IMG/VR virus record: IMGVR_UViG_3300037258_000287
Location: 1 to 56,027 of that record
Source of the DNA: a virus
Direction: 5' to 3' (one strand)
DNA length: 56,027 nt
Below the pieces are notes generated by a model. It did no database searches. It was not told the origin of the DNA and was given only the letters and a program-made list of their open reading frames with translations. Each line of letters opens with the position of its first letter. Positions within the stretch are counted from its first letter, which is position 1. The position numbers and the translations under genes were made by a program. Shown in pieces: positions 1 through 56,027 of this stretch.

Positions 1-127
1 CGCCTCCTGCTTCCGGCGTCTTTGTCGCTGACCTCGGGGTAACGTACGCGGGCCTCGGAGACCTCGAAAAGGTGAATAGCGTGACGGCCGCCGGGCAGTA
101 TAGCGTCAACGCCTCAACCGGCGTCTA
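1..127. repeat. Terminal redundancy, left copy (assembly overlap)
   Basis: These 127 bases are identical to positions 55901-56027. The major tail protein frame that leaves the right end continues correctly here, so the sequence is a closed circle cut inside that gene. A 127-bp overlap looks like an assembler k-mer rather than a biological terminal repeat; that is inference. Confidence 0.95.
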
Positions 128-440
128 CACCTTCTTTTCCGCCGATGCCTCAGCCGCGGTGCTCATCAGCTATTCCTACACCACGACGGCCGGCGCGACT
201 TATCAGAATAACAACCAGGTGCAAGGCTACAGCCCGCAAATCGAGCTGTACGCGGTGGAAGATTATTCCAAAGCCCAGAACGCATCCGGCTCGCCTTCAG
301 TCGTCCATCTCTACGCCTGCAAGATCGGCAAAGTCACGTTCCCCTACAAGCGCACCGACTACAAGATGGTCGATATCGAGGGGCAGTATTTTGCAAGCGC
401 CAATGGCCGGGTTGTCGACTTCTACGCTGCCAACGGTTAA
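1..440 (+). CDS. Major tail protein, C-terminal part
   Basis: This is the 3' part of the tail-tube gene that starts at 55543. Joining across the circle gives one 265-residue protein with no stop or frame change; codons here begin at position 3. The part seen is rich in Ser, Thr, Ala and Tyr with alternating beta-type segments, ending VVDFYAANG. The length and the position before the tail chaperones and tape measure are those of a siphovirus tail tube subunit, which polymerises around the tape measure. A GTG at 72 can be read as a start but is internal. Assignment rests on size and gene order rather than a diagnostic motif. Confidence 0.8.
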   Translation, partial: PPASGVFVADLGVTYAGLGDLEKVNSVTAAGQYSVNASTGVYTFFSADASAAVLISYSYTTTAGATYQNNNQVQGYSPQIELYAVEDYSKAQNASGSPSVVHLYACKIGKVTFPYKRTDYKMVDIEGQYFASANGRVVDFYAANG

Positions 441-472
441 AGGGCAGCTTTCAAACTTTCAGGGGGCATTGA

Positions 473-856
473 ATGCAGGCAGAGATACTCAAAACAGAAT
501 CGCTCACCATTGACGGCGTCGACGTCGATGTCGAGACCGTCAAGGTGGGCAACCAGACGTTCCGCATCGGGCAACTCTCAGTTGGCCAGGTGCAAGCGAT
601 CATTGGCGGGGGCGCGGCGAGAGCGGCCGGGGGGTTCGATCCCACCACCGAAACCATCGCCCAATCGATCGAGGAAGCGCTGGAACCGAAGGACCGCGAA
701 AACCGGGACGCCACCACGGCTCGTATCGCAAAGCTGCGCCTTCCGGCCTACAATGCGCTCCACGCAGCGGTGGTCAAACTCGCCGGCCTCAAGAGTGCGA
801 CGGGGGAAGCCGGGGCGGCAGCGGGATCGACTTCAAATACCTCCGCGGCCGCCTGA
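473..856 (+). CDS. Tail assembly chaperone (gpG-like)
   Basis: This 127-residue acidic, mostly helical protein (MQAEILKTESLTIDG...) lies between the major tail protein and the tape measure. That is the position of lambda gpG-type chaperones, which coat the tape measure during tail assembly and are absent from the virion. The Ala-rich C-terminus (AAAGSTSNTSAAA) overlaps a second open frame in the -1 register that extends it (see the gpGT entry). Sequence alone does not show a conserved domain that I recognise; the call rests on position, size and the frameshift layout. Confidence 0.75.
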   Translation: MQAEILKTESLTIDGVDVDVETVKVGNQTFRIGQLSVGQVQAIIGGGAARAAGGFDPTTETIAQSIEEALEPKDRENRDATTARIAKLRLPAYNALHAAVVKLAGLKSATGEAGAAAGSTSNTSAAA

Positions 857-1149
857 TCAATTCGGGCTTCTGTTCCGGGCTCACGGTCAACCGCGTGAGG
901 TTTGCGCGAGCCATAGAGCAGTGGGAATTCTGGGAAAAGATCTGTCCTCCCATGCCTGAGATCGTAGCCGCATTCGCCGGCTGGGAACCGCCTCACGGGG
1001 CAGTGTCTCAATCAACCGAAGAGCAGATTGTCGCTGCCCGAGCCATGGGCGGCGCCGTACTGCCCTCATCCCACCTGCCGGAATTCATCCGCGCAGACCT
1101 TGCAGCGCGCCGACAGGCCGCTAATCCAAACCCTGACATCTCAGCCTGA
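473..1149 (+). CDS. Tail assembly chaperone gpGT-like product by -1 frameshift
   Basis: The -1 frame stays open from upstream of 802 to the TGA at 1147-1149. From about 832 it reads like protein (IDFKYLRGRLINSGF, then RFARAIEQWEFWEKIC) before any good start codon. At 802-808 the zero frame reads G GGG GAA, a run of five G then AA where tRNAs could slip back one base. Slippage there gives about 111 residues of the short form plus about 114 new ones, roughly 225 in total. This is the G/GT arrangement known in lambda and many siphophages. The exact slip base is inferred; a separate gene starting at GTG 895 is the weaker alternative. Confidence 0.75.
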
Positions 1150-1171
1150 AAGATCGAACGAATAGATTCGT

Positions 1172-4114
1172 ATGCCCGATAATGACGGAACAATTCGCGT
1201 AGGCACGCAAGTCGATACGTCCGGGCTGAAGGCTGGCTCATCCGAATCGAAGGCCATCACCAACGAACTGCTCGCTGACCTTAAGGCGCAATATGCCCAG
1301 GCCACGGCGGCGGTAAAGCAGGCCACTGCAAACATGGCCGAAGCCACGGCCTACATGGGGCAGTCGGCGCGGGCCGGGGTAACCGAAGCAGTAGCGGCGC
1401 TGAAGACTTACGAGCAGGAACTGCTCACCGCACAGCTAGCCCAGTCCCAAGTCAAAGCGTCGATGGATCTGGCGGTGACCGCTGCGCAAGCTGAGTCTGC
1501 CAGCCTCAATGAGTCTGCGGCAGCGGCCGGGAAGGACGCTGCGGCATCCCTTGAAGACGCCGTCGCTTCGGATCAACTGGCCTACAGCAAGCAAAGAGCA
1601 TCTCTAGCTGCGCGGGCACTCACCCAGGAGATCGGCGGCCCGATGTCCTTCGTTATCGGGCGCGTCGCAGGCGAAAGTGCCGCACTTGGGACGATCCTGG
1701 AAGCGGCATTTCCCGCCGTCGCCGCTGTGGCGTTGGGCGAGGTTCTATTCGAGGTAGCGGGGAAAGTAGAGGCACTGTACGACCGGTTCGTCCTGCTCAA
1801 GGAGATCGAAGAGGAAGTTGCAGCCATCGGAGAGCGTCTCGCCAAAGACACCCAGCGCGTGTGGGATGAGGTAGACAAGTCGATTGAAAAGCGCCTTCGC
1901 GATGAAGGAAAGTACGTTCAGGCCGCGCAGCACGCATTGACCGCCGTTTCTGCCAAGCCCATCGACCTCTCAAATATTCTCAAGACCGAAGAGATTGAGA
2001 AGAAGTTAAAGGACCTTCCGCACCAAGTCCAGGAGGATCTAAAAAAGGCTTTTGGAGGCGGCGTTGAACCCTACCAACTCGGGGAAAAACTGGAGTTCAT
2101 TAATCAGAAGCTCAAGGCTATCGACGAAGAGTCGCAGAAGGTAAAGCAGTCCTTCCAGTCACCGCCTGTTGCGCTTGGCGGATCGCCTGCCGCATCCCTT
2201 GGCGCAGCGAGCCCGCAAACCGAGAATGTCGCAACGAAGATGCTCGACGCGCAGCGGGCCATCTACAATGGCCTGCGAATTGACCTGGAGGCGCGGCAGA
2301 AGGAATATGCCCAACAGATCATCACGGGCAACGCCGATGTAGTGAAGGCCCACGCTGAAGAAGTCACCAAGGCCCAGGAAGCCGCGCGCAAGGCTCAGGC
2401 CGCTGAGCGAGCCATCGAAGAGGGAATACGCAAGGCCGATGAAGAAGCCCTCGCAGACCTGAAGGCCAGCCATCAACTCACCACGCAGGAAGAGATTACG
2501 TTCTGGCAGGAGCGTCTGGCCGATGAATCGCAATACTCCGATAGGGTCCGAGAAATCAAGCGGGCACTGGGGCGCGACTACCAGGAAATAGACCGGCAGG
2601 CTTACGCGCAGCGAGAGAAGGACGCGCGGGAGGGTGCTACCCGGCTTCTCGAAATTATCAACGAGGAAGCGAACGCAGCGCAGGAGACAGGCGGCAAGGC
2701 GGGAGAGCTTTCCTACCTCCAGGATGAGGCGCAGAAGCTGGCTGAGTCGCTCGTCGGTGGCGCGCAGGAAGCGGTTGCGGCCTACGACCGCGTAATGAAG
2801 CAGATTCCGGTAGTGACTCGGGAAGCGGCGGCGGAAGCCCAGCGCAACTTAAAAACCTCGGTAGACGAAATGTACGAGACCTGGGTGGGGTCGGGCAAGC
2901 GAACCATCGAGGAAATTACGGCGTTCTGGCAGGGAGTCCAGCGCACCTACTCAAAGAACGAAGCCCTGGTAAAAGAGTCCATCAAAAGGATAGCCGAAGA
3001 GCAGCAGAAGGCTATAGAACAGGCCCAAAAGCTTGCCAACCTGCGAATCAAAGGGCAAGAGGAAACTCAGGTTGGCGGCCTCGAACAGCAGCGCGCCGTC
3101 GTTGAGCGGGGAGCCGCACTCAATCCCGCATCGCAAACGACCGCCGGACGCGTCGCCGAAATGGAAGCAATGCGGCAGATTGACAAGCAGGAGTCTGATG
3201 CGAGAATTGCCGCTGAAGATCAGACCCTGAAGCAATTGGTGGAGTTCTATAAACAGAATTCCTCCGAGTACCAAGCCGAGCTGAGCAAGATGGCCACGGC
3301 CGCGACGTCTGGCGATCTTGTGGCCGTCGACGCCGCGCAGAAGCGCCTAAATGAGATGGTCGCGATTTACAAGCGCGACACTGCCGCGTATCAGGCCGAG
3401 CTGAACAAACGGAATCAACTAACGCAGCAGGCCGATCTGAAGCAGTATCAGGACACGACCAGGATTATCCAGGCGCAGCAGCAGGAGTGGAACTCGTTCT
3501 TCAACACCTTCAATAACGGTTTCACTCAAGCGATCAACAAGGCTCTCACCGGGCAGCAGAGCTTTGGAAAATCGATGCAGCAGCTCTACAACCAACTGGT
3601 AGAGCAGGCGATCACCTACGAAGCCAAAAAGTACCTGCTCGAACTTGAAGGCTTCCTGAAAAAGAAGATCCTCGGGACGCAGGTGGCGGCGGCGATGACG
3701 GCTTCGAATGTGGCGCAGGCGCAGAGCTATGCAGGCCTCGCTGCCACCACGGAATTTACATTTGCGCTTGCCGATTCCGCGGGCGATTTACCATATGCAA
3801 CCGCCATGGCCGGGGCCGCGCTTGGGATCGCGGAAAGTTACGCCAGCCTCGCGGCCTTCGAGCAGGGTACGAGCTACGTTCCCAACACCGGCATTGCCTT
3901 AGTTCACCAGGGCGAGCGAATCTCCTCAGCAGCCGACAACAAAAAGATCACGGAAGCCCTTTCCGGCGGTGGATCGAGCACACGCGGAGACACCAACTAC
4001 ACCCTGCACTACTCTCCCCAGTATCACGGCTCGACTCCCCCACCGAATCAACAAGCAGACGCCGCTCATATGCTGCGGCTCACACGGCAAGCTACCCTCG
4101 GACTCCACACTTAA
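1172..4114 (+). CDS. Tail tape measure protein
   Basis: At 980 residues this is the second-longest gene in the genome, directly after the tail chaperones. It is dominated by long Ala/Glu/Lys/Gln-rich helical and coiled-coil stretches (about residues 30-150 and 280-720), with a hydrophobic Ala-rich stretch near 170-215. The C-terminus carries the FEQGTSYVPNTG...LVHQGERI segment often seen at tape measure ends. It sets tail length and would help DNA passage into the cell. Its stop TAA at 4112-4114 shares its last base with the ATG of the next gene. Confidence 0.9.
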   Translation: MPDNDGTIRVGTQVDTSGLKAGSSESKAITNELLADLKAQYAQATAAVKQATANMAEATAYMGQSARAGVTEAVAALKTYEQELLTAQLAQSQVKASMDLAVTAAQAESASLNESAAAAGKDAAASLEDAVASDQLAYSKQRASLAARALTQEIGGPMSFVIGRVAGESAALGTILEAAFPAVAAVALGEVLFEVAGKVEALYDRFVLLKEIEEEVAAIGERLAKDTQRVWDEVDKSIEKRLRDEGKYVQAAQHALTAVSAKPIDLSNILKTEEIEKKLKDLPHQVQEDLKKAFGGGVEPYQLGEKLEFINQKLKAIDEESQKVKQSFQSPPVALGGSPAASLGAASPQTENVATKMLDAQRAIYNGLRIDLEARQKEYAQQIITGNADVVKAHAEEVTKAQEAARKAQAAERAIEEGIRKADEEALADLKASHQLTTQEEITFWQERLADESQYSDRVREIKRALGRDYQEIDRQAYAQREKDAREGATRLLEIINEEANAAQETGGKAGELSYLQDEAQKLAESLVGGAQEAVAAYDRVMKQIPVVTREAAAEAQRNLKTSVDEMYETWVGSGKRTIEEITAFWQGVQRTYSKNEALVKESIKRIAEEQQKAIEQAQKLANLRIKGQEETQVGGLEQQRAVVERGAALNPASQTTAGRVAEMEAMRQIDKQESDARIAAEDQTLKQLVEFYKQNSSEYQAELSKMATAATSGDLVAVDAAQKRLNEMVAIYKRDTAAYQAELNKRNQLTQQADLKQYQDTTRIIQAQQQEWNSFFNTFNNGFTQAINKALTGQQSFGKSMQQLYNQLVEQAITYEAKKYLLELEGFLKKKILGTQVAAAMTASNVAQAQSYAGLAATTEFTFALADSAGDLPYATAMAGAALGIAESYASLAAFEQGTSYVPNTGIALVHQGERISSAADNKKITEALSGGGSSTRGDTNYTLHYSPQYHGSTPPPNQQADAAHMLRLTRQATLGLHT

Positions 4115-4755
4115 TGAAACCGTTTTATCAGCGGGATGGAATCACAATTTACTGCGGAGACTCTCTGGAATTGGTGGATGAGTTGCGGGGGGGGGCTGAC
4201 CTCTTGCTTTCGGACCCTCCCTACGGCATCGGGTTTGATACCGATTACACGCGATTCGTCAATGCGCGCAGCGTGTGTCCGGGTAAGACCTACCCGCCAG
4301 TGCATGGCGACGGCGTGGCGTTCGATCCCTCTCCCTGGCTTGACTTCCCCAAAGTCGCGCTGTTTGGCGCTAACTGCTTTTTCAATCGTCTGCCGGCCGG
4401 CAGGCTGATCGTCTGGGACAAGCGCTTTGCAAGTGGGAAGGCGTTCCGCGCCGATGCCGAGATTGCCTGGATGAAGGGCGGATACGGCATCTACATTTAT
4501 GCCGAGACCGCGCAGGGATTCGTCCGTAAGGAACCGGCGCAGCATCCCACCCAAAAGCCAGTGGGCCTGATGCGATTTTGCATTGAAAAGGCGCGGCCAA
4601 AGAAGGGGATTTTAGATCCCTACATGGGCAGCGGATCAACCCTGGTCGCAGCGCATCAGCTCGGCATCCCGGCAGTTGGTATCGAGATCGAAGCCCGCTA
4701 CTGCGAAATTGCAGCCCAGCGCCTGGAGCAATCCGCGAGCAGGAAAGCTGCATGA
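4114..4755 (+). CDS. DNA methyltransferase (DPPY class, N4-C or N6-A)
   Basis: This 213-residue protein has the two landmarks of amino-methyltransferases. DPPY (34-37) is the catalytic motif IV, and DPYMGSGST (168-176) is the SAM-binding motif I. HPTQKP (144-149) comes just before motif I. The order catalytic motif first, SAM motif last, fits the beta group. It has no restriction partner nearby, so it is an orphan enzyme that probably protects phage DNA from host nucleases. It is translationally coupled to the tape measure (TAATG) and overlaps the next tail gene by 4 bases, so it is made with the tail proteins. The target sequence cannot be read from the protein. Confidence 0.9.
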   Translation: MKPFYQRDGITIYCGDSLELVDELRGGADLLLSDPPYGIGFDTDYTRFVNARSVCPGKTYPPVHGDGVAFDPSPWLDFPKVALFGANCFFNRLPAGRLIVWDKRFASGKAFRADAEIAWMKGGYGIYIYAETAQGFVRKEPAQHPTQKPVGLMRFCIEKARPKKGILDPYMGSGSTLVAAHQLGIPAVGIEIEARYCEIAAQRLEQSASRKAA

Positions 4756-5684
4756 GAGCCGTAATCAATGGCGCGGGAAACAATGTCGCTTCCGCCTACA
4801 TCAACTGGGTTTCCCGGCGGCAAACCATCTTTCCGGCGGATCTCTATCTGATCGGCTACCCGGAAGATCCGCAAGCTCTGTGGTTGACCAACTGGCAGGC
4901 GCCGCTCAACTGGAAGCCCTGGGGCACATTCTACCCGGCAACCATTTCGCGGGGGACGGTCACCACGAAAATAGGGCTCGATGTCCAGACGCTCGATATC
5001 ACCTGGACTCCGAAAGTAACTCCCTACCGGCAATCGATAGCTGCGGCAAATGCTCAGACTCGTCTCGCAGCAGGCTACTACGACAACCTGCCGGTAAGAG
5101 TGTGGAGCGTGTACATGCCTTCACCGGGAGATGCGAACACGTTTGGAGCATCGGAGCTTTTCGGCGGAAGGCTGGGGAAAGCAAACTCAGATAGGGGCGC
5201 GGTGAAGTGGAACGCATCGTCATTTTTGGATGTGATTTCGCAGAATGTGCCGACGAACCTTATCGAGGTGTTGAACACTGGCGCGGCGTATGCGGGCGCT
5301 TCCCCACCGGCGGGCTTCAGCAGCATTCCGCAGTTCAACGTGATCGCAGGCAGTTCGCCGAACGTGCTGGTTTTGGATGCTCCCGGCAACGGCGACATCC
5401 CAGCGCATCATATCTTCGGCACTAACGTCTTGCAGCATGGGTTCGTGGCGTTCAATTACGGGACAAACTCAACGCTCGGCGGGGTGTGGTCTGCAATCCA
5501 GCAGAATATTCAGGTGACCATCGGCAGCACAAATTACAACCAGGTGGTGCTGTACGCGCCGCTCCCGTGGGTGCCGACGCCGGGTGTCGATACCTGTTAT
5601 ATCAGCGCGGCGAGCCCGATCAACGCTTCAGACGGGGAGTATTTCGGCTTTCCCTATGTCCCAAGTCCCCTTACCAGCGCGTGA
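4752..5684 (+). CDS. Distal/minor tail protein, DUF2163-like
   Basis: This 310-residue, beta-rich protein follows the tape measure. N-terminal features (YLIGYPEDPQALWLTNW, then a VTTKIGLDVQTLDITW segment) and a later FGGRLGKA...VKWNASSFLDVISQNVPT stretch resemble the DUF2163 family found between tape measure and NlpC/P60 peptidase in gene-transfer-agent-type tails. It probably forms part of the tail-tip hub. Family membership is judged by eye and is moderately sure; a structural tail role is well supported by context. Confidence 0.7.
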   Translation: MRAVINGAGNNVASAYINWVSRRQTIFPADLYLIGYPEDPQALWLTNWQAPLNWKPWGTFYPATISRGTVTTKIGLDVQTLDITWTPKVTPYRQSIAAANAQTRLAAGYYDNLPVRVWSVYMPSPGDANTFGASELFGGRLGKANSDRGAVKWNASSFLDVISQNVPTNLIEVLNTGAAYAGASPPAGFSSIPQFNVIAGSSPNVLVLDAPGNGDIPAHHIFGTNVLQHGFVAFNYGTNSTLGGVWSAIQQNIQVTIGSTNYNQVVLYAPLPWVPTPGVDTCYISAASPINASDGEYFGFPYVPSPLTSA

Positions 5685-5730
5685 AGTACTCCATCGCCGA
5701 AACCGGCGGTAAAGGCCTGCATCGCCAGAT

Positions 5731-6600
5731 TTAGCGAGCCTGCCCCGTCTTTTCTGGCGATGCCTCCAGGATCGCTGACATAAGCGCTTGACGTTTGAGC
5801 GGCGGCATACCGGCAAGCCGGGCCTTCCACCGGGCCTTCATCTTTTTCATTTTCTCGCGCTCCCGGAAATTCTCCCCAAGATACCGGTAGTCGTGAAGTT
5901 CCACCGGCTTGGGATAGTTGTACCAGAGGCACTCCGTGGCGCGCTTGTTGCCCCGCGTCGTCACCTCGAATTGCAGCAAGTTCCAGCCCGGCAGGCCGTC
6001 GCGGTACATCTGGGAGTCGTAGCCCGAAATCATCACGCGAGCCTTCATCTTCCGGATGACTCGCAATAAATGGCGATGATCCCGATCGGGCATTTCATAT
6101 TCGTATAGCCGGCAGGTCCGCGTGCTCATCAAGTAGGGCGGGTCGCAGTAGACCAGCTCGGTTCCCCGGAAGTCGTAGGACTCCAGGAACTCGATGCCAT
6201 CGCCGCGCTTGATGGTGAGCGATCGCGGATCCAGCATCGCCGGAAATACCGGGCGCCGCCGGCGCGTATCCCCAGAAACGTCGATTCTGCCGGCGGCATC
6301 GCCGGAAATGGAGAGCGCGGCCGTAATCGCCGCGGATGGCGAGGCCACCAGGTTGGGACTCCATCCGTGCGAGATGCGGGAAAACGCCGCTGCAGGATCG
6401 ATCTTTCCGGCGAGTAGCGATCGCCATTCGTGGATTACCTCGGAAGACAGGTCGATGCCGATCGTCTTTTCGGCTGCGCGCTTCAACCGCAATATCGAGC
6501 CACTCCCCAGGAAGGGTTCGATGTAAATATCGTGCGGCGGCATGAGGTTGATTAGCCGCCAATAAGTACCGCACCAGCTCTTTCCGCCCGGATAAACCAT
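5731..6600 (-). CDS. D12-class N6-adenine DNA methyltransferase
   Basis: A Dam-type enzyme of 289 residues with YPGGK at 3-7, the SAM-binding EPFLGSGS at 28-35 and catalytic DPPY at 153-156 preceded by Cys, in the alpha-group order. It lies on the minus strand inside an otherwise rightward tail operon, typical of a late-acquired moron gene with its own expression. Residues about 87-126 are a low-complexity insertion (SISGDAAGRIDVSGDTRRRR) that matches the DNA hairpin repeat family described separately. A further degenerate copy encodes the C-terminal ASPEK. The region before DPPY varies within the family, so the enzyme may still work. Its start codon overlaps the start of the next gene on the other strand. 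Confidence 0.9.
   Translation of the reverse strand: MVYPGGKSWCGTYWRLINLMPPHDIYIEPFLGSGSILRLKRAAEKTIGIDLSSEVIHEWRSLLAGKIDPAAAFSRISHGWSPNLVASPSAAITAALSISGDAAGRIDVSGDTRRRRPVFPAMLDPRSLTIKRGDGIEFLESYDFRGTELVYCDPPYLMSTRTCRLYEYEMPDRDHRHLLRVIRKMKARVMISGYDSQMYRDGLPGWNLLQFEVTTRGNKRATECLWYNYPKPVELHDYRYLGENFREREKMKKMKARWKARLAGMPPLKRQALMSAILEASPEKTGQAR
5743..5770. repeat. Degenerate hairpin repeat copy at methyltransferase 3' end
   Basis: Read on the minus strand this is GGAGGCATCGCCAGAAAAGA, close to the GCATCGCCGGAAAA of the copy at 39931. Both encode Ala-Ser-Pro-Glu-Lys in their genes. It lacks a good right arm, so membership in the family is tentative. Confidence 0.35.
6223..6342. repeat. Cluster of three TCGCC hairpin repeats inside the D12 methyltransferase
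   Basis: Three copies of TCGCC-N6 occur at 6237, 6299 and 6327. The last is a perfect TCGCC-GCGGAT-GGCGA hairpin. The first follows GGATCC (6228-6233). The block 6223-6290 matches the reverse complement of 47709-47776 at roughly four bases in five, including a 17-base identical start (TCGCGGATCCAGCATCG). Its translation is the low-complexity insert of the methyltransferase. Confidence 0.75.
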
Positions 6601-7219
6601 GGATCCACTATCGCCAGAATCGGCGAGGCTGTCAAGCGCGCTCGGATCCGGTATCGCCGAAGATGGCGTGCCGGCCTCGAGGTCCGCGCGTCCGATGCCG
6701 GAATCTCTCTCCGCGCCTGCAGAATGTATCGCCGAAAATGGCGCGCCGGCCTCGAGGTGCGCACTTGTTACCGAGGCGCGCTCATGGGTTGGGACTCCCT
6801 ACCGTCGCCGCGCCATGGTGAAGGGAGCAGGGGCAGACTGCGCGTCGTTTTTGCTGGGCTGCCTTACTAATTCCGGCCTCGTATCAATCGCAGACGCCCG
6901 CGACGAGCTGCGCCACGTTTTCTCGGACGACTGGTTCGCGCATGCGAAAGACGAACAATACAAGCTGCGAGTGCTGCGCCATGCGGAACTGCTCTGCGAA
7001 TCGGTAGCCTACCGGACATCGGAAATTCAACCGGGGAACTTGCTGCTCATAAAGACTTCGGGATCGCAGCGGTATAACCACGGAGGAATTGTAGTTGCAT
7101 GGCCGCGCATCGTGCATGCCGTGCATCCGTGTGTCGAGGAAGTGGACGCTTCGCGGCATCCGATGTGGGCAGGTAAGCAGCTCGCAGTGTTCGACCCGTT
7201 CAGGCGGCAACATCCCTGA
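6599..7219 (+). CDS. NlpC/P60-like cysteine peptidase, tail associated
   Basis: A peptidase domain covers about residues 55-190 of 206. It opens with EARSWVGTPYR, has the catalytic Cys in GADC81 and a His in the NHGG161-163 segment, followed by VHAVHP. Such enzymes sit at siphovirus and gene-transfer-agent tail tips and cut peptidoglycan peptides during DNA entry. The position between the DUF2163-like protein and the large tail-tip protein is the usual one. The first 54 residues are not part of the domain; they are made of three hairpin repeats, two being near-identical 33-base units 75 bp apart, so the 5' end seems expanded by repeats. No clear ribosome site precedes ATG 6599, so the start is uncertain. 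Confidence 0.8.
   Translation: MDPLSPESARLSSALGSGIAEDGVPASRSARPMPESLSAPAECIAENGAPASRCALVTEARSWVGTPYRRRAMVKGAGADCASFLLGCLTNSGLVSIADARDELRHVFSDDWFAHAKDEQYKLRVLRHAELLCESVAYRTSEIQPGNLLLIKTSGSQRYNHGGIVVAWPRIVHAVHPCVEEVDASRHPMWAGKQLAVFDPFRRQHP
6601..6758. repeat. Three hairpin repeats in the 5' end of the peptidase gene
   Basis: Copy 1 is GGATCC then a perfect TCGCC-AGAATC-GGCGA (6611-6626). Copy 2 is GGATCC (6644) then TCGCC-GAAGAT-GGCG (6654-6668). Copy 3 is TCGCC-GAAAAT-GGCG (6729-6743). Positions 6651-6683 and 6726-6758 are 33-base units differing at two bases and lie 75 bp (25 codons) apart, so the reading frame is kept. Both end in GCCGGCCTCGAGG. Confidence 0.85.
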
Positions 7220-7523
7220 CGGGCAGGATCTTCCCCGCTGGCCGTACCATCAGCTTGCGTCTGCCCGGCCTGAGTTGGAAGCTGGCAGATTTGATCACAA
7301 ATACAGGGCGGGGCCACGGGTTTAGTCCTGGTTCCAACTCCGTGTACCAGATTCTCACCTTACCCCGAGCGTCGGAAAATTCGTAGACGGCCTCTTTCGA
7401 CAGAGGGATAAAGCGGTACTGTCCTCGGGACGGTCGCACCCTGACGGCGACGAGCGGCTCATCAAATATCAGGCCGTCGCGCTGCCTCTCGATCGTTACC
7501 CCAAGGTCCTGGAACTTTTGCAT
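7200..7523 (-). CDS. Hypothetical protein, leftward gene in tail module
   Basis: I do not recognise this 107-residue basic protein (MQKFQDLGVTIERQRDG...). It fills the only gap between the peptidase and the tail-tip gene, where no rightward gene exists, and overlaps the peptidase 3' end by 20 bases. Residues such as RGQYRFIPLSKEAVYEF and KVRIWYTELEPG look like a folded beta-rich protein. Together with the D12 methyltransferase it is the second minus-strand gene in the tail operon, so it may be another acquired gene. No good ribosome site was seen. Confidence 0.55.
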   Translation of the reverse strand: MQKFQDLGVTIERQRDGLIFDEPLVAVRVRPSRGQYRFIPLSKEAVYEFSDARGKVRIWYTELEPGLNPWPRPVFVIKSASFQLRPGRRKLMVRPAGKILPVRDVAA

Positions 7524-7528
7524 ATCTC

Positions 7529-10500
7529 ATGTTAGGCGCAAAGTCGCAGTCTTCCATTCGCCCGATAGCCCTGGGTGCAACAGTCCAAAGCTCGACCTAT
7601 GGGCAAACGATCCCGCTTATCTATGGAAGATGTCTGGGCGCAATTTACCTGACCTGGAATGCGAACTTACGGCAGGGCAGCAGCACAAAGAAGCTGAAGA
7701 AAATCCTCACCCTCGGGAAAAAGGGCGGACCCTCGTACGTTCAAAACACGACGCTGTTGTTGGGCCACAATCCCATCGCCGCAGCGCTGCAATTCTGGAT
7801 CAACCAGAATCAGCAACTGCCGCTCAATTTCACGAGCGTTTCTTCGACGCACGCGGCGGGCTCGGCTTCCTCGATCACAGTCTCGGACTCGAATTTCTAC
7901 CGCATCTTGGGGGTGACGCTCACCGCCTCTTATAGCGAGACGTTCAACGATTATGGAAGCCAGGGAAGCCGGACAGTTTCAGGGACGTACGAAATTCCGC
8001 TCTGGAACACGGCATACAACGGGCCGGACCCAACAGCTTCATCCGGCATCCGCTATTTCCCCTACACGTACTACTGGCTGCCGGGGTCCGGCGCAACGAT
8101 TCAGATTCCCAACTGCGCACTGGGACTGATCGGCGGGCAATTCAACATCTACTATGCCCAGCTCGACCCCGGCGGATCCTCGCAGTATTCCAAAAACAAC
8201 GGCAACACCGATGTGCCGATAGCCTCGCTGCGGCTGACCTTCGAACCAGTGCTGGGAGATGGCCCGGAATATTCGGGCTACACCTCGCAGCAGATTCTGT
8301 ACCCCCACTACGCCGGGATGGGCAGCCCTGACCTCGACATGGGAGCCTCGGACACCATGCCGGTGATCGTGCCTGAAGTGCTGGGCTCCTTTCCGGTTTA
8401 TGCGACAGGCGACGCAGACCACGCGGACATGGCCGAGGACATCTTCAAGGCCGGACCCACACAAGCAGGCTTCGGCAGCGAGAATCCATACTCTGAAATC
8501 CAGCATGGCCTCGGATGCTGCGATTACCCCGGCTGCATCCAGACCAAGATTGCGAACTCGGCATCCAGCTTTTCACAGGCGACTTACGATCTGCCGAACA
8601 CTGCCGGTAATCCGCTGGTGGTGGCTGCTCAGATGGGCTCGGGCTCTCTTTCGATCTCAAGCAGCAATGGCGAGACCTGGACCTCGGTTATCAGCGGGTC
8701 AGGCTATGCAGTGTGGCGCACGATTGCGAACGGAGGAAGCGGCGCGCTGAACCAGATCACTATCTCTCCAGCGGGGGCCGGGACTCTCATTCTGATGGAG
8801 CCGGCGGGCGTCGACACGTACGACACCGCGGCCTCATTGAGCGCTACGACATCATTTGGCAACCAGACCAATGTGCCGTTTTCGACCTCGGGAGTGCAGA
8901 CGCGGCCCGAATATTCGCTGGGCATCGTGATCTATCCGCAGTCGAACCCCGCACTCCCGGTTTCCCCTCAGTGGAACAGCCAGGTGAGCATTGCAAACCT
9001 CGGCATCTCGGTTCAGTGCCGCACGACGTTCGTTCCCAATAGCTTCAATTTCCCGGTTCAGATGCCGGCAGGATCTGGGCCTCTCGCGTGGGATGCGTGC
9101 GTGATCGCGTTCTCTTGCTCCCAGCCCCCAGCGTACGCGAAGCCCCTCGGCAACATCCTGGAGCCTACGACGCTTGCCCTGACGTGGGCGCAGGACCGGG
9201 CAAACGGCCTGTACGGCAGCTACTTTATCGACTCGCAGAAGACGGCCTCGGATATTCTCACCGACCTCTGCCAGGCGATGAATTGCGCACCGGTGTGGGC
9301 GGGCTTTCAGTTGCAGCTCATCCCCATGAGCGAAGTTTCAGCAGTAGGCAACGGAGCAACGTACATCGCGCCCACCGCGGCGGGCCCCATCGTCAATCTG
9401 CGGGAGGAAGACTTCATTTTCGCGGCAGGCGACGCGCCGGTGTCGCTGGAACGCACTCCGCAGCCGATGATTCCCAATCTGCTGCAAGTCCAGCATCCCA
9501 ACCGCGCCTCAGAGTATAACGACGTGCTGGTGTCGCAGCCCGAAACCGCGTCGATTGCGCTGCTCGGGCCGAGGAAGGCGTCGCCCAAACAACTGCGCAT
9601 GATCCAGGATGTAGCGATTTCTCGCATGATCTTGGGCATCATGATCCAGCGGGCGAACTACCTGCGGAACGTCTACAAGTTCAAATTGAACGCGAGATGG
9701 AAACCCCTGCTGCCGATGGACCTGATCACCATCCCGCTATCAGCGACGATGCCGAATCCCGGCGGCATCCCGACCACCACGATAACCGTCCCGTTGCGGC
9801 TCACCTCCATCGCAGAGGACGACAAATACAATCTCGATTGCCAGGCGGAGCCCTTTATTTACGGCTGCTCGGCTCCCGTCCCGGTATCGATCACCAACCC
9901 GACGCCGAATATCCCGCAAGTGGGAGCATCACCGGGCAGTGTGAATACGCCGGTTTTTCTCGAGCCCGTGCCCCGTTTGGCAGGCACATCGGTTGCTCAG
10001 CTCTGGATGGCAGTCTCGGCGGCCAGCACAGTCTATGGCGGGTGCCTCGTCTATCTCTCGACAGACGGCGGCAACTCCTACAACCAGGTGGCGACGATCC
10101 AGGGCAATGCGATCACCGGCTACACGGTGGGCGATTGGCCGGCGCATGCGGACCCGGACACCACCAATAACTTGAGCGTCGATTTGACCGAATCAAACGG
10201 CGTGCTGTCGAGCTATCAGACCGCAGACCGTGACAATTTCGTCTATCCCTGCTACGTCGCAGGAGGCGTTACAGCCTGCCCGTACGAGCTGATGACGTAC
10301 AACACGGCGACGCTCACCGCGACGTCGAAATACACCCTCGAAGCCACAGGATCAGGAAACGAATTGCGGCGGGCAGTGTTCGGCGCGCCGGCAGCTTTGA
10401 ACGGCGTCGACCATCCGAACAACTCGCGATTCGCTTTCCTCGGGCCGCAGGGACCAGGGCTAGCGAAATTGACCATGGACCCGCTGTGGATTGGCAAGAC

Positions 10501-10972
10501 GCTGTACTTCAAATTTCTGGCCTACAACAATCTGCTGGGCGCGCCGCAGTCGCTTTCCGCTGCCACGGCTTACACGTACACGCCCGTGGGGACGGCAGCC
10601 GCGCAGAACCCCAACATTCAGAACTACACGCAGTCGCCGGCAAACGCCCTGACGAATCCGACCTCGACAACTATCGTGATGGCGGCCGTCACCGAGCAAT
10701 TTCCGTCGAGCACGGCTGCTTACCAGGGCAGAAGTTTCACGATCACCGCGCCGTCTACGCCCACGACTTACTACGTTTTCATCCTCGATCCCGGCTATAT
10801 CGGAGATGCGGCGGGAACGCCCTTCACTTCGGTCTGCAGTACGTCGCAGGCGGACGCTGGCCAGCCGGGATACATCTACATCGGTTCGATTGTGGCTGAG
10901 CCGGCCGGCGGGGGAACCATTGTTACGCCGGGGGGATGGCCACCGCCTCAGCTTTTCCTGGTGGGTCCGTAA
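7529..10972 (+). CDS. Tail-tip / host-specificity protein
   Basis: This 1,147-residue protein is the longest in the genome. The N-terminus (RPIALGATVQSSTYGQTIPLIYGR...) is typical of siphovirus tail-tip proteins. A central part (about 540-760: LALTWAQDRANGLYG, DILTDLCQAMNCAPVW, and a phage-tail hub-like SLERTPQPMIPNLLQVQHPNR) resembles the putative phage tail domain of the gene-transfer-agent tip protein. About 290-530 is a beta-rich insertion, and the C-terminal 350 residues are beta-sandwich-like and likely bind the receptor. It follows the NlpC/P60-like enzyme and runs straight into the fibre gene (TAA then ATG). Confidence 0.85.
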   Translation: MLGAKSQSSIRPIALGATVQSSTYGQTIPLIYGRCLGAIYLTWNANLRQGSSTKKLKKILTLGKKGGPSYVQNTTLLLGHNPIAAALQFWINQNQQLPLNFTSVSSTHAAGSASSITVSDSNFYRILGVTLTASYSETFNDYGSQGSRTVSGTYEIPLWNTAYNGPDPTASSGIRYFPYTYYWLPGSGATIQIPNCALGLIGGQFNIYYAQLDPGGSSQYSKNNGNTDVPIASLRLTFEPVLGDGPEYSGYTSQQILYPHYAGMGSPDLDMGASDTMPVIVPEVLGSFPVYATGDADHADMAEDIFKAGPTQAGFGSENPYSEIQHGLGCCDYPGCIQTKIANSASSFSQATYDLPNTAGNPLVVAAQMGSGSLSISSSNGETWTSVISGSGYAVWRTIANGGSGALNQITISPAGAGTLILMEPAGVDTYDTAASLSATTSFGNQTNVPFSTSGVQTRPEYSLGIVIYPQSNPALPVSPQWNSQVSIANLGISVQCRTTFVPNSFNFPVQMPAGSGPLAWDACVIAFSCSQPPAYAKPLGNILEPTTLALTWAQDRANGLYGSYFIDSQKTASDILTDLCQAMNCAPVWAGFQLQLIPMSEVSAVGNGATYIAPTAAGPIVNLREEDFIFAAGDAPVSLERTPQPMIPNLLQVQHPNRASEYNDVLVSQPETASIALLGPRKASPKQLRMIQDVAISRMILGIMIQRANYLRNVYKFKLNARWKPLLPMDLITIPLSATMPNPGGIPTTTITVPLRLTSIAEDDKYNLDCQAEPFIYGCSAPVPVSITNPTPNIPQVGASPGSVNTPVFLEPVPRLAGTSVAQLWMAVSAASTVYGGCLVYLSTDGGNSYNQVATIQGNAITGYTVGDWPAHADPDTTNNLSVDLTESNGVLSSYQTADRDNFVYPCYVAGGVTACPYELMTYNTATLTATSKYTLEATGSGNELRRAVFGAPAALNGVDHPNNSRFAFLGPQGPGLAKLTMDPLWIGKTLYFKFLAYNNLLGAPQSLSAATAYTYTPVGTAAAQNPNIQNYTQSPANALTNPTSTTIVMAAVTEQFPSSTAAYQGRSFTITAPSTPTTYYVFILDPGYIGDAAGTPFTSVCSTSQADAGQPGYIYIGSIVAEPAGGGTIVTPGGWPPPQLFLVGP

Positions 10973-12358
10973 ATGTCGCAGATCCCGAGCATCATCTACC
11001 TGAACAGCGGAACGCCTGCCCCTCCCTCGGGGTACGTGAACGTGAAGCCCCAGGCAGACTCGAACAACCCGGAAAACGTATCGTTCTACCTGCCCCTCGC
11101 GCAAGGCAGCGGCATCAATTTCTCGATTGCGGCCGGCATCCTCACCATTTCAGCCTCAGCGGCCGGCGGCGGAGTGAATGCGCAGACCGGAAACTACACC
11201 GCGGTTGCAGGCGATTCCGGCAAGCTGATCTCTTTCAACTCGGGTAGCGCTGTTGCCCTGCTGCTGCCCTCTTCCCCTCCGTCCGCCACTTGGTGGATTG
11301 CAGTGCAGGACATCGGGGCCGGGGTGTTGACCGTCAATCGCAACAGCCTGGATATCGACGGGGCAGCCTCGAATGTCACGGTGAATCAGAACCAGGGATT
11401 GCTGATCTTCACCGATGGGACGAACTACTTCACGATGCGGGGCCTCGGAAGCGGGGGAGGAAGTGGGACTGTCACCAGCGTGGCGCTCACGGTTCCTTCG
11501 TGGCTCACGGTCTCAGGGTCGCCGATCACCACCAGCGGGACGCTCGCAATTACCGGGACCAGCGAATCAGGCAATGAATTTTTGGCGAGTCCAAATGGAT
11601 CGGCCGGCGCAATGACGCCGCGGGCTATCGTGCCTGCCGATCTGCCAGTCGCGACGACGTCGGCGCTGGGAGTCGTGAAGCCGGACGGCATAACCGTTGA
11701 TGTGAGCGCGGGGCTAATCTCGGTACCCACGGCTACCAGCTCTTCGCTCGGTATCGTTCAGCCTGACAATTCCAGCATCGTAATCAGCGGGGGTGTACTG
11801 TCGCTGAGTGGTGGAGTAGGGGGAGGCGGCGCGCTGACGCGTTTGTCTCAGACGATCCTCGCGAGCCCAGCGGCCACTATCACCTTTTCTTCCATCCCAT
11901 CCGGATACACGGATTTGATCCTGGTGGTGCAATGCAAAAGCTCAACCACTTCGGGAACGTCGACGCGGCTCCAGATCCGGATGAACGGCGACAGCGCGAA
12001 CGATTATTTCCTCGTCTACATCAATTCCAACGGATCAGTCGCATCAGGCACGAATATTAGCGGTGACGAGTCGTCGATTAACCTTGGGTGGCCCAACAGC
12101 GCATCTTCCAACTTCGATAGCAGGCAGGCCGGCGCGGCCGAGTTCGTTTTCCCGTATTACGCGAACACGTCATGGTGGAAGCACGTCCTTTCTCCCTGGT
12201 TCGGTTACGCCACAATCGCCTCACCTTTTGCGTTTATCGGCGCACCTGTGGCCGCTCAATGGAAGGCTACCTCGGCCATTTCTTCCATCGTGCTGACTTT
12301 CTCTGACGCCTCGAACTTTACGGTGCCTTCTATCTTCACTCTCTACGGCCGACAATAA
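10973..12358 (+). CDS. Tail fibre protein
   Basis: A Gly/Ser/Thr-rich protein of 461 residues. The start (YLNSGTPAPPSGYVNVKPQ) and the repeated segments TSALGVVKPDGITVDVSAGLI and SSLGIVQPDNSSIVISGGVL are classic fibre-shaft repeats. The last 150 residues form a distinct beta-rich head (TILASPAATITFSSIPSGYTDL...), probably a carbohydrate- or receptor-binding tip. It starts directly after the tail-tip stop codon, so translation is probably coupled. Confidence 0.8.
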   Translation: MSQIPSIIYLNSGTPAPPSGYVNVKPQADSNNPENVSFYLPLAQGSGINFSIAAGILTISASAAGGGVNAQTGNYTAVAGDSGKLISFNSGSAVALLLPSSPPSATWWIAVQDIGAGVLTVNRNSLDIDGAASNVTVNQNQGLLIFTDGTNYFTMRGLGSGGGSGTVTSVALTVPSWLTVSGSPITTSGTLAITGTSESGNEFLASPNGSAGAMTPRAIVPADLPVATTSALGVVKPDGITVDVSAGLISVPTATSSSLGIVQPDNSSIVISGGVLSLSGGVGGGGALTRLSQTILASPAATITFSSIPSGYTDLILVVQCKSSTTSGTSTRLQIRMNGDSANDYFLVYINSNGSVASGTNISGDESSINLGWPNSASSNFDSRQAGAAEFVFPYYANTSWWKHVLSPWFGYATIASPFAFIGAPVAAQWKATSAISSIVLTFSDASNFTVPSIFTLYGRQ

Positions 12359-12363
12359 TCCCC

Positions 12364-14172
12364 ATGTCCCAGCGCACCTTTCCGACCTCGATTAAAGGCC
12401 TGACTTACACCGTAGTAAAAAGGCCTGCCTACGCAACGATTCTGCAATCGGCTGGATCCGGACAAGAGGTGCGGATCCCCCAGCGGGCGAACCCGATCTG
12501 GGAGTGGACGTTCATTTGGGACTACATCTACAACAACTGGCCGGGGCCTAACAACACCATGGCCTACGCGCCGTGGACGGACCTGCAGACCTTCATCGGC
12601 TTTTTCATGGCGCGGCTCGGGCAGGCGTCCAGCTATCTGTACACCGACCCTGACGATAATGCCGTGGGGCCGGGACTGCTCTCTACCTCATGGCAAAGGC
12701 TGACTCCATACGCCATCAACACGCTGGGCAACATCCTCGATAGCAATAACCACTGGCAGCAAGTCGTAGTGCCGGGGACATCGGGCAGCTCGGTACCAGG
12801 AAGTTGGAACTCATCCGGAGGCACCACCACGGATGGCGGTGTGACGTGGCTCGATATGGGGCACTACGCTTTTGGATTTCCGAATCCACAAGCGCTGCTG
12901 CAGGTCGTTGATGACGGAGTGGGCAATTACTACGCGTTGCTCCAAAGAAATATGGGCGGGCAATCGGGCTGGGAAGACATCACGGACCTGAACCCCGGAC
13001 CCTCTGGCCTCTCTCTCTACGCGGCCGGCGCCCTGCTCTCTCCCGGCGAATCTCCCGGCAATTACGTGGTCGGGGGGCCGGGCCTTGCCCTCCCTGGCGT
13101 CGCATCGTCAGGACTGTGGGCGCTGATCATCAACGCGCTGTGGCCTGCGAACTATCAGCCGCTCAGCTCAATCATTGTCGATACCAATGGCAATTTGCAG
13201 CAGGCGGGCGGAGGATTCGGCTACACCGGTTCAACCGTCCCGGTGTGGAACCAGACCGTAGGAGGGACCACTGCCGATAACGGCGTGACCTGGACGAACC
13301 TCGGGTACAATCCGGGGCCGGGCGTGATGAGCGCGGCGTTCTCTTATTACTTCCGGGTCCGGACCAGCGAAGATTCGCAGGACTACGAAAAGTTCATGGC
13401 GCAACTGTGGACCGTGGGCGGAAGCGGTTCGAAGAACGGCTCGGGCATGTTCAAAGTGATCAGCGCTTTTCCTTCGCAGCAGCCGGCCGCGCGCTTCTTT
13501 GGCTACCCCTCTCTCACTGGAATCACCACCGGAGGCTCCGTTGCATGGCCTCAGACTTCCATCCTGGTCATCCTGGGAGACCTCGCCATCGGGATGTGGA
13601 TCAAGATTCCCACTGGTGCAGTCGCCTACCCGACGACAGGTGCAACCTTCCTGATTGGGGCATGGCAAAACATCACCGGCGGAGAAAATATCGCGTACTC
13701 GCTCACCATCGCAGGCGCGGCAGGAGCCTGGAATATCTACTACGAGCACTTGAGTGGCACGGACTCTTTCACTTTTCCATGCTCAATTCCAAATGACACC
13801 TGGGTATATGTGGGGATCACCCGCGCCAGTGTTCCCAAGACGGTCACCTGTTATGTGGGAGACGGGGCAACGCTGCGGAGTTGCGGCAGCTTCACCTACA
13901 CGGATGCGCCGACAGCGGGAACCGGCGCGTATGCCTGCAATGTGGCGCTCAACTACCTGGGGAGTCCGCGCGGGCCGGTCACCATCCAGGAGCACTATGT
14001 CGCATCACGGCAATGGTCAGCATCCGATCACATTTCAGCGATGAAGGGTAGCCCGCCAAGTTATGAGCTGCAGCTCGCCTGCTCGATGGGCAACACACCG
14101 GAAATCGACTACTCGCCCAATGCCTTTTCGGGGGCGGTAGTCGGGACGCTACTCGTGGGCGGGCACGACTGA
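12364..14172 (+). CDS. DUF2460-like tail protein with LamG-like C-terminus
   Basis: The N-terminal 210 residues (FPTSIKGLTYTVVKRPAY, then ANPIWEWTFIWDYIYNNW) resemble DUF2460, a distal-tail family, with an inserted Ser/Gly/Thr-rich loop. The middle contains a second, similar loop and the FSYYFRVRTSEDSQDYEKFMAQLW segment. From about 410 to 590 there is a concanavalin/LamG-like jelly roll (IGMWIKIPTGA, WVYVGITR, NYLGSPRG). The combination suggests a structural adaptor carrying a sugar-binding module. Domain names are from visual resemblance. Confidence 0.65.
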   Translation: MSQRTFPTSIKGLTYTVVKRPAYATILQSAGSGQEVRIPQRANPIWEWTFIWDYIYNNWPGPNNTMAYAPWTDLQTFIGFFMARLGQASSYLYTDPDDNAVGPGLLSTSWQRLTPYAINTLGNILDSNNHWQQVVVPGTSGSSVPGSWNSSGGTTTDGGVTWLDMGHYAFGFPNPQALLQVVDDGVGNYYALLQRNMGGQSGWEDITDLNPGPSGLSLYAAGALLSPGESPGNYVVGGPGLALPGVASSGLWALIINALWPANYQPLSSIIVDTNGNLQQAGGGFGYTGSTVPVWNQTVGGTTADNGVTWTNLGYNPGPGVMSAAFSYYFRVRTSEDSQDYEKFMAQLWTVGGSGSKNGSGMFKVISAFPSQQPAARFFGYPSLTGITTGGSVAWPQTSILVILGDLAIGMWIKIPTGAVAYPTTGATFLIGAWQNITGGENIAYSLTIAGAAGAWNIYYEHLSGTDSFTFPCSIPNDTWVYVGITRASVPKTVTCYVGDGATLRSCGSFTYTDAPTAGTGAYACNVALNYLGSPRGPVTIQEHYVASRQWSASDHISAMKGSPPSYELQLACSMGNTPEIDYSPNAFSGAVVGTLLVGGHD

Positions 14173-14253
14173 CAGACTTCTGCAAAAACGCGCTGACTGC
14201 CTCGGGCCGGCGCAAATATCAACCCCTACACCCAAACTCACAAAGGAATATTC

Positions 14254-14616
14254 ATGAGCATCAAAACAGCATTCACCACCGCCTGGAAAGACTTGAAGAG
14301 CGTGCTTTCGAAGGCCGACGCATGGCTCACCAAGGAAGAGCCCGCGATTCAGAAAGCCGTGACAACCGGCTCCGCAATCATTGAGGCGGCCGTACCGGCA
14401 TCGACCAGCATTGTCACGAGCTTCGACAACATCGAAGAGTCCCTGATGGGTGAAATCGCCGCGGCTGTCCATGCAACGAGCGGTGCGGCAAACGCCTCTT
14501 CCGCTCCGGTAGCCGTAACCTTCAGCGCGGAGGCCTCAGCCGCAATCAAGTCGATTGTCGCCACGCTTTCGACTCATCCGGCGGTTGTAGCAGCCACGTC
14601 CACCACAGCGAGCTAA
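14254..14616 (+). CDS. Hypothetical protein of the lysis region
   Basis: A 120-residue Ala/Ser/Thr-rich protein with no Cys and only weakly hydrophobic helices (IIEAAVPASTSIVTSF). A good ribosome site AAAGGA lies about 8 bases before ATG 14254. It opens the small cluster that ends with the lysozyme, so a role in lysis or membrane function is possible but unproven. Positions 14173-14253 upstream hold no gene. Confidence 0.65.
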   Translation: MSIKTAFTTAWKDLKSVLSKADAWLTKEEPAIQKAVTTGSAIIEAAVPASTSIVTSFDNIEESLMGEIAAAVHATSGAANASSAPVAVTFSAEASAAIKSIVATLSTHPAVVAATSTTAS

Positions 14617-14618
14617 CG

Positions 14619-14831
14619 ATGACGTCGGGCTGCGTTCTCGATCGGATTTTGGTGTTTGCGGCGCTCGCAATGGTGCTGCTTTTCATGGTTGGCCTCGTGG
14701 CGTTCAAGGGGTGCACAGCCAGCGATCCGATTATTATGCAGCTCGGCACCATTGCAACCGGGCTATCGGGGGCGCTTTGCGGACTCGCTCGCAATGCCCC
14801 TGAAGGCTCACAAGGGCAGAAACAACCATGA
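14619..14831 (+). CDS. Small membrane protein, holin candidate
   Basis: Seventy residues with one clear membrane helix (ILVFAALAMVLLFMVGLVAF, 10-29) and a second, weaker one (IIMQLGTIATGLSGALCGLA), then a charged tail. It overlaps the next gene by 4 bases (ATGA) and lies 730 bp before the lysozyme. Size, topology and position fit a class II holin, which would form membrane lesions that release the lysozyme. Holins share little sequence, so this remains a candidate. Confidence 0.55.
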   Translation: MTSGCVLDRILVFAALAMVLLFMVGLVAFKGCTASDPIIMQLGTIATGLSGALCGLARNAPEGSQGQKQP

Positions 14832-15553
14832 TTTTTCGACTGTTCCTTTATTTGGCGATGCTCTCTGTGGCCGCTTTTTTCGGCGCTGGGGCGTGGCTCT
14901 GCTACGAAACCTGGACCACAGAGCATGAGATTGCAGACTCGGTGCAAGCTGTGGCCGATGCCGCGGCCGCGCTGCCGGGAGTGGCCGACACGCACCTTGC
15001 CGCCCTCGAGGAAAAGGTGGATGCCGTGACCGCCATCGCGCGCACCCTGGCCGGGAATGCAGACAAGAGAACCGGGCAAGCGCTCGACATCGTGGCTACC
15101 GCGGAATCGGACAGCCGCAACCTACTGGACCTCAAGCTGACAGACTTCAACTCGCAGCTCACCTCGGCGAATAAGACGCTTGGCGCCGCCGCGGATGGAA
15201 TCAACTTCCTGACGAGCAAGTATGCCGAGCTGCCGGACCAGGTCTCAGGCAGTCGGGAATTTAAGTCGTACGTGGCGAATGGGCTAGGGCTGCTTGCCGC
15301 GGCGAAGCTGACCGCCGGGCAGACCGAAAAGACCATGGCCGCTATCGACCTGGCAACGCCCCACATCCTCGCCAACGTCGACGCGTTCACTGCCTCCGGA
15401 GTTCAGGCCTCCCAGAAAACGACGCTTGTCATGAGCAATTTCGCGGTGGCAACCAAGCCCCTGCCTACTTGGATGAGGATCGGCCTAGCTGTGGCGCCCC
15501 CGGCAGCTCAAGCTCTGGCAGGCGCCGCCACAGCATGGACCCTCATTCACTAA
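14828..15553 (+). CDS. Membrane-anchored coiled-coil protein of the lysis cassette
   Basis: 241 residues. An N-terminal membrane helix (FLYLAMLSVAAFFGAGAWLCY) is followed by a long Ala-rich amphipathic region with likely coiled coils (35-130) and a hydrophobic C-terminus (IGLAVAPPAAQALAGAATAW). It ends 6 bases before the lysozyme gene. It could be a holin partner, antiholin or spanin-like protein, but no lipobox or specific motif decides. Alternatively it may be a virion membrane-penetration factor. Confidence 0.5.
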   Translation: MIFRLFLYLAMLSVAAFFGAGAWLCYETWTTEHEIADSVQAVADAAAALPGVADTHLAALEEKVDAVTAIARTLAGNADKRTGQALDIVATAESDSRNLLDLKLTDFNSQLTSANKTLGAAADGINFLTSKYAELPDQVSGSREFKSYVANGLGLLAAAKLTAGQTEKTMAAIDLATPHILANVDAFTASGVQASQKTTLVMSNFAVATKPLPTWMRIGLAVAPPAAQALAGAATAWTLIH

Positions 15554-15559
15554 CTTTCC

Positions 15560-15994
15560 ATGATCTACAACATCTCGCCCGCCGGCCTCGCCCTCATCAA
15601 GCAGTTCGAGGGGCTGCGGCTCACCTCATACCAGGACTCGGTTGGAGTCTGGACTATCGGCTATGGATCGACGCTCGGAGTCCATGCCGGGATGACGATC
15701 ACGCAGGAACAGGCGGACGCCCGGCTATCGATCGATGTCCAGACCGCCGTGCAATGCGTCAACCGCAAGGTAGGCCCGGCGCTAACTCAAAACCAGTTTG
15801 ATGCGTTGGTTTCGTTCGTCTTCAACCTCGGCTGCGGCGCCTTCTCGGGTTCGACACTTCTGCGTCTACTCAACGCTGGTGATGCTGGGGCGGCTGCGCA
15901 TCAATTCCCTGCCTGGTGCCATGCCGGCAAGGAAGTTCTGGCGGGCCTCGTAATGCGCCGCGCCGCTGAACAAAAGCTCTTTCTCGCAGTTTAA
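15560..15994 (+). CDS. Endolysin, GH24 lysozyme
   Basis: A complete 144-residue T4-type lysozyme that cleaves the glycan strands of peptidoglycan. The catalytic triad spacing of GH24 is present: Glu17 (KQFEG), Asp26 (YQDSVG) and Thr32 (VWTIGYG), that is E-8-D-5-T. The ALTQNQFDALVSFVFNLG helix is also typical. No signal peptide or SAR helix is seen, so release should depend on a holin, for which 14619-14831 is the best candidate. Confidence 0.95.
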   Translation: MIYNISPAGLALIKQFEGLRLTSYQDSVGVWTIGYGSTLGVHAGMTITQEQADARLSIDVQTAVQCVNRKVGPALTQNQFDALVSFVFNLGCGAFSGSTLLRLLNAGDAGAAAHQFPAWCHAGKEVLAGLVMRRAAEQKLFLAV

Positions 15995-16024
15995 CCCTCT
16001 CGATTTTTCCAAAGGAGACATTCC

Positions 16025-16492
16025 ATGCAGTACACTCGCGCCCGTTTCTGCGGGCTCAGCGCCCTTGTGCTTTTGCTTGCTACCTGCGCGCTGCTTTTCG
16101 CCCAAGCGATCACGCCGCGGCCATTTCGCCCCTCGGGAGTCAATGGCACGTGGGCCGTGATGGATTACGCGCTCACCACATCGGCGGTCAATCTCGCAAA
16201 CCTCACGGCATCTTCAACCATCGCCCCGCCTCCGCCGAATACGACTGTCTTCCTCTGCGGCGGAGATATCAACGCATCCGCCGGCACATCGGCAACGGTC
16301 ACCATCCAGGACGGCACAGGCGGGTATTTCTGGAACGGCATCGTTCCGTTGTCGACCACGCAGGCTTCGAGCACCAATATTCCGCTGGGAACCGGCGGCT
16401 CACCGGTAGCTTGCCGACCCTTCCCCGCCGGCATCGTAGTCAGCGCCAGCTCGGGCAGCACTTTCACTTTCTCGGGATGGGGGGTGTACTAA
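16025..16492 (+). CDS. Secreted small beta-rich protein with Sec signal peptide
   Basis: The first 27 residues are a clear Sec signal (MQYTRARF, a Leu/Ala-rich core LSALVLLLATCALLFA, cleavage after LFAQA or nearby). The remaining 128 residues are beta-rich (VNGTWAVMDYALTT..., VTIQDGTGGYFWNGI). GGAGACATTCC upstream of ATG 16025 can serve as ribosome site. It lies between lysozyme and fibre-like genes. A signal peptide on a late phage protein is unusual. Possible roles are an exported fibre accessory or a protein displayed by the lysogen; function unknown. Confidence 0.7.
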   Translation: MQYTRARFCGLSALVLLLATCALLFAQAITPRPFRPSGVNGTWAVMDYALTTSAVNLANLTASSTIAPPPPNTTVFLCGGDINASAGTSATVTIQDGTGGYFWNGIVPLSTTQASSTNIPLGTGGSPVACRPFPAGIVVSASSGSTFTFSGWGVY

Positions 16493-16493
16493 C

Positions 16494-17894
16494 GTGCGAA
16501 CTCTCTTTCTCGGCTCTCTTTTGTGGCTCGCCAGCACTTTTGGCTGCGGGCATGTAGCGTTTGCTCAGTGCACGGGATGCGGCGGTGGGGGTGGCGGCGG
16601 CATGGTTTACCCTGGCGCCGGGGTGGCCAATTCCTCCGGGAGCGCGTGGAATACCTCGTACGCGGTTGGCACTGGAGCCAACAACCTCCCGCAGTTGAAT
16701 GGCAGCGGACTGCTGCTGCCGACCATCCTGCCGCTGCCTGGCGTCTCGACTCTTGGAGCCGTGTTTCAGCAGAACTGCGACACCGACAGCCCGCATGAGT
16801 TTCTCGTATCCATCAACGCCGATGGAAGCTCAAGCTGCGAAAACCCCACGCAGTTCAACGGCGTTGCAGTGCCTGCCAGCATCTTGATGGGGACTAATCC
16901 CAGCTCCCAGCCCATTGCCGCAACCGCTCATCTGGTGTCCGTCCCTCTCGCCTGCGTTGCAGCGTCGGCATCAGGATCGTCCTATACCTGCTCGACCTCG
17001 CCCACCTTTGTGCCTGCATCGGGTGACACGATCTGGTTCAAGGCAGATGTGGCGAGCACTGGCGCGGCGACCTTGAATGTGAATAGCAGCTCGGCCATTT
17101 CGATCAAAAAGCAAGGCGGAGGAACGGCGCTCGTAGCCAACGATCTGCTCGCCCACACCATTACGCAACTGACCTATGACGGGACGAATTGGCAGATGCA
17201 GGGGCAGACGGGAAATGCGTCCGGGGCGACACCCAACTTCTACCCCGGCGCTTACTCTGGGGCATCGGCGACCGCTGGCTACGGACCTGTCTATGCGATC
17301 ACGACGCCTCCGTCAACCGGATGGAGTTGGTTCAATCAGAACTCCGCGACCATCGACGCGACCGGTGGGTACCTCTACCTTGATTCGGCGACGGCCCTCT
17401 CGGGCAGTAATCTCGTGGGCAGGGTGATGACGGCGCCATCGACACCCTACAGCGTCGTGGCGCTGCTGATGCCAGATGTATTTATCAACACGTCGGCCAA
17501 TGGCACATACGCCGGGTACGGGATTTGCTTCTCTGATGGCACCAAGTTCGTTACTTTTAGAGCTAATAATGAAGAATTCACAGGGGGTGTGATTAACGGG
17601 GACACGACGGATTTCGATAAGTGGACCAATGCTACAACCTTCAGCGCGGACTACACGCTACAGACTTACCTACCATCATCATGGACGGCCCGGGGCCTTG
17701 CTATATGGATGAAGCTGACCGATGACGGTACAAACCTTTCCGCCTACCGATCGATCGATGGACAGCACTGGATTCAGTATGGGTCTAACCAGTCGCGCAC
17801 AGGGTTCATGACGGGCGGCCCAACCGAGATAGGATTTTTTGTTTATTCCCAAAGCCAGCGCGCCGCGGTGTCGCTGCTGTCGTGGACCTATTAG
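16494..17894 (+). CDS. Secreted fibre-like protein with LamG-like domain, ends at TAG
   Basis: 466 residues from GTG 16494. A Sec signal (LFLGSLLWLASTFGCGHVAFA) is followed by a Cys/Gly stretch, then fibre-type sequence (YPGAGVANSSGSAWNTSY, and a segment reading DGTNWQMQGQTGN). A jelly-roll domain spans about 245-466 (FYPGAYSGASATAGYG to FFVYSQSQRAAVSLLSWTY). The frame stops at TAG 17892-17894 exactly at a domain end. It then continues in the same frame for 51 sense codons into the beta-propeller gene. The product may therefore be made in a short form and, with readthrough, a 959-residue long form. Confidence 0.7.
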   Translation: MRTLFLGSLLWLASTFGCGHVAFAQCTGCGGGGGGGMVYPGAGVANSSGSAWNTSYAVGTGANNLPQLNGSGLLLPTILPLPGVSTLGAVFQQNCDTDSPHEFLVSINADGSSSCENPTQFNGVAVPASILMGTNPSSQPIAATAHLVSVPLACVAASASGSSYTCSTSPTFVPASGDTIWFKADVASTGAATLNVNSSSAISIKKQGGGTALVANDLLAHTITQLTYDGTNWQMQGQTGNASGATPNFYPGAYSGASATAGYGPVYAITTPPSTGWSWFNQNSATIDATGGYLYLDSATALSGSNLVGRVMTAPSTPYSVVALLMPDVFINTSANGTYAGYGICFSDGTKFVTFRANNEEFTGGVINGDTTDFDKWTNATTFSADYTLQTYLPSSWTARGLAIWMKLTDDGTNLSAYRSIDGQHWIQYGSNQSRTGFMTGGPTEIGFFVYSQSQRAAVSLLSWTY

Positions 17895-19373
17895 ATTACG
17901 ACACCCGATAACGAGGGATACTCGGGACCGGGGCCGATTTCGATCGGTACAGCGGCGGGCGACAACTCGCGCAATTCCGTCAATAACTCCGAATCAGCGA
18001 TCACACCGGCGAACGTTTCAACCCTGAAGAAACTCGGCTCGTACCTCATGGATGGCCCGATAATGGGCCAACCGTTGTATGTTCCCGGAGTGACAGTTGG
18101 AAGCTTGGCTTACAACCTGATCCTGGTCGGCACCCTGAACAATACGATTTACGCGTTCAACGCTGATAATCCTTCCCAGTTGCCAACCTGGCAACTTAAT
18201 TTCGGAGCAACATGGGCCAGTCCGTTTTCGGTGAACTGCTGCTACTCGAACAACATCGGAATCTTGTCGACGATGGCGACTGACGGCACCTATCTGTACC
18301 TGGTGACGGTGAACGACACCCCCACCTACACCTTGCGCAAAGTCTCCCTGGCGACGGGGTTGCAAGTAGCATCAGCCACCATCAGCGGCAGCGTCACCGG
18401 TACGGGGGCTGGCACAGTCGGCGGCGAAACGGACACGACATCTGGATCCAGCCTGTTATTCAACGCGGCGTTCCAAACGCAGCGCGCGGCTTTAACCCTC
18501 GCAAACGGGAATGTCTACCTGGGCTTCGGCGCGGGGGACGAGTCCAAGGTTTGGCATGGGTGGATCATGTCGTACGACACGGCAAGCTTGACGCAACAGG
18601 CTATCTGGTGCTCGACACCGAACGGCAACGGGGGGGGCGCATGGAACGTCCAGGGGTTCGCGGTCGATGGCTCAGGCAACATCTACGCTTCTACCGGAAA
18701 CGGATCATGGGACGGGTCGACCAGCTTCTCGCAGTCGGTCCTAAAATTCAATTCCTCGCTGGTGATGGAGGATTGGTTTACTCCCTCAAACGAGTCAACG
18801 AGCAGCGCGGCGGACGCCGACCTTTCATCCGGTTCCGTGATGCTGATTCCCAGCACCTCGCTCCTCACGCTCGGCTCGAAGGACGGCCGCGTGTGGGTGA
18901 TCGACACCGGCAACATGGGACATCTACAAGGGAGCGGCGCAGCTCCCCAAGTGTTCAACTCGGCAACGGTGACGGAGGGCAGCGGGACGGGCGTCTTTGG
19001 CGGGGCTTTCTTCCAGTCGAACGGATATTTCCCTATCGCGTCGCAGTCTATGAACGGGTTCGCCTTCAGCGGGTCGACCTACACGACGGCGGCTTTCGCT
19101 TCGACGTCTCCCAGCTTCGCTCAGGTAGCCTTGACCGGAACGTCCAACGGCGGATCGAACCCGATACTCTGGGCTGTAACCATCGATTCCTCTGGTTTTT
19201 CGACGGAGAGGCAAGCGACGCTCCGGGCGCTGAACCCAGCAACGCTCGCACAGTACTGGGCCACGGATGGAAGCTACGGAGCCTACAGCAAATTCGCACC
19301 TCCCACCGTCGCGAATGGGCGCGTTTACGTCCCAACGTTTGGAGGGAGTCTGCTGGCGTTCGGGCTGCCGTAG
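17895..19373 (+). CDS. PQQ-type beta-propeller protein, in frame with the upstream fibre gene
   Basis: The first ATG is at 18048, giving 441 residues, but the domain clearly begins earlier. Codons 17895-18047 encode DNSRNSVNNSESAITPANVS and on to LGSYLMDGPIMGQ, the usual opening of secreted PQQ-like propellers of soil bacteria. Blades follow (NLILVGTLNNTIYAFNAD, LYLVTVNDT, DGSGNIYASTGNGSWDG, LTLGSKDGRVWVIDTG). The frame is that of the gene ending at TAG 17892. Either the TAG is read through, or translation restarts at a non-AUG codon or at 18048 with a truncated first blade, or the TAG is a fresh nonsense mutation. Confidence 0.7.
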   Translation: MTTPDNEGYSGPGPISIGTAAGDNSRNSVNNSESAITPANVSTLKKLGSYLMDGPIMGQPLYVPGVTVGSLAYNLILVGTLNNTIYAFNADNPSQLPTWQLNFGATWASPFSVNCCYSNNIGILSTMATDGTYLYLVTVNDTPTYTLRKVSLATGLQVASATISGSVTGTGAGTVGGETDTTSGSSLLFNAAFQTQRAALTLANGNVYLGFGAGDESKVWHGWIMSYDTASLTQQAIWCSTPNGNGGGAWNVQGFAVDGSGNIYASTGNGSWDGSTSFSQSVLKFNSSLVMEDWFTPSNESTSSAADADLSSGSVMLIPSTSLLTLGSKDGRVWVIDTGNMGHLQGSGAAPQVFNSATVTEGSGTGVFGGAFFQSNGYFPIASQSMNGFAFSGSTYTTAAFASTSPSFAQVALTGTSNGGSNPILWAVTIDSSGFSTERQATLRALNPATLAQYWATDGSYGAYSKFAPPTVANGRVYVPTFGGSLLAFGLP

Positions 19374-19447
19374 TTTTGGCCCTTGCGCTTCTCTGTTCGG
19401 TGCGCTATCGTGTTCTTTCCATCGCGTTCAGTTAGGCGCGATGGATG

Positions 19448-19467
19448 ATCTGCCCTGTAGGGTAGAT
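19448..19467. promoter_or_regulatory. 20-bp dyad site (operator-like), copy D
   Basis: ATCTGCCCTGTAGGGTAGAT differs at one base from the copy at 28118-28137. It lies 4 bases upstream of the start codon of the small gene at 19472, where a bound protein would block transcription or initiation. Confidence 0.65.
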
Positions 19468-19471
19468 TCTC

Positions 19472-19645
19472 ATGGAAGCCCCGCACCCCACTCCCACAGT
19501 GCCGATGCTGTTGCTTCAGCAGATCACGGAGTTGATGCGCAGCTCTGGGGCAAATCAGACCGAGGCGAAATGCGCACTCAAAGCCGCTATCGCTATGGTT
19601 CCCGAGATGGGGCTGAAAGAGAAGCCCTTTGCCGTCCTCGGCTAG
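19472..19645 (+). CDS. Small hypothetical protein, 57 residues
   Basis: MEAPHPTPTVPMLLLQQITE... then ANQTEAKCALKAAIAMVPEM: helical with balanced charge, not like a random frame. It lies alone after the propeller gene with the 20-bp dyad touching its 5' end, so its expression may be controlled by the dyad-binding protein. It could be a small regulator; no motif identifies it. The stretch 19646-19825 after it holds no gene. Confidence 0.5.
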   Translation: MEAPHPTPTVPMLLLQQITELMRSSGANQTEAKCALKAAIAMVPEMGLKEKPFAVLG

Positions 19646-19825
19646 ACACGGCTCCCTGCTTCTTTCCTGAGTCTGCGGATAGCAGGGCTGCCGTGAGTCC
19701 GAGCCCCAATTCGTGGCTTTTGCACCACAGATTGCAGGCCAAAAAATAACCCATAAGTTATTGATTCTTCGTTCAGGCCTTTTTGGGCCTTCCGCCTAAC
19801 TTCCCAACCTCCGCTGCGCAATGTG

Positions 19826-20122
19826 TCAGCAGACAGGAATTTTCATCGCGCGCATGCGGGTCTCGTAGTCTTCCTGCAACCCGGAGAGACGTTGCTCCTC
19901 AAGTACCAGTTGGCCGATCTTCGACAGGTCGAGATACTCCTGAAGGATCGAGTCCTTACAAACCTCGTCGAAGTCCGGCTTTCGGTCGATAGCCTCCGCC
20001 AGCCTCCTTAAGGCTGATGCGACTTGTTTCACTCGCTCGACGGTCCACAGGCGCTTTTCCACCACGTCGCGATGCTCCATCACGAGCCTGCCGATGGTGG
20101 CGTACTGTTCTTCTGTGCTCAT
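19826..20122 (-). CDS. Hypothetical coiled-coil protein
   Basis: A 98-residue leftward protein, highly charged and helical throughout (VVEKRLWTVERVKQVASALR, then LSKIGQLVLEEQRLSGLQED). It is the first of three leftward genes between the late operon and the accessory array. No family recognised; helical bundle or small DNA/protein-binding protein is possible. Confidence 0.65.
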   Translation of the reverse strand: MSTEEQYATIGRLVMEHRDVVEKRLWTVERVKQVASALRRLAEAIDRKPDFDEVCKDSILQEYLDLSKIGQLVLEEQRLSGLQEDYETRMRAMKIPVC

Positions 20123-20213
20123 CGCGCTTCAGTGTATCGCAGGCCGGAGCCGTAGCTTCCTTCCTCTCTTGCCTTACGCCGGGCTTCAGCCAACATCGCC
20201 ACCACTCTGCGCC

Positions 20214-20738
20214 TTACTGAACTTCGAAGCAGTACAGATCCAAAACCGAGCCGCGAAGCGAGATGGCGTATTCTCCCGGCGCAAGCGTGTTTTGCGGCGT
20301 TATGACGTAGGACCGAACGCCATACTCTGCAAAGCGAAGCGGCACAGCGCCTTCGTCTAACGTGGACTCAGCAGCCGCGCCCAAAAGAGTGCCGTGCGCC
20401 CGAGTCATGACAAACTCTCTGTGGCTTTTCGATGCCTTGAGAATCTTCAGCTCAAATCGAGACGCCGGGTCCATCGGAGACCTGCCGTTCACGATCAGCC
20501 GGGCATCCGATGGGACGCGCACGGGGGAGTGTCCGTGCTGTATCTCGGCAATCATCTTCACCGACGCGTAACCCGGCAACGCTCTGGTTTTTGCGTGGAA
20601 GGTGACGGACTGGCGCTCAAGAGGAATCAGTTTTCCTAAGGGATCAAGGGCAAAGAAGCTGCCGATATACTGGGGCTCGTCTTGCGCAACCGCCGTCGAT
20701 AACGAGAGAAGCGCTGCTATGAGAATTGTCGTTTTCAT
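20214..20738 (-). CDS. Secreted hypothetical protein
   Basis: From ATG at 20738-20736 the 174-residue product has a clean Sec signal (MKTTILIAALLSLSTAVA, then QDEP). The longer upstream start adds 12 charged residues before the signal and is less likely. The mature part is beta-rich (YIGSFFALDPLGKLIPLERQ, APGEYAISLRGSVLDLYCFE) and resembles bacterial secreted proteins rather than virion parts. An exported protein expressed apart from the late operon may be a lysogenic-conversion factor; that is inference. Confidence 0.7.
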   Translation of the reverse strand: MKTTILIAALLSLSTAVAQDEPQYIGSFFALDPLGKLIPLERQSVTFHAKTRALPGYASVKMIAEIQHGHSPVRVPSDARLIVNGRSPMDPASRFELKILKASKSHREFVMTRAHGTLLGAAAESTLDEGAVPLRFAEYGVRSYVITPQNTLAPGEYAISLRGSVLDLYCFEVQ

Positions 20739-20770
20739 GCCCTGCTGTTTACGCCTGCCCGAACACCATT

Positions 20771-20944
20771 TCAACCAGTCCGATCGGACTCAGTAGTACC
20801 CGCGTCCTTCGTCCCCCACCTTGCCCGAGCGGCCCGCTGCGCAAGTTCTTTCCGCGCCTCTGGCGTCAGATTCTTCCTGCTGTTCTTCCCGCCTATTGCG
20901 CCAATCGCGCGCACATCCACCAAAACCTTTTTCTTGCGAGCCAT
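20771..20944 (-). CDS. Small basic protein
   Basis: 57 residues from ATG 20944-20942: MARKKKVLVDVRAIGAIGGK, then NLTPEARKELAQRAARARW. The last segment is a basic helix of a type common in small phage and plasmid proteins that bind DNA or RNA. The 24-residue upstream extension is unlike protein and is left out. It lies next to the promoter region at 21003, facing the opposite way. Confidence 0.6.
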   Translation of the reverse strand: MARKKKVLVDVRAIGAIGGKNSRKNLTPEARKELAQRAARARWGTKDAGTTESDRTG

Positions 20945-21002
20945 GATCGCTAACCATTGTACATGCAAAGTTGCCGTGCACTGTTTTTCATACAGATTTC
21001 GC

Positions 21003-21032
21003 TTGACTATATGCACAGCCGCTGTTCATAAT
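21003..21032 (+). promoter_or_regulatory. Sigma-70-type promoter for the accessory array
   Basis: TTGACT (21003-21008), 18-base spacer, CATAAT (21027-21032). A ribosome site AAGGAG at 21044-21049 precedes ATG 21062. It lies in the divergent gap between leftward and rightward genes. Confidence 0.65.
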
Positions 21033-21061
21033 GGAAGAGTACTAAGGAGCCGACAAACACA

Positions 21062-21400
21062 ATGTCTACCGCCACTAAAATCCCTACATCAATCTGCCCC
21101 GCATGTGGTGCCTTCGACCCGGAAACAAACTTCGTCGATGCCCCGATGCGCTGCCCTGCAACCGGTTATCAGCAGGGTGCAGGCTATCGCTGCGAAGCTT
21201 GCGGCGAAATCTCAGAGGGGGAAGACTGGGACAAGCTGGCAGGCCAGATCTGCTGCGAATGCGGCATGGTAGGCACCCGTAATTGCGTGTGCCCGCACGA
21301 TCCCGCGTATGACGAGTACATGCGGCGGCGCAAACCCGTGCTGCCCGAGCTGCCGGCAGGCTTCAAGTTCATCACGGTCATTCAGAAGGAGGTGGCGTAA
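21062..21400 (+). CDS. Zinc-ribbon-type Cys-rich protein
   Basis: 112 residues with CPAC, RCEAC, CCEC and CVCP clusters, enough for two zinc sites of the ribbon or rubredoxin knuckle type. It is the first gene after the 21003 promoter. Its end (KEVA, stop) contains the AGGAGG ribosome site of the next gene. That junction is repeated 280 bp downstream. Probably a nucleic-acid or protein-binding early protein; function unknown. Confidence 0.75.
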   Translation: MSTATKIPTSICPACGAFDPETNFVDAPMRCPATGYQQGAGYRCEACGEISEGEDWDKLAGQICCECGMVGTRNCVCPHDPAYDEYMRRRKPVLPELPAGFKFITVIQKEVA

Positions 21401-21405
21401 CATGG
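21387..21405 (+). repeat. Gene-junction repeat pair 1, first copy
   Basis: AGGAGGTGGCGTAACATGG is identical to 21667-21685. It spans the last codons and stop of one gene, the ribosome site and the start of the next. Confidence 0.85.
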
Positions 21406-21680
21406 AACGCTTTCGGTTGAACCAATGGCGCGTCAAAGTCGACGGCGAGGATCAGGCAATCTTCACCACGCGCAATTGCAGCGCAGAAGAAGCAATGGCC
21501 ATTGCGGTCGCCATGTATGGCAAGGGCGTAACGGAACTCGAAGACGAGGACTTCATCCGGCAGGATCTGACCCACGCACAACTGCACGTTGCGGACCCTA
21601 AGTATTGCGCTCTTTGCGGCTCGTACGCCGATAGCCACGACGAGAAATGCTCGGCAGCGCCGAAAGAGGAGGTGGCGTAA
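21402..21680 (+). CDS. Hypothetical protein, 92 residues
   Basis: MERFRLNQWRVKVDGEDQAI... The start ATG 21402 is 9 bases after AGGAGGTGG, so the longer upstream start is rejected. Alpha/beta N-terminus, then a small Cys pair near the end (YCALCGSYADSHDEKC). It forms a cassette exactly bounded by the junction repeats at 21387 and 21667. No known family. Confidence 0.7.
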   Translation: MERFRLNQWRVKVDGEDQAIFTTRNCSAEEAMAIAVAMYGKGVTELEDEDFIRQDLTHAQLHVADPKYCALCGSYADSHDEKCSAAPKEEVA

Positions 21681-21685
21681 CATGG
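21667..21685 (+). repeat. Gene-junction repeat pair 1, second copy
   Basis: Identical to 21387-21405, 280 bp away. See the finding on cassette junctions. Confidence 0.85.
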
Positions 21686-21807
21686 CCGGCCTCTCTACCA
21701 TCCAGGCGCTGTTCATTGCGCTCATGCTCTACGTGCTGGCAGGCGGCGACCATCAGGACCCGCACACGCAGCACTATTTTTCTCACGAGGTGCACTCATG
21801 CCGGTAA
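21682..21807 (+). CDS. Small membrane protein, 41 residues
   Basis: MAGLSTIQALFIALMLYVLA gives one membrane helix, followed by a His-rich tail (GGDHQDPHTQHYFSHEVH). The start is set by the strong AGGAGG in the repeat. It overlaps the next start by 10 bases. Function unknown. Confidence 0.55.
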   Translation: MAGLSTIQALFIALMLYVLAGGDHQDPHTQHYFSHEVHSCR

Positions 21808-21941
21808 CGTACTCTCAATTCCGCGAGCTGGTCCGGACTGCTGATGGACCGTTCGGTTATCTGTTTTTCGGCATGCAGATGGTGTGCGATCCCATCATCT
21901 ACGTTGCGGTTCAATTCGGCGGCGATTGGAGCCGAGTGTGA
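21798..21941 (+). CDS. Small hypothetical protein, 47 residues
   Basis: MPVTYSQFRELVRTADGPFG..., starting inside the end of the preceding gene and ending over the GTG of the next (GTGA). The tight overlaps on both sides argue that it is translated. No family recognised. Confidence 0.5.
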   Translation: MPVTYSQFRELVRTADGPFGYLFFGMQMVCDPIIYVAVQFGGDWSRV

Positions 21942-22144
21942 ATATTAAACAGCCCACGGTTCGAAAGATCAATGACCATCTCTGGTGCGGACAGCATTAT
22001 TGCTACGTGGACCTGCCCGACGGCCGCCGACTGCGCATCAGCCGCGCCCGGACACGAAAGGGCGTACTGGAAGGCCGCGTGATCATCGGCAGCGAGAAAG
22101 ATTGGGAAGTCATCCCGCCAACTGCGCGGATCGAGTTATCGTGA
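21938..22144 (+). CDS. Hypothetical protein, 68 residues
   Basis: From GTG 21938, overlapping the previous stop. Basic and beta-rich (HYCYVDLPDGRRLRISRART, then VIIGSEKDWEVIPPTARIEL); it may be a small nucleic-acid-binding fold. The longer reading from ATG 21884 runs through the preceding gene and is not used. Confidence 0.55.
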   Translation: MNIKQPTVRKINDHLWCGQHYCYVDLPDGRRLRISRARTRKGVLEGRVIIGSEKDWEVIPPTARIELS

Positions 22145-22163
22145 GGCCCGAGGTTCAAAAGTT

Positions 22164-22397
22164 ATGGCAAAGCGAAAATCTGAATCTGAAAAAAGGGCGG
22201 CCGAGACTGAGCGCAACCTTCACCGGCTGCGCGATGCAGTGGAGAAAGAAGCCCTCGCTATCGCCTACAGGTTTGGTGACATCGACAACACTATGGTCAC
22301 CATGGCGGATCAACTGAAGGACGATGTGGATCGATGGATTGCGGAAGTCCGGGAGTACATAGAGGAAGCAGTCCGCGACGATCATTGGAGATTTTGA
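22164..22397 (+). CDS. Hypothetical helical protein, 77 residues
   Basis: MAKRKSESEKRAAETERNLH...: strongly charged and fully helical, likely coiled coil. The 155 bases after it (22398-22552) contain no gene I can support. Function unknown. Confidence 0.6.
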   Translation: MAKRKSESEKRAAETERNLHRLRDAVEKEALAIAYRFGDIDNTMVTMADQLKDDVDRWIAEVREYIEEAVRDDHWRF

Positions 22398-22552
22398 CCT
22401 TGGGCGCTTGCTGTGTCTTCACTTCCTTCACACGGCAGCAGGCGGCCCCGGCAGGTCTGAGGGGTAGGAGGGCAACTGTAGTTCCGCTCCTGGACGGTGG
22501 CGGATGGGGCTCTTCTATTCCCTCGGGCCTGATCGAAAGGATTTTGAAAATT

Positions 22553-22873
22553 ATGATCTCTCGTTGCCCAGTCCGAAAAGTTCGCGTGAGTCTGCGGAAA
22601 GGCCAGATCGTAGACGATGCCTACCGCGCCTTCATCAGCCGGCAAGCTTGCGTGTGCTGCGGATCGCAGAAGTGGATCGAGTGCGCGCACGTCGGATCAC
22701 GCGGCCTCGGACAGAAGTGCAGCGATTACGAAACCTTACCTCTTTGCCCTGCTCACCATGTGCAGGGTCCGGAGTCTCACCACGCACTCGGCAAAAGATT
22801 CTGGCTGGTGTGGGGTCTCAACCGATCTGCGCTCATTGCGCAGTTCAACCGACTTTACGCACGCGGGCGTTAA
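22553..22873 (+). CDS. DUF968/HNH-like nuclease
   Basis: 106 residues from ATG 22553, with GAAAGGA upstream. The core has a CVCCG knuckle, IECAHVGSRGLGQKCSD, then LPLCPAHHVQGPESHH. Histidine and cysteine spacing is that of phage HNH-type recombination nucleases (DUF968 or Ref-like). These cut or trim DNA and sit in early recombination modules. An upstream extension is possible but its translation looks unlike protein. Confidence 0.75.
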   Translation: MISRCPVRKVRVSLRKGQIVDDAYRAFISRQACVCCGSQKWIECAHVGSRGLGQKCSDYETLPLCPAHHVQGPESHHALGKRFWLVWGLNRSALIAQFNRLYARGR

Positions 22874-22893
22874 CCGCAAAGGAGAAAGACGCG

Positions 22894-23700
22894 ATGGCAG
22901 TTCTCAAACTGAAACTCGACGAGCCGGTAAAGGCGATGCTCAAATACGCGACCGGAAAATTCAAAGCGGAGGGCAGCCGCTGGCAGGGGTCGGAACCCAC
23001 GCTGATGTTCACCCTCACAGGCGGCGACATACCAGCAGTTTGCAACGCACCTGAGGCAATTCTCTCGCTGCCCCTCGATGCCGATCAGATGTTTTCTGAT
23101 TGCGGCGTGCGCAAGGGGACGCTGTTCAGCATCTGCAAGCGCAAAACTCAGCAGGGCGCGGAATATCACGAAGTGCGCAAGGTTGGCGGCCCGCAAGAAC
23201 CTCCATCAGTTCCGCAGGGCGCATCAGCCAGGGCGAACTACAGCAACGGCCACGATATGACGGCTGTGCTCGAAGCCTCGATCCAGCACGCCAAGATTGC
23301 CAAGCAGCCCGATGCTTTCGAAGCCTTACCTACTGAGTATGCGCAGCGAGTGAACCCTTCCGGAGTGACACCCGCCGCGCAACCCGGACCCACTCTCGTA
23401 AGTGCCGAGCAGCCCAAGGATACCGCAGTCGATACCATCCGCCATACCGGCCTCAGCCAGTTGTTCGCCGGCGCGGGCATCGCCGTAATCGACGCCTACA
23501 TCGCCATGCGGGATTACGCCATCAGTAAAGATCTCGACCTGGTCGACATCAAGAACAAGGGCATCAATCTCCAGGACTTGATTTCAACGGCCGTCATCCA
23601 CACCCAGCGCATGGCCGAACTCGAATGCAAGTTCATGGAGAAAGCCGCAGTCGCGATGAACCGAGTGCAGAACAACGGCGGTGTCCAATGGCGGCAATAG
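22894..23700 (+). CDS. Hypothetical early protein, 268 residues
   Basis: The start ATG 22894 follows AAAGGAG at 22878. The N-terminal 95 residues are a compact alpha/beta domain (LKLDEPVKAMLKYATGKFKA...). A Pro/Ala/Gln-rich linker covers about 100-180. A helical C-terminal domain (ISKDLDLVDIKNKGINLQDL...) ends in a Gln/Asn tail. The layout, a folded N-terminus plus linker plus acidic or helical end, is reminiscent of single-strand-binding or partner-recruiting proteins, but no motif supports a specific name. Confidence 0.7.
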   Translation: MAVLKLKLDEPVKAMLKYATGKFKAEGSRWQGSEPTLMFTLTGGDIPAVCNAPEAILSLPLDADQMFSDCGVRKGTLFSICKRKTQQGAEYHEVRKVGGPQEPPSVPQGASARANYSNGHDMTAVLEASIQHAKIAKQPDAFEALPTEYAQRVNPSGVTPAAQPGPTLVSAEQPKDTAVDTIRHTGLSQLFAGAGIAVIDAYIAMRDYAISKDLDLVDIKNKGINLQDLISTAVIHTQRMAELECKFMEKAAVAMNRVQNNGGVQWRQ

Positions 23701-24023
23701 CCTTCACTCAACAGGACGGGGCGGACTATACCGCCCCTGCCATCGAACCCGTCTGGGACGATGAACCCGGCTACCAAGATCATCTGCAGATCACCCGCGA
23801 ACTCGACGAGCTGCGGGAAGACAACGCCCGGCTCACCGCGCAGCTCGCCCGCGCACACCAGATCCTGCGGGCCATCAAACGCATCGAACCAAAGCCCGCC
23901 AGATGCGAAGGCTTCGAGGATGACGCCGCCGCAAATCTCGCCTCAGCTTACGCGCAAGCACACGCCAACATCCGGACGCGAGTCGATCTCTACCTCGCAA
24001 CTTGCAGGGAGGCGCAATCGTGA
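23688..24023 (+). CDS. Hypothetical coiled-coil protein, 111 residues
   Basis: MAAIAFTQQDGADYTAP... with a leucine-zipper-like helix in the middle (RELDELREDNARLTAQLARA). ATG 23688 overlaps the end of the preceding gene by 13 bases. Probably dimeric; function unknown. Confidence 0.65.
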   Translation: MAAIAFTQQDGADYTAPAIEPVWDDEPGYQDHLQITRELDELREDNARLTAQLARAHQILRAIKRIEPKPARCEGFEDDAAANLASAYAQAHANIRTRVDLYLATCREAQS

Positions 24024-24172
24024 CCCTACGCAAGCTCTTCGACGGCCGCCGGCAGTCCGGACGCCTCTACCGCATCACGAAGCGCGTCACCAGAACGCCG
24101 GCCGGCAAGCGGAAGACAACCTGGCGCGTCGAGCAGGTGACCGCCACGCCGAAAGGAACCACCATCCAATGA
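24020..24172 (+). CDS. Small basic protein, 50 residues
   Basis: GTG start overlapping the upstream stop (GTGA) and ATGA overlap downstream. Arg/Lys-rich (LRKLFDGRRQSGRLYRITKR), probably a beta-hairpin nucleic-acid binder. Supported mainly by the tight coupling. Confidence 0.5.
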   Translation: MTLRKLFDGRRQSGRLYRITKRVTRTPAGKRKTTWRVEQVTATPKGTTIQ

Positions 24173-24441
24173 CGCGATCCATGCACTTTCACCCGGGCCC
24201 ACTCGCCATATCGAGCGAGCGCGGCCGACCAGGTCCGGAAGTCCTCACCCCGTCTCAGGCTGCGATCGTCGAGCAGCTCGCCCGCGGCAAATCGACACTT
24301 GAAGCATCGAAGGCGCTCGGCATCAGCGTCCACACCTTGCGATTCCAGCTAAATTTGACCTACCGCCGGGCGCAGGTATCTCACCGTGGAGAGCTGATAC
24401 TGTGGGCGCTGGGGCATGGCTTTGGAAAGGGGGCCGTATGA
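24169..24441 (+). CDS. LuxR/GerE-type helix-turn-helix regulator
   Basis: 90 residues. A GerE-type HTH spans about 25-85: LTPSQAAIVEQLARGKSTLE, then SKALGISVHTLRFQLN. There is no receiver or ligand domain, so it is a bare DNA-binding domain, as often found in phages. It probably regulates early or lysogeny genes. A second protein of the same type is at 41365. Confidence 0.8.
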   Translation: MTRSMHFHPGPLAISSERGRPGPEVLTPSQAAIVEQLARGKSTLEASKALGISVHTLRFQLNLTYRRAQVSHRGELILWALGHGFGKGAV

Positions 24442-24472
24442 TCCGCATTTTGATTTGGGGAGGCGCACGCGC

Positions 24473-24613
24473 ATGACCTGGCTAGTCTTCGGATTCGTCG
24501 CCACGGCATTCCTCGCCGTGTTTCTGTTCTTTGTCTTCGCGGGCGACTGGGTGTTTGGCAAGATCCGCAGGCGCGCCACTCTTCGCCGGCTTCGCGATCG
24601 GGGGTTACTGTGA
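24473..24613 (+). CDS. Small membrane protein, 46 residues
   Basis: MTWLVFGFVATAFLAVFLFF gives one membrane helix, then a very basic end (KIRRRATLRRLRDRG) that should stay in the cytoplasm. ATG 24473 follows GGGAGGCGC. It is paired with a similar small membrane protein directly downstream. Confidence 0.55.
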   Translation: MTWLVFGFVATAFLAVFLFFVFAGDWVFGKIRRRATLRRLRDRGLL

Positions 24614-24753
24614 TGGAGGCATTCGCCGTTATCTTCGTCATGACGTTCGCCATCCGTGGCCTGCTCGCCTTCATCGGAGACCTGAACCTCTACCGCGCCC
24701 AGCAGCGCCGTGTCGATCGGGCGCTCGCCCGCCGGCGCCAACCCGGTAAATAA
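24613..24753 (+). CDS. Small membrane protein, 46 residues
   Basis: MEAFAVIFVMTFAIRGLLAF forms a hydrophobic helix, followed by a basic tail (RAQQRRVDRALARRRQPGK). Start overlaps the preceding stop. The two consecutive proteins share topology and may act as a pair. Confidence 0.5.
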   Translation: MEAFAVIFVMTFAIRGLLAFIGDLNLYRAQQRRVDRALARRRQPGK

Positions 24754-24767
24754 TCGTATTTTCGCCA

Positions 24768-24796
24768 TTGACAATAATCCAGCAAACCGCTATGAT
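24768..24796 (+). promoter_or_regulatory. Near-consensus sigma-70 promoter
   Basis: TTGACA (24768-24773), exactly 17 bases, TATGAT (24791-24796). It is the best promoter in the window and drives the gene at 24851 and the ribozyme-containing leader behind it. Confidence 0.85.
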
Positions 24797-24850
24797 GGTT
24801 ATGTAAGAAAGAACTGACGCCGGCAGTAACCGGCAGAAAAGAGCAAAGCA

Positions 24851-25177
24851 ATGACAACGATCACAGGTAACACCTTCCCGGTCAAAGATCAACTCAAGGC
24901 CCTCGGTGCGCGCTGGAACCCCGACGCGAAAGGCTGGATGGTCTCTGACGACAAGGCCGATGTGGCCCGCAAACTCGTCGCGGGCGCTTCTACCGCCCCC
25001 AGGCAGGCGACCGGCAAGCCCCACTTTCACAAATGCCACGAATGCGGCGCGCCCAGCCGCGGATACTATCGCTGCTATGAATGCTCACTTGAGTATCGCG
25101 ATGGCGGCTCACGCGCGAACGGTGGCATGTCGTACTACGACAAAAACGGCCGTTTTGTGCTCGGCGATGACGACTAG
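24851..25177 (+). CDS. DUF5710-like protein with zinc ribbon
   Basis: 108 residues. The first 45 (TGNTFPVKDQLKALGARWNP, KGWMV) match the small DUF5710-like domain, in which a peptide 'converts' residues before a Trp; it is common in phage and toprim-linked proteins. A CHEC...CYEC zinc ribbon follows (about 62-81). It lies directly under the 24768 promoter and its stop is 5 bases before the hammerhead ribozyme. Probably nucleic-acid binding. Confidence 0.75.
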   Translation: MTTITGNTFPVKDQLKALGARWNPDAKGWMVSDDKADVARKLVAGASTAPRQATGKPHFHKCHECGAPSRGYYRCYECSLEYRDGGSRANGGMSYYDKNGRFVLGDDD

Positions 25178-25182
25178 CCTAG

Positions 25183-25232
25183 CCTCCCTGATGAGCCGTG
25201 CGACGGCGAAACCCGCTCATGCGGGTCGGAGG
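25183..25232 (+). ncRNA. Hammerhead ribozyme (type I topology)
   Basis: All conserved parts are present in order. Stem I 5' strand CCTCC (25183-25187), core CTGATGA (25188-25194), stem II GCCG/CGGC with a 5-base loop (25195-25207), core GAAA (25208-25211), stem III CCCGC/GCGGG with a TCAT loop (25212-25225), UC of the GUC cleavage triplet (25226-25227), and stem I 3' strand GGAGG (25228-25232). Stem I is the open end, so this is type I. Cleavage is expected after C25227. It lies between two genes, so it would cut the transcript from the 24768 promoter and leave a 5'-hydroxyl leader on the downstream gene. Confidence 0.9.
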
Positions 25233-25250
25233 ATTCCAATCTACCCCGGC

Positions 25251-25268
25251 GCGCTCCGGTAAGAGCGC
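25251..25268 (+). other. Leader hairpin downstream of the ribozyme
   Basis: GCGCTC-CGGTAA-GAGCGC is a perfect 6-bp stem, 15 bases before the start codon at 25284. After ribozyme cleavage it would lie near the new 5' end and may protect the message or modulate initiation. Confidence 0.6.
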
Positions 25269-25283
25269 GGAAAGAGAACCAAA

Positions 25284-25727
25284 ATGGCAAACGACAATCC
25301 AAAGCTCACGATTACCCTGACCGGAAAACCTCCGGTCAAAATCACCAAAGACGAATGGCCTATAGTAGCGTCGGCCGAAGACAAACATTACGACAATCAG
25401 CACGAATTCCAGGCCAATCGCACGGCCACATGGAAGCTGATCGTCCGGCAACACAAGGACGGCCGCACGATCGTATATGGCATCTACAGCTATAGCAGTC
25501 AGTACCAGGGGGAAAGCGGCTCCGACATCAGAGGCGGTGAGCTTATCGCCGTCGAAGGATCCTCGGAGGAGGAGATCGGCGAGACCGACGGAATCATCGC
25601 CGCAATCCAGCGGGTAGGCGAAGACATGGAACAGCGCGTCCCGGATAACGGCGTGTGGGGAAAGGGCTATTTCCCCCGGCTGGTCCATGAGTGCATAGCG
25701 GACCTCCCCGCCGTGGAGCTGACATAG
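25284..25727 (+). CDS. Conserved phage hypothetical protein, 147 residues
   Basis: LTITLTGKPPVKITKDEWPI, then ANRTATWKLIVRQHKDGRTIVYGIY: a compact alpha/beta protein of a sort I associate with accessory regions of temperate phages. Its leader contains the hammerhead ribozyme, so its expression probably depends on the processed message. Ribosome site GGAAAGAG precedes ATG 25284. Function unknown. Confidence 0.7.
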   Translation: MANDNPKLTITLTGKPPVKITKDEWPIVASAEDKHYDNQHEFQANRTATWKLIVRQHKDGRTIVYGIYSYSSQYQGESGSDIRGGELIAVEGSSEEEIGETDGIIAAIQRVGEDMEQRVPDNGVWGKGYFPRLVHECIADLPAVELT

Positions 25728-25728
25728 G

Positions 25729-26217
25729 GTGATCGACCTTACAGATAAACGCTTCATTCGGCTACAGGTGATCGAGATAGCGCCAGAAAGGAGTTCATCT
25801 GGCGCTATCCGTTGGGTCTGCCAATGTGACTGCGGAAACCGGGTCACGGTTGATACCACCGACCTTCGGAGAGCTAAGACCATGAGCTGCGGATGTGCAA
25901 GACGAAACCCATTGACAACGCGTGAACAGATATTACTCAAGACACTAATGCGCGAGCCTGTAGGTCGTCCCGTGGTGAGGCGAGCCAAGTCCAAGATTGA
26001 TCGGCGGTCGATTGTGAGGCGTGATTTGTCCGGTAAAACATTCGGAAGGCTGTCGGTGAAGAGGCTTGACCATCGAGACCAATACCGGAAAGACTTTTGG
26101 TATTGCGTGTGCCTGTGCAAGAGGTCCCGTATCGTAAGGGGGGGCGCACTCTTATCAGGGCGCGCCGTATCGTGTGGGTGTAGGGGATGTAAGTCCGACG
26201 CGGGGAAAAACAAATGA
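25729..26217 (+). CDS. Duplicated zinc-binding domain protein (HNH-associated type)
   Basis: 162 residues from GTG 25729 with two copies of one domain. The first (about 2-57) reads DLTDKRFIRLQVIE...CQCDCGN...MSCGC. The second (about 97-152) reads DLSGKTFGRLSVKRL...CVCLC...VSCGC. This domain occurs in phage HNH/AP2-type homing proteins, but no HNH motif is present here. It may be a DNA-binding remnant or stand-alone binder. The second copy has CLCKR where the first has CDCGN, so one zinc ligand pattern is altered. Confidence 0.7.
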   Translation: MIDLTDKRFIRLQVIEIAPERSSSGAIRWVCQCDCGNRVTVDTTDLRRAKTMSCGCARRNPLTTREQILLKTLMREPVGRPVVRRAKSKIDRRSIVRRDLSGKTFGRLSVKRLDHRDQYRKDFWYCVCLCKRSRIVRGGALLSGRAVSCGCRGCKSDAGKNK

Positions 26218-26297
26218 GTTAGCCGACTGTGGAGTGACGCTGAGCCAGGATCATATCTCTTGGCCAATGCGCCCGCACAGCCGGGTACGATATCCAA

Positions 26298-26456
26298 ATG
26301 CAGACTGATAATATTACCCGCATCCGCCGCGCTGCCAGCCTCGCCCGCAAGACCAAATCCGGGGGCCGTAACGGAGGCCGTCCTATCAATCCCGATCGCT
26401 GCCACTGCGGGAAGATGACGCGGCTTCGTGCCGAGCAACGCGGGCATCGCTGCTGA
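26298..26456 (+). CDS. Small basic protein, 52 residues
   Basis: MQTDNITRIRRAASLARKTK... then CHCGKMT and a final Cys: Arg/Lys-rich with a small Cys/His cluster. It fits the gap before the recombinase. Modest support: composition and position only. Confidence 0.45.
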   Translation: MQTDNITRIRRAASLARKTKSGGRNGGRPINPDRCHCGKMTRLRAEQRGHRC

Positions 26457-26499
26457 CCGCCGGCCGTAAATGAAACGCTCATCCCGACTAAGGGAGCAG

Positions 26500-27150
26500 A
26501 TGGACAAGCAGCTCACCGCCGCAATCTACGCCCGCGTCTCGACCAAAGACAAAGGGCAGGACACCGAGAACCAACTCTCGCAGCTCCGGAAGTATGCCGC
26601 GAAACAGGAATGGGAGACCGTCGAGTTTATCGACCATGCCAGCGGAAAGCATGCGGACCGCGACGGCCTCACCAAACTCTTCGAAGCAGCGAGCCGGCGG
26701 GAGATCGATGTGGTGTTGGTTTGGGCTCTTGACCGTTTCACCCGGCAGGGCATCTTTGAGACGTTCGAACACATCGCCAAGCTCTCAAAGTATGGCGTGA
26801 GCTTCGAGAGTTTGACTGAGCCTCAGTTCCGGACCACCGGCGCCACTGGGGAGCTGATGCTGGCGATTGCAGCCTGGATCGCGAAGCAGGAACGCATCCG
26901 GATCAGCGAGCGCACCAAGGCCGGCCTGGCTACCGCACGGGCTAAGGGAAAGATTCTCGGCCGTCCGCGGATAGTGTTCCGCATCGACCTCGCCGAACAG
27001 ATGCGCGCCGCGGGCAAGAGTTGGCGGGCTATCTCTCGAGAACTCGGCATCCCCCACGCGACTATCCGGAAAGCACTTTCGGAGCGGAAAGCATCCCTAA
27101 AACCCGCGAAAAGGGGTGTGCAGAAAACCCCATCGAAACCCCGCCGCTAA
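26500..27150 (+). CDS. Serine recombinase (resolvase/invertase family)
   Basis: 216 residues. The catalytic domain begins at once: YARVSTKDKGQDTENQ with the active Ser, then VLVWALDRFTRQG with the conserved arginines, and a long E helix (LAIAAWIAKQERIRISERTK). A C-terminal HTH follows (KSWRAISRELGIPHATIRKA). Length and layout are those of small resolvases and invertases, not large integrases. AGGGAG is 5 bases before ATG 26500, which decides the start over 26470. It may resolve multimers, invert a segment, or be a moron; the tyrosine integrase nearby is the likely prophage integrase. Confidence 0.9.
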   Translation: MDKQLTAAIYARVSTKDKGQDTENQLSQLRKYAAKQEWETVEFIDHASGKHADRDGLTKLFEAASRREIDVVLVWALDRFTRQGIFETFEHIAKLSKYGVSFESLTEPQFRTTGATGELMLAIAAWIAKQERIRISERTKAGLATARAKGKILGRPRIVFRIDLAEQMRAAGKSWRAISRELGIPHATIRKALSERKASLKPAKRGVQKTPSKPRR

Positions 27151-27362
27151 AGTGTTGCAAACAAAACACGGGATTTAGCCTGTTTTGGGGTGCGGCGAAC
27201 GGTCGTTTGTCGCACAGTTCCTACCTGGCTAGGAATTGCGGGACGGCTAGTTCTCCGGTAAGCTGCAGCTCGAAGCTGTTCATCGTCCCTGCCCCTATTC
27301 TCGCCCGCTGCGCGCGTCCCCCACGCTACAAAATGCGACACGCCAGCGCGATATTGGGCACA

Positions 27363-27596
27363 ATGAGACGCATGAGCCAGCGCGACCACGGGAAACCAGA
27401 GATCGGCGAACTTCAGTTTAAGCCGGAGACTCAGTACCTCACCGCTGAAGGCTATCCGCTAGGCACAACCTGCTGGTATGTGATAGCCGAGGTGAACGGC
27501 GCGCGGAAGTACTGCTGTGGAGACACGCCGGGAGATGCGTTGCGGGCCGCTGGCGATTTTTTCGACCAAGAGAACAAAAGGTTGGCCTCGGCATGA
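27363..27596 (+). CDS. Hypothetical protein, 77 residues
   Basis: MRRMSQRDHGKPEIGELQFK..., then TTCWYVIAEVNGARKYCCGD, an alpha/beta protein. ATG 27372 is an alternative start. The 212 bases before it (27151-27362) hold nothing I can assign. It overlaps the next gene by 4 bases. Confidence 0.6.
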   Translation: MRRMSQRDHGKPEIGELQFKPETQYLTAEGYPLGTTCWYVIAEVNGARKYCCGDTPGDALRAAGDFFDQENKRLASA

Positions 27597-27850
27597 GCGC
27601 GGATCGGTCTTTGCGAATAGTTGCGGCTGCCGTCAAAGTGGGAGACGTCGTCTACGAGGGAAAGCGGCACTGCGAAATCATCGCGCGGATCGTTCAGGAA
27701 GGAATCGCCCAGCGCGTGACGCAGGAGCAACAAGGCTTCGTCGCGAGTGACGGGAAGTTTTATAGTCGATTCCACTCCGGGGCGATAGCAGCGCTTGCTG
27801 GCCAGACCCCGACGTGGAGGAAAGCTCTTCTCAGCGAGGATCTCTGGTAG
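27593..27850 (+). CDS. Conserved phage hypothetical protein, 85 residues
   Basis: KVGDVVYEGKRHCEIIARIV...TQEQQGFVASDGKFYSR is a pattern I associate with small early proteins of temperate phages. Translationally coupled to 27363-27596 (ATGA). Function unknown. Confidence 0.7.
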   Translation: MSADRSLRIVAAAVKVGDVVYEGKRHCEIIARIVQEGIAQRVTQEQQGFVASDGKFYSRFHSGAIAALAGQTPTWRKALLSEDLW

Positions 27851-27917
27851 CCGGTGGACCATTTCCCTGACATCACGAAAATGGTATGGGAATGGGAAAG
27901 AGCACGCGGCCCAGCGA

Positions 27918-27949
27918 TCGCGCCTCGCCGTTTTCGGTGATTCCGGATC
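27918..27949. repeat. Hairpin repeat copy with GGATCC
   Basis: TCGCC-GTTTTC-GGTGA (27924-27940) followed by TTCCGGATCC. It is the family unit in the opposite orientation (GGATCCGGAATCACCGAAAA on the minus strand). This copy is intergenic. Confidence 0.65.
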
Positions 27950-28094
27950 CGCTGGTGTCGCACGGGGGGGCCGGCCGGCGGGCAGGCCTTCACCCGCGCC
28001 CTATTCCTACCGCTAAGAAGCCTGCCTGCCTGCCTGCCGCCCTTTTCTTATTCATTATTTCTCCTGTTATTTCATATAAGGAAGCGCCCGCGAA

Positions 28095-28114
28095 ATCTGC
28101 CTTGGAAGGCATGT
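28095..28114. promoter_or_regulatory. 20-bp dyad site, copy A
   Basis: ATCTGCCTTGGAAGGCATGT: the left arm is intact and the right arm has changed bases. First of three tandem sites with 23- and 22-base start-to-start spacing, about two helical turns, upstream of the integrase. Confidence 0.6.
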
Positions 28115-28117
28115 GAA

Positions 28118-28137
28118 ATCTGCCCTGGAGGGTAGAT
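28118..28137. promoter_or_regulatory. 20-bp dyad site, copy B
   Basis: ATCTGCCCTGGAGGGTAGAT. Arms ATCTGCC and GGTAGAT are complementary except for one G-T position. Middle site of the array. Confidence 0.7.
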
Positions 28138-28139
28138 AA

Positions 28140-28159
28140 AACTGCCGTGGAGGGCAGAT
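28140..28159. promoter_or_regulatory. 20-bp dyad site, copy C
   Basis: AACTGCCGTGGAGGGCAGAT. Right arm GGCAGAT is perfect and the left arm has A for T at base 2. Last site of the array. Confidence 0.65.
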
Positions 28160-28287
28160 GCGACAAGCCGGATTTCCGCCGTAATACAGACCTTAATGTT
28201 GAAGTTATGGAAGTACCGGTATCGGACCCACCCTACAAAAGTGTAGTTACTTGAGCCATAGTACAGTCGGCTTTTACGCTCGAAAGC

Positions 28288-29259
28288 ATGCAATTCGAGC
28301 AACTGCTGAGCGATTTTCAAGAGGCCTACATGCCGCGCCTGGCCGCGCCGACCCGAGCGAAGTACACCTCACTCATCCGGCAACACATCAGGCCCAAGTT
28401 CGCGGATATGGAAGTCGATGCCATCACCACCAAAGTGCTCGACATCTGGCTGAACAGTAAGAACGATCGGCTATCGTGGGCAGCCCGCGCCGACTTGCGC
28501 AACCTCATGTCGTCGATCTTCACCCGGGCGGAAAAGTACGGGACATGGGAAGGCAAGAATCCGGCGCGATATGCCAACCCCGGCCGGCGGGCGCCGAAAT
28601 ATGAGCACTGCAAGCTGACGGTAGAGCAGACGAAGACGCTACTCGCTCACCTGCCCGACGATGTCCGGCTCATCTGTATGGTGGCGCTGTTCTCCGGGCT
28701 GCGAATGAGTGAAGTGATGGGCTTGTGCTGGAAGCATGTGGACTTCTCGCGTGGCCTCTTTCTCATCCGGCAGCGCTACTGGCGCGGAGACATCGGACCC
28801 ACCAAGTCCGAGACATCGGCGCGCGATATTCCATTCGGCGACTTGCGGGAACTGCTGCTGGCGTTGAAACCCGAGGGCAACGTAGACGAGCGCTTCTGTT
28901 TCTCGGTCGAGACGCACGGTTTCGGAGCCGGCCGCGGCGGAGCTTACCGCGAGACCGGACAGACGCGCGATGATCGCTCAATTCACCAGCACTTCCTGCG
29001 TCCCGCGGCGGAAAAGCTGAACATTTATCGCAAAGGCTTTGGCTTTCATGCGTTCAGACGTGAAGCAATCACGGCCGTAGACGAAATATTGGGCTCAATT
29101 CAGGCAATGAAGTTCGCAGGGCACAGTAGTTTAAACGTCACCAGCCGCTACGGGCTCAAAGATCATGCCAAACAGGATCAGGCAGTTAGAAAACTCCAGA
29201 AACCGTATTCGTCTTTGCTTCGCCCTCGAACGAAAAATGTTACTACCAAGCCGAAGTGA
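28288..29259 (+). CDS. int: Tyrosine recombinase integrase
   Basis: 323 residues. A SAM-like core-binding domain (about 1-90) is followed by the catalytic domain with all expected residues: Arg139 (SGLRMSE), Lys173 (PTKSE), His254-x-x-Arg257 (HAFRRE), His279 (AGHSS) and nucleophile Tyr288 (TSRYG). It would integrate the phage circle at the host tRNA-Val 3' end represented by the attP-like sequence about 120 bp downstream. The dyad array at 28095-28159 lies upstream and probably controls it. Confidence 0.95.
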   Translation: MQFEQLLSDFQEAYMPRLAAPTRAKYTSLIRQHIRPKFADMEVDAITTKVLDIWLNSKNDRLSWAARADLRNLMSSIFTRAEKYGTWEGKNPARYANPGRRAPKYEHCKLTVEQTKTLLAHLPDDVRLICMVALFSGLRMSEVMGLCWKHVDFSRGLFLIRQRYWRGDIGPTKSETSARDIPFGDLRELLLALKPEGNVDERFCFSVETHGFGAGRGGAYRETGQTRDDRSIHQHFLRPAAEKLNIYRKGFGFHAFRREAITAVDEILGSIQAMKFAGHSSLNVTSRYGLKDHAKQDQAVRKLQKPYSSLLRPRTKNVTTKPK

Positions 29260-29380
29260 GGTGTGTTAAAGTGCAGAACGTACCCGAAAGAACGTGGATG
29301 CGTCAGGCGAGCCCCAAACCGACCGTAAGACTTCTGTCAAGCGTGTTGTGTGTGATTGCCGGTCTTTTTTTCGTGAGGGG

Positions 29381-29434
29381 GATGATACCTTCACACGGAA
29401 GAGGTCCGGGGTTCGAGTCCCTGCGCGCCCACCA
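29381..29434 (+). other. attP candidate: 3' half of a tRNA-Val gene
   Basis: The sequence reads as the anticodon arm, variable region, T arm and acceptor 3' strand of a tRNA. There is ATACC-TTCACAC with anticodon CAC, T arm CGGGG-TTCGAGT-CCCTG (29408-29424), then CGCGCCC-A-CCA. No 5' half exists, so it is not a functional gene. Integrases often use tRNA 3' ends, and the recombination would rebuild the host gene. The identity is inferred from the anticodon position and the acceptor strand. Confidence 0.8.
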
Positions 29435-29748
29435 CTCCCACACGGCAGAGCAGTCAGCCCGCAAGAACTTCCGCGTACCATACGCGCCCACAGTGTCTAA
29501 GCGGCCACCTCCGACTGTCCTTGGCGTTTCTGCTGAGGAGGACTTTGGACGGTTGACCTCAACAAAAACGCAATTTCAAACGAAGGCGGCCACGAACAGC
29601 AAGTGGCACACCACGGAGTCTAACGCACTCCCCGCTTTCGTAGCAAGTTCGCATTTCTGGGGTTAGTTCTCCTTTTCCCAAGTGATGCGGAATAGTAGGG
29701 CGACTGACCGTCCACAGTCGCTCGGCTCTATAAGCGGAGCTTATTAAG
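29435..29748. other. Intergenic region after attP
   Basis: No gene is supported in these 314 bases. It holds a perfect hairpin GCGACTG...CAGTCGC (29700-29721) and, just before ATG 29749, TAAGC-GGA-GCTTA (29731-29743), which places the GGAG ribosome site inside a hairpin. Confidence 0.5.
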
Positions 29749-30117
29749 ATGGACAGGCCGCAGTTACATTCCCTCCCGCAACCAATCCCCCCATTTTGCG
29801 CAGGTGCGCACCAACGCAGTGGAGACACCGCCTCAGAATCCTACGAGGTTCTCTTGCGCGATGCCCACTCTCCCGAAGAACAGCTCGCCCTGGCATGTGT
29901 GCTTGAGTTGACCGCGCAGGCGAAACCGCCGCGGCGGACCGTGCCACTCGCGGCCGTCATCGATGAACTCGTCGATATCCACAACCTCGATCAGTGGACG
30001 GCCCGGTACGCGCTCGCGATGCTCGACAAGCGTAAGGCTTTGCGTCTGGTGGGAGACGGCTCCGGCGATGTGCAGGTGTCGATCGGCGCCGTGCGTCTCG
30101 CGGAGGTGCTCAGTTAA
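29749..30117 (+). CDS. Hypothetical protein, 122 residues
   Basis: A helical protein whose C-terminal two thirds (AAVIDELVDIHNLDQWTARY, then MLDKRKALRLVGDGSGDVQVSI) could be a winged helix: helices then a beta hairpin with Gly-Asp-Gly. First gene of the replication cluster; it couples to the next by TAATG. The GGAG before the start lies in a small hairpin, which may limit translation. Confidence 0.65.
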   Translation: MDRPQLHSLPQPIPPFCAGAHQRSGDTASESYEVLLRDAHSPEEQLALACVLELTAQAKPPRRTVPLAAVIDELVDIHNLDQWTARYALAMLDKRKALRLVGDGSGDVQVSIGAVRLAEVLS

Positions 30118-30338
30118 TGGCGGCCGGATCGACAGTCCCCAGCCCAATTTTGGGTCATCTTCTTGAGGTAGAGAAACACTTACTAAAGCTGCATGCGGAA
30201 ATTATAGCGGAGGAAGCCCCATCAGGAGCTGACAGCCTCCCTGAAATGGAACGCGAGTTGGAGTCGATTAACGATCTAGAAGCCGTGCGCCGAATGATGC
30301 GCCGAATCATCGCGATAGAAAGCGCGGCGCGGCGATGA
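30117..30338 (+). CDS. Hypothetical helical protein, 73 residues
   Basis: Highly charged and helical (VEKHLLKLHAEIIAEEAPSG, then EAVRRMMRRIIAIESAARR). Overlaps both neighbours (TAATG upstream, ATGA downstream), so it is made with the initiator candidate and may be its partner. Function unknown. Confidence 0.65.
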   Translation: MAAGSTVPSPILGHLLEVEKHLLKLHAEIIAEEAPSGADSLPEMERELESINDLEAVRRMMRRIIAIESAARR

Positions 30339-31786
30339 AGAGATCGAGGGAAGTCCCAGCGGCGGAGCAGGAAGAATACGGTCAGGAACGGCTTAACTTC
30401 GACCCGCAGAAGCCGGCAGAAATGCCCAAGGCTTGGACTACGACGCCGCACGAGTTCTTCCGCAAATTCCTCCGCGGTTGCGATTCCATTGGGTTGATAC
30501 GGCTTGCGGGCCACGTGTTGGACAACACGCTTGGCGGTCAGTTTGACCCGCGGATTTACGGCCGCGAAACCGAGGGCTTTAACAAAAAGAACCTACGGCC
30601 CAACTGCGTACCGCTCACTGGCGCCGAGATGGAAGAGATCACCGGCCAAACGGAGAGCGGCGTTGCAAAGGTCGTCGCACTGGGGCAGTCATTGGGCGTG
30701 GTCCGATCAGAGCGCAAATTCGGCAAGCTATGGTACTTCATCGACTGGGATTCGGTAAGCAAGATGGAAGCGTCCGAGCCGCGGAAGGTGGCGCCAAAGC
30801 CCGAGACCACGAATATCCCCCACGACATTCCCCATGGTATGCCGATGGTGACCGTACCGGGCTCGAGCGAAGCAATCCCGCTTTCAGCCGCGTGTCCCTC
30901 GGGCGAGGCATGTTGTCTGGTGGCCAAATATTCCGGACCGCCATGCAGTGGAAATGCAGGTTTGGTTGAAAAGATAACCACTTGCATGACCGAATCTGCC
31001 GAGCAGGGCAGATTTATCCCTGCTAACTTGCAGCCAATCACTGCAAAATCCCTGCGTGAGGCAATCGACAAGGTGCAGTTCCGGCGCGGCGGCATTGATT
31101 ATAATCAACTGCCCGTGGAGGCAATCTCCCTGACCGGCCGGACGCTCGACATCACACTCGCGCCGTCACCTGGTGCGCGGTCCCAAGACTGGCTCGTCAA
31201 TCAGCGTGACCATGACCTGATAGCCGAGGAAGTTGTGCGAGCCTCCGGTGCCTCATCGCCGAATCCGTCGAGCGGGCATAGTGGGAACGTAGTGGGGAAC
31301 GTAGTGGGGAATTCCGGGGTGGAAGCAGCCGACCGCCTCACACTTGCTGATATCACACGCAAGCTGAACGAAAGACTGCGCCCCAAATTCGGCTCGAAAG
31401 TTCCGCCGTCAGTCGCGAACGGCGTCTATCAGCTCATCCAGACCGAGGCCGCGTGGTCCTGCCTCAACGCCTGCATATCGCGGCGGCAGAACCACATCAA
31501 GTCCTGGAACGTGCTCATAAAAGGACCGGAAGGCAAAGGTATCGCGCATGAAGCTGCAGAAGCCTATGCCGACGAGCTGGCCGCGTTCCCCCCGCCGGCG
31601 CCGCGCAACCATCGTGAACCGCGCTGGGCAAACGAGGGGATGTGGGCAGCGGACAAAGCCCACTGGGATGAGCTGAGCGCCGAGCAGAAAGACTTTTACC
31701 GCGGCATGTTCGAGGATGCGCCGCGAAACGATCTATCCCGGAAAGCCGCGCTGCCCGTTGCGCGTGACAACCGGACCGGAGGGTGA
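30335..31786 (+). CDS. Replication initiator / replisome organiser candidate
   Basis: 483 residues. The N-terminal domain (about 25-145) reads like a winged helix: LTGAEMEEITGQTESGVAKV, SLGVVRSERKFGKLWYFIDW. A Pro/Ser-rich linker (about 150-300) includes a duplicated NVVGNVVGN, and the helical C-terminus (about 330-440) reads TEAAWSCLNACISRRQNHIK. This architecture, DNA-binding end plus linker plus helical partner-binding end, is that of phage O/DnaD-like initiators. One 20-bp dyad (30994-31013) lies inside the gene, as origins often do. No polymerase or helicase gene follows. The role is inferred. Confidence 0.55.
   Translation: MKRSREVPAAEQEEYGQERLNFDPQKPAEMPKAWTTTPHEFFRKFLRGCDSIGLIRLAGHVLDNTLGGQFDPRIYGRETEGFNKKNLRPNCVPLTGAEMEEITGQTESGVAKVVALGQSLGVVRSERKFGKLWYFIDWDSVSKMEASEPRKVAPKPETTNIPHDIPHGMPMVTVPGSSEAIPLSAACPSGEACCLVAKYSGPPCSGNAGLVEKITTCMTESAEQGRFIPANLQPITAKSLREAIDKVQFRRGGIDYNQLPVEAISLTGRTLDITLAPSPGARSQDWLVNQRDHDLIAEEVVRASGASSPNPSSGHSGNVVGNVVGNSGVEAADRLTLADITRKLNERLRPKFGSKVPPSVANGVYQLIQTEAAWSCLNACISRRQNHIKSWNVLIKGPEGKGIAHEAAEAYADELAAFPPPAPRNHREPRWANEGMWAADKAHWDELSAEQKDFYRGMFEDAPRNDLSRKAALPVARDNRTGG
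30994..31013. promoter_or_regulatory. 20-bp dyad site, copy E, inside the initiator candidate
   Basis: ATCTGCCGAGCAGGGCAGAT has perfect 7-base arms ATCTGCC/GGCAGAT. It is the most symmetric copy. Lying within the linker-coding part of the initiator gene it could be an origin or repressor site. Confidence 0.65.
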
Positions 31787-31860
31787 TGCGGGAAGTACGG
31801 GATAGGGCCACGGAGCTACGCCGCACGTAGCGATTTCGGAATGGTGAAGGGAGGGCAAGT

Positions 31861-32097
31861 TGAGAGACAGAATTATCGCGGACGTTCGGGGCTGCACGAC
31901 GCCACAGGCGCGCACGGCAGCACTCATGAAAGGAATCGCGATGGGCACTCGCGACGCGGTGACAAACGGCGGCAACAGCGGGTATGCGACCTGGGTAAAT
32001 GAGCTGCAAGCCGACGCGGAGCTGTACACCTATGCGCTTCTAGCCCCAGGTTTGCAAACCGCAGGAGAGCAGAAGGAAACGGCAGGCGCTGCCGGAT
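31861..32097 (+). CDS. Hypothetical protein, about 79 residues
   Basis: TTG start at about 31860 preceded by AGGGAGGGCAAG, a strong ribosome site. Helical (RDRIIADVRGCTTPQARTAA, then GYATWVNELQADAELYTYAL). The gap 31787-31859 before it holds a perfect GCTACG-CCGCA-CGTAGC hairpin. No family recognised. Confidence 0.6.
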
Positions 32098-32118
32098 AGC
32101 GCTGGGGAAAAAAGTAAA

Positions 32119-32144
32119 GGCCCCGCGTTCTAAGCGCGAGGCCG
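32119..32144 (+). other. Intergenic hairpin
   Basis: GGCCCCGCG-TTCTAAG-CGCGAGGCC forms a 9-bp stem with one mismatch. No T tract follows, so it is not a classic terminator; it may punctuate the message between two early genes. Confidence 0.45.
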
Positions 32145-32159
32145 GAAAGCTTTACGAAG

Positions 32160-32384
32160 ATGGGATCAGAGACAATCGTACACGACGCGAAACCGAGCGT
32201 CAAGACTGCGGGCGTGCCCAAGCACGGAATTCCGGGCACGGTGTGCTTTATAGGCGAAGGATTCTCCTACCGCATCCACTGTCGGTGTGGCTGGGAGAGC
32301 ACCGAGCAACCAGTACTCGCCATCCCTGCCCAAGAGTTCGACGCGCACATGATGGATGTCGAGCGGGAGGCCGCGCGTGGCTAA
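32160..32384 (+). CDS. Hypothetical protein, 74 residues
   Basis: Beta-rich (GTVCFIGEGFSYRIHCRCGW) with one CRC cluster. The end (EREAARG, stop) carries the ribosome site of the next gene and belongs to junction repeat pair 2. Function unknown. Confidence 0.6.
   Translation: MGSETIVHDAKPSVKTAGVPKHGIPGTVCFIGEGFSYRIHCRCGWESTEQPVLAIPAQEFDAHMMDVEREAARG
32364..32383 (+). repeat. Gene-junction repeat pair 2, first copy
   Basis: CGGGAGGCCGCGCGTGGCTA, identical to 32614-32633. Spans gene end, ribosome site and GTG start; both flanking genes end EAARG and the next ones start with Val-Ala (Met-Ala). Confidence 0.85.
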
Positions 32385-32634
32385 GCCCGTCCGCAAGTGG
32401 GATGCGCTCGATATCGAGGCTGCGCTGGAATCGCTGCTCGAAGCGTTCGCTCAAGAATTCTACGGTGTCCCGTGGGCGGCAATCAAGGATCCAGACGCGA
32501 GGCGCGTAACTGGTGCTTTCGCGTCCAACATGATCGCTCTCGGGAAGGCCTGTGCGCCGGTTCCGTATCGTCTCACGGAGAAGGGTAAGTTATTTGCCCA
32601 CGTACACAAACAACGGGAGGCCGCGCGTGGCTAG
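32377..32634 (+). CDS. Hypothetical protein, 85 residues
   Basis: Start GTG 32377 is set by GGGAGG. Helical (DALDIEAALESLLEAFAQEF, then SNMIALGKACAPVPYRLTEK). Bounded at both ends by junction repeat pair 2, so it is a cassette. No family recognised. Confidence 0.6.
   Translation: MAKPVRKWDALDIEAALESLLEAFAQEFYGVPWAAIKDPDARRVTGAFASNMIALGKACAPVPYRLTEKGKLFAHVHKQREAARG
32614..32633 (+). repeat. Gene-junction repeat pair 2, second copy
   Basis: Identical to 32364-32383, 250 bp away. Confidence 0.85.
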
Positions 32635-33004
32635 TCACGTTCAGATGTGCAGTCAGTTCACGGATGACGCAGAGTTGCGCCTTGAGAAGGTAGTCTGCCT
32701 TGCTCTGCAACCCTACCTCGCGCTCTCTGACGACGCCACCTACATGCTTGAGGACGTCGAACGCCTCGTCCGGGAAACCGGCATCGCCGTAGAGTTCGAC
32801 GAGGATGATGACCTTGAAGAAGAGGACTGGATTTTCGAGCTACTCATGGCGCGCGGCTTTAACGGATGGTTTATCGAAGTGGCCCACGCAAAGAGCGGGT
32901 GGGGCCTCTACAATTCCCGATGGTTCTACGCCGATACCGTTGATGAGGCCCTAGCCAAAGCGCTGGCTTATACGGAATGGCCGCAAGAAAAAGTGAGCGC
33001 ATGA
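32627..33004 (+). CDS. Hypothetical acidic protein, 125 residues
   Basis: Start GTG 32627 within the junction repeat. Very acidic middle (VEFDEDDDLEEEDWIFELLM) and an aromatic-rich C-terminal half (GWFIEVAHAKSGWGLYNSRW). Acidic small phage proteins sometimes mimic DNA and inhibit host nucleases; that is a speculation from composition. Overlaps the next gene by 4 bases. Confidence 0.65.
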   Translation: MASHVQMCSQFTDDAELRLEKVVCLALQPYLALSDDATYMLEDVERLVRETGIAVEFDEDDDLEEEDWIFELLMARGFNGWFIEVAHAKSGWGLYNSRWFYADTVDEALAKALAYTEWPQEKVSA

Positions 33005-33123
33005 ACAGCCACACCTACGCCCACGGCCCCGCCTACGATGCTGAGCCCGCCGAAGGCCCTTGCCAGTGCTGCCGCGATTCGTGCTCTGACGGCTGCCGGT
33101 GTAAATCGAAGGTGTCCGCATGA
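33001..33123 (+). CDS. Small Cys-rich protein, 40 residues
   Basis: MNSHTYAHGPAYDAEPAEGP then CQCCRDSCSDGCRC: seven cysteines in the last third, suggesting a metal-binding knuckle. ATGA overlaps at both ends support translation. Confidence 0.5.
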   Translation: MNSHTYAHGPAYDAEPAEGPCQCCRDSCSDGCRCKSKVSA

Positions 33124-33224
33124 AGCCGCGCTACATCGAAGCCGCGTTCTGGGCGGTGCTCGCGTTAGCGCTCGCGGCTGGCGCGTGCGGGTACGTTGCG
33201 TTTGTGCGTGGGGGTGGAAGGTGA
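33120..33224 (+). CDS. Small membrane protein, 34 residues
   Basis: MKPRYIEAAFWAVLALALAA followed by GACGYVAF and a basic end: one membrane helix. Overlaps the next start (GTGA). Short; supported by coupling and topology only. Confidence 0.45.
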   Translation: MKPRYIEAAFWAVLALALAAGACGYVAFVRGGGR

Positions 33225-33445
33225 GCAACGTCCTGCCAGCCTGCGATATGCAGGGAAATGTTGAGCAGGCACACACCCGTTTCGGCGAGTTGCTCCACGA
33301 TCTTGCGTCGGCTGCGATGGCTGTAACCCACCACGATATCGACGAGGCTGAACCCGAGGCACGACATGAGATTGCTGCGATGGAACGGCGCTTTCGCCCA
33401 ATATTGTGTTCTTACCTCGCTTCGATGAGGAGGCGAAAGCAATGA
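33221..33445 (+). CDS. Hypothetical helical protein, 74 residues
   Basis: From GTG 33221, overlapping the previous stop. Helical (EQAHTRFGELLHDLASAAMA...). The longer reading from ATG 33038 is through two other genes and is rejected. Overlaps the next gene by 4 bases. Confidence 0.55.
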   Translation: MSNVLPACDMQGNVEQAHTRFGELLHDLASAAMAVTHHDIDEAEPEARHEIAAMERRFRPILCSYLASMRRRKQ

Positions 33446-33687
33446 GCGTAGCCCACGACGACGACTTCCTGCGGCGGCAACCTGCGAAGCTTCAGCCGCC
33501 GACGCCGCAACCGCTGCCCGCCGAGCTGCACGGGTTACGCGCTGCCCACGCCATGGGATACGCGTGCCGAGAGCGCGGATTTCATCACGTCCCGACGCCG
33601 CTCGAAATCACGGCAAGCCTGCGCGACTGGGCCTGGGATCTCGGGTGGCGCGAGGCTGAGTGGCTGGCGGGGAGGAAACGCGCATGA
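33442..33687 (+). CDS. Hypothetical protein, 81 residues
   Basis: MSVAHDDDFLRRQPAKLQPP... then SLRDWAWDLGWREAEWLAGR. Trp-rich C-terminal helix. GAGGAGG upstream sets the start. Unknown function. Confidence 0.6.
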   Translation: MSVAHDDDFLRRQPAKLQPPTPQPLPAELHGLRAAHAMGYACRERGFHHVPTPLEITASLRDWAWDLGWREAEWLAGRKRA

Positions 33688-34352
33688 TCGACGTACGCTT
33701 CGTTCCTATCGAAAAGTGGCCGGGCAAGGACCGCCCCTCGACCGGAAACCGCAACGCGCCATTTCGCGCCAAATATGCGGCGACGCTTGACCTGCTCGAG
33801 TCGGAGCTAAACGAACTTCACGCGAAGGACATCACTATTCAGGCGTTCTTCGCAAGGCAGGAAATCCGCAACGACGGCTGGCCGTATTCGAGCGCAAAGC
33901 CGCGCTACCCCGGCGTTATCGTAGGTTTCCGGCGGCATTTCCGGCAGTGGAATTCCAAGACCAGCAGCTACCGAGAGTGGAAAGAGGAAATGTCCTTCCC
34001 CTGCGATACCTTCTGTTCGTGGGAAGACAACATCCGGGCCATCGCGCTAGCGCTTGAAGCGCTGCGGAAGATCGACCGGTACGGCGTGACGCAAGCGGGC
34101 GAGCAGTATAAGGGCTGGGCACGATTGCCGGAAGCTGCGCCGGCGGAAGAGATGACGCGGGAAATGGCAGCGATTTACATCGCGGGCTATTCGGCCGTGC
34201 CCAAAGACTACATCCTCGCCGGCACAACGCAACTCAATGACGCATATCGTAAAGCCGCCGGCATACTCCATCCCGACAATCAGCAGACCGGAAACCACGA
34301 AGCTTTCGTGCGGCTCCAAAAGGCCAAGCAAATATTGGAGGCCAAAGTCTGA
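33684..34352 (+). CDS. J-domain (DnaJ-like) phage protein
   Basis: 222 residues from ATG 33684. The last 50 residues form a J-type hairpin: QLNDAYRKAAGILHPDNQQT, with the diagnostic His196-Pro197-Asp198, then a helix with FVRLQKAKQILE. J domains stimulate the ATPase of Hsp70 (DnaK). The N-terminal 170 residues (VRFVPIEKWPGKDRPSTGNR...) hold a mostly beta region with WPYSSAKPRYPGVIVGFRRH; it probably selects the target. Phages such as lambda use the host DnaK/DnaJ system in replication; here the phage supplies its own J partner. Overlaps the next gene by one base. Confidence 0.75.
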   Translation: MIDVRFVPIEKWPGKDRPSTGNRNAPFRAKYAATLDLLESELNELHAKDITIQAFFARQEIRNDGWPYSSAKPRYPGVIVGFRRHFRQWNSKTSSYREWKEEMSFPCDTFCSWEDNIRAIALALEALRKIDRYGVTQAGEQYKGWARLPEAAPAEEMTREMAAIYIAGYSAVPKDYILAGTTQLNDAYRKAAGILHPDNQQTGNHEAFVRLQKAKQILEAKV

Positions 34353-34618
34353 TGTCAGTGAGCCGAGTTTACGCCGTGGCCATGACGCGGCGCGATGTCC
34401 AGGACGCGATACGGCTGCTGCGTCTTTTGCGCGAACATCTTTCGTCTGCCATCCATAGCGTGACGATCAACGGGGAAATGCGGCAGATGCCCGGCCAAAC
34501 CAGAAAAGAGCTACGCGAGCTGCAAGAGTCTGTCATCCAAGATTTGCGTGACATCAGGACGGCTAAGCGTCTTGAAAACGACCTGATGATCGCGATGCAC
34601 GCCGAGGTTGACGCATGA
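34352..34618 (+). CDS. Hypothetical helical protein, 88 residues
   Basis: Charged helices (RRDVQDAIRLLRLLREHLSS, TRKELRELQESVIQDLRDIR). Coupled to both neighbours (TGATG, ATGA). Possibly a small regulator; no family recognised. Confidence 0.6.
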   Translation: MSVSRVYAVAMTRRDVQDAIRLLRLLREHLSSAIHSVTINGEMRQMPGQTRKELRELQESVIQDLRDIRTAKRLENDLMIAMHAEVDA

Positions 34619-34884
34619 ACGACACTGCCCGCATCGCGTTCACGTCTCCCAGCGAGACGCCCGACCAGTGGGATAGCGATCTCGATTGGTTTTGTGAAAT
34701 GACCGAGGACGCTGCCCGCATCGTGAAGGAAGTCCGCAAGTTGCCACGAGAGGCCCACGCTAGAGTCTGGCGGCTGCGGATAATCGCAGCGGCCGCTAAA
34801 GCTATTGCGCGGACCTGCGACCGGGTCATAGCGGAGGCAGATGGACTCACTCGCAAGGTGGCTGATGTGGAGTTTGAGCGATGA
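34615..34884 (+). CDS. Hypothetical helical protein, 89 residues
   Basis: MNDTARIAFTSPSETPDQWD then an all-helical basic part (REAHARVWRLRIIAAAAKAI). ATGA overlaps both sides. Function unknown. Confidence 0.6.
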   Translation: MNDTARIAFTSPSETPDQWDSDLDWFCEMTEDAARIVKEVRKLPREAHARVWRLRIIAAAAKAIARTCDRVIAEADGLTRKVADVEFER

Positions 34885-35105
34885 GCACATTCAACGGCGG
34901 CGCGCTTCCCGAAGACGTTCAGGACGGCGCGCAGATCATCCTCGGCTTCGTGATTGACCTCTTCACGATCGGCGCCAAGTCGGAGTTCACGAGGGAAGAA
35001 ATCCTCGTGATCCTAAACATGGTAAAGAATGACCCCGAACTGTTTGACGACGACACTATCCTCTTTCACGAATCGGTCGGGGCCGACACGGAGTTCCCGC
35101 GATGA
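34881..35105 (+). CDS. Hypothetical acidic protein, 74 residues
   Basis: MSTFNGGALPEDVQDGAQII..., with EEILVILNMVKNDPELFDDD; acidic and helical. Coupled by ATGA at both ends. Function unknown. Confidence 0.6.
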   Translation: MSTFNGGALPEDVQDGAQIILGFVIDLFTIGAKSEFTREEILVILNMVKNDPELFDDDTILFHESVGADTEFPR

Positions 35106-35308
35106 AGCGCGACATCCTAGAGGTAACCGTGGCCTCGTGCATAGCGGAGACAACGCGCTCGCTCACCCCGCAAGTCAAAGGCAAGGACACGGATGGCGGG
35201 TCGCAGTTGATGAGCTTCGAGCCGCGCCAACGCCGCGTCATCAACGCGTGCGCTGAGGCCATCGTCGAGCGACTGTTGAGTATGGGCGTGCTGAAAGGGG
35301 TGAAGTAG
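35102..35308 (+). CDS. Hypothetical protein, 68 residues
   Basis: Helical C-terminus (QRRVINACAEAIVERLLSMG). Its last codons (VLKGVK, stop) belong to junction repeat pair 3. The next ATG follows its TAG directly. Confidence 0.6.
   Translation: MKRDILEVTVASCIAETTRSLTPQVKGKDTDGGSQLMSFEPRQRRVINACAEAIVERLLSMGVLKGVK
35289..35306 (+). repeat. Gene-junction repeat pair 3, first copy
   Basis: TGCTGAAAGGGGTGAAGT, identical to 35534-35551. It carries the AAAGGGG ribosome site; both copies are followed within 4 bases by ATGCG. Confidence 0.8.
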
Positions 35309-35527
35309 ATGCGCAAATACCAAGTGGAAGTTACCGTCTCTTGCGCGGGCGTTATCTACGTCGAAGCCGATTCCGAAGACAAAGCCCGCGAACTCGTGGA
35401 TAAGGCCATGCCCGATGTGAGTTTCTTCGGCTGCGATGTTGACGGTGACGAGTTTGACTCCACGAACGCCTTCGTAACAGTTGATGGGATCAGCATCGAC
35501 GACAGGCCCGAGGAACCGGAGGAATGA
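35309..35527 (+). CDS. Hypothetical acidic protein, 72 residues
   Basis: An alpha/beta protein (KYQVEVTVSCAGVIYVEADS, EDKARELVDKAM) with a very acidic end (DDRPEEPEE). It is the cassette between the two copies of junction repeat 3. Function unknown. Confidence 0.6.
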   Translation: MRKYQVEVTVSCAGVIYVEADSEDKARELVDKAMPDVSFFGCDVDGDEFDSTNAFVTVDGISIDDRPEEPEE

Positions 35528-35533
35528 TGGCGC

Positions 35534-35551
35534 TGCTGAAAGGGGTGAAGT
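35534..35551 (+). repeat. Gene-junction repeat pair 3, second copy
   Basis: Identical to 35289-35306, 245 bp away. Confidence 0.8.
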
Positions 35552-35552
35552 G

Positions 35553-36134
35553 ATGCGAACGAAAACCGCGGTTCACGTGAAGCGGCCCGGTCCGCTCGAC
35601 TGGAACCCGGCATGGAGTTCACCTTGGCGTCTGAGGAGCGCGGAAGTACCCGCAACACTGCTCGCTCTGCTTTTCGCTCTGCCCCTCGCCTCGGAAATGG
35701 TCTTGCAGCAGATCCCCTGTCCTTTAGACCCGATAGGCGAAGGCGTTATTACCGGAATTGCGTCGGTGAACGGTGTATCGCAGCAAGCCTGCTTCACTAT
35801 TGCGCCACCGCCGGTGAAGCCGCCGTTCAACCTCTACCAGGCGTTGGCTCAGGGGCAGGGCATCTATATTTCTCAGCTTCCAAATGGAAAGGTGAAACTG
35901 ATAGCGAATGCAGCCGAGGTTCCGTTCCTCGGTCTGCAGAACACGTACAGCGGGGCGTTTAATGACTTCTCAGCGTCGCAGATATTCTTGCCCGGCAGCC
36001 GCGGCGCACCGCAACCGAACTGCGTGCAGGCGCTCGAAGGGACGGCCTGGTACACGCCGGGCAGCGCAACGTTCGGCGGAGTGTTTCAGGTTTGCCAGAA
36101 TCAGAGCGGAGTCTTTGCATGGGTGACACATTGA
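35553..36134 (+). CDS. Membrane-anchored or secreted beta-rich protein, 193 residues
   Basis: ATG 35553 follows the repeat's GGGGTGAAG. About residues 29-50 are hydrophobic (VPATLLALLFALPLASEMVL) after a basic start, an N-terminal anchor or late Sec signal. The rest is beta-rich (GQGIYISQLPNGKVKLIANA, GAFNDFSASQIFLP), similar in style to fibre or secreted proteins. It sits among early genes, so it could be a surface protein of the infected cell or lysogen. Function unknown. Confidence 0.6.
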   Translation: MRTKTAVHVKRPGPLDWNPAWSSPWRLRSAEVPATLLALLFALPLASEMVLQQIPCPLDPIGEGVITGIASVNGVSQQACFTIAPPPVKPPFNLYQALAQGQGIYISQLPNGKVKLIANAAEVPFLGLQNTYSGAFNDFSASQIFLPGSRGAPQPNCVQALEGTAWYTPGSATFGGVFQVCQNQSGVFAWVTH

Positions 36135-36382
36135 GTGACGCGGCCGAAGCGTTGGGACGCTGCTACGCAGCACGCGGGTATCTTGTGGTCGGATCGAACA
36201 GGCGATTACCCACAGGCCATATTCTTCGGAACGTGGATATAGACGGCGCACCTTGCGAAATGCCTCTTCGAGTGGTTGCTGAGACCACCAGGGAAGATTG
36301 CCAGGCGCAGTTAGACCTTTGGGGAAATGGTTACCAGGTTCACCGCTCATGGTCCTACTTCTACCGCGTGGAGTCTGACTGA
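36119..36382 (+). CDS. Hypothetical protein, 87 residues
   Basis: From ATG 36119, overlapping the previous gene by 16 bases. Contains AEALGRCYAARGYLVVGSNR and ends WNGYQVHR-like with an aromatic C-terminus. TGATG couples it to the next gene. Unknown. Confidence 0.6.
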   Translation: MGDTLSDAAEALGRCYAARGYLVVGSNRRLPTGHILRNVDIDGAPCEMPLRVVAETTREDCQAQLDLWGNGYQVHRSWSYFYRVESD

Positions 36383-37011
36383 TGAAAGCACAGGAAGTCT
36401 ACGAAGGGAGCGACGGCAAGGTGACGACACTGTACTATGCCCACCTTATCCAGCGCGGCGGGGAACTGGGAACCGTTGCGATGAATCTGTTTCGCGCGCA
36501 GAAGTGCAGCGCACGCGCGAAAGTCTACCGTGGCGGCATTCGTGGGCGCGGCTCATTCAAAAGCATGGCGTACGAGCGGAAGTCCTGGTCTATGGGGTTG
36601 CTGTGCGATGCGCTCGCCACAAACGCGGAAACGCTGGGCATCGCCTGGGGATGGAAAGAAGATCCTCACACGCCATTCGGCAACGAGCCCTCGTGGGTGC
36701 TGTACGTTGAGTTGCCCGAGGGCATGCCGGCCTACACCAAAGACGGGAATAAGATGTTCAGTAACACCCATTTCAAGACCGAAAACGAGGCGTGGAACTC
36801 GATCCTTCGCAGCGTCGAGGCCTTCATCAGCCTGTCCGCGTCTTCACTCATCAGGGCGCGGGCGGATCTACAAAAGGCCGAGAAATACGCGGCGGATGCC
36901 GTTGTCGAGTACATGACAGCAAAAAGGAATTACGAAAGGCGCATGGCTGAGCTGATCAACGGTCCTACCGCCCCGCCCCCAGCTCCCATGCCAACAGATC
37001 GTCAGGAGTAA
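36382..37011 (+). CDS. Hypothetical protein, 209 residues
   Basis: N-terminal beta-rich part (VTTLYYAHLIQRGGELGTVA) with a basic patch (AKVYRGGIRGRGSFKSMAYE), then helical coils (RARADLQKAEKYAADAVVEY) and a Pro-rich tail. Last gene of the early array; its end overlaps the leftward repressor by 47 bases, so the two converge. No family recognised. Confidence 0.6.
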   Translation: MKAQEVYEGSDGKVTTLYYAHLIQRGGELGTVAMNLFRAQKCSARAKVYRGGIRGRGSFKSMAYERKSWSMGLLCDALATNAETLGIAWGWKEDPHTPFGNEPSWVLYVELPEGMPAYTKDGNKMFSNTHFKTENEAWNSILRSVEAFISLSASSLIRARADLQKAEKYAADAVVEYMTAKRNYERRMAELINGPTAPPPAPMPTDRQE

Positions 37012-37231
37012 CCCGCAGCGCAAGGCAAAGCTGCACCATCAGCGCCACAGACAATCCCGGCGCTTGCCCTCCTTCAATGACGCCGATATAAGACCGGGCA
37101 ACTCCACACTCAGCAGCAAGCTTACGCTGCGTCATCTGCAGTTCTGCCCGGCGCATCACGATCCTGCGCCCCAAACGGTTGAGCACAGCTTGTCCCATGA
37201 CTGACGGCCTCCCAGAGCGGTTAAATGCCAT
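36965..37231 (-). CDS. XRE-family repressor
   Basis: 88 residues from ATG 37231-37229. The HTH covers about 28-82: RRAELQMTQRKLAAECGVAR, then IGVIEGGQAPGLSVALMVQL, a standard Cro/CI-type fold with no cleavage or dimer domain. It is the only leftward gene in this half and faces the sigma-like gene at 37285, the usual layout of a lysogeny switch. The longer open frame to 37582 is antisense to that gene and is rejected. Confidence 0.85.
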   Translation of the reverse strand: MAFNRSGRPSVMGQAVLNRLGRRIVMRRAELQMTQRKLAAECGVARSYIGVIEGGQAPGLSVALMVQLCLALRVTPDDLLAWELGAGR

Positions 37232-37255
37232 TGTCAGAGCGCAGCCCCTTGCGTT

Positions 37256-37285
37256 ATTAGACTTGGCACACCACAATCGTATCAA
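37256..37285 (-). promoter_or_regulatory. Candidate leftward repressor promoter
   Basis: On the minus strand TTGATA (37285-37280), 18-base spacer, TCTAAT (37261-37256), 24 bases before the repressor start. The -35 box overlaps the start codon of the rightward gene. Confidence 0.5.
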
Positions 37286-37803
37286 TGCGGACCACTTCAG
37301 CGGTAATACGTAGTCAGATTGCCGTTCTTTTTGCCGATATTGTGCCTGCGATAGCCCGCAGCATAATGCGAAACCTTCCCAGGTCCTTCGAGCGGGAAGA
37401 TTTGGAGCAGGTGGGCAGGCTGGCGTTGCTCGAAGCCGCGCCGCGGATCGAAGCCTTTGCCCGGAAACGGGTCGAGGGAGCCATGCGGGATAGCGCACGG
37501 TTTCAGAGGTACCGGGAGACGCAGCACGCGAGCTTGTCCGGCTTAAAAAAACAGCCGTCTGTTTTAATAGACAGCCGGACACCCCTGGAAATTTTAATCG
37601 ACGATGAAAAGCAGGCCGGCCTGCAGGCCCACATCTGTTCGCTACCTGCGGACCAGGCGCGCGTCATCTCAGAGCGCATGTCAGGCCGCAAGAGGCAAAA
37701 GGGCAGACCATCCCGTGCCGAAGCAGCAGCTCGGGCGGCCGACATCGCGATAGAAGGCGAGGCTGTGGGTGCGCTGAGGGTTTTGCTGGCGCGGGCGGCA
37801 TAG
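37285..37803 (+). CDS. Sigma-70-like protein, region 2 type
   Basis: 172 residues. About 37-72 (FEREDLEQVGRLALLEAAPR, then FARKRVEGAMRD) matches the sigma region 2 pattern DL-Q-G-LAL-EA...A-RI-GAM-D, the core-polymerase-binding and -10 part. About 117-130 (LPADQARVISERM) looks like the start of region 4, but the end is Arg/Ala-rich and lacks an obvious HTH. It may redirect host polymerase or act as a decoy. It diverges from the XRE repressor, which probably controls it. Confidence 0.6.
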   Translation: MRTTSAVIRSQIAVLFADIVPAIARSIMRNLPRSFEREDLEQVGRLALLEAAPRIEAFARKRVEGAMRDSARFQRYRETQHASLSGLKKQPSVLIDSRTPLEILIDDEKQAGLQAHICSLPADQARVISERMSGRKRQKGRPSRAEAAARAADIAIEGEAVGALRVLLARAA

Positions 37804-37805
37804 GC

Positions 37806-38207
37806 TTGCTACTCGTAGTCTGCATTGACATGGTCGACCCCACGCTAACCGGCATGGGGGATGGCAGAATCAAGGAATTTGAGGATCTTGCCGCTGATCT
37901 GAAACGGCGTCAGATGCCGCTGCCCGTACGATGCTCCGCGCGAGCCGATCTGCTGCTGAAGGCCGGGGAAGCTTGCATTGCCGGCGGCATTACCGGCCCG
38001 ATCCTCAGTTTGGGAGAGTTCAGATACCAATCTCTTCCAGCGGATCACAGACTACAGAGACTATCGGGGTACATCTGGCCCGGCGGCGACCCGTGCGAAC
38101 TCGTCGAGGACGCCGCGGTACCCGCCAACGTTCTCAGGTTCCAGCTCACCTGCATGCGAAATTGGGATCTGAAAAGCGTTGACCTGCAGAGACGAAGAAT
38201 GGGTTGA
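37806..38207 (+). CDS. Hypothetical protein, up to 133 residues
   Basis: TTG 37806 and ATG 37830 are both possible starts. Sequence VDPTLTGMGDGRIKEFEDLA...VRCSARADLLLKAGEACIA is helical with balanced charge. Follows the sigma-like gene closely. Function unknown. Confidence 0.55.
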   Translation: MLLVVCIDMVDPTLTGMGDGRIKEFEDLAADLKRRQMPLPVRCSARADLLLKAGEACIAGGITGPILSLGEFRYQSLPADHRLQRLSGYIWPGGDPCELVEDAAVPANVLRFQLTCMRNWDLKSVDLQRRRMG

Positions 38208-38210
38208 TCG

Positions 38211-38288
38211 ATGACTGTAATCATGTGGATCTGCGGAAAATGCCGCGTCACGAACACAGGCGAACGCTGCCCGAAATGCAGACTGTGA
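38211..38288 (+). CDS. Mini zinc-knuckle peptide, 25 residues
   Basis: MTVIMWICGKCRVTNTGERC then PKC: a CGKC/CPKC pair 9 residues apart makes a complete minimal zinc ribbon in a 25-residue frame. Very short, so translation is uncertain, but the Cys spacing is hard to explain otherwise. Confidence 0.45.
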   Translation: MTVIMWICGKCRVTNTGERCPKCRL

Positions 38289-38304
38289 CCGCAAAGGCGG
38301 GCTG

Positions 38305-38424
38305 ATGATCCCGACGATTGAGGCGATGGACCCGGAGTTTGAAGCCGCGAAACAGAGGCTGCGAGAATACGTGAAGGCCTATCCCGATCAGGCCATGATC
38401 GCTATTTACGGCCTGTACCTCTAA
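38305..38424 (+). CDS. Small hypothetical protein, 39 residues
   Basis: MIPTIEAMDPEFEAAKQRLR, then an amphipathic helix ending IAIYGLYL. AAAGGCGG upstream. Modest support. Confidence 0.45.
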   Translation: MIPTIEAMDPEFEAAKQRLREYVKAYPDQAMIAIYGLYL

Positions 38425-38433
38425 ACTGTATTT

Positions 38434-38450
38434 CGCGCGATAATCGCAGC
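38434..38450 (+). promoter_or_regulatory. -10 element close to the start codon (leaderless candidate)
   Basis: CGCGCGATAATC with GATAAT at 38439-38444, only 6 bases before ATG 38451. The same 12 bases occur at 39038. Transcription would begin at or next to the start codon. Confidence 0.45.
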
Positions 38451-38837
38451 ATGAACCGCCGCGCCTTCTTCGTTGCCACCCTATCCGCCATCTTTGGAAG
38501 GAAGCGTTTCACGGCGTGGCTCAGAACCCGCGGCGCCGACTACTATTCCATCCGGTGGCCTGTGCATGCCCGCAGTTGGGAATTTGGCGTCCATTGCCAA
38601 GAGGCGCTGAACCATTACATGCCGTTTTCGCAAGCCTTCCTGACGAACATTGCGATGCCAATCACCGAAGTGACTGAGGTGCGGATTGATGGCATGCGCC
38701 TCGAACCGGGCCAGTTTTCGGAATCACCCGGCAGGGTGCTCGCCTTTCCCGCGGCAGCAGCGTCGGACGATGTGAGCATCAGCTACAGCTACGGCCCGAT
38801 TCCCGCGGGTTACGGCAAGACGCCGCGCGCTGCATGA
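38451..38837 (+). CDS. Hypothetical protein with Tat-like N-terminus, 128 residues
   Basis: The start MNRRAFFVATLSAIFGRKRF has a twin arginine followed by a short hydrophobic stretch, but the hydrophobic core is weak. The rest is beta-rich (ITEVTEVRIDGMRLEPGQFS, DDVSISYSYGP), similar to small phage virion proteins. It is coupled to the next gene, which has a cleaner Tat-type start. Confidence 0.55.
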   Translation: MNRRAFFVATLSAIFGRKRFTAWLRTRGADYYSIRWPVHARSWEFGVHCQEALNHYMPFSQAFLTNIAMPITEVTEVRIDGMRLEPGQFSESPGRVLAFPAAAASDDVSISYSYGPIPAGYGKTPRAA

Positions 38838-39034
38838 CCCGGCGCGGCTTCCTCACCCTACCCCTAGCGGCAAAGGCCCAACAGCAGGCAGACGCCGAAA
38901 AGATTGCCGAGATGGAGGCGGCACTTAAGTTCCTGTGGGACGGCTACCACGTGCAACCCACGGCCATCTACACCCCTGAAGGCCGCATCACCAAAGACGG
39001 TATCGATCCGTGGGGCACGTTTCCCGAGCCTTAA
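38834..39034 (+). CDS. Small protein with Tat-type signal, 66 residues
   Basis: MTRRGFLTLPLAAKAQQQAD has the RRxFL motif, a hydrophobic stretch and an AKA cleavage-like site. A short helical and aromatic mature part follows (KIAEMEAALKFLWDGYHVQP). ATGA overlap with the preceding gene. If exported, it would leave folded; a lysogen-expressed function is possible but unknown. Confidence 0.55.
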   Translation: MTRRGFLTLPLAAKAQQQADAEKIAEMEAALKFLWDGYHVQPTAIYTPEGRITKDGIDPWGTFPEP

Positions 39035-39037
39035 AAA

Positions 39038-39055
39038 CGCGCGATAATCTCGGCT
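39038..39055 (+). promoter_or_regulatory. -10 element close to the start codon, second copy
   Basis: CGCGCGATAATC (39038-39049) identical to 38434-38445; GATAAT ends 7 bases before GTG 39056. Confidence 0.45.
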
Positions 39056-39406
39056 GTGCTCAAGGTTGGAAAGTGCGCAAAGTGTCACGGGCTGATGCCG
39101 CTCACGACCCATCACATCATTCCGCGGTCCAAAGGCGGGAAGGGCCTTCCGAATAATACCGTTCTGGTATGTCGCCCCTGCCACGACGAGCTAGATATCG
39201 AAGCTGGCGTGCGGCAGATCCGCAAGGGACCTAAGATGCCCGGCCTTCCTCGGCGGCGGATGCAGTGCCATTCCTGCAATAACACTATCCGAAAGGACGA
39301 ATGGCGAAATGGTCATAGGCTTTGCAGGCCGTGTCAGTGGAAGAAAGAGCGCGCAACATGGGACCGGCTCAAACAGATGCTCGTTGAGGCAGAAGAGCGG
39401 CTCTGA
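39056..39406 (+). CDS. HNH endonuclease with second zinc site
   Basis: 116 residues. CAKC knuckle, LTTHHIIPRSKGGKGLPNNT, then LVCRPCHDELD: a complete HNH core (His-His, Asn, His) with structural CxxC pairs. A second CHSC...CRPC ribbon follows (about 72-93). HNH enzymes near terminases can help packaging, but here terminase is 5 kb away. It may instead be a homing or accessory nuclease. Confidence 0.85.
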   Translation: MLKVGKCAKCHGLMPLTTHHIIPRSKGGKGLPNNTVLVCRPCHDELDIEAGVRQIRKGPKMPGLPRRRMQCHSCNNTIRKDEWRNGHRLCRPCQWKKERATWDRLKQMLVEAEERL

Positions 39407-39464
39407 TCGCGGCGCGGCCCGGCCTCAGAAAATTAAATAAATCGCTCATCACGACTAAGGTGGT

Positions 39465-40118
39465 GTGCGCGAGCCCGACGTCCCCGTAACCCTCGAAGAA
39501 AAACCGCCCTCCGACCCGCCATCTATCCCGCCCGAAACCTCCGAACACGAGCTGGCGCACACGGAAACCTCGATCACAGACTATGCCAGGCTCTGCGTCA
39601 AGGCGGCGCAAGATGACGGCTACAAGGAAATAGGTACGGTCCACAACGTATCTTTCTCCGAAGCCTACCAGCCAGTCCCCGAACCCTCACCGCCTGCCAA
39701 ACCCGCCGGGCCTCCGCTTCTCTCTCAAGAGGAATACGACGCCAAGCGCGCCGCGCGGAACGTCGAGCAACTCATCCGCAAAGAGCAAGCCCGTCTTACC
39801 CCTCTTGCCCGCCGCGCCTTCCTCTGCGCACTGCACGAAGCCTGCACAAAAGACATTGCATCGCTTGACGAATCGTACCGCCGGGCGCTGGCGAAGAAAG
39901 AAGAGCTGCTCGCCAAAGCCCGATCGGAAGCATCGCCGGAAAAGGTGAGTCCGGATCCGGATGCATCGCCGGAAACGGCGGGGCTGCAGTCTGCCGGCCT
40001 GCCCGCTATCGACGTGGATGAATCACTCGCGCCCGGCACAGTAGAGTTTCGCGGGCCACGCGGCGCAGGCAAGATCACCGACCTTGTGCCCATTCCACTT
40101 ACTGCGGAGGAACTGTGA
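39465..40118 (+). CDS. Hypothetical Pro/Glu-rich protein with hairpin-repeat insert, 217 residues
   Basis: GTG start after CTAAGGTG. A Pro-rich, likely disordered N-terminus is followed by a helical middle (about 90-150: EEYDAKRAARNVEQLIRKEQ) and a tail. At about 154-174 (SEASPEKVSPDPDASPETAG) two DNA hairpin repeats are translated as tandem ASPE units. Function unknown; the repeat-coded loop is probably tolerated because it is unstructured. Confidence 0.55.
   Translation: MREPDVPVTLEEKPPSDPPSIPPETSEHELAHTETSITDYARLCVKAAQDDGYKEIGTVHNVSFSEAYQPVPEPSPPAKPAGPPLLSQEEYDAKRAARNVEQLIRKEQARLTPLARRAFLCALHEACTKDIASLDESYRRALAKKEELLAKARSEASPEKVSPDPDASPETAGLQSAGLPAIDVDESLAPGTVEFRGPRGAGKITDLVPIPLTAEEL
39925..39982. 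repeat. Two hairpin repeats inside a coding region
   Basis: TCGCC-GGAAAA-GGTGA (39933-39948) and TCGCC-GGAAAC-GGCGG (39966-39981), 33 bp apart with GGATCC at 39952-39957 between them. The 33-base period keeps the frame. Confidence 0.75.
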
Positions 40119-40300
40119 GTCAATCGAGCCATTGGCCGTTTGCTATCTGGTATGCGATCTGCGTATTGGGCCTGATCGTGAAGGCGATGCAGGTCGACAA
40201 GGAAGAGGTGACACTAGCCCAGTTCATCGGGCACCTCGTCGTTGACATCGGAGGTCAGACGCTGGTTATCGCGTGGGCAGCCGGATGGAGGTTTTGGTAG
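40115..40300 (+). CDS. Small membrane protein, 61 residues
   Basis: Two hydrophobic stretches (WPFAIWYAICVLGLIVKAM and FIGHLVVDIGGQTLVIAWAA) separated by a short charged loop, so a two-helix hairpin. GGAGGAACTGTG upstream. Overlaps the preceding gene by 4 bases. A second holin-like candidate or other membrane function; unknown. Confidence 0.6.
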   Translation: MSQSSHWPFAIWYAICVLGLIVKAMQVDKEEVTLAQFIGHLVVDIGGQTLVIAWAAGWRFW

Positions 40301-40408
40301 ATGGCCGTGGAAGTCACCCTGCGAAGCGATGGCCACTGGTGGCGATGGAACGGCCTCAAGTGGATCGGCCCCTACGCCACAAAAGCAGAGGCTGAGAAAG
40401 GATCGTAG
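40301..40408 (+). CDS. Small Trp-rich protein, 35 residues
   Basis: MAVEVTLRSDGHWWRWNGLK WIGPY followed by a KAEAEKG helix. ATG follows the previous TAG directly. Looks like a short beta-hairpin plus helix seen in tiny phage proteins; unknown role. Confidence 0.5.
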   Translation: MAVEVTLRSDGHWWRWNGLKWIGPYATKAEAEKGS

Positions 40409-40416
40409 GAACCCGC

Positions 40417-40674
40417 ATGCCCTTAACTCGATACCGTTGCTTCAAGGAAGTTGAGGCGATGAAGATCGTCAGAATCGATGCGCTCTGCTCACTATCGACC
40501 GGCCCCAACACGCCTGTGGCTGCGCTGATTGGGGAAGACGGAACACAGGTGACCGTCACCGAGGATTGGTTTAACCGCTTCAGACCCGGCCCCGGCGGCT
40601 ACGTTGTATACAGCGATGGCTACCGGTCCTTCTCACCCGCCAAAGCTTTCGAGGAAGGCTACACCAAAATCTGA
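40417..40674 (+). CDS. Hypothetical protein, 85 residues
   Basis: Beta-rich (MKIVRIDALCSLSTGPNTPV, GTQVTVTEDWFNRFRPGPGG). ATG 40459 with GGAAGTTGAGG upstream may be the true start, giving 71 residues. TGATG couples it to the next gene. Confidence 0.55.
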   Translation: MPLTRYRCFKEVEAMKIVRIDALCSLSTGPNTPVAALIGEDGTQVTVTEDWFNRFRPGPGGYVVYSDGYRSFSPAKAFEEGYTKI

Positions 40675-41102
40675 TGGCCGCTAAAGTGACCCCCATGAAG
40701 CGCCCTGCCTCCTTGACTCCCGAGGAAATCGACGAGCTCGCCATCCTGCACGAAAAGCTCGGACCGATGCGGAAGCGGCAGGAACAGTTGAAAGAGAAAA
40801 ACGAAGCCGCCAATCCCAAGCTCAAGACGGACCCCAACGCGACGATGATCCTCGAAGGCAAACACTACCTGATCGACGTGAGCAAGCGCGGCCCGGAGAC
40901 CAAAGTCGCCGGCATTGAGAAGATTTACAAATTGCTCGGGTTAAAGGCGTTCTTCGAATTCGTCAAGCGCTGCCAGGTGACGCAAAAGGCCCTCGATGCA
41001 TCACTTCCCGCCGGCACAGACCGCGAACTGTTCCTTGTAACTGCGCAGACTGGCCACAGAAACTACTCAGTTACACGTAAATTCACCGGCGAGACCGCAT
41101 GA
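40674..41102 (+). CDS. Hypothetical protein, 142 residues
   Basis: A charged helical first half (LTPEEIDELAILHEKLGPMR...) and an alpha/beta second half (IEKIYKLLGLKAFFEFVKRC, TQKALDASL). It may be a nuclease-inhibitor or DNA-binding type, but I see no motif. ATGA overlap downstream. Confidence 0.6.
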   Translation: MAAKVTPMKRPASLTPEEIDELAILHEKLGPMRKRQEQLKEKNEAANPKLKTDPNATMILEGKHYLIDVSKRGPETKVAGIEKIYKLLGLKAFFEFVKRCQVTQKALDASLPAGTDRELFLVTAQTGHRNYSVTRKFTGETA

Positions 41103-41377
41103 GCGTGCGGATCGAAGCGCTAAAAATAACGCGGGTGGTGAGCATATCGGCTCAGTCCTTGACCGAGGAACACGAGTATTTTCCCGGATGCACCGCTGTG
41201 CTGATAGAGGACGGAAAGATGTGGACGCTGAACTCCCGACGCGAGAAAACCTACTCACGGCCACTGGAAGGACTGCGCGGAATTTCTCTTTGCGCAGTGG
41301 AATATCAGGGCTGGGCACCCGGTTCAGAGCACGGCAAAGTCAGGACAGTCGACGCGGCGGAAAGGTGGCTCGATTGA
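41099..41377 (+). CDS. Hypothetical protein, 92 residues
   Basis: Beta-rich (IEALKITRVVSISAQSLTEE, GCTAVLIEDGKMWTLNSRRE). The 3' end overlaps the LuxR-type regulator gene by 13 bases. Unknown function. Confidence 0.6.
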   Translation: MSVRIEALKITRVVSISAQSLTEEHEYFPGCTAVLIEDGKMWTLNSRREKTYSRPLEGLRGISLCAVEYQGWAPGSEHGKVRTVDAAERWLD

Positions 41378-41748
41378 ACCGCATCCAGCTAACCCGGCGG
41401 GAAGTCGACATGATCCAAGGCGTGCTCGACGGCAAATGCAACAAGGACATCGCCACAGCCTGCGGCATCACCGAGAACACAGCGAAGGTCTACCTATCTC
41501 GCCTCTTCGGAAAAGTGGGTGCGCGATCGCGCTGGGAGCTGATGGAATGGGGCCGCGCATGGGCTGAGGCTGAGCGCCGCGTGCAGGCCCAATACCGCGA
41601 GCTGCATCCCGATGCCCTGGAGACTATCCCTACGTTGCAGATCCGCGAGGTTACGGAGTTCGAAGTCATCAAAGCTCTGATCCAAAAGACCGTACTCGGT
41701 ACCGAGCAGCGCGCCGAACTGGCAGTCTCGCTCTTGAGGGACGCGTAG
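41365..41748 (+). CDS. LuxR/GerE-type helix-turn-helix regulator
   Basis: 127 residues from GTG 41365. The HTH is clear at about 8-62: LTRREVDMIQGVLDGKCNKD, then CGITENTAKVYLSRLFGKVG. The C-terminal half is helical (EFEVIKALIQKTVLGTEQRA) and may be for dimerising. TTG 41374 is an alternative start. It shares family and lack of a sensor domain with 24169-24441 and probably regulates transcription of late or early phage genes. Confidence 0.8.
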   Translation: MARLNRIQLTRREVDMIQGVLDGKCNKDIATACGITENTAKVYLSRLFGKVGARSRWELMEWGRAWAEAERRVQAQYRELHPDALETIPTLQIREVTEFEVIKALIQKTVLGTEQRAELAVSLLRDA

Positions 41749-41751
41749 TAA

Positions 41752-42036
41752 ATGAACCACGCCTCCATCGAACTGCTTACCGAATTTGTCCCGACGCCCA
41801 CGCTGCACGCTGCCTGCTCGCACGACTGCGGTAATTTCGTGAGGATGGCATGCCCTCCGACGGATATAATGCCGCTCGAAGCCTCGTTGCAGAATTTCCT
41901 GATGCAGGTGCGAAACGCGGGCTGGAATATCGGCCTCATGGGAAACGCCTGCCCGGCGCACGTGAAGAAAATGCAGGATGCGCAGCCGCGCGTGATAGCG
42001 CCATCGAACGGCAATCTGATTTTGAAGCCTCACTAA
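41752..42036 (+). CDS. Hypothetical protein, 94 residues
   Basis: MNHASIELLTEFVPTPTLHA... with two Cys/His groups (CSHDCG, ACP) and a helix LEASLQNFLMQVRNAGWNIG. A small metal-binding fold is possible. Unknown function. Confidence 0.55.
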   Translation: MNHASIELLTEFVPTPTLHAACSHDCGNFVRMACPPTDIMPLEASLQNFLMQVRNAGWNIGLMGNACPAHVKKMQDAQPRVIAPSNGNLILKPH

Positions 42037-42053
42037 GGAGAGAAAAGACTTAT

Positions 42054-42284
42054 ATGTTTTCAACGCAAATGACAGAGAGAATCGGCGGTGAAACGCACCC
42101 GACCCGCACCCATGAAACGCTGGACGCCGCGGTGAAGTACGCACAGCAGCGATCATCCGAAAAGCAGTGCGAGATTTCGGTGCGCGACCAGTTCGGCACC
42201 GTGCTGCACGTGTTCGAAGCCGGCGAGGACAAGATGGTGCACTACCCGGAAGTGTGCCAGGAAGTCGGGCAACTCACGCAGTAG
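42054..42284 (+). CDS. Hypothetical protein, 76 residues
   Basis: ATG 42054 follows AAGGAGAG. Sequence THETLDAAVKYAQQRSSEKQ, then EISVRDQFGTVLHVFEAGED is an alpha-beta-beta unit common in tiny phage proteins (DUF2188-like in style). The earlier in-frame start lies inside the preceding gene and is rejected. Confidence 0.6.
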   Translation: MFSTQMTERIGGETHPTRTHETLDAAVKYAQQRSSEKQCEISVRDQFGTVLHVFEAGEDKMVHYPEVCQEVGQLTQ

Positions 42285-42366
42285 GCGAGTTAACCAAGGA
42301 GATCACGAAAATCGCGGCTGAAAAATAAATATCGAGAAATCCTGAAAAATTTCTGACGCCAGCCTG

Positions 42367-42372
42367 TATACT
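42367..42372 (+). promoter_or_regulatory. -10 box upstream of the structured leader
   Basis: TATACT at 42367-42372. No convincing -35 hexamer lies at the right spacing (CTGAAA is 19 bases upstream), so this is a weak or activator-dependent promoter. Confidence 0.4.
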
Positions 42373-42378
42373 CCTTTC

Positions 42379-42544
42379 GAACATTGCGCTGCACCTGGGC
42401 GCTGATCTGCTAATTGAAACCTCCTACACGGGGCGCACCTTTCCACGGGGTGCGCCCTGTACACCCGTCCGGAACGGGTGGTGCTCGCCGTGAAGGGGCG
42501 AGGGTAAACAAGACTAACCCCGGTCACCGATCCCAACGCCACAC
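42379..42544 (+). ncRNA. Structured leader RNA with three adjacent hairpins
   Basis: The 166 bases before GTG 42545 contain no gene but fold well. Hairpin 1: TACA + GGGCGCACC (42425-42439) with GGTGCGCCC + TGTA (42449-42461), 13 pairs with a CG bulge. Hairpin 2: CACCCGT-N5-ACGGGTG (42462-42480). Hairpin 3: CTCGCC-N7-GGCGAG (42484-42502). They are nearly back to back. No known riboswitch or ribozyme motif was recognised. It may be a regulatory leader or a small RNA; the 5' end is inferred from the -10 box. Confidence 0.55.
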
Positions 42545-43045
42545 GTGTCTCTTGTCATCCCAGCCCGCGATTCACGCGACCGGATAGCCGTCGTAGGCCC
42601 GGACGGTGAGGTCATTCTCTGGGCAGATTACTCGCAAGCACAGGACCTTATGAAGCGCGGCGAAGTCTTAGCCGTGCGCTCGAAACATGGGAAGGGCCGC
42701 ATCAAATGCCTCGCGATAGTTGAGCGTCTGACAGCCATACCGCAGAAGCCGACACCCTTGCGCCAGCACGGCACGGCAGGCGATTCGCACACTAATTTAC
42801 GGGAGTGCCGCTGCGGAGAATGCAAGGAAAACGGCTCACCGGTTAAACGGCACCTGAACCGATCCACCAACCCACCCGGAGTATGGACGATTGACGCGCT
42901 ACCCCGCTGGGGCAAGAAAGATTGGAAGACGCGGGCGCTGTTCCGCCGTCCCCTGCTCGAAGCCATCTACGGACGGGAGCACGTCGAAAAGTGCTTGAAT
43001 CCCCCGCGCCCCTCCCCGTCGCCGTCCCGTTCGAAGGCCGCATAG
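42545..43045 (+). CDS. Hypothetical protein, 166 residues
   Basis: GTG start after the structured leader. The first 60 residues are alpha/beta (DRIAVVGPDGEVILWADYSQ...). A small CRCGEC cluster follows, then basic, Trp-containing sequence (VWTIDALPRWGKKDWKTRAL). Possibly nucleic-acid binding. Its end overlaps the sigma-like gene by 55 bases. Confidence 0.6.
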   Translation: MSLVIPARDSRDRIAVVGPDGEVILWADYSQAQDLMKRGEVLAVRSKHGKGRIKCLAIVERLTAIPQKPTPLRQHGTAGDSHTNLRECRCGECKENGSPVKRHLNRSTNPPGVWTIDALPRWGKKDWKTRALFRRPLLEAIYGREHVEKCLNPPRPSPSPSRSKAA

Positions 43046-43317
43046 CGCGCACCACACCGGACCCGGCGCACGATGCGCTCGAGAAATTGAGCCTCGAGGA
43101 CGTAGCGCGAATTGTGGCGATGTTCGCCGGCGCCCTGACTTCGCAGCAGACGCAAGTGCTCGTGATGAGGTACTGGCACGATCGCACCTTCGAAGAGATT
43201 GGCGAACTGGTCGGCATTTCGTTGGGCGCAGCGTACCGCATTCACCGTGCAGCGCTTGAATCCTTGCGCAAGCGGATGGAACTGGCGGGCATACGCCGCG
43301 TGGCCGATGTCATATGA
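42991..43317 (+). CDS. Sigma-70 region 4-like HTH protein
   Basis: 108 residues from GTG 42991. About 52-100 is a textbook sigma region 4: LTSQQTQVLVMRYWHDRTFE, EIGELVGISLGAAYRIHRAA, LESLRKRM. There is no region 2, so it cannot act alone as a sigma factor. It may be a late-gene activator that docks on host polymerase, or a partner of the region-2-like protein at 37285. It sits upstream of the terminase and head genes, where a late regulator is expected. Confidence 0.8.
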   Translation: MLESPAPLPVAVPFEGRIARTTPDPAHDALEKLSLEDVARIVAMFAGALTSQQTQVLVMRYWHDRTFEEIGELVGISLGAAYRIHRAALESLRKRMELAGIRRVADVI

Positions 43318-44084
43318 AGGGCTACTGCGATCTTCCGGGAGCCTGCCATTTACCGAAAAACGGAATGAAACTTGAGTGCGTCATCACCTGCGTGAACCAC
43401 GCGGACTTTCTTGCCCACACGATTCCGCTGAACAAGCACTGCTTTGACCGGATCGTAGTGGTATCGGCTCCCGAAGATCGGGACACCCCGAGGATTTGCG
43501 ACTACTGGCAGGTCGAATGTTGCCAGACGGACGCGTTCAACTCGCGATGGGGCGAATTCAAAAAGGGCTGCGGAATCAATGCCGGCCTGGCAGCTCTTTC
43601 GCTCGATGATTGGGTTTGCCACCTCGACGCCGACATCGCGCTGCCTCCCAATTCGCGGTTTGCCCTTGAGCACGCGGACCTTGACCCGTCGATGATCTAC
43701 GGGATTGACCGGGTCGATTGCAAATCCTACACCGACTGGCAGCGGTTCATCGGCAACCCGGTTCGTAATGTCGACGGCGCCGGATGGTTCATCCATACGA
43801 CGCACAGCCCTTTCAAGCTCTCAACCAGGGTGAAATTCGGGCCTGACGGTGGCTACGTTCCGATCGGGTTCTTTCAGTTGTGGCACCCGAAAACTTCCGG
43901 CATGTCCCGGTATCTTGAAGGCCACAATGACGCAGGGCGGGAAGATTCGATGTTCCCGGCACAGTGGCCACGCAGCAAACGGGGATTCATCCCGGAGGTC
44001 ACCGCCTACCATCTTGAGAGCGAGGATGCTCCCATGGCGGCAAACTGGCAGGGACGCAAGACCAAACCTTTTCAAATCGGATGA
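43314..44084 (+). CDS. Glycosyltransferase-like protein (GT-A fold)
   Basis: 256 residues (start possibly Met at 43365). MKLECVITCVNHADFLAHTI, then FDRIVVVSAPEDRDTPRICD and a DxD motif in WVCHLDADIALP (metal and nucleotide-sugar binding), with a later LEGHNDAGREDSMFP. This is the nucleotide-diphospho-sugar transferase pattern. Phage enzymes of this kind glycosylate DNA bases, host O-antigen or virion proteins. Being just before the terminase and not in a seroconversion cassette, modification of virion protein or DNA seems likelier, but this is inference. Confidence 0.75.
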   Translation: MKGYCDLPGACHLPKNGMKLECVITCVNHADFLAHTIPLNKHCFDRIVVVSAPEDRDTPRICDYWQVECCQTDAFNSRWGEFKKGCGINAGLAALSLDDWVCHLDADIALPPNSRFALEHADLDPSMIYGIDRVDCKSYTDWQRFIGNPVRNVDGAGWFIHTTHSPFKLSTRVKFGPDGGYVPIGFFQLWHPKTSGMSRYLEGHNDAGREDSMFPAQWPRSKRGFIPEVTAYHLESEDAPMAANWQGRKTKPFQIG

Positions 44085-44091
44085 CTCCTTT

Positions 44092-44265
44092 ATGCCGGAT
44101 GTCTGGATTCTCGAAGATGAAAACACCGACTGGATCGGCTCCCTGCATCACCCGAAAAAACAGCGTCTAACTACACTCCACTCAGGTACTCGCCATGACC
44201 CCCTCAAGCGCAGTCGGAATCCCGGAGCAGCTCGCCGATGTTCGGGCGCGGACTACAACGCTTGA
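44092..44265 (+). CDS. Small hypothetical protein, 57 residues
   Basis: MPDVWILEDENTDWIGSLHH PKKQRLTT... The first half looks like protein; the second half overlaps the next gene and does not. It may be real with an overlapped 3' end, or only a remnant. Confidence 0.35.
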   Translation: MPDVWILEDENTDWIGSLHHPKKQRLTTLHSGTRHDPLKRSRNPGAARRCSGADYNA

Positions 44266-44374
44266 GCATGGACAAGACCGGATCGAAAAGAAAATAGACC
44301 GGCTCGAAGCATGGGTTGTCGCCGCACTGGGCGGCATCGCGCTGCAACTGTTGGTCGTCATCCTGAAGGGATAA
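44195..44374 (+). CDS. Small coiled-coil membrane protein, 59 residues (XhlA-like)
   Basis: MTPSSAVGIPEQLADVRART, a heptad-like helix (TLEHGQDRIEKKIDRLEAWV), then a membrane helix (VVAALGGIALQLLVVILKG). This coiled coil plus C-terminal helix is the haemolysin XhlA/holin-like layout. It could add to lysis, although it is far from the lysozyme. Confidence 0.5.
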   Translation: MTPSSAVGIPEQLADVRARTTTLEHGQDRIEKKIDRLEAWVVAALGGIALQLLVVILKG

Positions 44375-44378
44375 TCCC

Positions 44379-44582
44379 GTGGCCATCGAGTGCTCGGACC
44401 TTAGACAGCGCTACATCCTGCGGCTGGTGGACCGGCTGCGGGAAGGCCTGCCCATTTCGACCGCCGGCCTCGACGAGCAGGAGGAAGCCCGCGAACTCCT
44501 GGCCAGCGAATCAATCGAAATTCCGGCCGAGACCTGGGGCGACCTGGCATTACACCACCGGCGCATCGCGAAATCCGCTTAG
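44379..44582 (+). CDS. Hypothetical protein, 67 residues
   Basis: GTG start. Helical (LRQRYILRLVDRLREGLPIS, QEEARELLASESIEIPAETW). Sits just before terminase. Unknown. Confidence 0.55.
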   Translation: MAIECSDLRQRYILRLVDRLREGLPISTAGLDEQEEARELLASESIEIPAETWGDLALHHRRIAKSA

Positions 44583-44598
44583 CCCTGCAAAGGACTGT

Positions 44599-44802
44599 AT
44601 GAAGAAGCCCGCCCCAAAGAAAATCGCTCAGTGCATCCGCCCCGTCACCCAGTCCGATGCGGACCAGCAGTTATCGGTGATCGAGGACGTGCGCATCCAG
44701 ATCATCACCAAGAAAAAGGAACTGCTCGAAATCGAGCACAGGCTCTGGCTGTATGAGCGCGGCCTCCAGGAGATGCAGGCCGAACTCCGGAAAGCAGCCT
44801 AG
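44599..44802 (+). CDS. Hypothetical coiled-coil protein, 67 residues
   Basis: From ATG 44599 with AAAGGA upstream. Helical (QLSVIEDVRIQIITKKKELL, EIEHRLWLYERGLQEMQAEL). Directly before the small terminase. Unknown. Confidence 0.55.
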   Translation: MKKPAPKKIAQCIRPVTQSDADQQLSVIEDVRIQIITKKKELLEIEHRLWLYERGLQEMQAELRKAA

Positions 44803-44808
44803 CCCTTT

Positions 44809-45444
44809 GTGGAATTTCTCTGGACCGCGCAGCGCGAGGAAGCTGCCCTGCTTGTCGCTCAAGACGAGCTTACCGACGAGCAGATTGCCAAGCGAGTGGG
44901 CGTCACCCGCAACGGCGCAGTAGCGCGATGGAAAGCTACCCCGGCATTCCGCGTCCGCGTCAATGAGCACGTACGGGAATGGGCGCAGAGGTTCCGCGAA
45001 GAGGGGCTATGCGTCAAAGAGCGGCGCGTCAGATCGCTCGTCGATGATTTCGCGGCCACTGAATTAATACTCTCCGAACGCGGTGAGCAGCTTGCGGACT
45101 TCGGGGGGGGATGCTCGACAGGCTTCATCTGCCGCGACTACAAGGGGAAAGACGCAACCCAGGAAGTCTTCTTCTTCGACGCTGCCCTAATGCGAGAGCG
45201 CCGGGCTATCCGGGAGCAGATTGCCCAGGAACTGGGCGACGTCGTCACCAAGCACGAACACACCGGCAAGAACGGTGCGCCGATCGACGTAACAGTAAAT
45301 GCCAGGGAGTTGCTCACTAGCCGAATCGCTAGCATCGCTGAGCGAAGAGGAACGGGACGAAGCGATATCCAGCCTGACGGACGAACAGGCGGCGAGGATT
45401 CTGTACGACTGGCGGGGGACGTTCGCCCGGCAGAACCAGCTTGA
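44809..45444 (+). CDS. terS: Terminase small subunit candidate
   Basis: GTG start, up to 211 residues. The N-terminus is an HTH (DELTDEQIAKRVGVTRNGAV) as in small terminases, which bind the packaging site. The middle is helical with EVFFFDAALMRERRAIREQI. The 3' end overlaps the large-subunit start by 146 bases, so the last 40 residues, which look poor in protein character, may be the true overlap. Assignment rests on the HTH and on position directly before the large subunit. Confidence 0.7.
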   Translation: MEFLWTAQREEAALLVAQDELTDEQIAKRVGVTRNGAVARWKATPAFRVRVNEHVREWAQRFREEGLCVKERRVRSLVDDFAATELILSERGEQLADFGGGCSTGFICRDYKGKDATQEVFFFDAALMRERRAIREQIAQELGDVVTKHEHTGKNGAPIDVTVNARELLTSRIASIAERRGTGRSDIQPDGRTGGEDSVRLAGDVRPAEPA

Positions 45445-46636
45445 GCCTCCGGGAGACTGGCGCAACTGGCTGATTCTCGCGGGCCGAGGGTTCGGTAAAA
45501 CTCGCACCGGCGCCGAATTTGTTCGTGAGCAAGTAGAGCTACGTAAGGCCCGGCGAATCGCGTTCATCGGCCACACCGTAGCCGACGTCCGAAAAGTGAT
45601 GATCGAGGGGGAAAGCGGGCTGCTCGCCTGCTACCCCCCGGGAGAGGGTCCGGTCTACAAGCCTTCGGAACGATCGGTCGAGTGGTCAAACGGAGCAATC
45701 GGGACGACGTACTCGGGCGATTCTCCAGACCAGCTCCGTGGCCCGCAGCACGATCTCTACTGGTGCGACGAGCCTGCAAAGTTCGCCTATCTCCAGGACT
45801 GCTGGGATAACCTGCAGTTCGGCCTGAGACTGGGGAACGCTCCCCGCGGCGTCCTGACCACGACACCCAAGCCTCTGGCGCTCATTCGCCAGCTCGTGAG
45901 GGATCAGCCGGCCACGGTCGTTACCCGCGGCTCGACGTACGACAATGCGTCGAATCTGCCGGCGGCAACCTTAGCTGAGTTCCGCAAGAAATATGAGGGA
46001 ACGCGGCTCGGCAGGCAAGAGCTGTTTGCCGAGATTCTCGACGACGCTCCGGGCGCACTGTGGAAACGGCAATCGTTTGATGGCCACCGCGTCAAGGAAG
46101 CGCCGGAACTAACGCGAGTTGTGGTGGCGGTCGACCCGGCGGTTACCGACACCGAGCACTCGGACGAAAGCGGAATAGTGGCGGCCGGCCGCGGCATCGA
46201 TGGCCACGCGTACATCCTTGACGACTGGTCGCTTAGATCGTCGCCGGGCGAGTGGGCGAAAAAAGCGATCGAGCTTTACAAGCATCGCCGCGCCGATATC
46301 ATCATCGCCGAAGTGAACAAGGGCGGCGACTTGGTCATCTCGACCATTCGGGTGGTAGACCCTAACGCCCCGGTGCGGAAGACGCGGGCCACTCAGGGCA
46401 AAGTGCTGAGAGCTGAACCGGTCGCGGCTCTCTATGAGCAAGGCCGCGTGCACCACGTCGGGAACTTCGACGCTCTCGAAGATCAGATGTGCATGTTCAC
46501 TACGGGAGCATATGTGGGGCCGGGCTCTCCGGACCGCGCGGACGCTGCGGTATATGCGATTACGGATTTGATTTTGGACGCGCCTGGCGAGGGGCTACTC
46601 GAATACTACAGGCGCATGAACGAAAAGAAAGACTGA
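45299..46636 (+). CDS. terL: Terminase large subunit
   Basis: 445 residues. Walker A GRGFGKT (62-68), Walker B with catalytic DLYWCDE (152-158), and the nuclease domain from VVVAVDPAV (about 278) with further acidic sites. The N-terminus LASLSEEERDEAISSLTDEQ and DWRNWLILAGRGFGKT is that of the gene-transfer-agent-type large terminases. It pumps and cuts phage DNA at the portal. It starts inside the 3' end of the small-subunit frame. Confidence 0.95.
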   Translation: MPGSCSLAESLASLSEEERDEAISSLTDEQAARILYDWRGTFARQNQLEPPGDWRNWLILAGRGFGKTRTGAEFVREQVELRKARRIAFIGHTVADVRKVMIEGESGLLACYPPGEGPVYKPSERSVEWSNGAIGTTYSGDSPDQLRGPQHDLYWCDEPAKFAYLQDCWDNLQFGLRLGNAPRGVLTTTPKPLALIRQLVRDQPATVVTRGSTYDNASNLPAATLAEFRKKYEGTRLGRQELFAEILDDAPGALWKRQSFDGHRVKEAPELTRVVVAVDPAVTDTEHSDESGIVAAGRGIDGHAYILDDWSLRSSPGEWAKKAIELYKHRRADIIIAEVNKGGDLVISTIRVVDPNAPVRKTRATQGKVLRAEPVAALYEQGRVHHVGNFDALEDQMCMFTTGAYVGPGSPDRADAAVYAITDLILDAPGEGLLEYYRRMNEKKD

Positions 46637-46651
46637 CAGGGGGATTTTTCA

Positions 46652-46864
46652 ATGTTTGCGCAGGGATTCCGCGAGCTGCTAGGACAGCTTTTTCAGATCG
46701 TTGCCGCATTTCTGCGGTTGACGCTGCCGGAAGTGCTGATCGTCGGAGGTCTAGGCGTGGGCGTCTGGGCTGCCTTTATCTATTCGCCGATCGCTGGCCG
46801 GTGCGCGCTGGCGCTCATGATGCTCATGCTCGGCGTTAGCGCCGCGGGGAGAAAAGGCGCTTAG
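46652..46864 (+). CDS. Small membrane protein, 70 residues
   Basis: Two hydrophobic stretches (EVLIVGGLGVGVWAAFIYSP and CALALMMLMLGVSA) after an amphipathic start. Ribosome site AGGGGG. Sits between terminase and the secreted protein. Could be an extra holin-like protein; unknown. Confidence 0.55.
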   Translation: MFAQGFRELLGQLFQIVAAFLRLTLPEVLIVGGLGVGVWAAFIYSPIAGRCALALMMLMLGVSAAGRKGA

Positions 46865-46942
46865 ATGGAAATTCTCGGCATCGCTTTGTCATTCTGCGCA
46901 GCCTTGGCAATCGCGGCATATTCCGTGGTGCGCGCCAAGTGA
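46865..46942 (+). CDS. Mini membrane peptide, 25 residues
   Basis: MEILGIALSFCAALAIAAYS VVRAK: a single membrane helix with a basic end, ATG directly after the previous TAG. Very short, so tentative. Confidence 0.4.
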   Translation: MEILGIALSFCAALAIAAYSVVRAK

Positions 46943-46944
46943 CC

Positions 46945-47043
46945 ATGACCTTGAGAATTCACCAGCCGGATGTAGCCGTGGCCATCGTCAGGCTACTTTC
47001 AGACGTCCGTACAAATTCGGGGTGGCATGATCGTCATCCATAA
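46945..47043 (+). CDS. Possible small protein, 32 residues
   Basis: MTLRIHQPDVAVAIVRLLSD... begins 3 bases after the previous stop. Little besides position supports it. Confidence 0.3.
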   Translation: MTLRIHQPDVAVAIVRLLSDVRTNSGWHDRHP

Positions 47044-47069
47044 CTCACTCAGCTAAGGAAAAACACACC

Positions 47070-47699
47070 ATGAAGAAACTGCTATCCCTGTTCCTTGTTT
47101 CGTTGGCGCTCACCGTCTGCGCTTCTGCGCAGGTCGCCGTCGGCACTCCGTGCACCATCAATAACCCCGGCTCGGGAACTCCGCTTGTCACCTACGCCGG
47201 CATCCTTTACTGGTGCAACGATTCGACCCTGCTCTGGTCGCAGTTCTTCCCGAGCCCGGCGCTTTCGGTGTCCGACGCCGCTTTGCAGGCGAATACAGGT
47301 TTCGGAAGTTCTCCACAGCGCATTGCCCACGCTCAGTATAGTTTCGCCGTAGACGGCGGCGCGGTTGGAACAATCACCCCGGCACACAACTTCAGCCTGC
47401 CAGCCAACGCGGTCATTACCAACGTCGTTATCAACTCGACTACGGCGGTGACGAGCGGCGGATCGGCAACGGTTGCCTTGGGAACCACTGCGGGCTCGAC
47501 CGCTTCGGCATTCGTGGCCGCGACGGCCAAGGCCTCATTTTCTATAAATGCGTTCGTTCAGGGCGTGCCGGTGCCTCAGACATCATCGACGTTTGTGAAG
47601 ATGTCGGCCGCTGGGCAACTGCAAGTCACGGTCGCAACTGCGGCGCTCACCGCGGGGGTGATAGAGGTTTACGTTTTCTATTACGTGTCGGGCACCTAA
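47070..47699 (+). CDS. Secreted beta-rich protein with Sec signal, in the head module
   Basis: A clean signal peptide (MKKLLSLFLVSLALTVCASA, then Q) leads 189 residues of beta-rich, Thr/Ala-rich sequence (YSFAVDGGAVGTITPAHNFS, VTNVVI-like strands, GSATVALGTTAGS). The mature sequence resembles fibre or decoration proteins. AAGGAA upstream of ATG 47070. Its place between terminase and portal suggests a virion-related role, yet export would remove it from the assembly site. Function unknown. Confidence 0.7.
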   Translation: MKKLLSLFLVSLALTVCASAQVAVGTPCTINNPGSGTPLVTYAGILYWCNDSTLLWSQFFPSPALSVSDAALQANTGFGSSPQRIAHAQYSFAVDGGAVGTITPAHNFSLPANAVITNVVINSTTAVTSGGSATVALGTTAGSTASAFVAATAKASFSINAFVQGVPVPQTSSTFVKMSAAGQLQVTVATAALTAGVIEVYVFYYVSGT

Positions 47700-47708
47700 G
47701 CCGGCTGG

Positions 47709-47776
47709 CCAGCATCGACCGTTCAGGCGATATGCGCCGGCGTTCCCCGCTATTTCCGTCGATGCTGGATCCGCGA
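47709..47776. repeat. Inverted copy of the hairpin repeat block
   Basis: Reverse complement of this block starts TCGCGGATCCAGCATCG, identical to 6223-6239, and continues with CGGAAATA and GCCGGCGC matches to 6290. It lies in the 85-bp gap between the secreted protein and the portal gene, so here it is intergenic. Confidence 0.75.
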
Positions 47777-47795
47777 TTCCCCGTTGCGTAGACCA

Positions 47796-49274
47796 ATGTT
47801 CGCCGATCTCCTACATAAAGCGCTCGCCCTTCCCTCTGGCGGCACGGAAAGTCCCATCGATCCGGGATCGGTGCAACTCCGGGTCGGGGCAACGGTCCGG
47901 GACTGGATTGCCAGCGTAAAGCCTGATGCCTGGTTTGGACCGAACCAGCCCTACCGTCCCGAAGCGCCGAAGTCGACACTCCCGCGAGTTTTCGATTATC
48001 CGTTCGGCGCCAACCTCTTTTATCAGCCCCGCAGCGAGCAGAAGGGGCCATCGTTCGAGCAGCTCCGAAACCTGTCGTACAACTACGACGTTCTCCGGTC
48101 TTGCATCGAGCGGCGTAAGCAGCCCATCCTCGCTCGCGAGCTGATCTTCAAGGTAAAGAAGAAGCCGGGCGAAAAGAAACGCGATTTCCGGGAGCGGTCG
48201 GACAACGATCCGCGCGTCGCGTACCTGACGGAGTTCTTCAAGTCGCCGGACAGAGAGCACGATTTTCAGGCGTGGCTCTGGATGGTTCTCGAAGAGTTGC
48301 TGGTCACCGACGCGCTGGCAATCTGGCCAGTCCGCGTGCAAGGCCAGGTGCAGGCTCTAAAGCTGATCGACGGAGCCACGATCAAGCCTTTGCACACGAC
48401 GGAAGGTTGGCGCCCTGTTCCTCCGGACCCCGCTTATCAACAGATCGTCAAGGGCATGCCGGCTCTCGACATGACGACGGACCAGCTCCTCTACATGCCG
48501 AGGAACTGCAGGGTAAACCGGTTCTATGGCTACCCGCCGGTAGAGCAGTTGATCATCACCACGAACACGGCGATCAACCGGCAAATTTCCCAACTGTGCT
48601 GGTACACCGAGGGCAACGTCCCCGAAGCGCTGGTGCAAGTGCCGGACACCTGGACTCCCGACCAGATTGAGCGCATGCAGACGCAGTTCGACGGCATGCT
48701 CGCCGGCAACCTCGCCGCAAAGCGCCGCATCACATTCGTGCCCGGGGGCGGCAAGGTCGACTTCGTTCGAGAGAAAGTCCTCACCGGCGATACGGACGTC
48801 TGGCTATCGCGCATCACCTGCGCCATTCTCGGAGTCAGCCCGCAGCCCTTCACCGAGCGCATGAACCGCGCGACGGGCGAACAGGCGGCGGCAACCGAGA
48901 CAGAGAAAGCGGACGCCCCCACGCTCAAGTGGATCAGGAATCGTATCACTGCGATTGTCCAGGGGCCGATGGGCTTCAAGGATATCGAGGCAGCATGGGA
49001 CTCGGACGAAGACTCCGACCGTCTCAAGCAGGCGCAGATCGAAGATATCCAGATCCGTAACGGATCGCGCTCGGTAGACGAATCGCGGGAAGACGATGGG
49101 CTCGACGCTGCAGGAATCGGGCCGTACTACGCAACAGCTACCGGGCCGATCTTCTTTTCAGATATCGACGCCGGCCGGCAGGCAGGCCTGCAGAATTCCC
49201 AGCTCCAGCCGGGCAACCAGCGCCAATTACCGGCGCCACAGAAACAAGACGAGGAAGAGGAAGTTACCGCATGA
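47796..49274 (+). CDS. Portal protein
   Basis: 492 residues from ATG 47796 (TTG 47784 is an alternative). Typical segments are SFEQLRNLSYNYDVLRSCIE, QAWLWMVLEELLVTDALAIW, INRQISQLCWYTEGNVPEAL and the C-terminal IGVSPQPFTERMNRATGEQA-like helix region. Portals form the 12-fold ring at the capsid vertex through which terminase loads DNA. The disordered C-terminus ends DEEEEVTA and overlaps the next gene by 4 bases. Confidence 0.9.
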   Translation: MFADLLHKALALPSGGTESPIDPGSVQLRVGATVRDWIASVKPDAWFGPNQPYRPEAPKSTLPRVFDYPFGANLFYQPRSEQKGPSFEQLRNLSYNYDVLRSCIERRKQPILARELIFKVKKKPGEKKRDFRERSDNDPRVAYLTEFFKSPDREHDFQAWLWMVLEELLVTDALAIWPVRVQGQVQALKLIDGATIKPLHTTEGWRPVPPDPAYQQIVKGMPALDMTTDQLLYMPRNCRVNRFYGYPPVEQLIITTNTAINRQISQLCWYTEGNVPEALVQVPDTWTPDQIERMQTQFDGMLAGNLAAKRRITFVPGGGKVDFVREKVLTGDTDVWLSRITCAILGVSPQPFTERMNRATGEQAAATETEKADAPTLKWIRNRITAIVQGPMGFKDIEAAWDSDEDSDRLKQAQIEDIQIRNGSRSVDESREDDGLDAAGIGPYYATATGPIFFSDIDAGRQAGLQNSQLQPGNQRQLPAPQKQDEEEEVTA

Positions 49275-49816
49275 CCCCTACACGACGCCGCGCAACCGCG
49301 TCCCAGCCCGATGATCCCGAGGCCGCCACCCAGGAACAGGTAACCGAAGAGGTCAAGTCCGAAGGGGCTACCTCTGGCGACGCCGTCCCTGCGAAGCCCG
49401 AATCGGCCGCGGCTTCCGACCCGGACCAGGCTCCGGTAGCCCCGCAGTCCCCGCCAGAAAAGGAAGAAACCATGACCCCCACTCCGAAGCAAGCCGCCGG
49501 CATAGCGACTGCCCCACTGCCGATCACCGCGAACGACAAAATCAAGGCCCTGCGCGCACGCCTCAAAGCCGCCCGCGCAGAGCAGGAAGCGGCCGAGAAG
49601 GACCGCGCCGTGGCGAAGCAGGCCCATGATGAGGCGCGCAAGCTCGAGGTCGAAGTCCGCAAAACCAACCTTGCAGCAAGTCAGGAGGTAGCCCGCACGC
49701 GCAGCGCCTACGAGTCCGCCCATGATCGCGTGGACGTCAAGGTCAGGATGGCGAACCAGCTAGCCGGCGAACTCGCCTCGCTTGGCGGTACGGAAAAAGA
49801 CCCCCCCGCGAAATAG
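49271..49816 (+). CDS. Hypothetical head-module protein, 181 residues
   Basis: An acidic, Pro/Ala/Glu-rich disordered first half, then a long coiled coil (about 85-175: IKALRARLKAARAEQEAAEK). An internal Met at 68 (MTPTPKQAAG) preceded by GGAAGAAACC could allow a shorter form. Lies between portal and protease; may help assembly. Unknown. Confidence 0.6.
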   Translation: MTPTRRRATASQPDDPEAATQEQVTEEVKSEGATSGDAVPAKPESAAASDPDQAPVAPQSPPEKEETMTPTPKQAAGIATAPLPITANDKIKALRARLKAARAEQEAAEKDRAVAKQAHDEARKLEVEVRKTNLAASQEVARTRSAYESAHDRVDVKVRMANQLAGELASLGGTEKDPPAK

Positions 49817-49837
49817 CGGCGAGGGCAGGAGCCGACC

Positions 49838-51754
49838 ATGGCAAAGTTCAAACGATTCGCCCCTATCACGAAGGTCGACGCCGAAAAGCGCGAAGTGTGG
49901 GGCATCCTCGCCGAAGAAGCGGTCGATAAATCGAATGAGATTTTCGACTACGACAAATCGAAGCCCTACTTTCAGAAGTGGAACGGTGAGTTTCAAAAGC
50001 TGACCTGTCAGCTTGATGAGCCGAGCCTCGGTAACCTGCGCGAGATGCACGGCAAGACGGCGGCCGGCAAGTTCACCGCCATGCAGTACGACGATACGGA
50101 CAAATGCATCAGCGTCTGCGCAAAGGTCGTCGACGATGCCGCATGGAAGAAGGTAGCCGAGGGCGTCTACACCGGATTCTCGATCGGTGGCGACTACGTC
50201 GAAACGTTTGCGGACCCGGTCATCAAAGGAGCCAAGCGCTACGTCGCCAACCCTCGCGAAGGGTCACTCGTCGACAATCCGTGCATGTACGGCGCAACCT
50301 TTGAAGTCAGGAAGGCGGACGGCGAGACCGAACTGCGGAAGTTCGTCGGGACCGATCAACTCGCCAAGCTCACCGCCCAGGTGTCCCGTCTGCAGAAGAC
50401 TGTCGAGGGCGCGCTACGGAAAGACGCCAAGACCAAGAAAGTCGCCGGGCACGATCTCCCGGCCAGCGCCTTCCTTATTGTCGGAGACCCGGATAAAACG
50501 GACACCTGGAATCTGCCCGTCGACTTCCCAACCGAGGAAGAATCGAAATCGCACGTGCAGAACGCCATGGCGCGGTTCAACCAGACCGAAGGGCACTCTC
50601 CGGAGGTTGCCAAAAAGCTCATCGCGCACGCCAAGAAACTCGGCATCGACTGCTCGAACTTCGCCGAAGAGTACGTGAAGGCAGCGTTCCCGAACGCCCT
50701 AGCGAAACGCGCAGCCGAGAACAAACTACAGAAAAGCATGTGGGACGTCGGACGCCTCGCGGACGCCCTCTGCACGCTGGCCTGGATGGAGCAGGGTCTC
50801 TCGGACGAAGCGGTCTACGAAGACGACGATTCACCCATTCCCGCCAAGCTCCGCGAACTGCTGCTTCCTCTCCGCCAGATCCTGCTCGACCTGGTCGCAG
50901 AAGAATCGGCCGAGTTGCTGCGTATCGAGGAAGCCAAAGCGGAAGCCGGCAAAGCGGCCGGCGCCGACCAAACCCTAAACAAACGAAAGGAGGTGGTCCC
51001 AATGACCACTCAATCACTTCAGAAGAGCCTGGAAGCAGGCACAGCAACGCCCGAGGAAGTCAAAAAAGCTGCCTCCCTGATCAAGAAACAAGCCTCCCAC
51101 ATCGAAAAGCTCGAAAAGGCCCATGAGAAGATGTCCGACGCCCACGACAAGATGGGCGAGCACATCGAGGGCATGAAAGACTGCATGGGCATGTCGAAAG
51201 CCGCGGACGGCGACCACATGAAGGGCCACATGCAGGGTCTCGCCAAGAACCATGTGACCCTCGGCGACTCGATGGACGACGCGGCCGGTTACCTCGAAGA
51301 CATGAAGGAAGAAGCCGAGAGCGTCGACGACCAGGGCACGCAAGGTCCGGCAAAGTTCGCCGTGGCGCGCCTCGAAAAGCGGCTGAAGCGCGAACACGCA
51401 CGGGAAATCGCGAAGCTCCAGGAAGGGCAGAACGATCTCACTAAACTGCTCACCAAGTTCATCGAGGTGCAGACTGGAATCGCCGATCCTCCCGCCCGCA
51501 CGCCGGCGCGCACCGCCGTAACGGTCGAGAAGACGGCGGACGGAGGCACCGGTGTCGGCGCCATCATTACACCCGGCGCTGGAGCCCCCGCGGCGGCTGC
51601 TGCTACCGAGCTAAATAAGTTCGTCGACGCGTCCGGCATGCCGAATCCCGACTTTGTCGACACCCCCGAAGCCCGCGGCACAGCCTTCGCCAAGGCAGCG
51701 AAAGCGATCCCGATGGAACGTGGGAACCCCTTCCCCAGCAACAAGGCCGCCTAG
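49838..51754 (+). CDS. Prohead protease (XkdF-like) fused to scaffold domain
   Basis: 638 residues. The N-terminal protease domain (about 1-165) has LREMHGK with His71 and EGVYTGFSIGG with Ser115, the pattern of XkdF-type prohead serine proteases, then LVDNPCMYGATFEVRKA. About 190-370 is a linker region with CSNFAEEYVKAAFP. From about 389 the protein is a helical, coiled-coil scaffold (KKAASLIKKQASHIEKLEKA), ending in a flexible tail (MERGNPFPSNKAA). A strong internal start at Met389 would also yield the scaffold alone. It matures the capsid by cleaving scaffold and capsid precursors. Confidence 0.85.
   Translation: MAKFKRFAPITKVDAEKREVWGILAEEAVDKSNEIFDYDKSKPYFQKWNGEFQKLTCQLDEPSLGNLREMHGKTAAGKFTAMQYDDTDKCISVCAKVVDDAAWKKVAEGVYTGFSIGGDYVETFADPVIKGAKRYVANPREGSLVDNPCMYGATFEVRKADGETELRKFVGTDQLAKLTAQVSRLQKTVEGALRKDAKTKKVAGHDLPASAFLIVGDPDKTDTWNLPVDFPTEEESKSHVQNAMARFNQTEGHSPEVAKKLIAHAKKLGIDCSNFAEEYVKAAFPNALAKRAAENKLQKSMWDVGRLADALCTLAWMEQGLSDEAVYEDDDSPIPAKLRELLLPLRQILLDLVAEESAELLRIEEAKAEAGKAAGADQTLNKRKEVVPMTTQSLQKSLEAGTATPEEVKKAASLIKKQASHIEKLEKAHEKMSDAHDKMGEHIEGMKDCMGMSKAADGDHMKGHMQGLAKNHVTLGDSMDDAAGYLEDMKEEAESVDDQGTQGPAKFAVARLEKRLKREHAREIAKLQEGQNDLTKLLTKFIEVQTGIADPPARTPARTAVTVEKTADGGTGVGAIITPGAGAPAAAAATELNKFVDASGMPNPDFVDTPEARGTAFAKAAKAIPMERGNPFPSNKAA
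51002..51754 (+). CDS. Scaffold protein from an internal start
   Basis: ATG 51002 in the protease frame is preceded by AAGGAGGTGG (50987-50996), the strongest ribosome site in the window, at ideal distance. It would give 250 residues covering the coiled-coil scaffold region and tail. The same nested arrangement is known for lambda C/Nu3. Separate scaffold would be needed in many copies per capsid. Inferred from the site and the domain boundary, not shown directly. Confidence 0.75.
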   Translation: MTTQSLQKSLEAGTATPEEVKKAASLIKKQASHIEKLEKAHEKMSDAHDKMGEHIEGMKDCMGMSKAADGDHMKGHMQGLAKNHVTLGDSMDDAAGYLEDMKEEAESVDDQGTQGPAKFAVARLEKRLKREHAREIAKLQEGQNDLTKLLTKFIEVQTGIADPPARTPARTAVTVEKTADGGTGVGAIITPGAGAPAAAAATELNKFVDASGMPNPDFVDTPEARGTAFAKAAKAIPMERGNPFPSNKAA

Positions 51755-51797
51755 ACTCATCAGCCCACAATCACCCGCTTAGCAGCGAATAGACACG

Positions 51798-51831
51798 AGC
51801 CCCTTCCGGGAAACCGGCAAGGGGCTTTTTT
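51798..51831 (+). terminator. Rho-independent terminator before the capsid gene
   Basis: AGCCCCTT CCGGGAAACCGGC AAGGGGCT followed by TTTTTTA: an 8-bp outer stem with an inner CCGG/CCGG stem and a T run. It separates protease/scaffold from the major capsid gene and may set their ratio. Confidence 0.9.
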
Positions 51832-51865
51832 ATTGGCCGCGGCAAACCAGGAGAACACCACCCCC

Positions 51866-53350
51866 ATGCACGATCTCATTCAGCAAACACTCGAACGCCT
51901 CAACCAGGTGACTGGGCTTGCCAAGGCCGGTATCACCACCGGAACCGGGCTGGTCTACTACGACCTCGAAGCCGAGGCCAAACGTCAGTACCCTGTCATC
52001 GCCCCCATCCGGAAACGCATGCCGCGTATCGGAAAAAAGGAGGCCGGACAAGGCCTCGCGGTCCACTGGAACTACATCTCAAACCCCAACACTCAGGGCG
52101 TCCTCGCTATGGTTGGGCAGGGGCAGCGCGGCGGCCAGATCACTCCCACGGTGGTCTCGAAGCTCGCAACCTACGTAGGGATCGGCCTCGAAAACGTGGT
52201 GACGTGGGAAGCCGAGTACGCAGGCGAAGGGTACGACGACATTCGCGCCCAGGCGCAGCGCATGACGCTCGACTCGCTCATCCTCGCCGAAGAGCCGCAG
52301 CTCCTGTGGGGCAACGCCTCTCTTTCCTTTGGCACTACCCCGACCCCGGCCGGCACGCAAGCCACGGTGACCGGCGGATCACTCGCGAACGGAACCTATT
52401 ACCTCTATTGCGTGGCGCTCACCCTGCAGGGCTACAATTACGCGCTGCTACAGAGCCCCGTCGCAGTCGTCCCCGTCGTGACCCGCACCAACGCGGGCGT
52501 CAATTCCACCACCACCATCAACGGAGGAGTGGCGCAGATCTCCGCGGCATCGACCGGAGTCACCACCACCGGCTCGAACAACGCCATCAACGCGACCGTT
52601 ACGGCCGTCAAAGGCGCGGCCGGCTATGCCTGGTTCGTCGGATCTTCCGCCGGCGCCGGCAATGCCTTCCTGTACGCCGTCACCAGCCTGAACCTCGTGA
52701 CTATCCTCTCGCAGCCCGTCACCGGCCAGCTCGCAAACTACGCAGGGTCGACCACCGACTACAGCGCCAACCCGCTGGCCTTCGATGGCCTCGTCACTCA
52801 GCTCTGCGAAGCGAATGGCTATTTCAATTCGCTGAACGGCGCGACCATGACGCCCGATGGCGCAAACGGCATCGTCGAGTGGGACGCAGCTCTCAAGTAT
52901 TTCTGGGACACCTACAAGACCGGCATCGACCGCATTTATTGCGGCTCCCAGATCATCCGCGACGCGACTCGCGCCGTAGCCACCGGCTCGGGCAATGCGG
53001 CCATGCGCATCAACCTGCAGAACGACACCGATTCGCTCGGCAATCTGACCGGCTCCATGCGGCTTGCGTCGTACACCAACAAATTCGCTTACAACGGCGC
53101 GATGGATATTCCGATCGAAATCCATCCGAACATGCCGGACGGGCACGTTTTCTTCGATCTCGAGAAAAACCCCTATCCGACCGCCGATATCCCGCTCGCC
53201 CGCGCCGTCCGGACCCGCCGCGATTACTTCATGGTGGTGTGGCCGATCGTCGATCGCACCTGGCAGAACGGGTGCTACGCCGACGAAGTGCTGCAGGTCT
53301 ACGTGCCGTACGGCATGGGCCTGATCTCTAACATCGGACCCGGCATCTAA
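51866..53350 (+). CDS. Major capsid protein (HK97-like) with inserted beta domain
   Basis: 494 residues from ATG 51866, with CAGGAGA at 51849; TTG 51833 is less likely. The N-terminal part (LNQVTGLAKAGITTGTGLVY, VAPIRKRMPRIGKKEAGQGL) and C-terminal part (WDAALKYFWDTYKTGIDRIY, IPLARAVRTRRDYFMVVWPI) fit a HK97-fold capsid protein. Between about 165 and 300 lies a Gly/Thr/Ala-rich beta domain (GSLANGTYYLYCVALTLQGY, AVKGAAGYAWFVGS), like an Ig or FN3-type insertion displayed outside. It follows the terminator, so the capsid has its own expression or depends on readthrough. Confidence 0.85.
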   Translation: MHDLIQQTLERLNQVTGLAKAGITTGTGLVYYDLEAEAKRQYPVIAPIRKRMPRIGKKEAGQGLAVHWNYISNPNTQGVLAMVGQGQRGGQITPTVVSKLATYVGIGLENVVTWEAEYAGEGYDDIRAQAQRMTLDSLILAEEPQLLWGNASLSFGTTPTPAGTQATVTGGSLANGTYYLYCVALTLQGYNYALLQSPVAVVPVVTRTNAGVNSTTTINGGVAQISAASTGVTTTGSNNAINATVTAVKGAAGYAWFVGSSAGAGNAFLYAVTSLNLVTILSQPVTGQLANYAGSTTDYSANPLAFDGLVTQLCEANGYFNSLNGATMTPDGANGIVEWDAALKYFWDTYKTGIDRIYCGSQIIRDATRAVATGSGNAAMRINLQNDTDSLGNLTGSMRLASYTNKFAYNGAMDIPIEIHPNMPDGHVFFDLEKNPYPTADIPLARAVRTRRDYFMVVWPIVDRTWQNGCYADEVLQVYVPYGMGLISNIGPGI

Positions 53351-53436
53351 GCGGGGGTTTTGACCTCGCGCGGCGGGATGCGCGCAAACCATTCCGCCGC
53401 GCGTCGCGCCGTCCCCCACTCTGAAGGCGGCGCGGC

Positions 53437-53484
53437 GAGGGCGCCGGCCACCTGAAGCCCCCCAGGCGGCGCCCTCGAACTTTT
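53437..53484 (+). terminator. Terminator-like hairpin after the capsid gene
   Basis: GAGGGCGCCG (53437-53446) pairs perfectly with CGGCGCCCTC (53467-53476), with an inner CCTG/CAGG pair, then GAACTTTT. The T run is short, so termination may be partial. Confidence 0.55.
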
Positions 53485-53497
53485 CAGCCTGACCCCT

Positions 53498-54418
53498 ATG
53501 GCCTCTCCTGTCATCGCGAACTTTACGCCTGCTTCCGCCGTTGCAGGCGGAGCGGGCTTTACCCTGACAATAAACGGGCAGAATTTTGACAGTGCAGCGG
53601 CGGTGTACTGGGGTTCAACCGCCCTTACAACGACCTTCGTAAATTCGGGGCAGCTCACCGCGGCAGTCACTTCCGGACTCATCGCCAATCCCGGCGTGGT
53701 GCAGCTCACGGTGCTGTCTCTCGGGATCGTTTCCGGAACTGGGGGCGCGCCCTCCATCTTCGCTATTCCCTCGCCTCCGAACGCGATAGACCTTGCAACG
53801 CTCTCTCAGGTGAAGGGCTACCTGTACACGGTCCAGGGGACACCGGCGGATGACTACGTTTTACAGTGGCTCACCACGTCGGCAAGCCAGTATCTGCTGA
53901 GCCAGACGCACCGGGCGTCGCTGAACTCGGTTTCGACGCAGACCGAGCCCTACAACGGCACCGGACAGCCTCAGATCACAACCCGCGAGTTTCCCATCAC
54001 CGCGGTGCAGTCGGTAGTGATCAACGGATATAGCGTGCCGGCGACCCCGACGACAGGGCCGCAAGCATACTTGCAACCCGGCTGGGCGATCGGCTTGAAT
54101 GGCACCAGCATCGTGCTATCGAGCGGCGGCACTGGATCCTGGTACCCCGGCTATGGCGTGCCCTCGGTATTCCCGCGGGGCATCCTGAACGTGGTCATCA
54201 GCTATTCGGCGGGCTACGACGGGATTCCCTTCGATATCAACGAAGCCTGCGTGCAGTTGATTGGGCAGAACTACAAACGCCGCGGGTGGATCGACGAAGC
54301 ATCACGGGCGTTCGCAGCCGGCGGCGGCCAGACCACCTATCGCAACTGGGACGCGCCAACACAAGTCCGCAAGGTGATCAACGATTACTCGCGACGCTGG
54401 GGCGCGGGTGGCGCGTAG
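53498..54418 (+). CDS. Head-tail connector with N-terminal IPT/TIG-like domain
   Basis: 306 residues. The first 90 (PVIANFTPASAVAGGAGFTL, TINGQNFDSAAAVYWGSTAL, GVVQLTVLSLG) are an IPT/TIG immunoglobulin-like domain. The rest (DLATLSQVKGYLYTVQGTPA, DDYVLQWLTTSASQYLL, then helices ending RKVINDYSRRWG) is the gp6-type DNA-packaging connector that binds the portal. The fusion would put an Ig-like domain near the neck. It couples to the next gene directly (TAG then ATG). Confidence 0.75.
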   Translation: MASPVIANFTPASAVAGGAGFTLTINGQNFDSAAAVYWGSTALTTTFVNSGQLTAAVTSGLIANPGVVQLTVLSLGIVSGTGGAPSIFAIPSPPNAIDLATLSQVKGYLYTVQGTPADDYVLQWLTTSASQYLLSQTHRASLNSVSTQTEPYNGTGQPQITTREFPITAVQSVVINGYSVPATPTTGPQAYLQPGWAIGLNGTSIVLSSGGTGSWYPGYGVPSVFPRGILNVVISYSAGYDGIPFDINEACVQLIGQNYKRRGWIDEASRAFAAGGGQTTYRNWDAPTQVRKVINDYSRRWGAGGA

Positions 54419-54946
54419 ATGCTCGAATTCACGGTTGAGAGTGACGCGAACGAAGCCTTTGCGCGCAAGACCACGGCTATCTATGACGCGCTGTTCGAAA
54501 AGACGAACGAAGCCGCGGCAATGCTCGCCGATGGCATCAGAGAAAAGCTGTCCGGGCCGGTGCTGAAAACCGTTTCCGGCAAGGCTCTCGGCAGCGTGCA
54601 CGTGCTGGCCGCGGCGCTCGATGGCGACACCATAACGGCGTACGTCGAAGCCGGCGGACCGGACGCCCCGTATCTCGTCGTCCAGGAATACGGGGGCCGT
54701 GCGGCCTACGACATTCTGCCGGTGAACAAAAAGGCGCTCGCCTTTCCCGGCGGAGCGTTCAACCCGGAGACGATCTCTTTTTCGAAAGCCTCGGCACTGG
54801 GGGAAATGGTGATTGTCAAGCGAGTCCATCACCCGCCGCTTCCGGAGCGCAGTTTCGCCCGCACCACCGTTGATGAAATGCGTAGCGAAATTGTCGCGAT
54901 GCTCGAAGGCGCCGGCGGGCAAGACGCGCAAGTAGGCGTGCTGTGA
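54419..54946 (+). CDS. HK97 gp10-like neck/tail component
   Basis: 175 residues: helical N-terminus (NEAFARKTTAIYDALFEKTN), then the gp10-like pattern DAPYLVVQEYGGRAAYDILP...ALAFPGG and PPLPERSFARTTVDEM. Proteins of this family join the head connector to the tail. The position between connector and tail terminator agrees. Overlaps the next frame by 4 bases. Confidence 0.85.
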   Translation: MLEFTVESDANEAFARKTTAIYDALFEKTNEAAAMLADGIREKLSGPVLKTVSGKALGSVHVLAAALDGDTITAYVEAGGPDAPYLVVQEYGGRAAYDILPVNKKALAFPGGAFNPETISFSKASALGEMVIVKRVHHPPLPERSFARTTVDEMRSEIVAMLEGAGGQDAQVGVL

Positions 54947-55059
54947 ACCAAGAGGACAAGAGGCAGCCCCTCTTATTCGACCATCGCGGCAACCCGATTG
55001 AGAAGCCGAGGCCGGCCGTTGGATTCGTAGCGCCGCAGCCTCGCAAGAAGAACCAGTGA
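54943..55059 (+). CDS. Small hypothetical protein, 38 residues
   Basis: GTG start: MNQEDKRQPLLFDHRGNPIE, then a basic Pro/Lys-rich tail. GTGA overlaps on both ends. Resembles the tiny linker genes often seen in neck modules; role unknown. Confidence 0.5.
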   Translation: MNQEDKRQPLLFDHRGNPIEKPRPAVGFVAPQPRKKNQ

Positions 55060-55514
55060 ACTATCCCGACGAGACGATCTACCAGGCGCTGTTCGACCTG
55101 CTCGACTCGACCCTACTTCAAGGCGCGAGGGCATGGCAGACCAGCTCCCGGAAGTGGCAGACCTGGGAGAACGCGAGCGTGCCGAATCAGCCGGCGCTTT
55201 TCATCCGCGAGGGCAACCAGCAGGCGGACCAGGATACGGCGTTTGGGTTGACGCGTTGGAAGCTCCGCGCTACGGCCTGGATCTACTGCCAGCATCCGAG
55301 CGATCAGGGCAGCATCCCGTCGACGCTCATCAACAATCTGCTCTCAGCAGTCAAATTGACGCTGAACCCGTACCCGAGCGACAGGCCGCAGACACTCGGG
55401 GGCCTCGTCGCCAACTGCTATATCGAAGGCCGAATTCTCGTCGACGAAGGCCTTGCGCCGATGGACACCCAATCCATCGTGGTCATTCCGATTTCCATTC
55501 TGACGGGCGACTGA
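55056..55514 (+). CDS. Tail terminator/completion protein
   Basis: 152 residues from GTG 55056. MNYPDETIYQALFDLLDSTL..., a beta part with GLTRWKLRATAWIYCQHPSD, and GRILVDEGLAPMDTQSIVVI near the end. Size, fold style and position right before the major tail gene are those of tail terminator proteins, which cap the tail tube and join it to the neck. Name based on gene order. Confidence 0.7.
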   Translation: MNYPDETIYQALFDLLDSTLLQGARAWQTSSRKWQTWENASVPNQPALFIREGNQQADQDTAFGLTRWKLRATAWIYCQHPSDQGSIPSTLINNLLSAVKLTLNPYPSDRPQTLGGLVANCYIEGRILVDEGLAPMDTQSIVVIPISILTGD

Positions 55515-55542
55515 CCCGCATTCACAAAAGGAGTTTTTTCTC

Positions 55543-56027
55543 ATGGCCGCACCCACCACCGGCGGAACGCCCTATATTCAATTCGGCAGCGCGCTGCTGT
55601 ACCTCAATCCGAACGGGGGAAACCTCGCGACGAACCCGACCCCGACCAAACCCTACACGATCCAGAATTTCGAGGTCGACCAGTCGGGAGACCTGAAGGA
55701 CCTGCGCGGGCAGAGCCAGTATCCCGACGACACGGCCCGCTCCGACATCAAGTCCAGCTTCAAATTCTCTATCGGACGCACGGATTACTTCCTCCTGAAC
55801 CAGAACGTGTGGGCGGACACCACTGTGTCAGGGGGCACCTCAATTTCTCCCAACGAGGCGCACACTGTGCCTGCGTCTTCGGTCTATACCGTCACGATCA
55901 CGCCTCCTGCTTCCGGCGTCTTTGTCGCTGACCTCGGGGTAACGTACGCGGGCCTCGGAGACCTCGAAAAGGTGAATAGCGTGACGGCCGCCGGGCAGTA
56001 TAGCGTCAACGCCTCAACCGGCGTCTA
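55543..56027 (+). CDS. Major tail protein, N-terminal part
   Basis: Begins MAAPTTGGTPYIQFGSALLY after AAAGGAG. It runs off the end of the window and continues at position 1, giving 265 residues in total. IQNFEVDQSGDLKDLRGQSQ and KSSFKFSIGRTDYFL are typical of tail tube subunits. See the entry for 1-440. Confidence 0.85.
   Translation, partial: MAAPTTGGTPYIQFGSALLYLNPNGGNLATNPTPTKPYTIQNFEVDQSGDLKDLRGQSQYPDDTARSDIKSSFKFSIGRTDYFLLNQNVWADTTVSGGTSISPNEAHTVPASSVYTVTITPPASGVFVADLGVTYAGLGDLEKVNSVTAAGQYSVNASTGV
55901..56027. repeat. Terminal redundancy, right copy
   Basis: Identical to positions 1-127; marks the circle join. Confidence 0.95.

What the first reader, a model, noticed from the sequence alone, without database searches (positions are those of the whole stretch)
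25183..25232. Canonical hammerhead ribozyme in a phage operon leader
Every conserved element of a hammerhead is seen in order with perfectly paired stems: CTGATGA, GAAA, GUC cleavage triplet, 5-bp stem I, 4-bp stem II, 5-bp stem III. It is type I (open at stem I), sits 5 bases after one stop codon and 51 bases before the next start, under the best promoter of the genome. Cleavage after C25227 would split the transcript of 24851-25177 from that of 25284-25727 and leave a short leader with a hairpin. This suggests ribozyme-based control or decoupling of two early genes.
Basis: partly seen in the sequence, partly recalled or inferred. Interest (0 to 1): 0.92.

Follow-up and report, generated by a model that had tools for sequence, protein, structure and literature searches.

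The report
Hammerhead ribozyme between two phage genes
A complete temperate-phage genome carries, between two neighbouring genes, a textbook self-cutting RNA (a hammerhead ribozyme) that would split their shared message in two; such ribozymes are already known from many phages, so this is a convincing new example rather than a new kind of thing.

Summary
Bases 25183-25232 (+) read CCUCC-CUGAUGA-GCCGU(GCG)ACGGC-GAAA-CCCGC(UCAU)GCGGG-UC-GGAGG: a complete type I hammerhead with cleavage expected after C25227. No Rfam family reaches threshold, but Rfam also misses 10 other phage loci carrying such ribozymes. A covariance model built from 62 other IMG/VR hammerheads, without this one, finds it over its whole length (51.9 bits, E=1.3e-12); the next match has E=0.35. 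Zero such structures occurred in 24.6 Mb of simulated sequence. It is the only one in a 56-kb genome with 127-bp end repeats (probably complete).

It lies 5 nt after one stop codon and 51 nt before the next start, downstream of the genome's best sigma-70-like promoter. It is therefore an intergenic element inside an operon, not the operon's leader. This position is the rule: 73% and 74% of phage hammerheads in two samples sit at an upstream stop codon, against about 10% for random sites. Most likely it constitutively cuts the two-gene transcript, leaving a protected 3' end upstream and a 5'-OH mRNA downstream. Cleavage itself, regulation and "early" expression are not shown. Relatives of the upstream gene lack it, so it is sporadic. 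A new member of a known kind.

The parts
24768..24796 (+). sigma-70-like promoter TTGACA-17-TATGAT, the best in the window; start of transcription expected near 24803
   Evidence: 11 of 12 consensus matches; consensus match only
24851..25177 (+). upstream gene, 108 aa: DUF5710-like N-terminus and a CxxC...CxxC zinc-ribbon-like C-terminus; stop TAG at 25175-25177
   Evidence: weak Pfam DUF5710 match, below cut-off; 21 phage relatives
25183..25232 (+). type I hammerhead ribozyme
   Evidence: sequence and fold; R1 model 51.9 bits, E=1.3e-12
25188..25194 (+). core CUGAUGA (C3-A9)
   Evidence: direct reading
25195..25207 (+). stem II GCCGU/ACGGC with GCG triloop
25208..25211 (+). core GAAA (G12-A15.1)
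25212..25225 (+). stem III CCCGC/GCGGG with UCAU loop, closed on the core by A25211-U25226
25226..25227 (+). U16.1-C17; predicted cleavage between C25227 and G25228
   Evidence: by homology to hammerheads; not tested
25228..25283 (+). predicted 56-nt 5'-OH leader of the downstream mRNA, with hairpin 25250-25256/25263-25269
   Evidence: fold; inferred
25284..25727 (+). downstream gene, 147 aa, no relative found in any searched collection

Best explanation
It is a type I hammerhead ribozyme used as an intergenic RNA-processing site. Transcription from 24768-24796 runs through the 108-aa gene. Once bases up to about 25232 are made, the RNA folds and cuts itself after C25227. The upstream mRNA keeps its whole reading frame and stop codon and ends in the compact stem II/III structure with a 2',3'-cyclic phosphate. 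The downstream mRNA (147-aa gene and what follows) starts with a 5'-OH and a short hairpin leader, an end that the 5'-monophosphate-sensing route of RNase E does not use well. The cut thus turns one long phage transcript into separate mRNAs with protected ends and independent decay, constitutively rather than by sensing a signal. Shown here: the sequence, the structure, kinship with phage hammerheads, and the typical position. Inferred: cleavage in the cell, the fate of the products, and the benefit to the phage.
For: Complete core and three perfect stems. Independent covariance model: 51.9 bits, E=1.3e-12, all pairs standard, rank 29 of 127 model hits although not used to build the model. In that phage set the stems covary: 95.8% of cells paired against 63% in shuffles and 27-39% when slid; 419 double changes against 119 in shuffles. 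Phage hammerheads lie on the sense strand just behind a stop codon: 61/84 and 43/58 in two separately drawn samples, against 9-10% of random sites and 14-15% of non-hammerhead CTGANGA sites; the window fits, with its core 10 nt after the stop. Related arrays self-cleave in vitro and, from A. tumefaciens, in E. coli (PMC3088659). PMC4191395 reports low RNase E cleavage of 5'-OH substrates and, as unpublished data, no efficient phosphorylation of hammerhead-made 5' ends in E. coli.
Against: No cleavage data. Rfam finds nothing at threshold, though the same holds for 10 other phage loci with hammerheads. In longer transcripts the predicted probability of stem I falls to 0.1-0.2, but a similar drop is seen in 140 other phage hammerheads (median 0.03), so this says little. 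The 3' flank AUU lacks the AA common in the phage set. No homologous locus keeps the ribozyme: 20 records with relatives of the upstream gene and 3 with relatives of a structural gene have none, so selection on this copy is not shown.
Confidence: 0.7

Rival explanations
1. The ribozyme is active but has no selected role. Hammerheads arise or move easily and are tolerated in the small gaps behind stop codons of compact phage genomes.
For: Absent from phages carrying relatives of the upstream gene; only one copy in this genome; the gap just behind a stop codon is the only non-coding room in compact genomes (my inference).
Against: Stems covary over many phage hammerheads, so intact structure is kept as a class. 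Strong sense-strand bias at stop codons: 73-74% against 10-11% on the antisense strand.
Confidence: 0.2
2. A regulated ribozyme: cleavage is switched by translation of the upstream gene (a ribosome on the stop codon covers stem I) or by a ligand or protein, setting the ratio of the two gene products.
For: The stop codon is 5 nt before stem I, so a terminating ribosome would cover stem I and part of the core (inference from ribosome footprint). In many phage hammerheads the stop abuts stem I or is the UGA of the core itself. Alternative folds of stem I exist in longer RNA.
Against: No aptamer domain or conserved extra element. Alternative folds are equally common in other phage hammerheads and are probably an energy-model effect. 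No experiment.
Confidence: 0.08
3. A structural look-alike without catalytic activity, or a chance match.
For: No activity data; no Rfam call.
Against: Every core position and core-closing pair is canonical; E=1.3e-12 with an independent model; none in 24.6 Mb of simulated DNA.
Confidence: 0.02

Closest known systems
Type I hammerhead ribozymes of bacteria, prophages and phages (Perreault et al. 2011, PMC3088659)
   Same: Core, three stems, open stem I, sense-strand intergenic site in a phage, tyrosine integrase and resolvase genes within 1.2-3.1 kb downstream, predicted separation of neighbouring mRNAs
   Different: Single copy instead of the frequent clusters; flanking genes differ (DUF5710-like and an orphan gene); minimal stem II with triloop
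Rfam hammerhead families RF00008 and RF00163
   Same: Same core and topology class as type I
   Different: Below Rfam thresholds: best is a partial RF00008 match at 13.3 bits against a cut-off of 48.5
HDV-like theta ribozymes of gut phages (PMC10879173)
   Same: Self-cleaving ribozyme placed in phage transcripts
   Different: Different fold, and linked to suppressor tRNAs; no tRNA gene here

Membership tests
hammerhead ribozyme, type I | Core nucleotides C3 U4 G5 A6 N7 G8 A9, G12 A13 A14 A15.1, U16.1 H17 | tested here: met
   CUGAUGA 25188-25194, GAAA 25208-25211, UC 25226-25227
hammerhead ribozyme, type I | Core-closing pairs 10.1-11.1, 1.1-2.1 and 15.1-16.1 intact | tested here: met
   G25195-C25207, G25228-C25187, A25211-U25226; criteria as in PMC3088659
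hammerhead ribozyme, type I | Stems II and III closed by loops, stem I open-ended | tested here: met
   Order of segments on the strand; fold
hammerhead ribozyme, type I | Scores as a member with a model built from other members | tested here: met
   R1 built without it: 51.9 bits, E=1.3e-12
Rfam hammerhead families (RF00008, RF00163) | Reaches the Rfam gathering score | tested here: not met
   No Rfam match, 13.3 bits to RF00008. The same models also miss 10 other phage loci with hammerheads, so this test lacks sensitivity for the phage form; it is a database threshold, not a defining feature of the ribozyme
hammerhead ribozyme, type I | Loop II - stem I tertiary contact | tested here: inconclusive
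   5' flank UAG fits the phage model consensus uAg, but the 3' flank AUU lacks the common AA; no pseudoknot identified
hammerhead ribozyme, type I | Self-cleavage after H17 leaving 2',3'-cyclic phosphate and 5'-OH | not testable with these tools
   Needs in vitro transcription and end mapping

The most novel reading that the evidence does not exclude
Phage type I hammerheads, this one included, are systematically built onto the stop codon of the upstream gene (UAA/UAG abutting stem I, or the UGA of the core itself as the stop). Translation termination and RNA cleavage would then be mechanically coupled: ribosomes on the upstream gene hold the ribozyme open, and cleavage follows when they leave.
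Probability: 0.15. Interest if true: 0.65.

Novelty: new member of a known kind. Interest (0 to 1): 0.33.

Why it matters
What the many hammerheads in phage genomes are for is an open question (PMC10085705 says the reason for their gene associations is still unknown). This copy is simple: one ribozyme, one predicted promoter, one gene on each side, in a probably complete genome, so the processing model could be tested with one point mutation. The wider pattern at stop codons, seen in two samples, gives that question a specific prediction. Rfam's current models miss this phage form, so its abundance in annotated phage genomes is probably understated.

Tried and rejected
Chance: rejected. A second hammerhead, or types II and III, in the window: none convincing. 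Conservation of the locus: the orphan 147-aa gene has no relative in viral contigs, phages, plasmids or the five related records, and the upstream gene's relatives carry no hammerhead in their whole records, with a positive control that rang 8 times. A structural-protein query found three related phages without a hammerhead, two of them short contigs of 24.7 and 27.4 kb, and no bacterial genome. A near copy of this exact ribozyme was not found: genome and viral scans for a GCCG-CGGC stem II gave seven contigs with no sign of kinship to this phage. The context fold (stem I disfavoured in longer RNA) was considered as a switch and set aside, because other phage hammerheads behave alike. The 445-aa antisense frame over the site (25179-26516, -) was judged spurious, because the sense frame 25729-26217 has an HNH-related PHROG match.

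Full report
What is there. The + strand at 25183-25232 reads CCTCC CTGATGA GCCGT GCG ACGGC GAAA CCCGC TCAT GCGGG TC GGAGG. This is a type I hammerhead: stem I open, stems II and III looped. The minimum-energy fold of the 50 bases is that structure, with pair probabilities of 0.8-1.0. It is the only one in the window on either strand under relaxed rules, and 24.6 Mb of simulated DNA of the same dinucleotide make-up gave none. A search for permuted forms found only this one with an adequate structure.

Membership. Rfam at gathering thresholds is silent; with relaxed limits only a partial type III match of 13.3 bits appears. I therefore built a covariance model from 62 of them, without the window. 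It finds the window copy at 51.9 bits, E=1.3e-12, full length, all pairs standard; the next window match is E=0.35. Among 127 hits in 100 sources the window copy ranks 29th. On the alignment of those hits the stems covary strongly, with the caution that this alignment was fitted to the model and that the search pattern fixed some positions.

Setting. The window is a virus record with exact 127-bp end repeats, so probably a complete genome. It has a tyrosine integrase (28288-29259) and a resolvase-family recombinase (26470-27150) downstream of the site. The best sigma-70-like promoter of the window (TTGACA-17-TATGAT, 24768-24796) lies before the 108-aa gene. The ribozyme follows that gene's stop by 5 nt and precedes the 147-aa orphan gene by 51 nt. 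It is thus inside the operon, between genes, and not in its leader. A stable hairpin (25250-25269) would head the downstream mRNA.

Is the position typical? For 84 distinct hammerheads of the first sample, 61 (73%) have an ORF of at least 60 aa ending within -12 to +25 nt of stem I on the same strand. Random places give 9%, the antisense strand 11%, and CTGANGA sites without the structure 14%. A second sample, drawn with a different core (CTGACGAG), repeats this: 43 of 58 (74%), against 10%, 10% and 15%. Stops either lie just before stem I or are the UGA of the core. Sequences within a contig are not independent, but 40 of 54 and 33 of 42 contigs show it. ORFs were taken mechanically, so exact figures are rough. 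The 2011 paper that described many phage and prophage hammerheads (PMC3088659) does not use the term 'stop codon'; whether others have reported this is not known to me.

Conservation. Relatives of the upstream gene exist in 21 loci. None of 20 such records searched whole has a hammerhead at E<=0.1, while the control record gave eight. Three phages with a related structural protein also lack one, though two of these contigs are short. So the ribozyme comes and goes; selection on this single copy cannot be shown here.

Mechanism. The simplest account is constitutive processing of a two-gene transcript into mRNAs with protected ends. Self-cleavage of related clustered hammerheads in vitro, and in E. 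coli for the A. tumefaciens set, is reported in PMC3088659, which also proposed processing of long phage transcripts. That RNase E cuts a 5'-OH substrate poorly, and that a hammerhead-made 5'-OH end is not efficiently rephosphorylated in E. coli, comes from PMC4191395 (the latter cited there as unpublished). Applying this to the unknown host is inference. Regulation by ligand or by translation remains open; predicted refolding of stem I in longer RNA is common to other phage hammerheads and is no evidence for a switch.

Verdict. Observation confirmed; interpretation partly supported; a new, clean member of a known kind. The more interesting element is the general link of phage hammerheads to stop codons, which deserves its own test.

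Noticed in passing
IMG/VR loci L005-L124 and L139-L255, e.g. L041, L106, L101: Phage type I hammerheads lie on the sense strand directly at the upstream gene's stop codon in 73-74% of cases; in many the UGA of the conserved CUGA core is itself the stop.
   Followed up: partly
L006, L008, L009, L019, L021, L025, L031, L035, L040, L041: Rfam release 15 at gathering thresholds calls none of the hammerheads in these phage loci, although they have full cores and paired stems.
   Followed up: partly
L041:1333-6899, L089, L106, L026: Arrays of five to eight or more hammerheads on one strand within a few kb of phage DNA, apparently between small genes.
   Followed up: no
window 1-127 and 55901-56027: Exact 127-bp direct repeat at the two ends of the window: the record is probably a complete phage genome.
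   Followed up: no
window 29398-29434: Sequence like the 3' part of a tRNA (GGTTCGAGTCC...CACCA) about 140 bp after the integrase gene, with no whole tRNA found: a likely attachment-site core.
   Followed up: no
window 25284-25727: 147-aa gene directly after the ribozyme with no relative in viral contigs, phages, plasmids, Pfam or PHROGs.
   Followed up: partly
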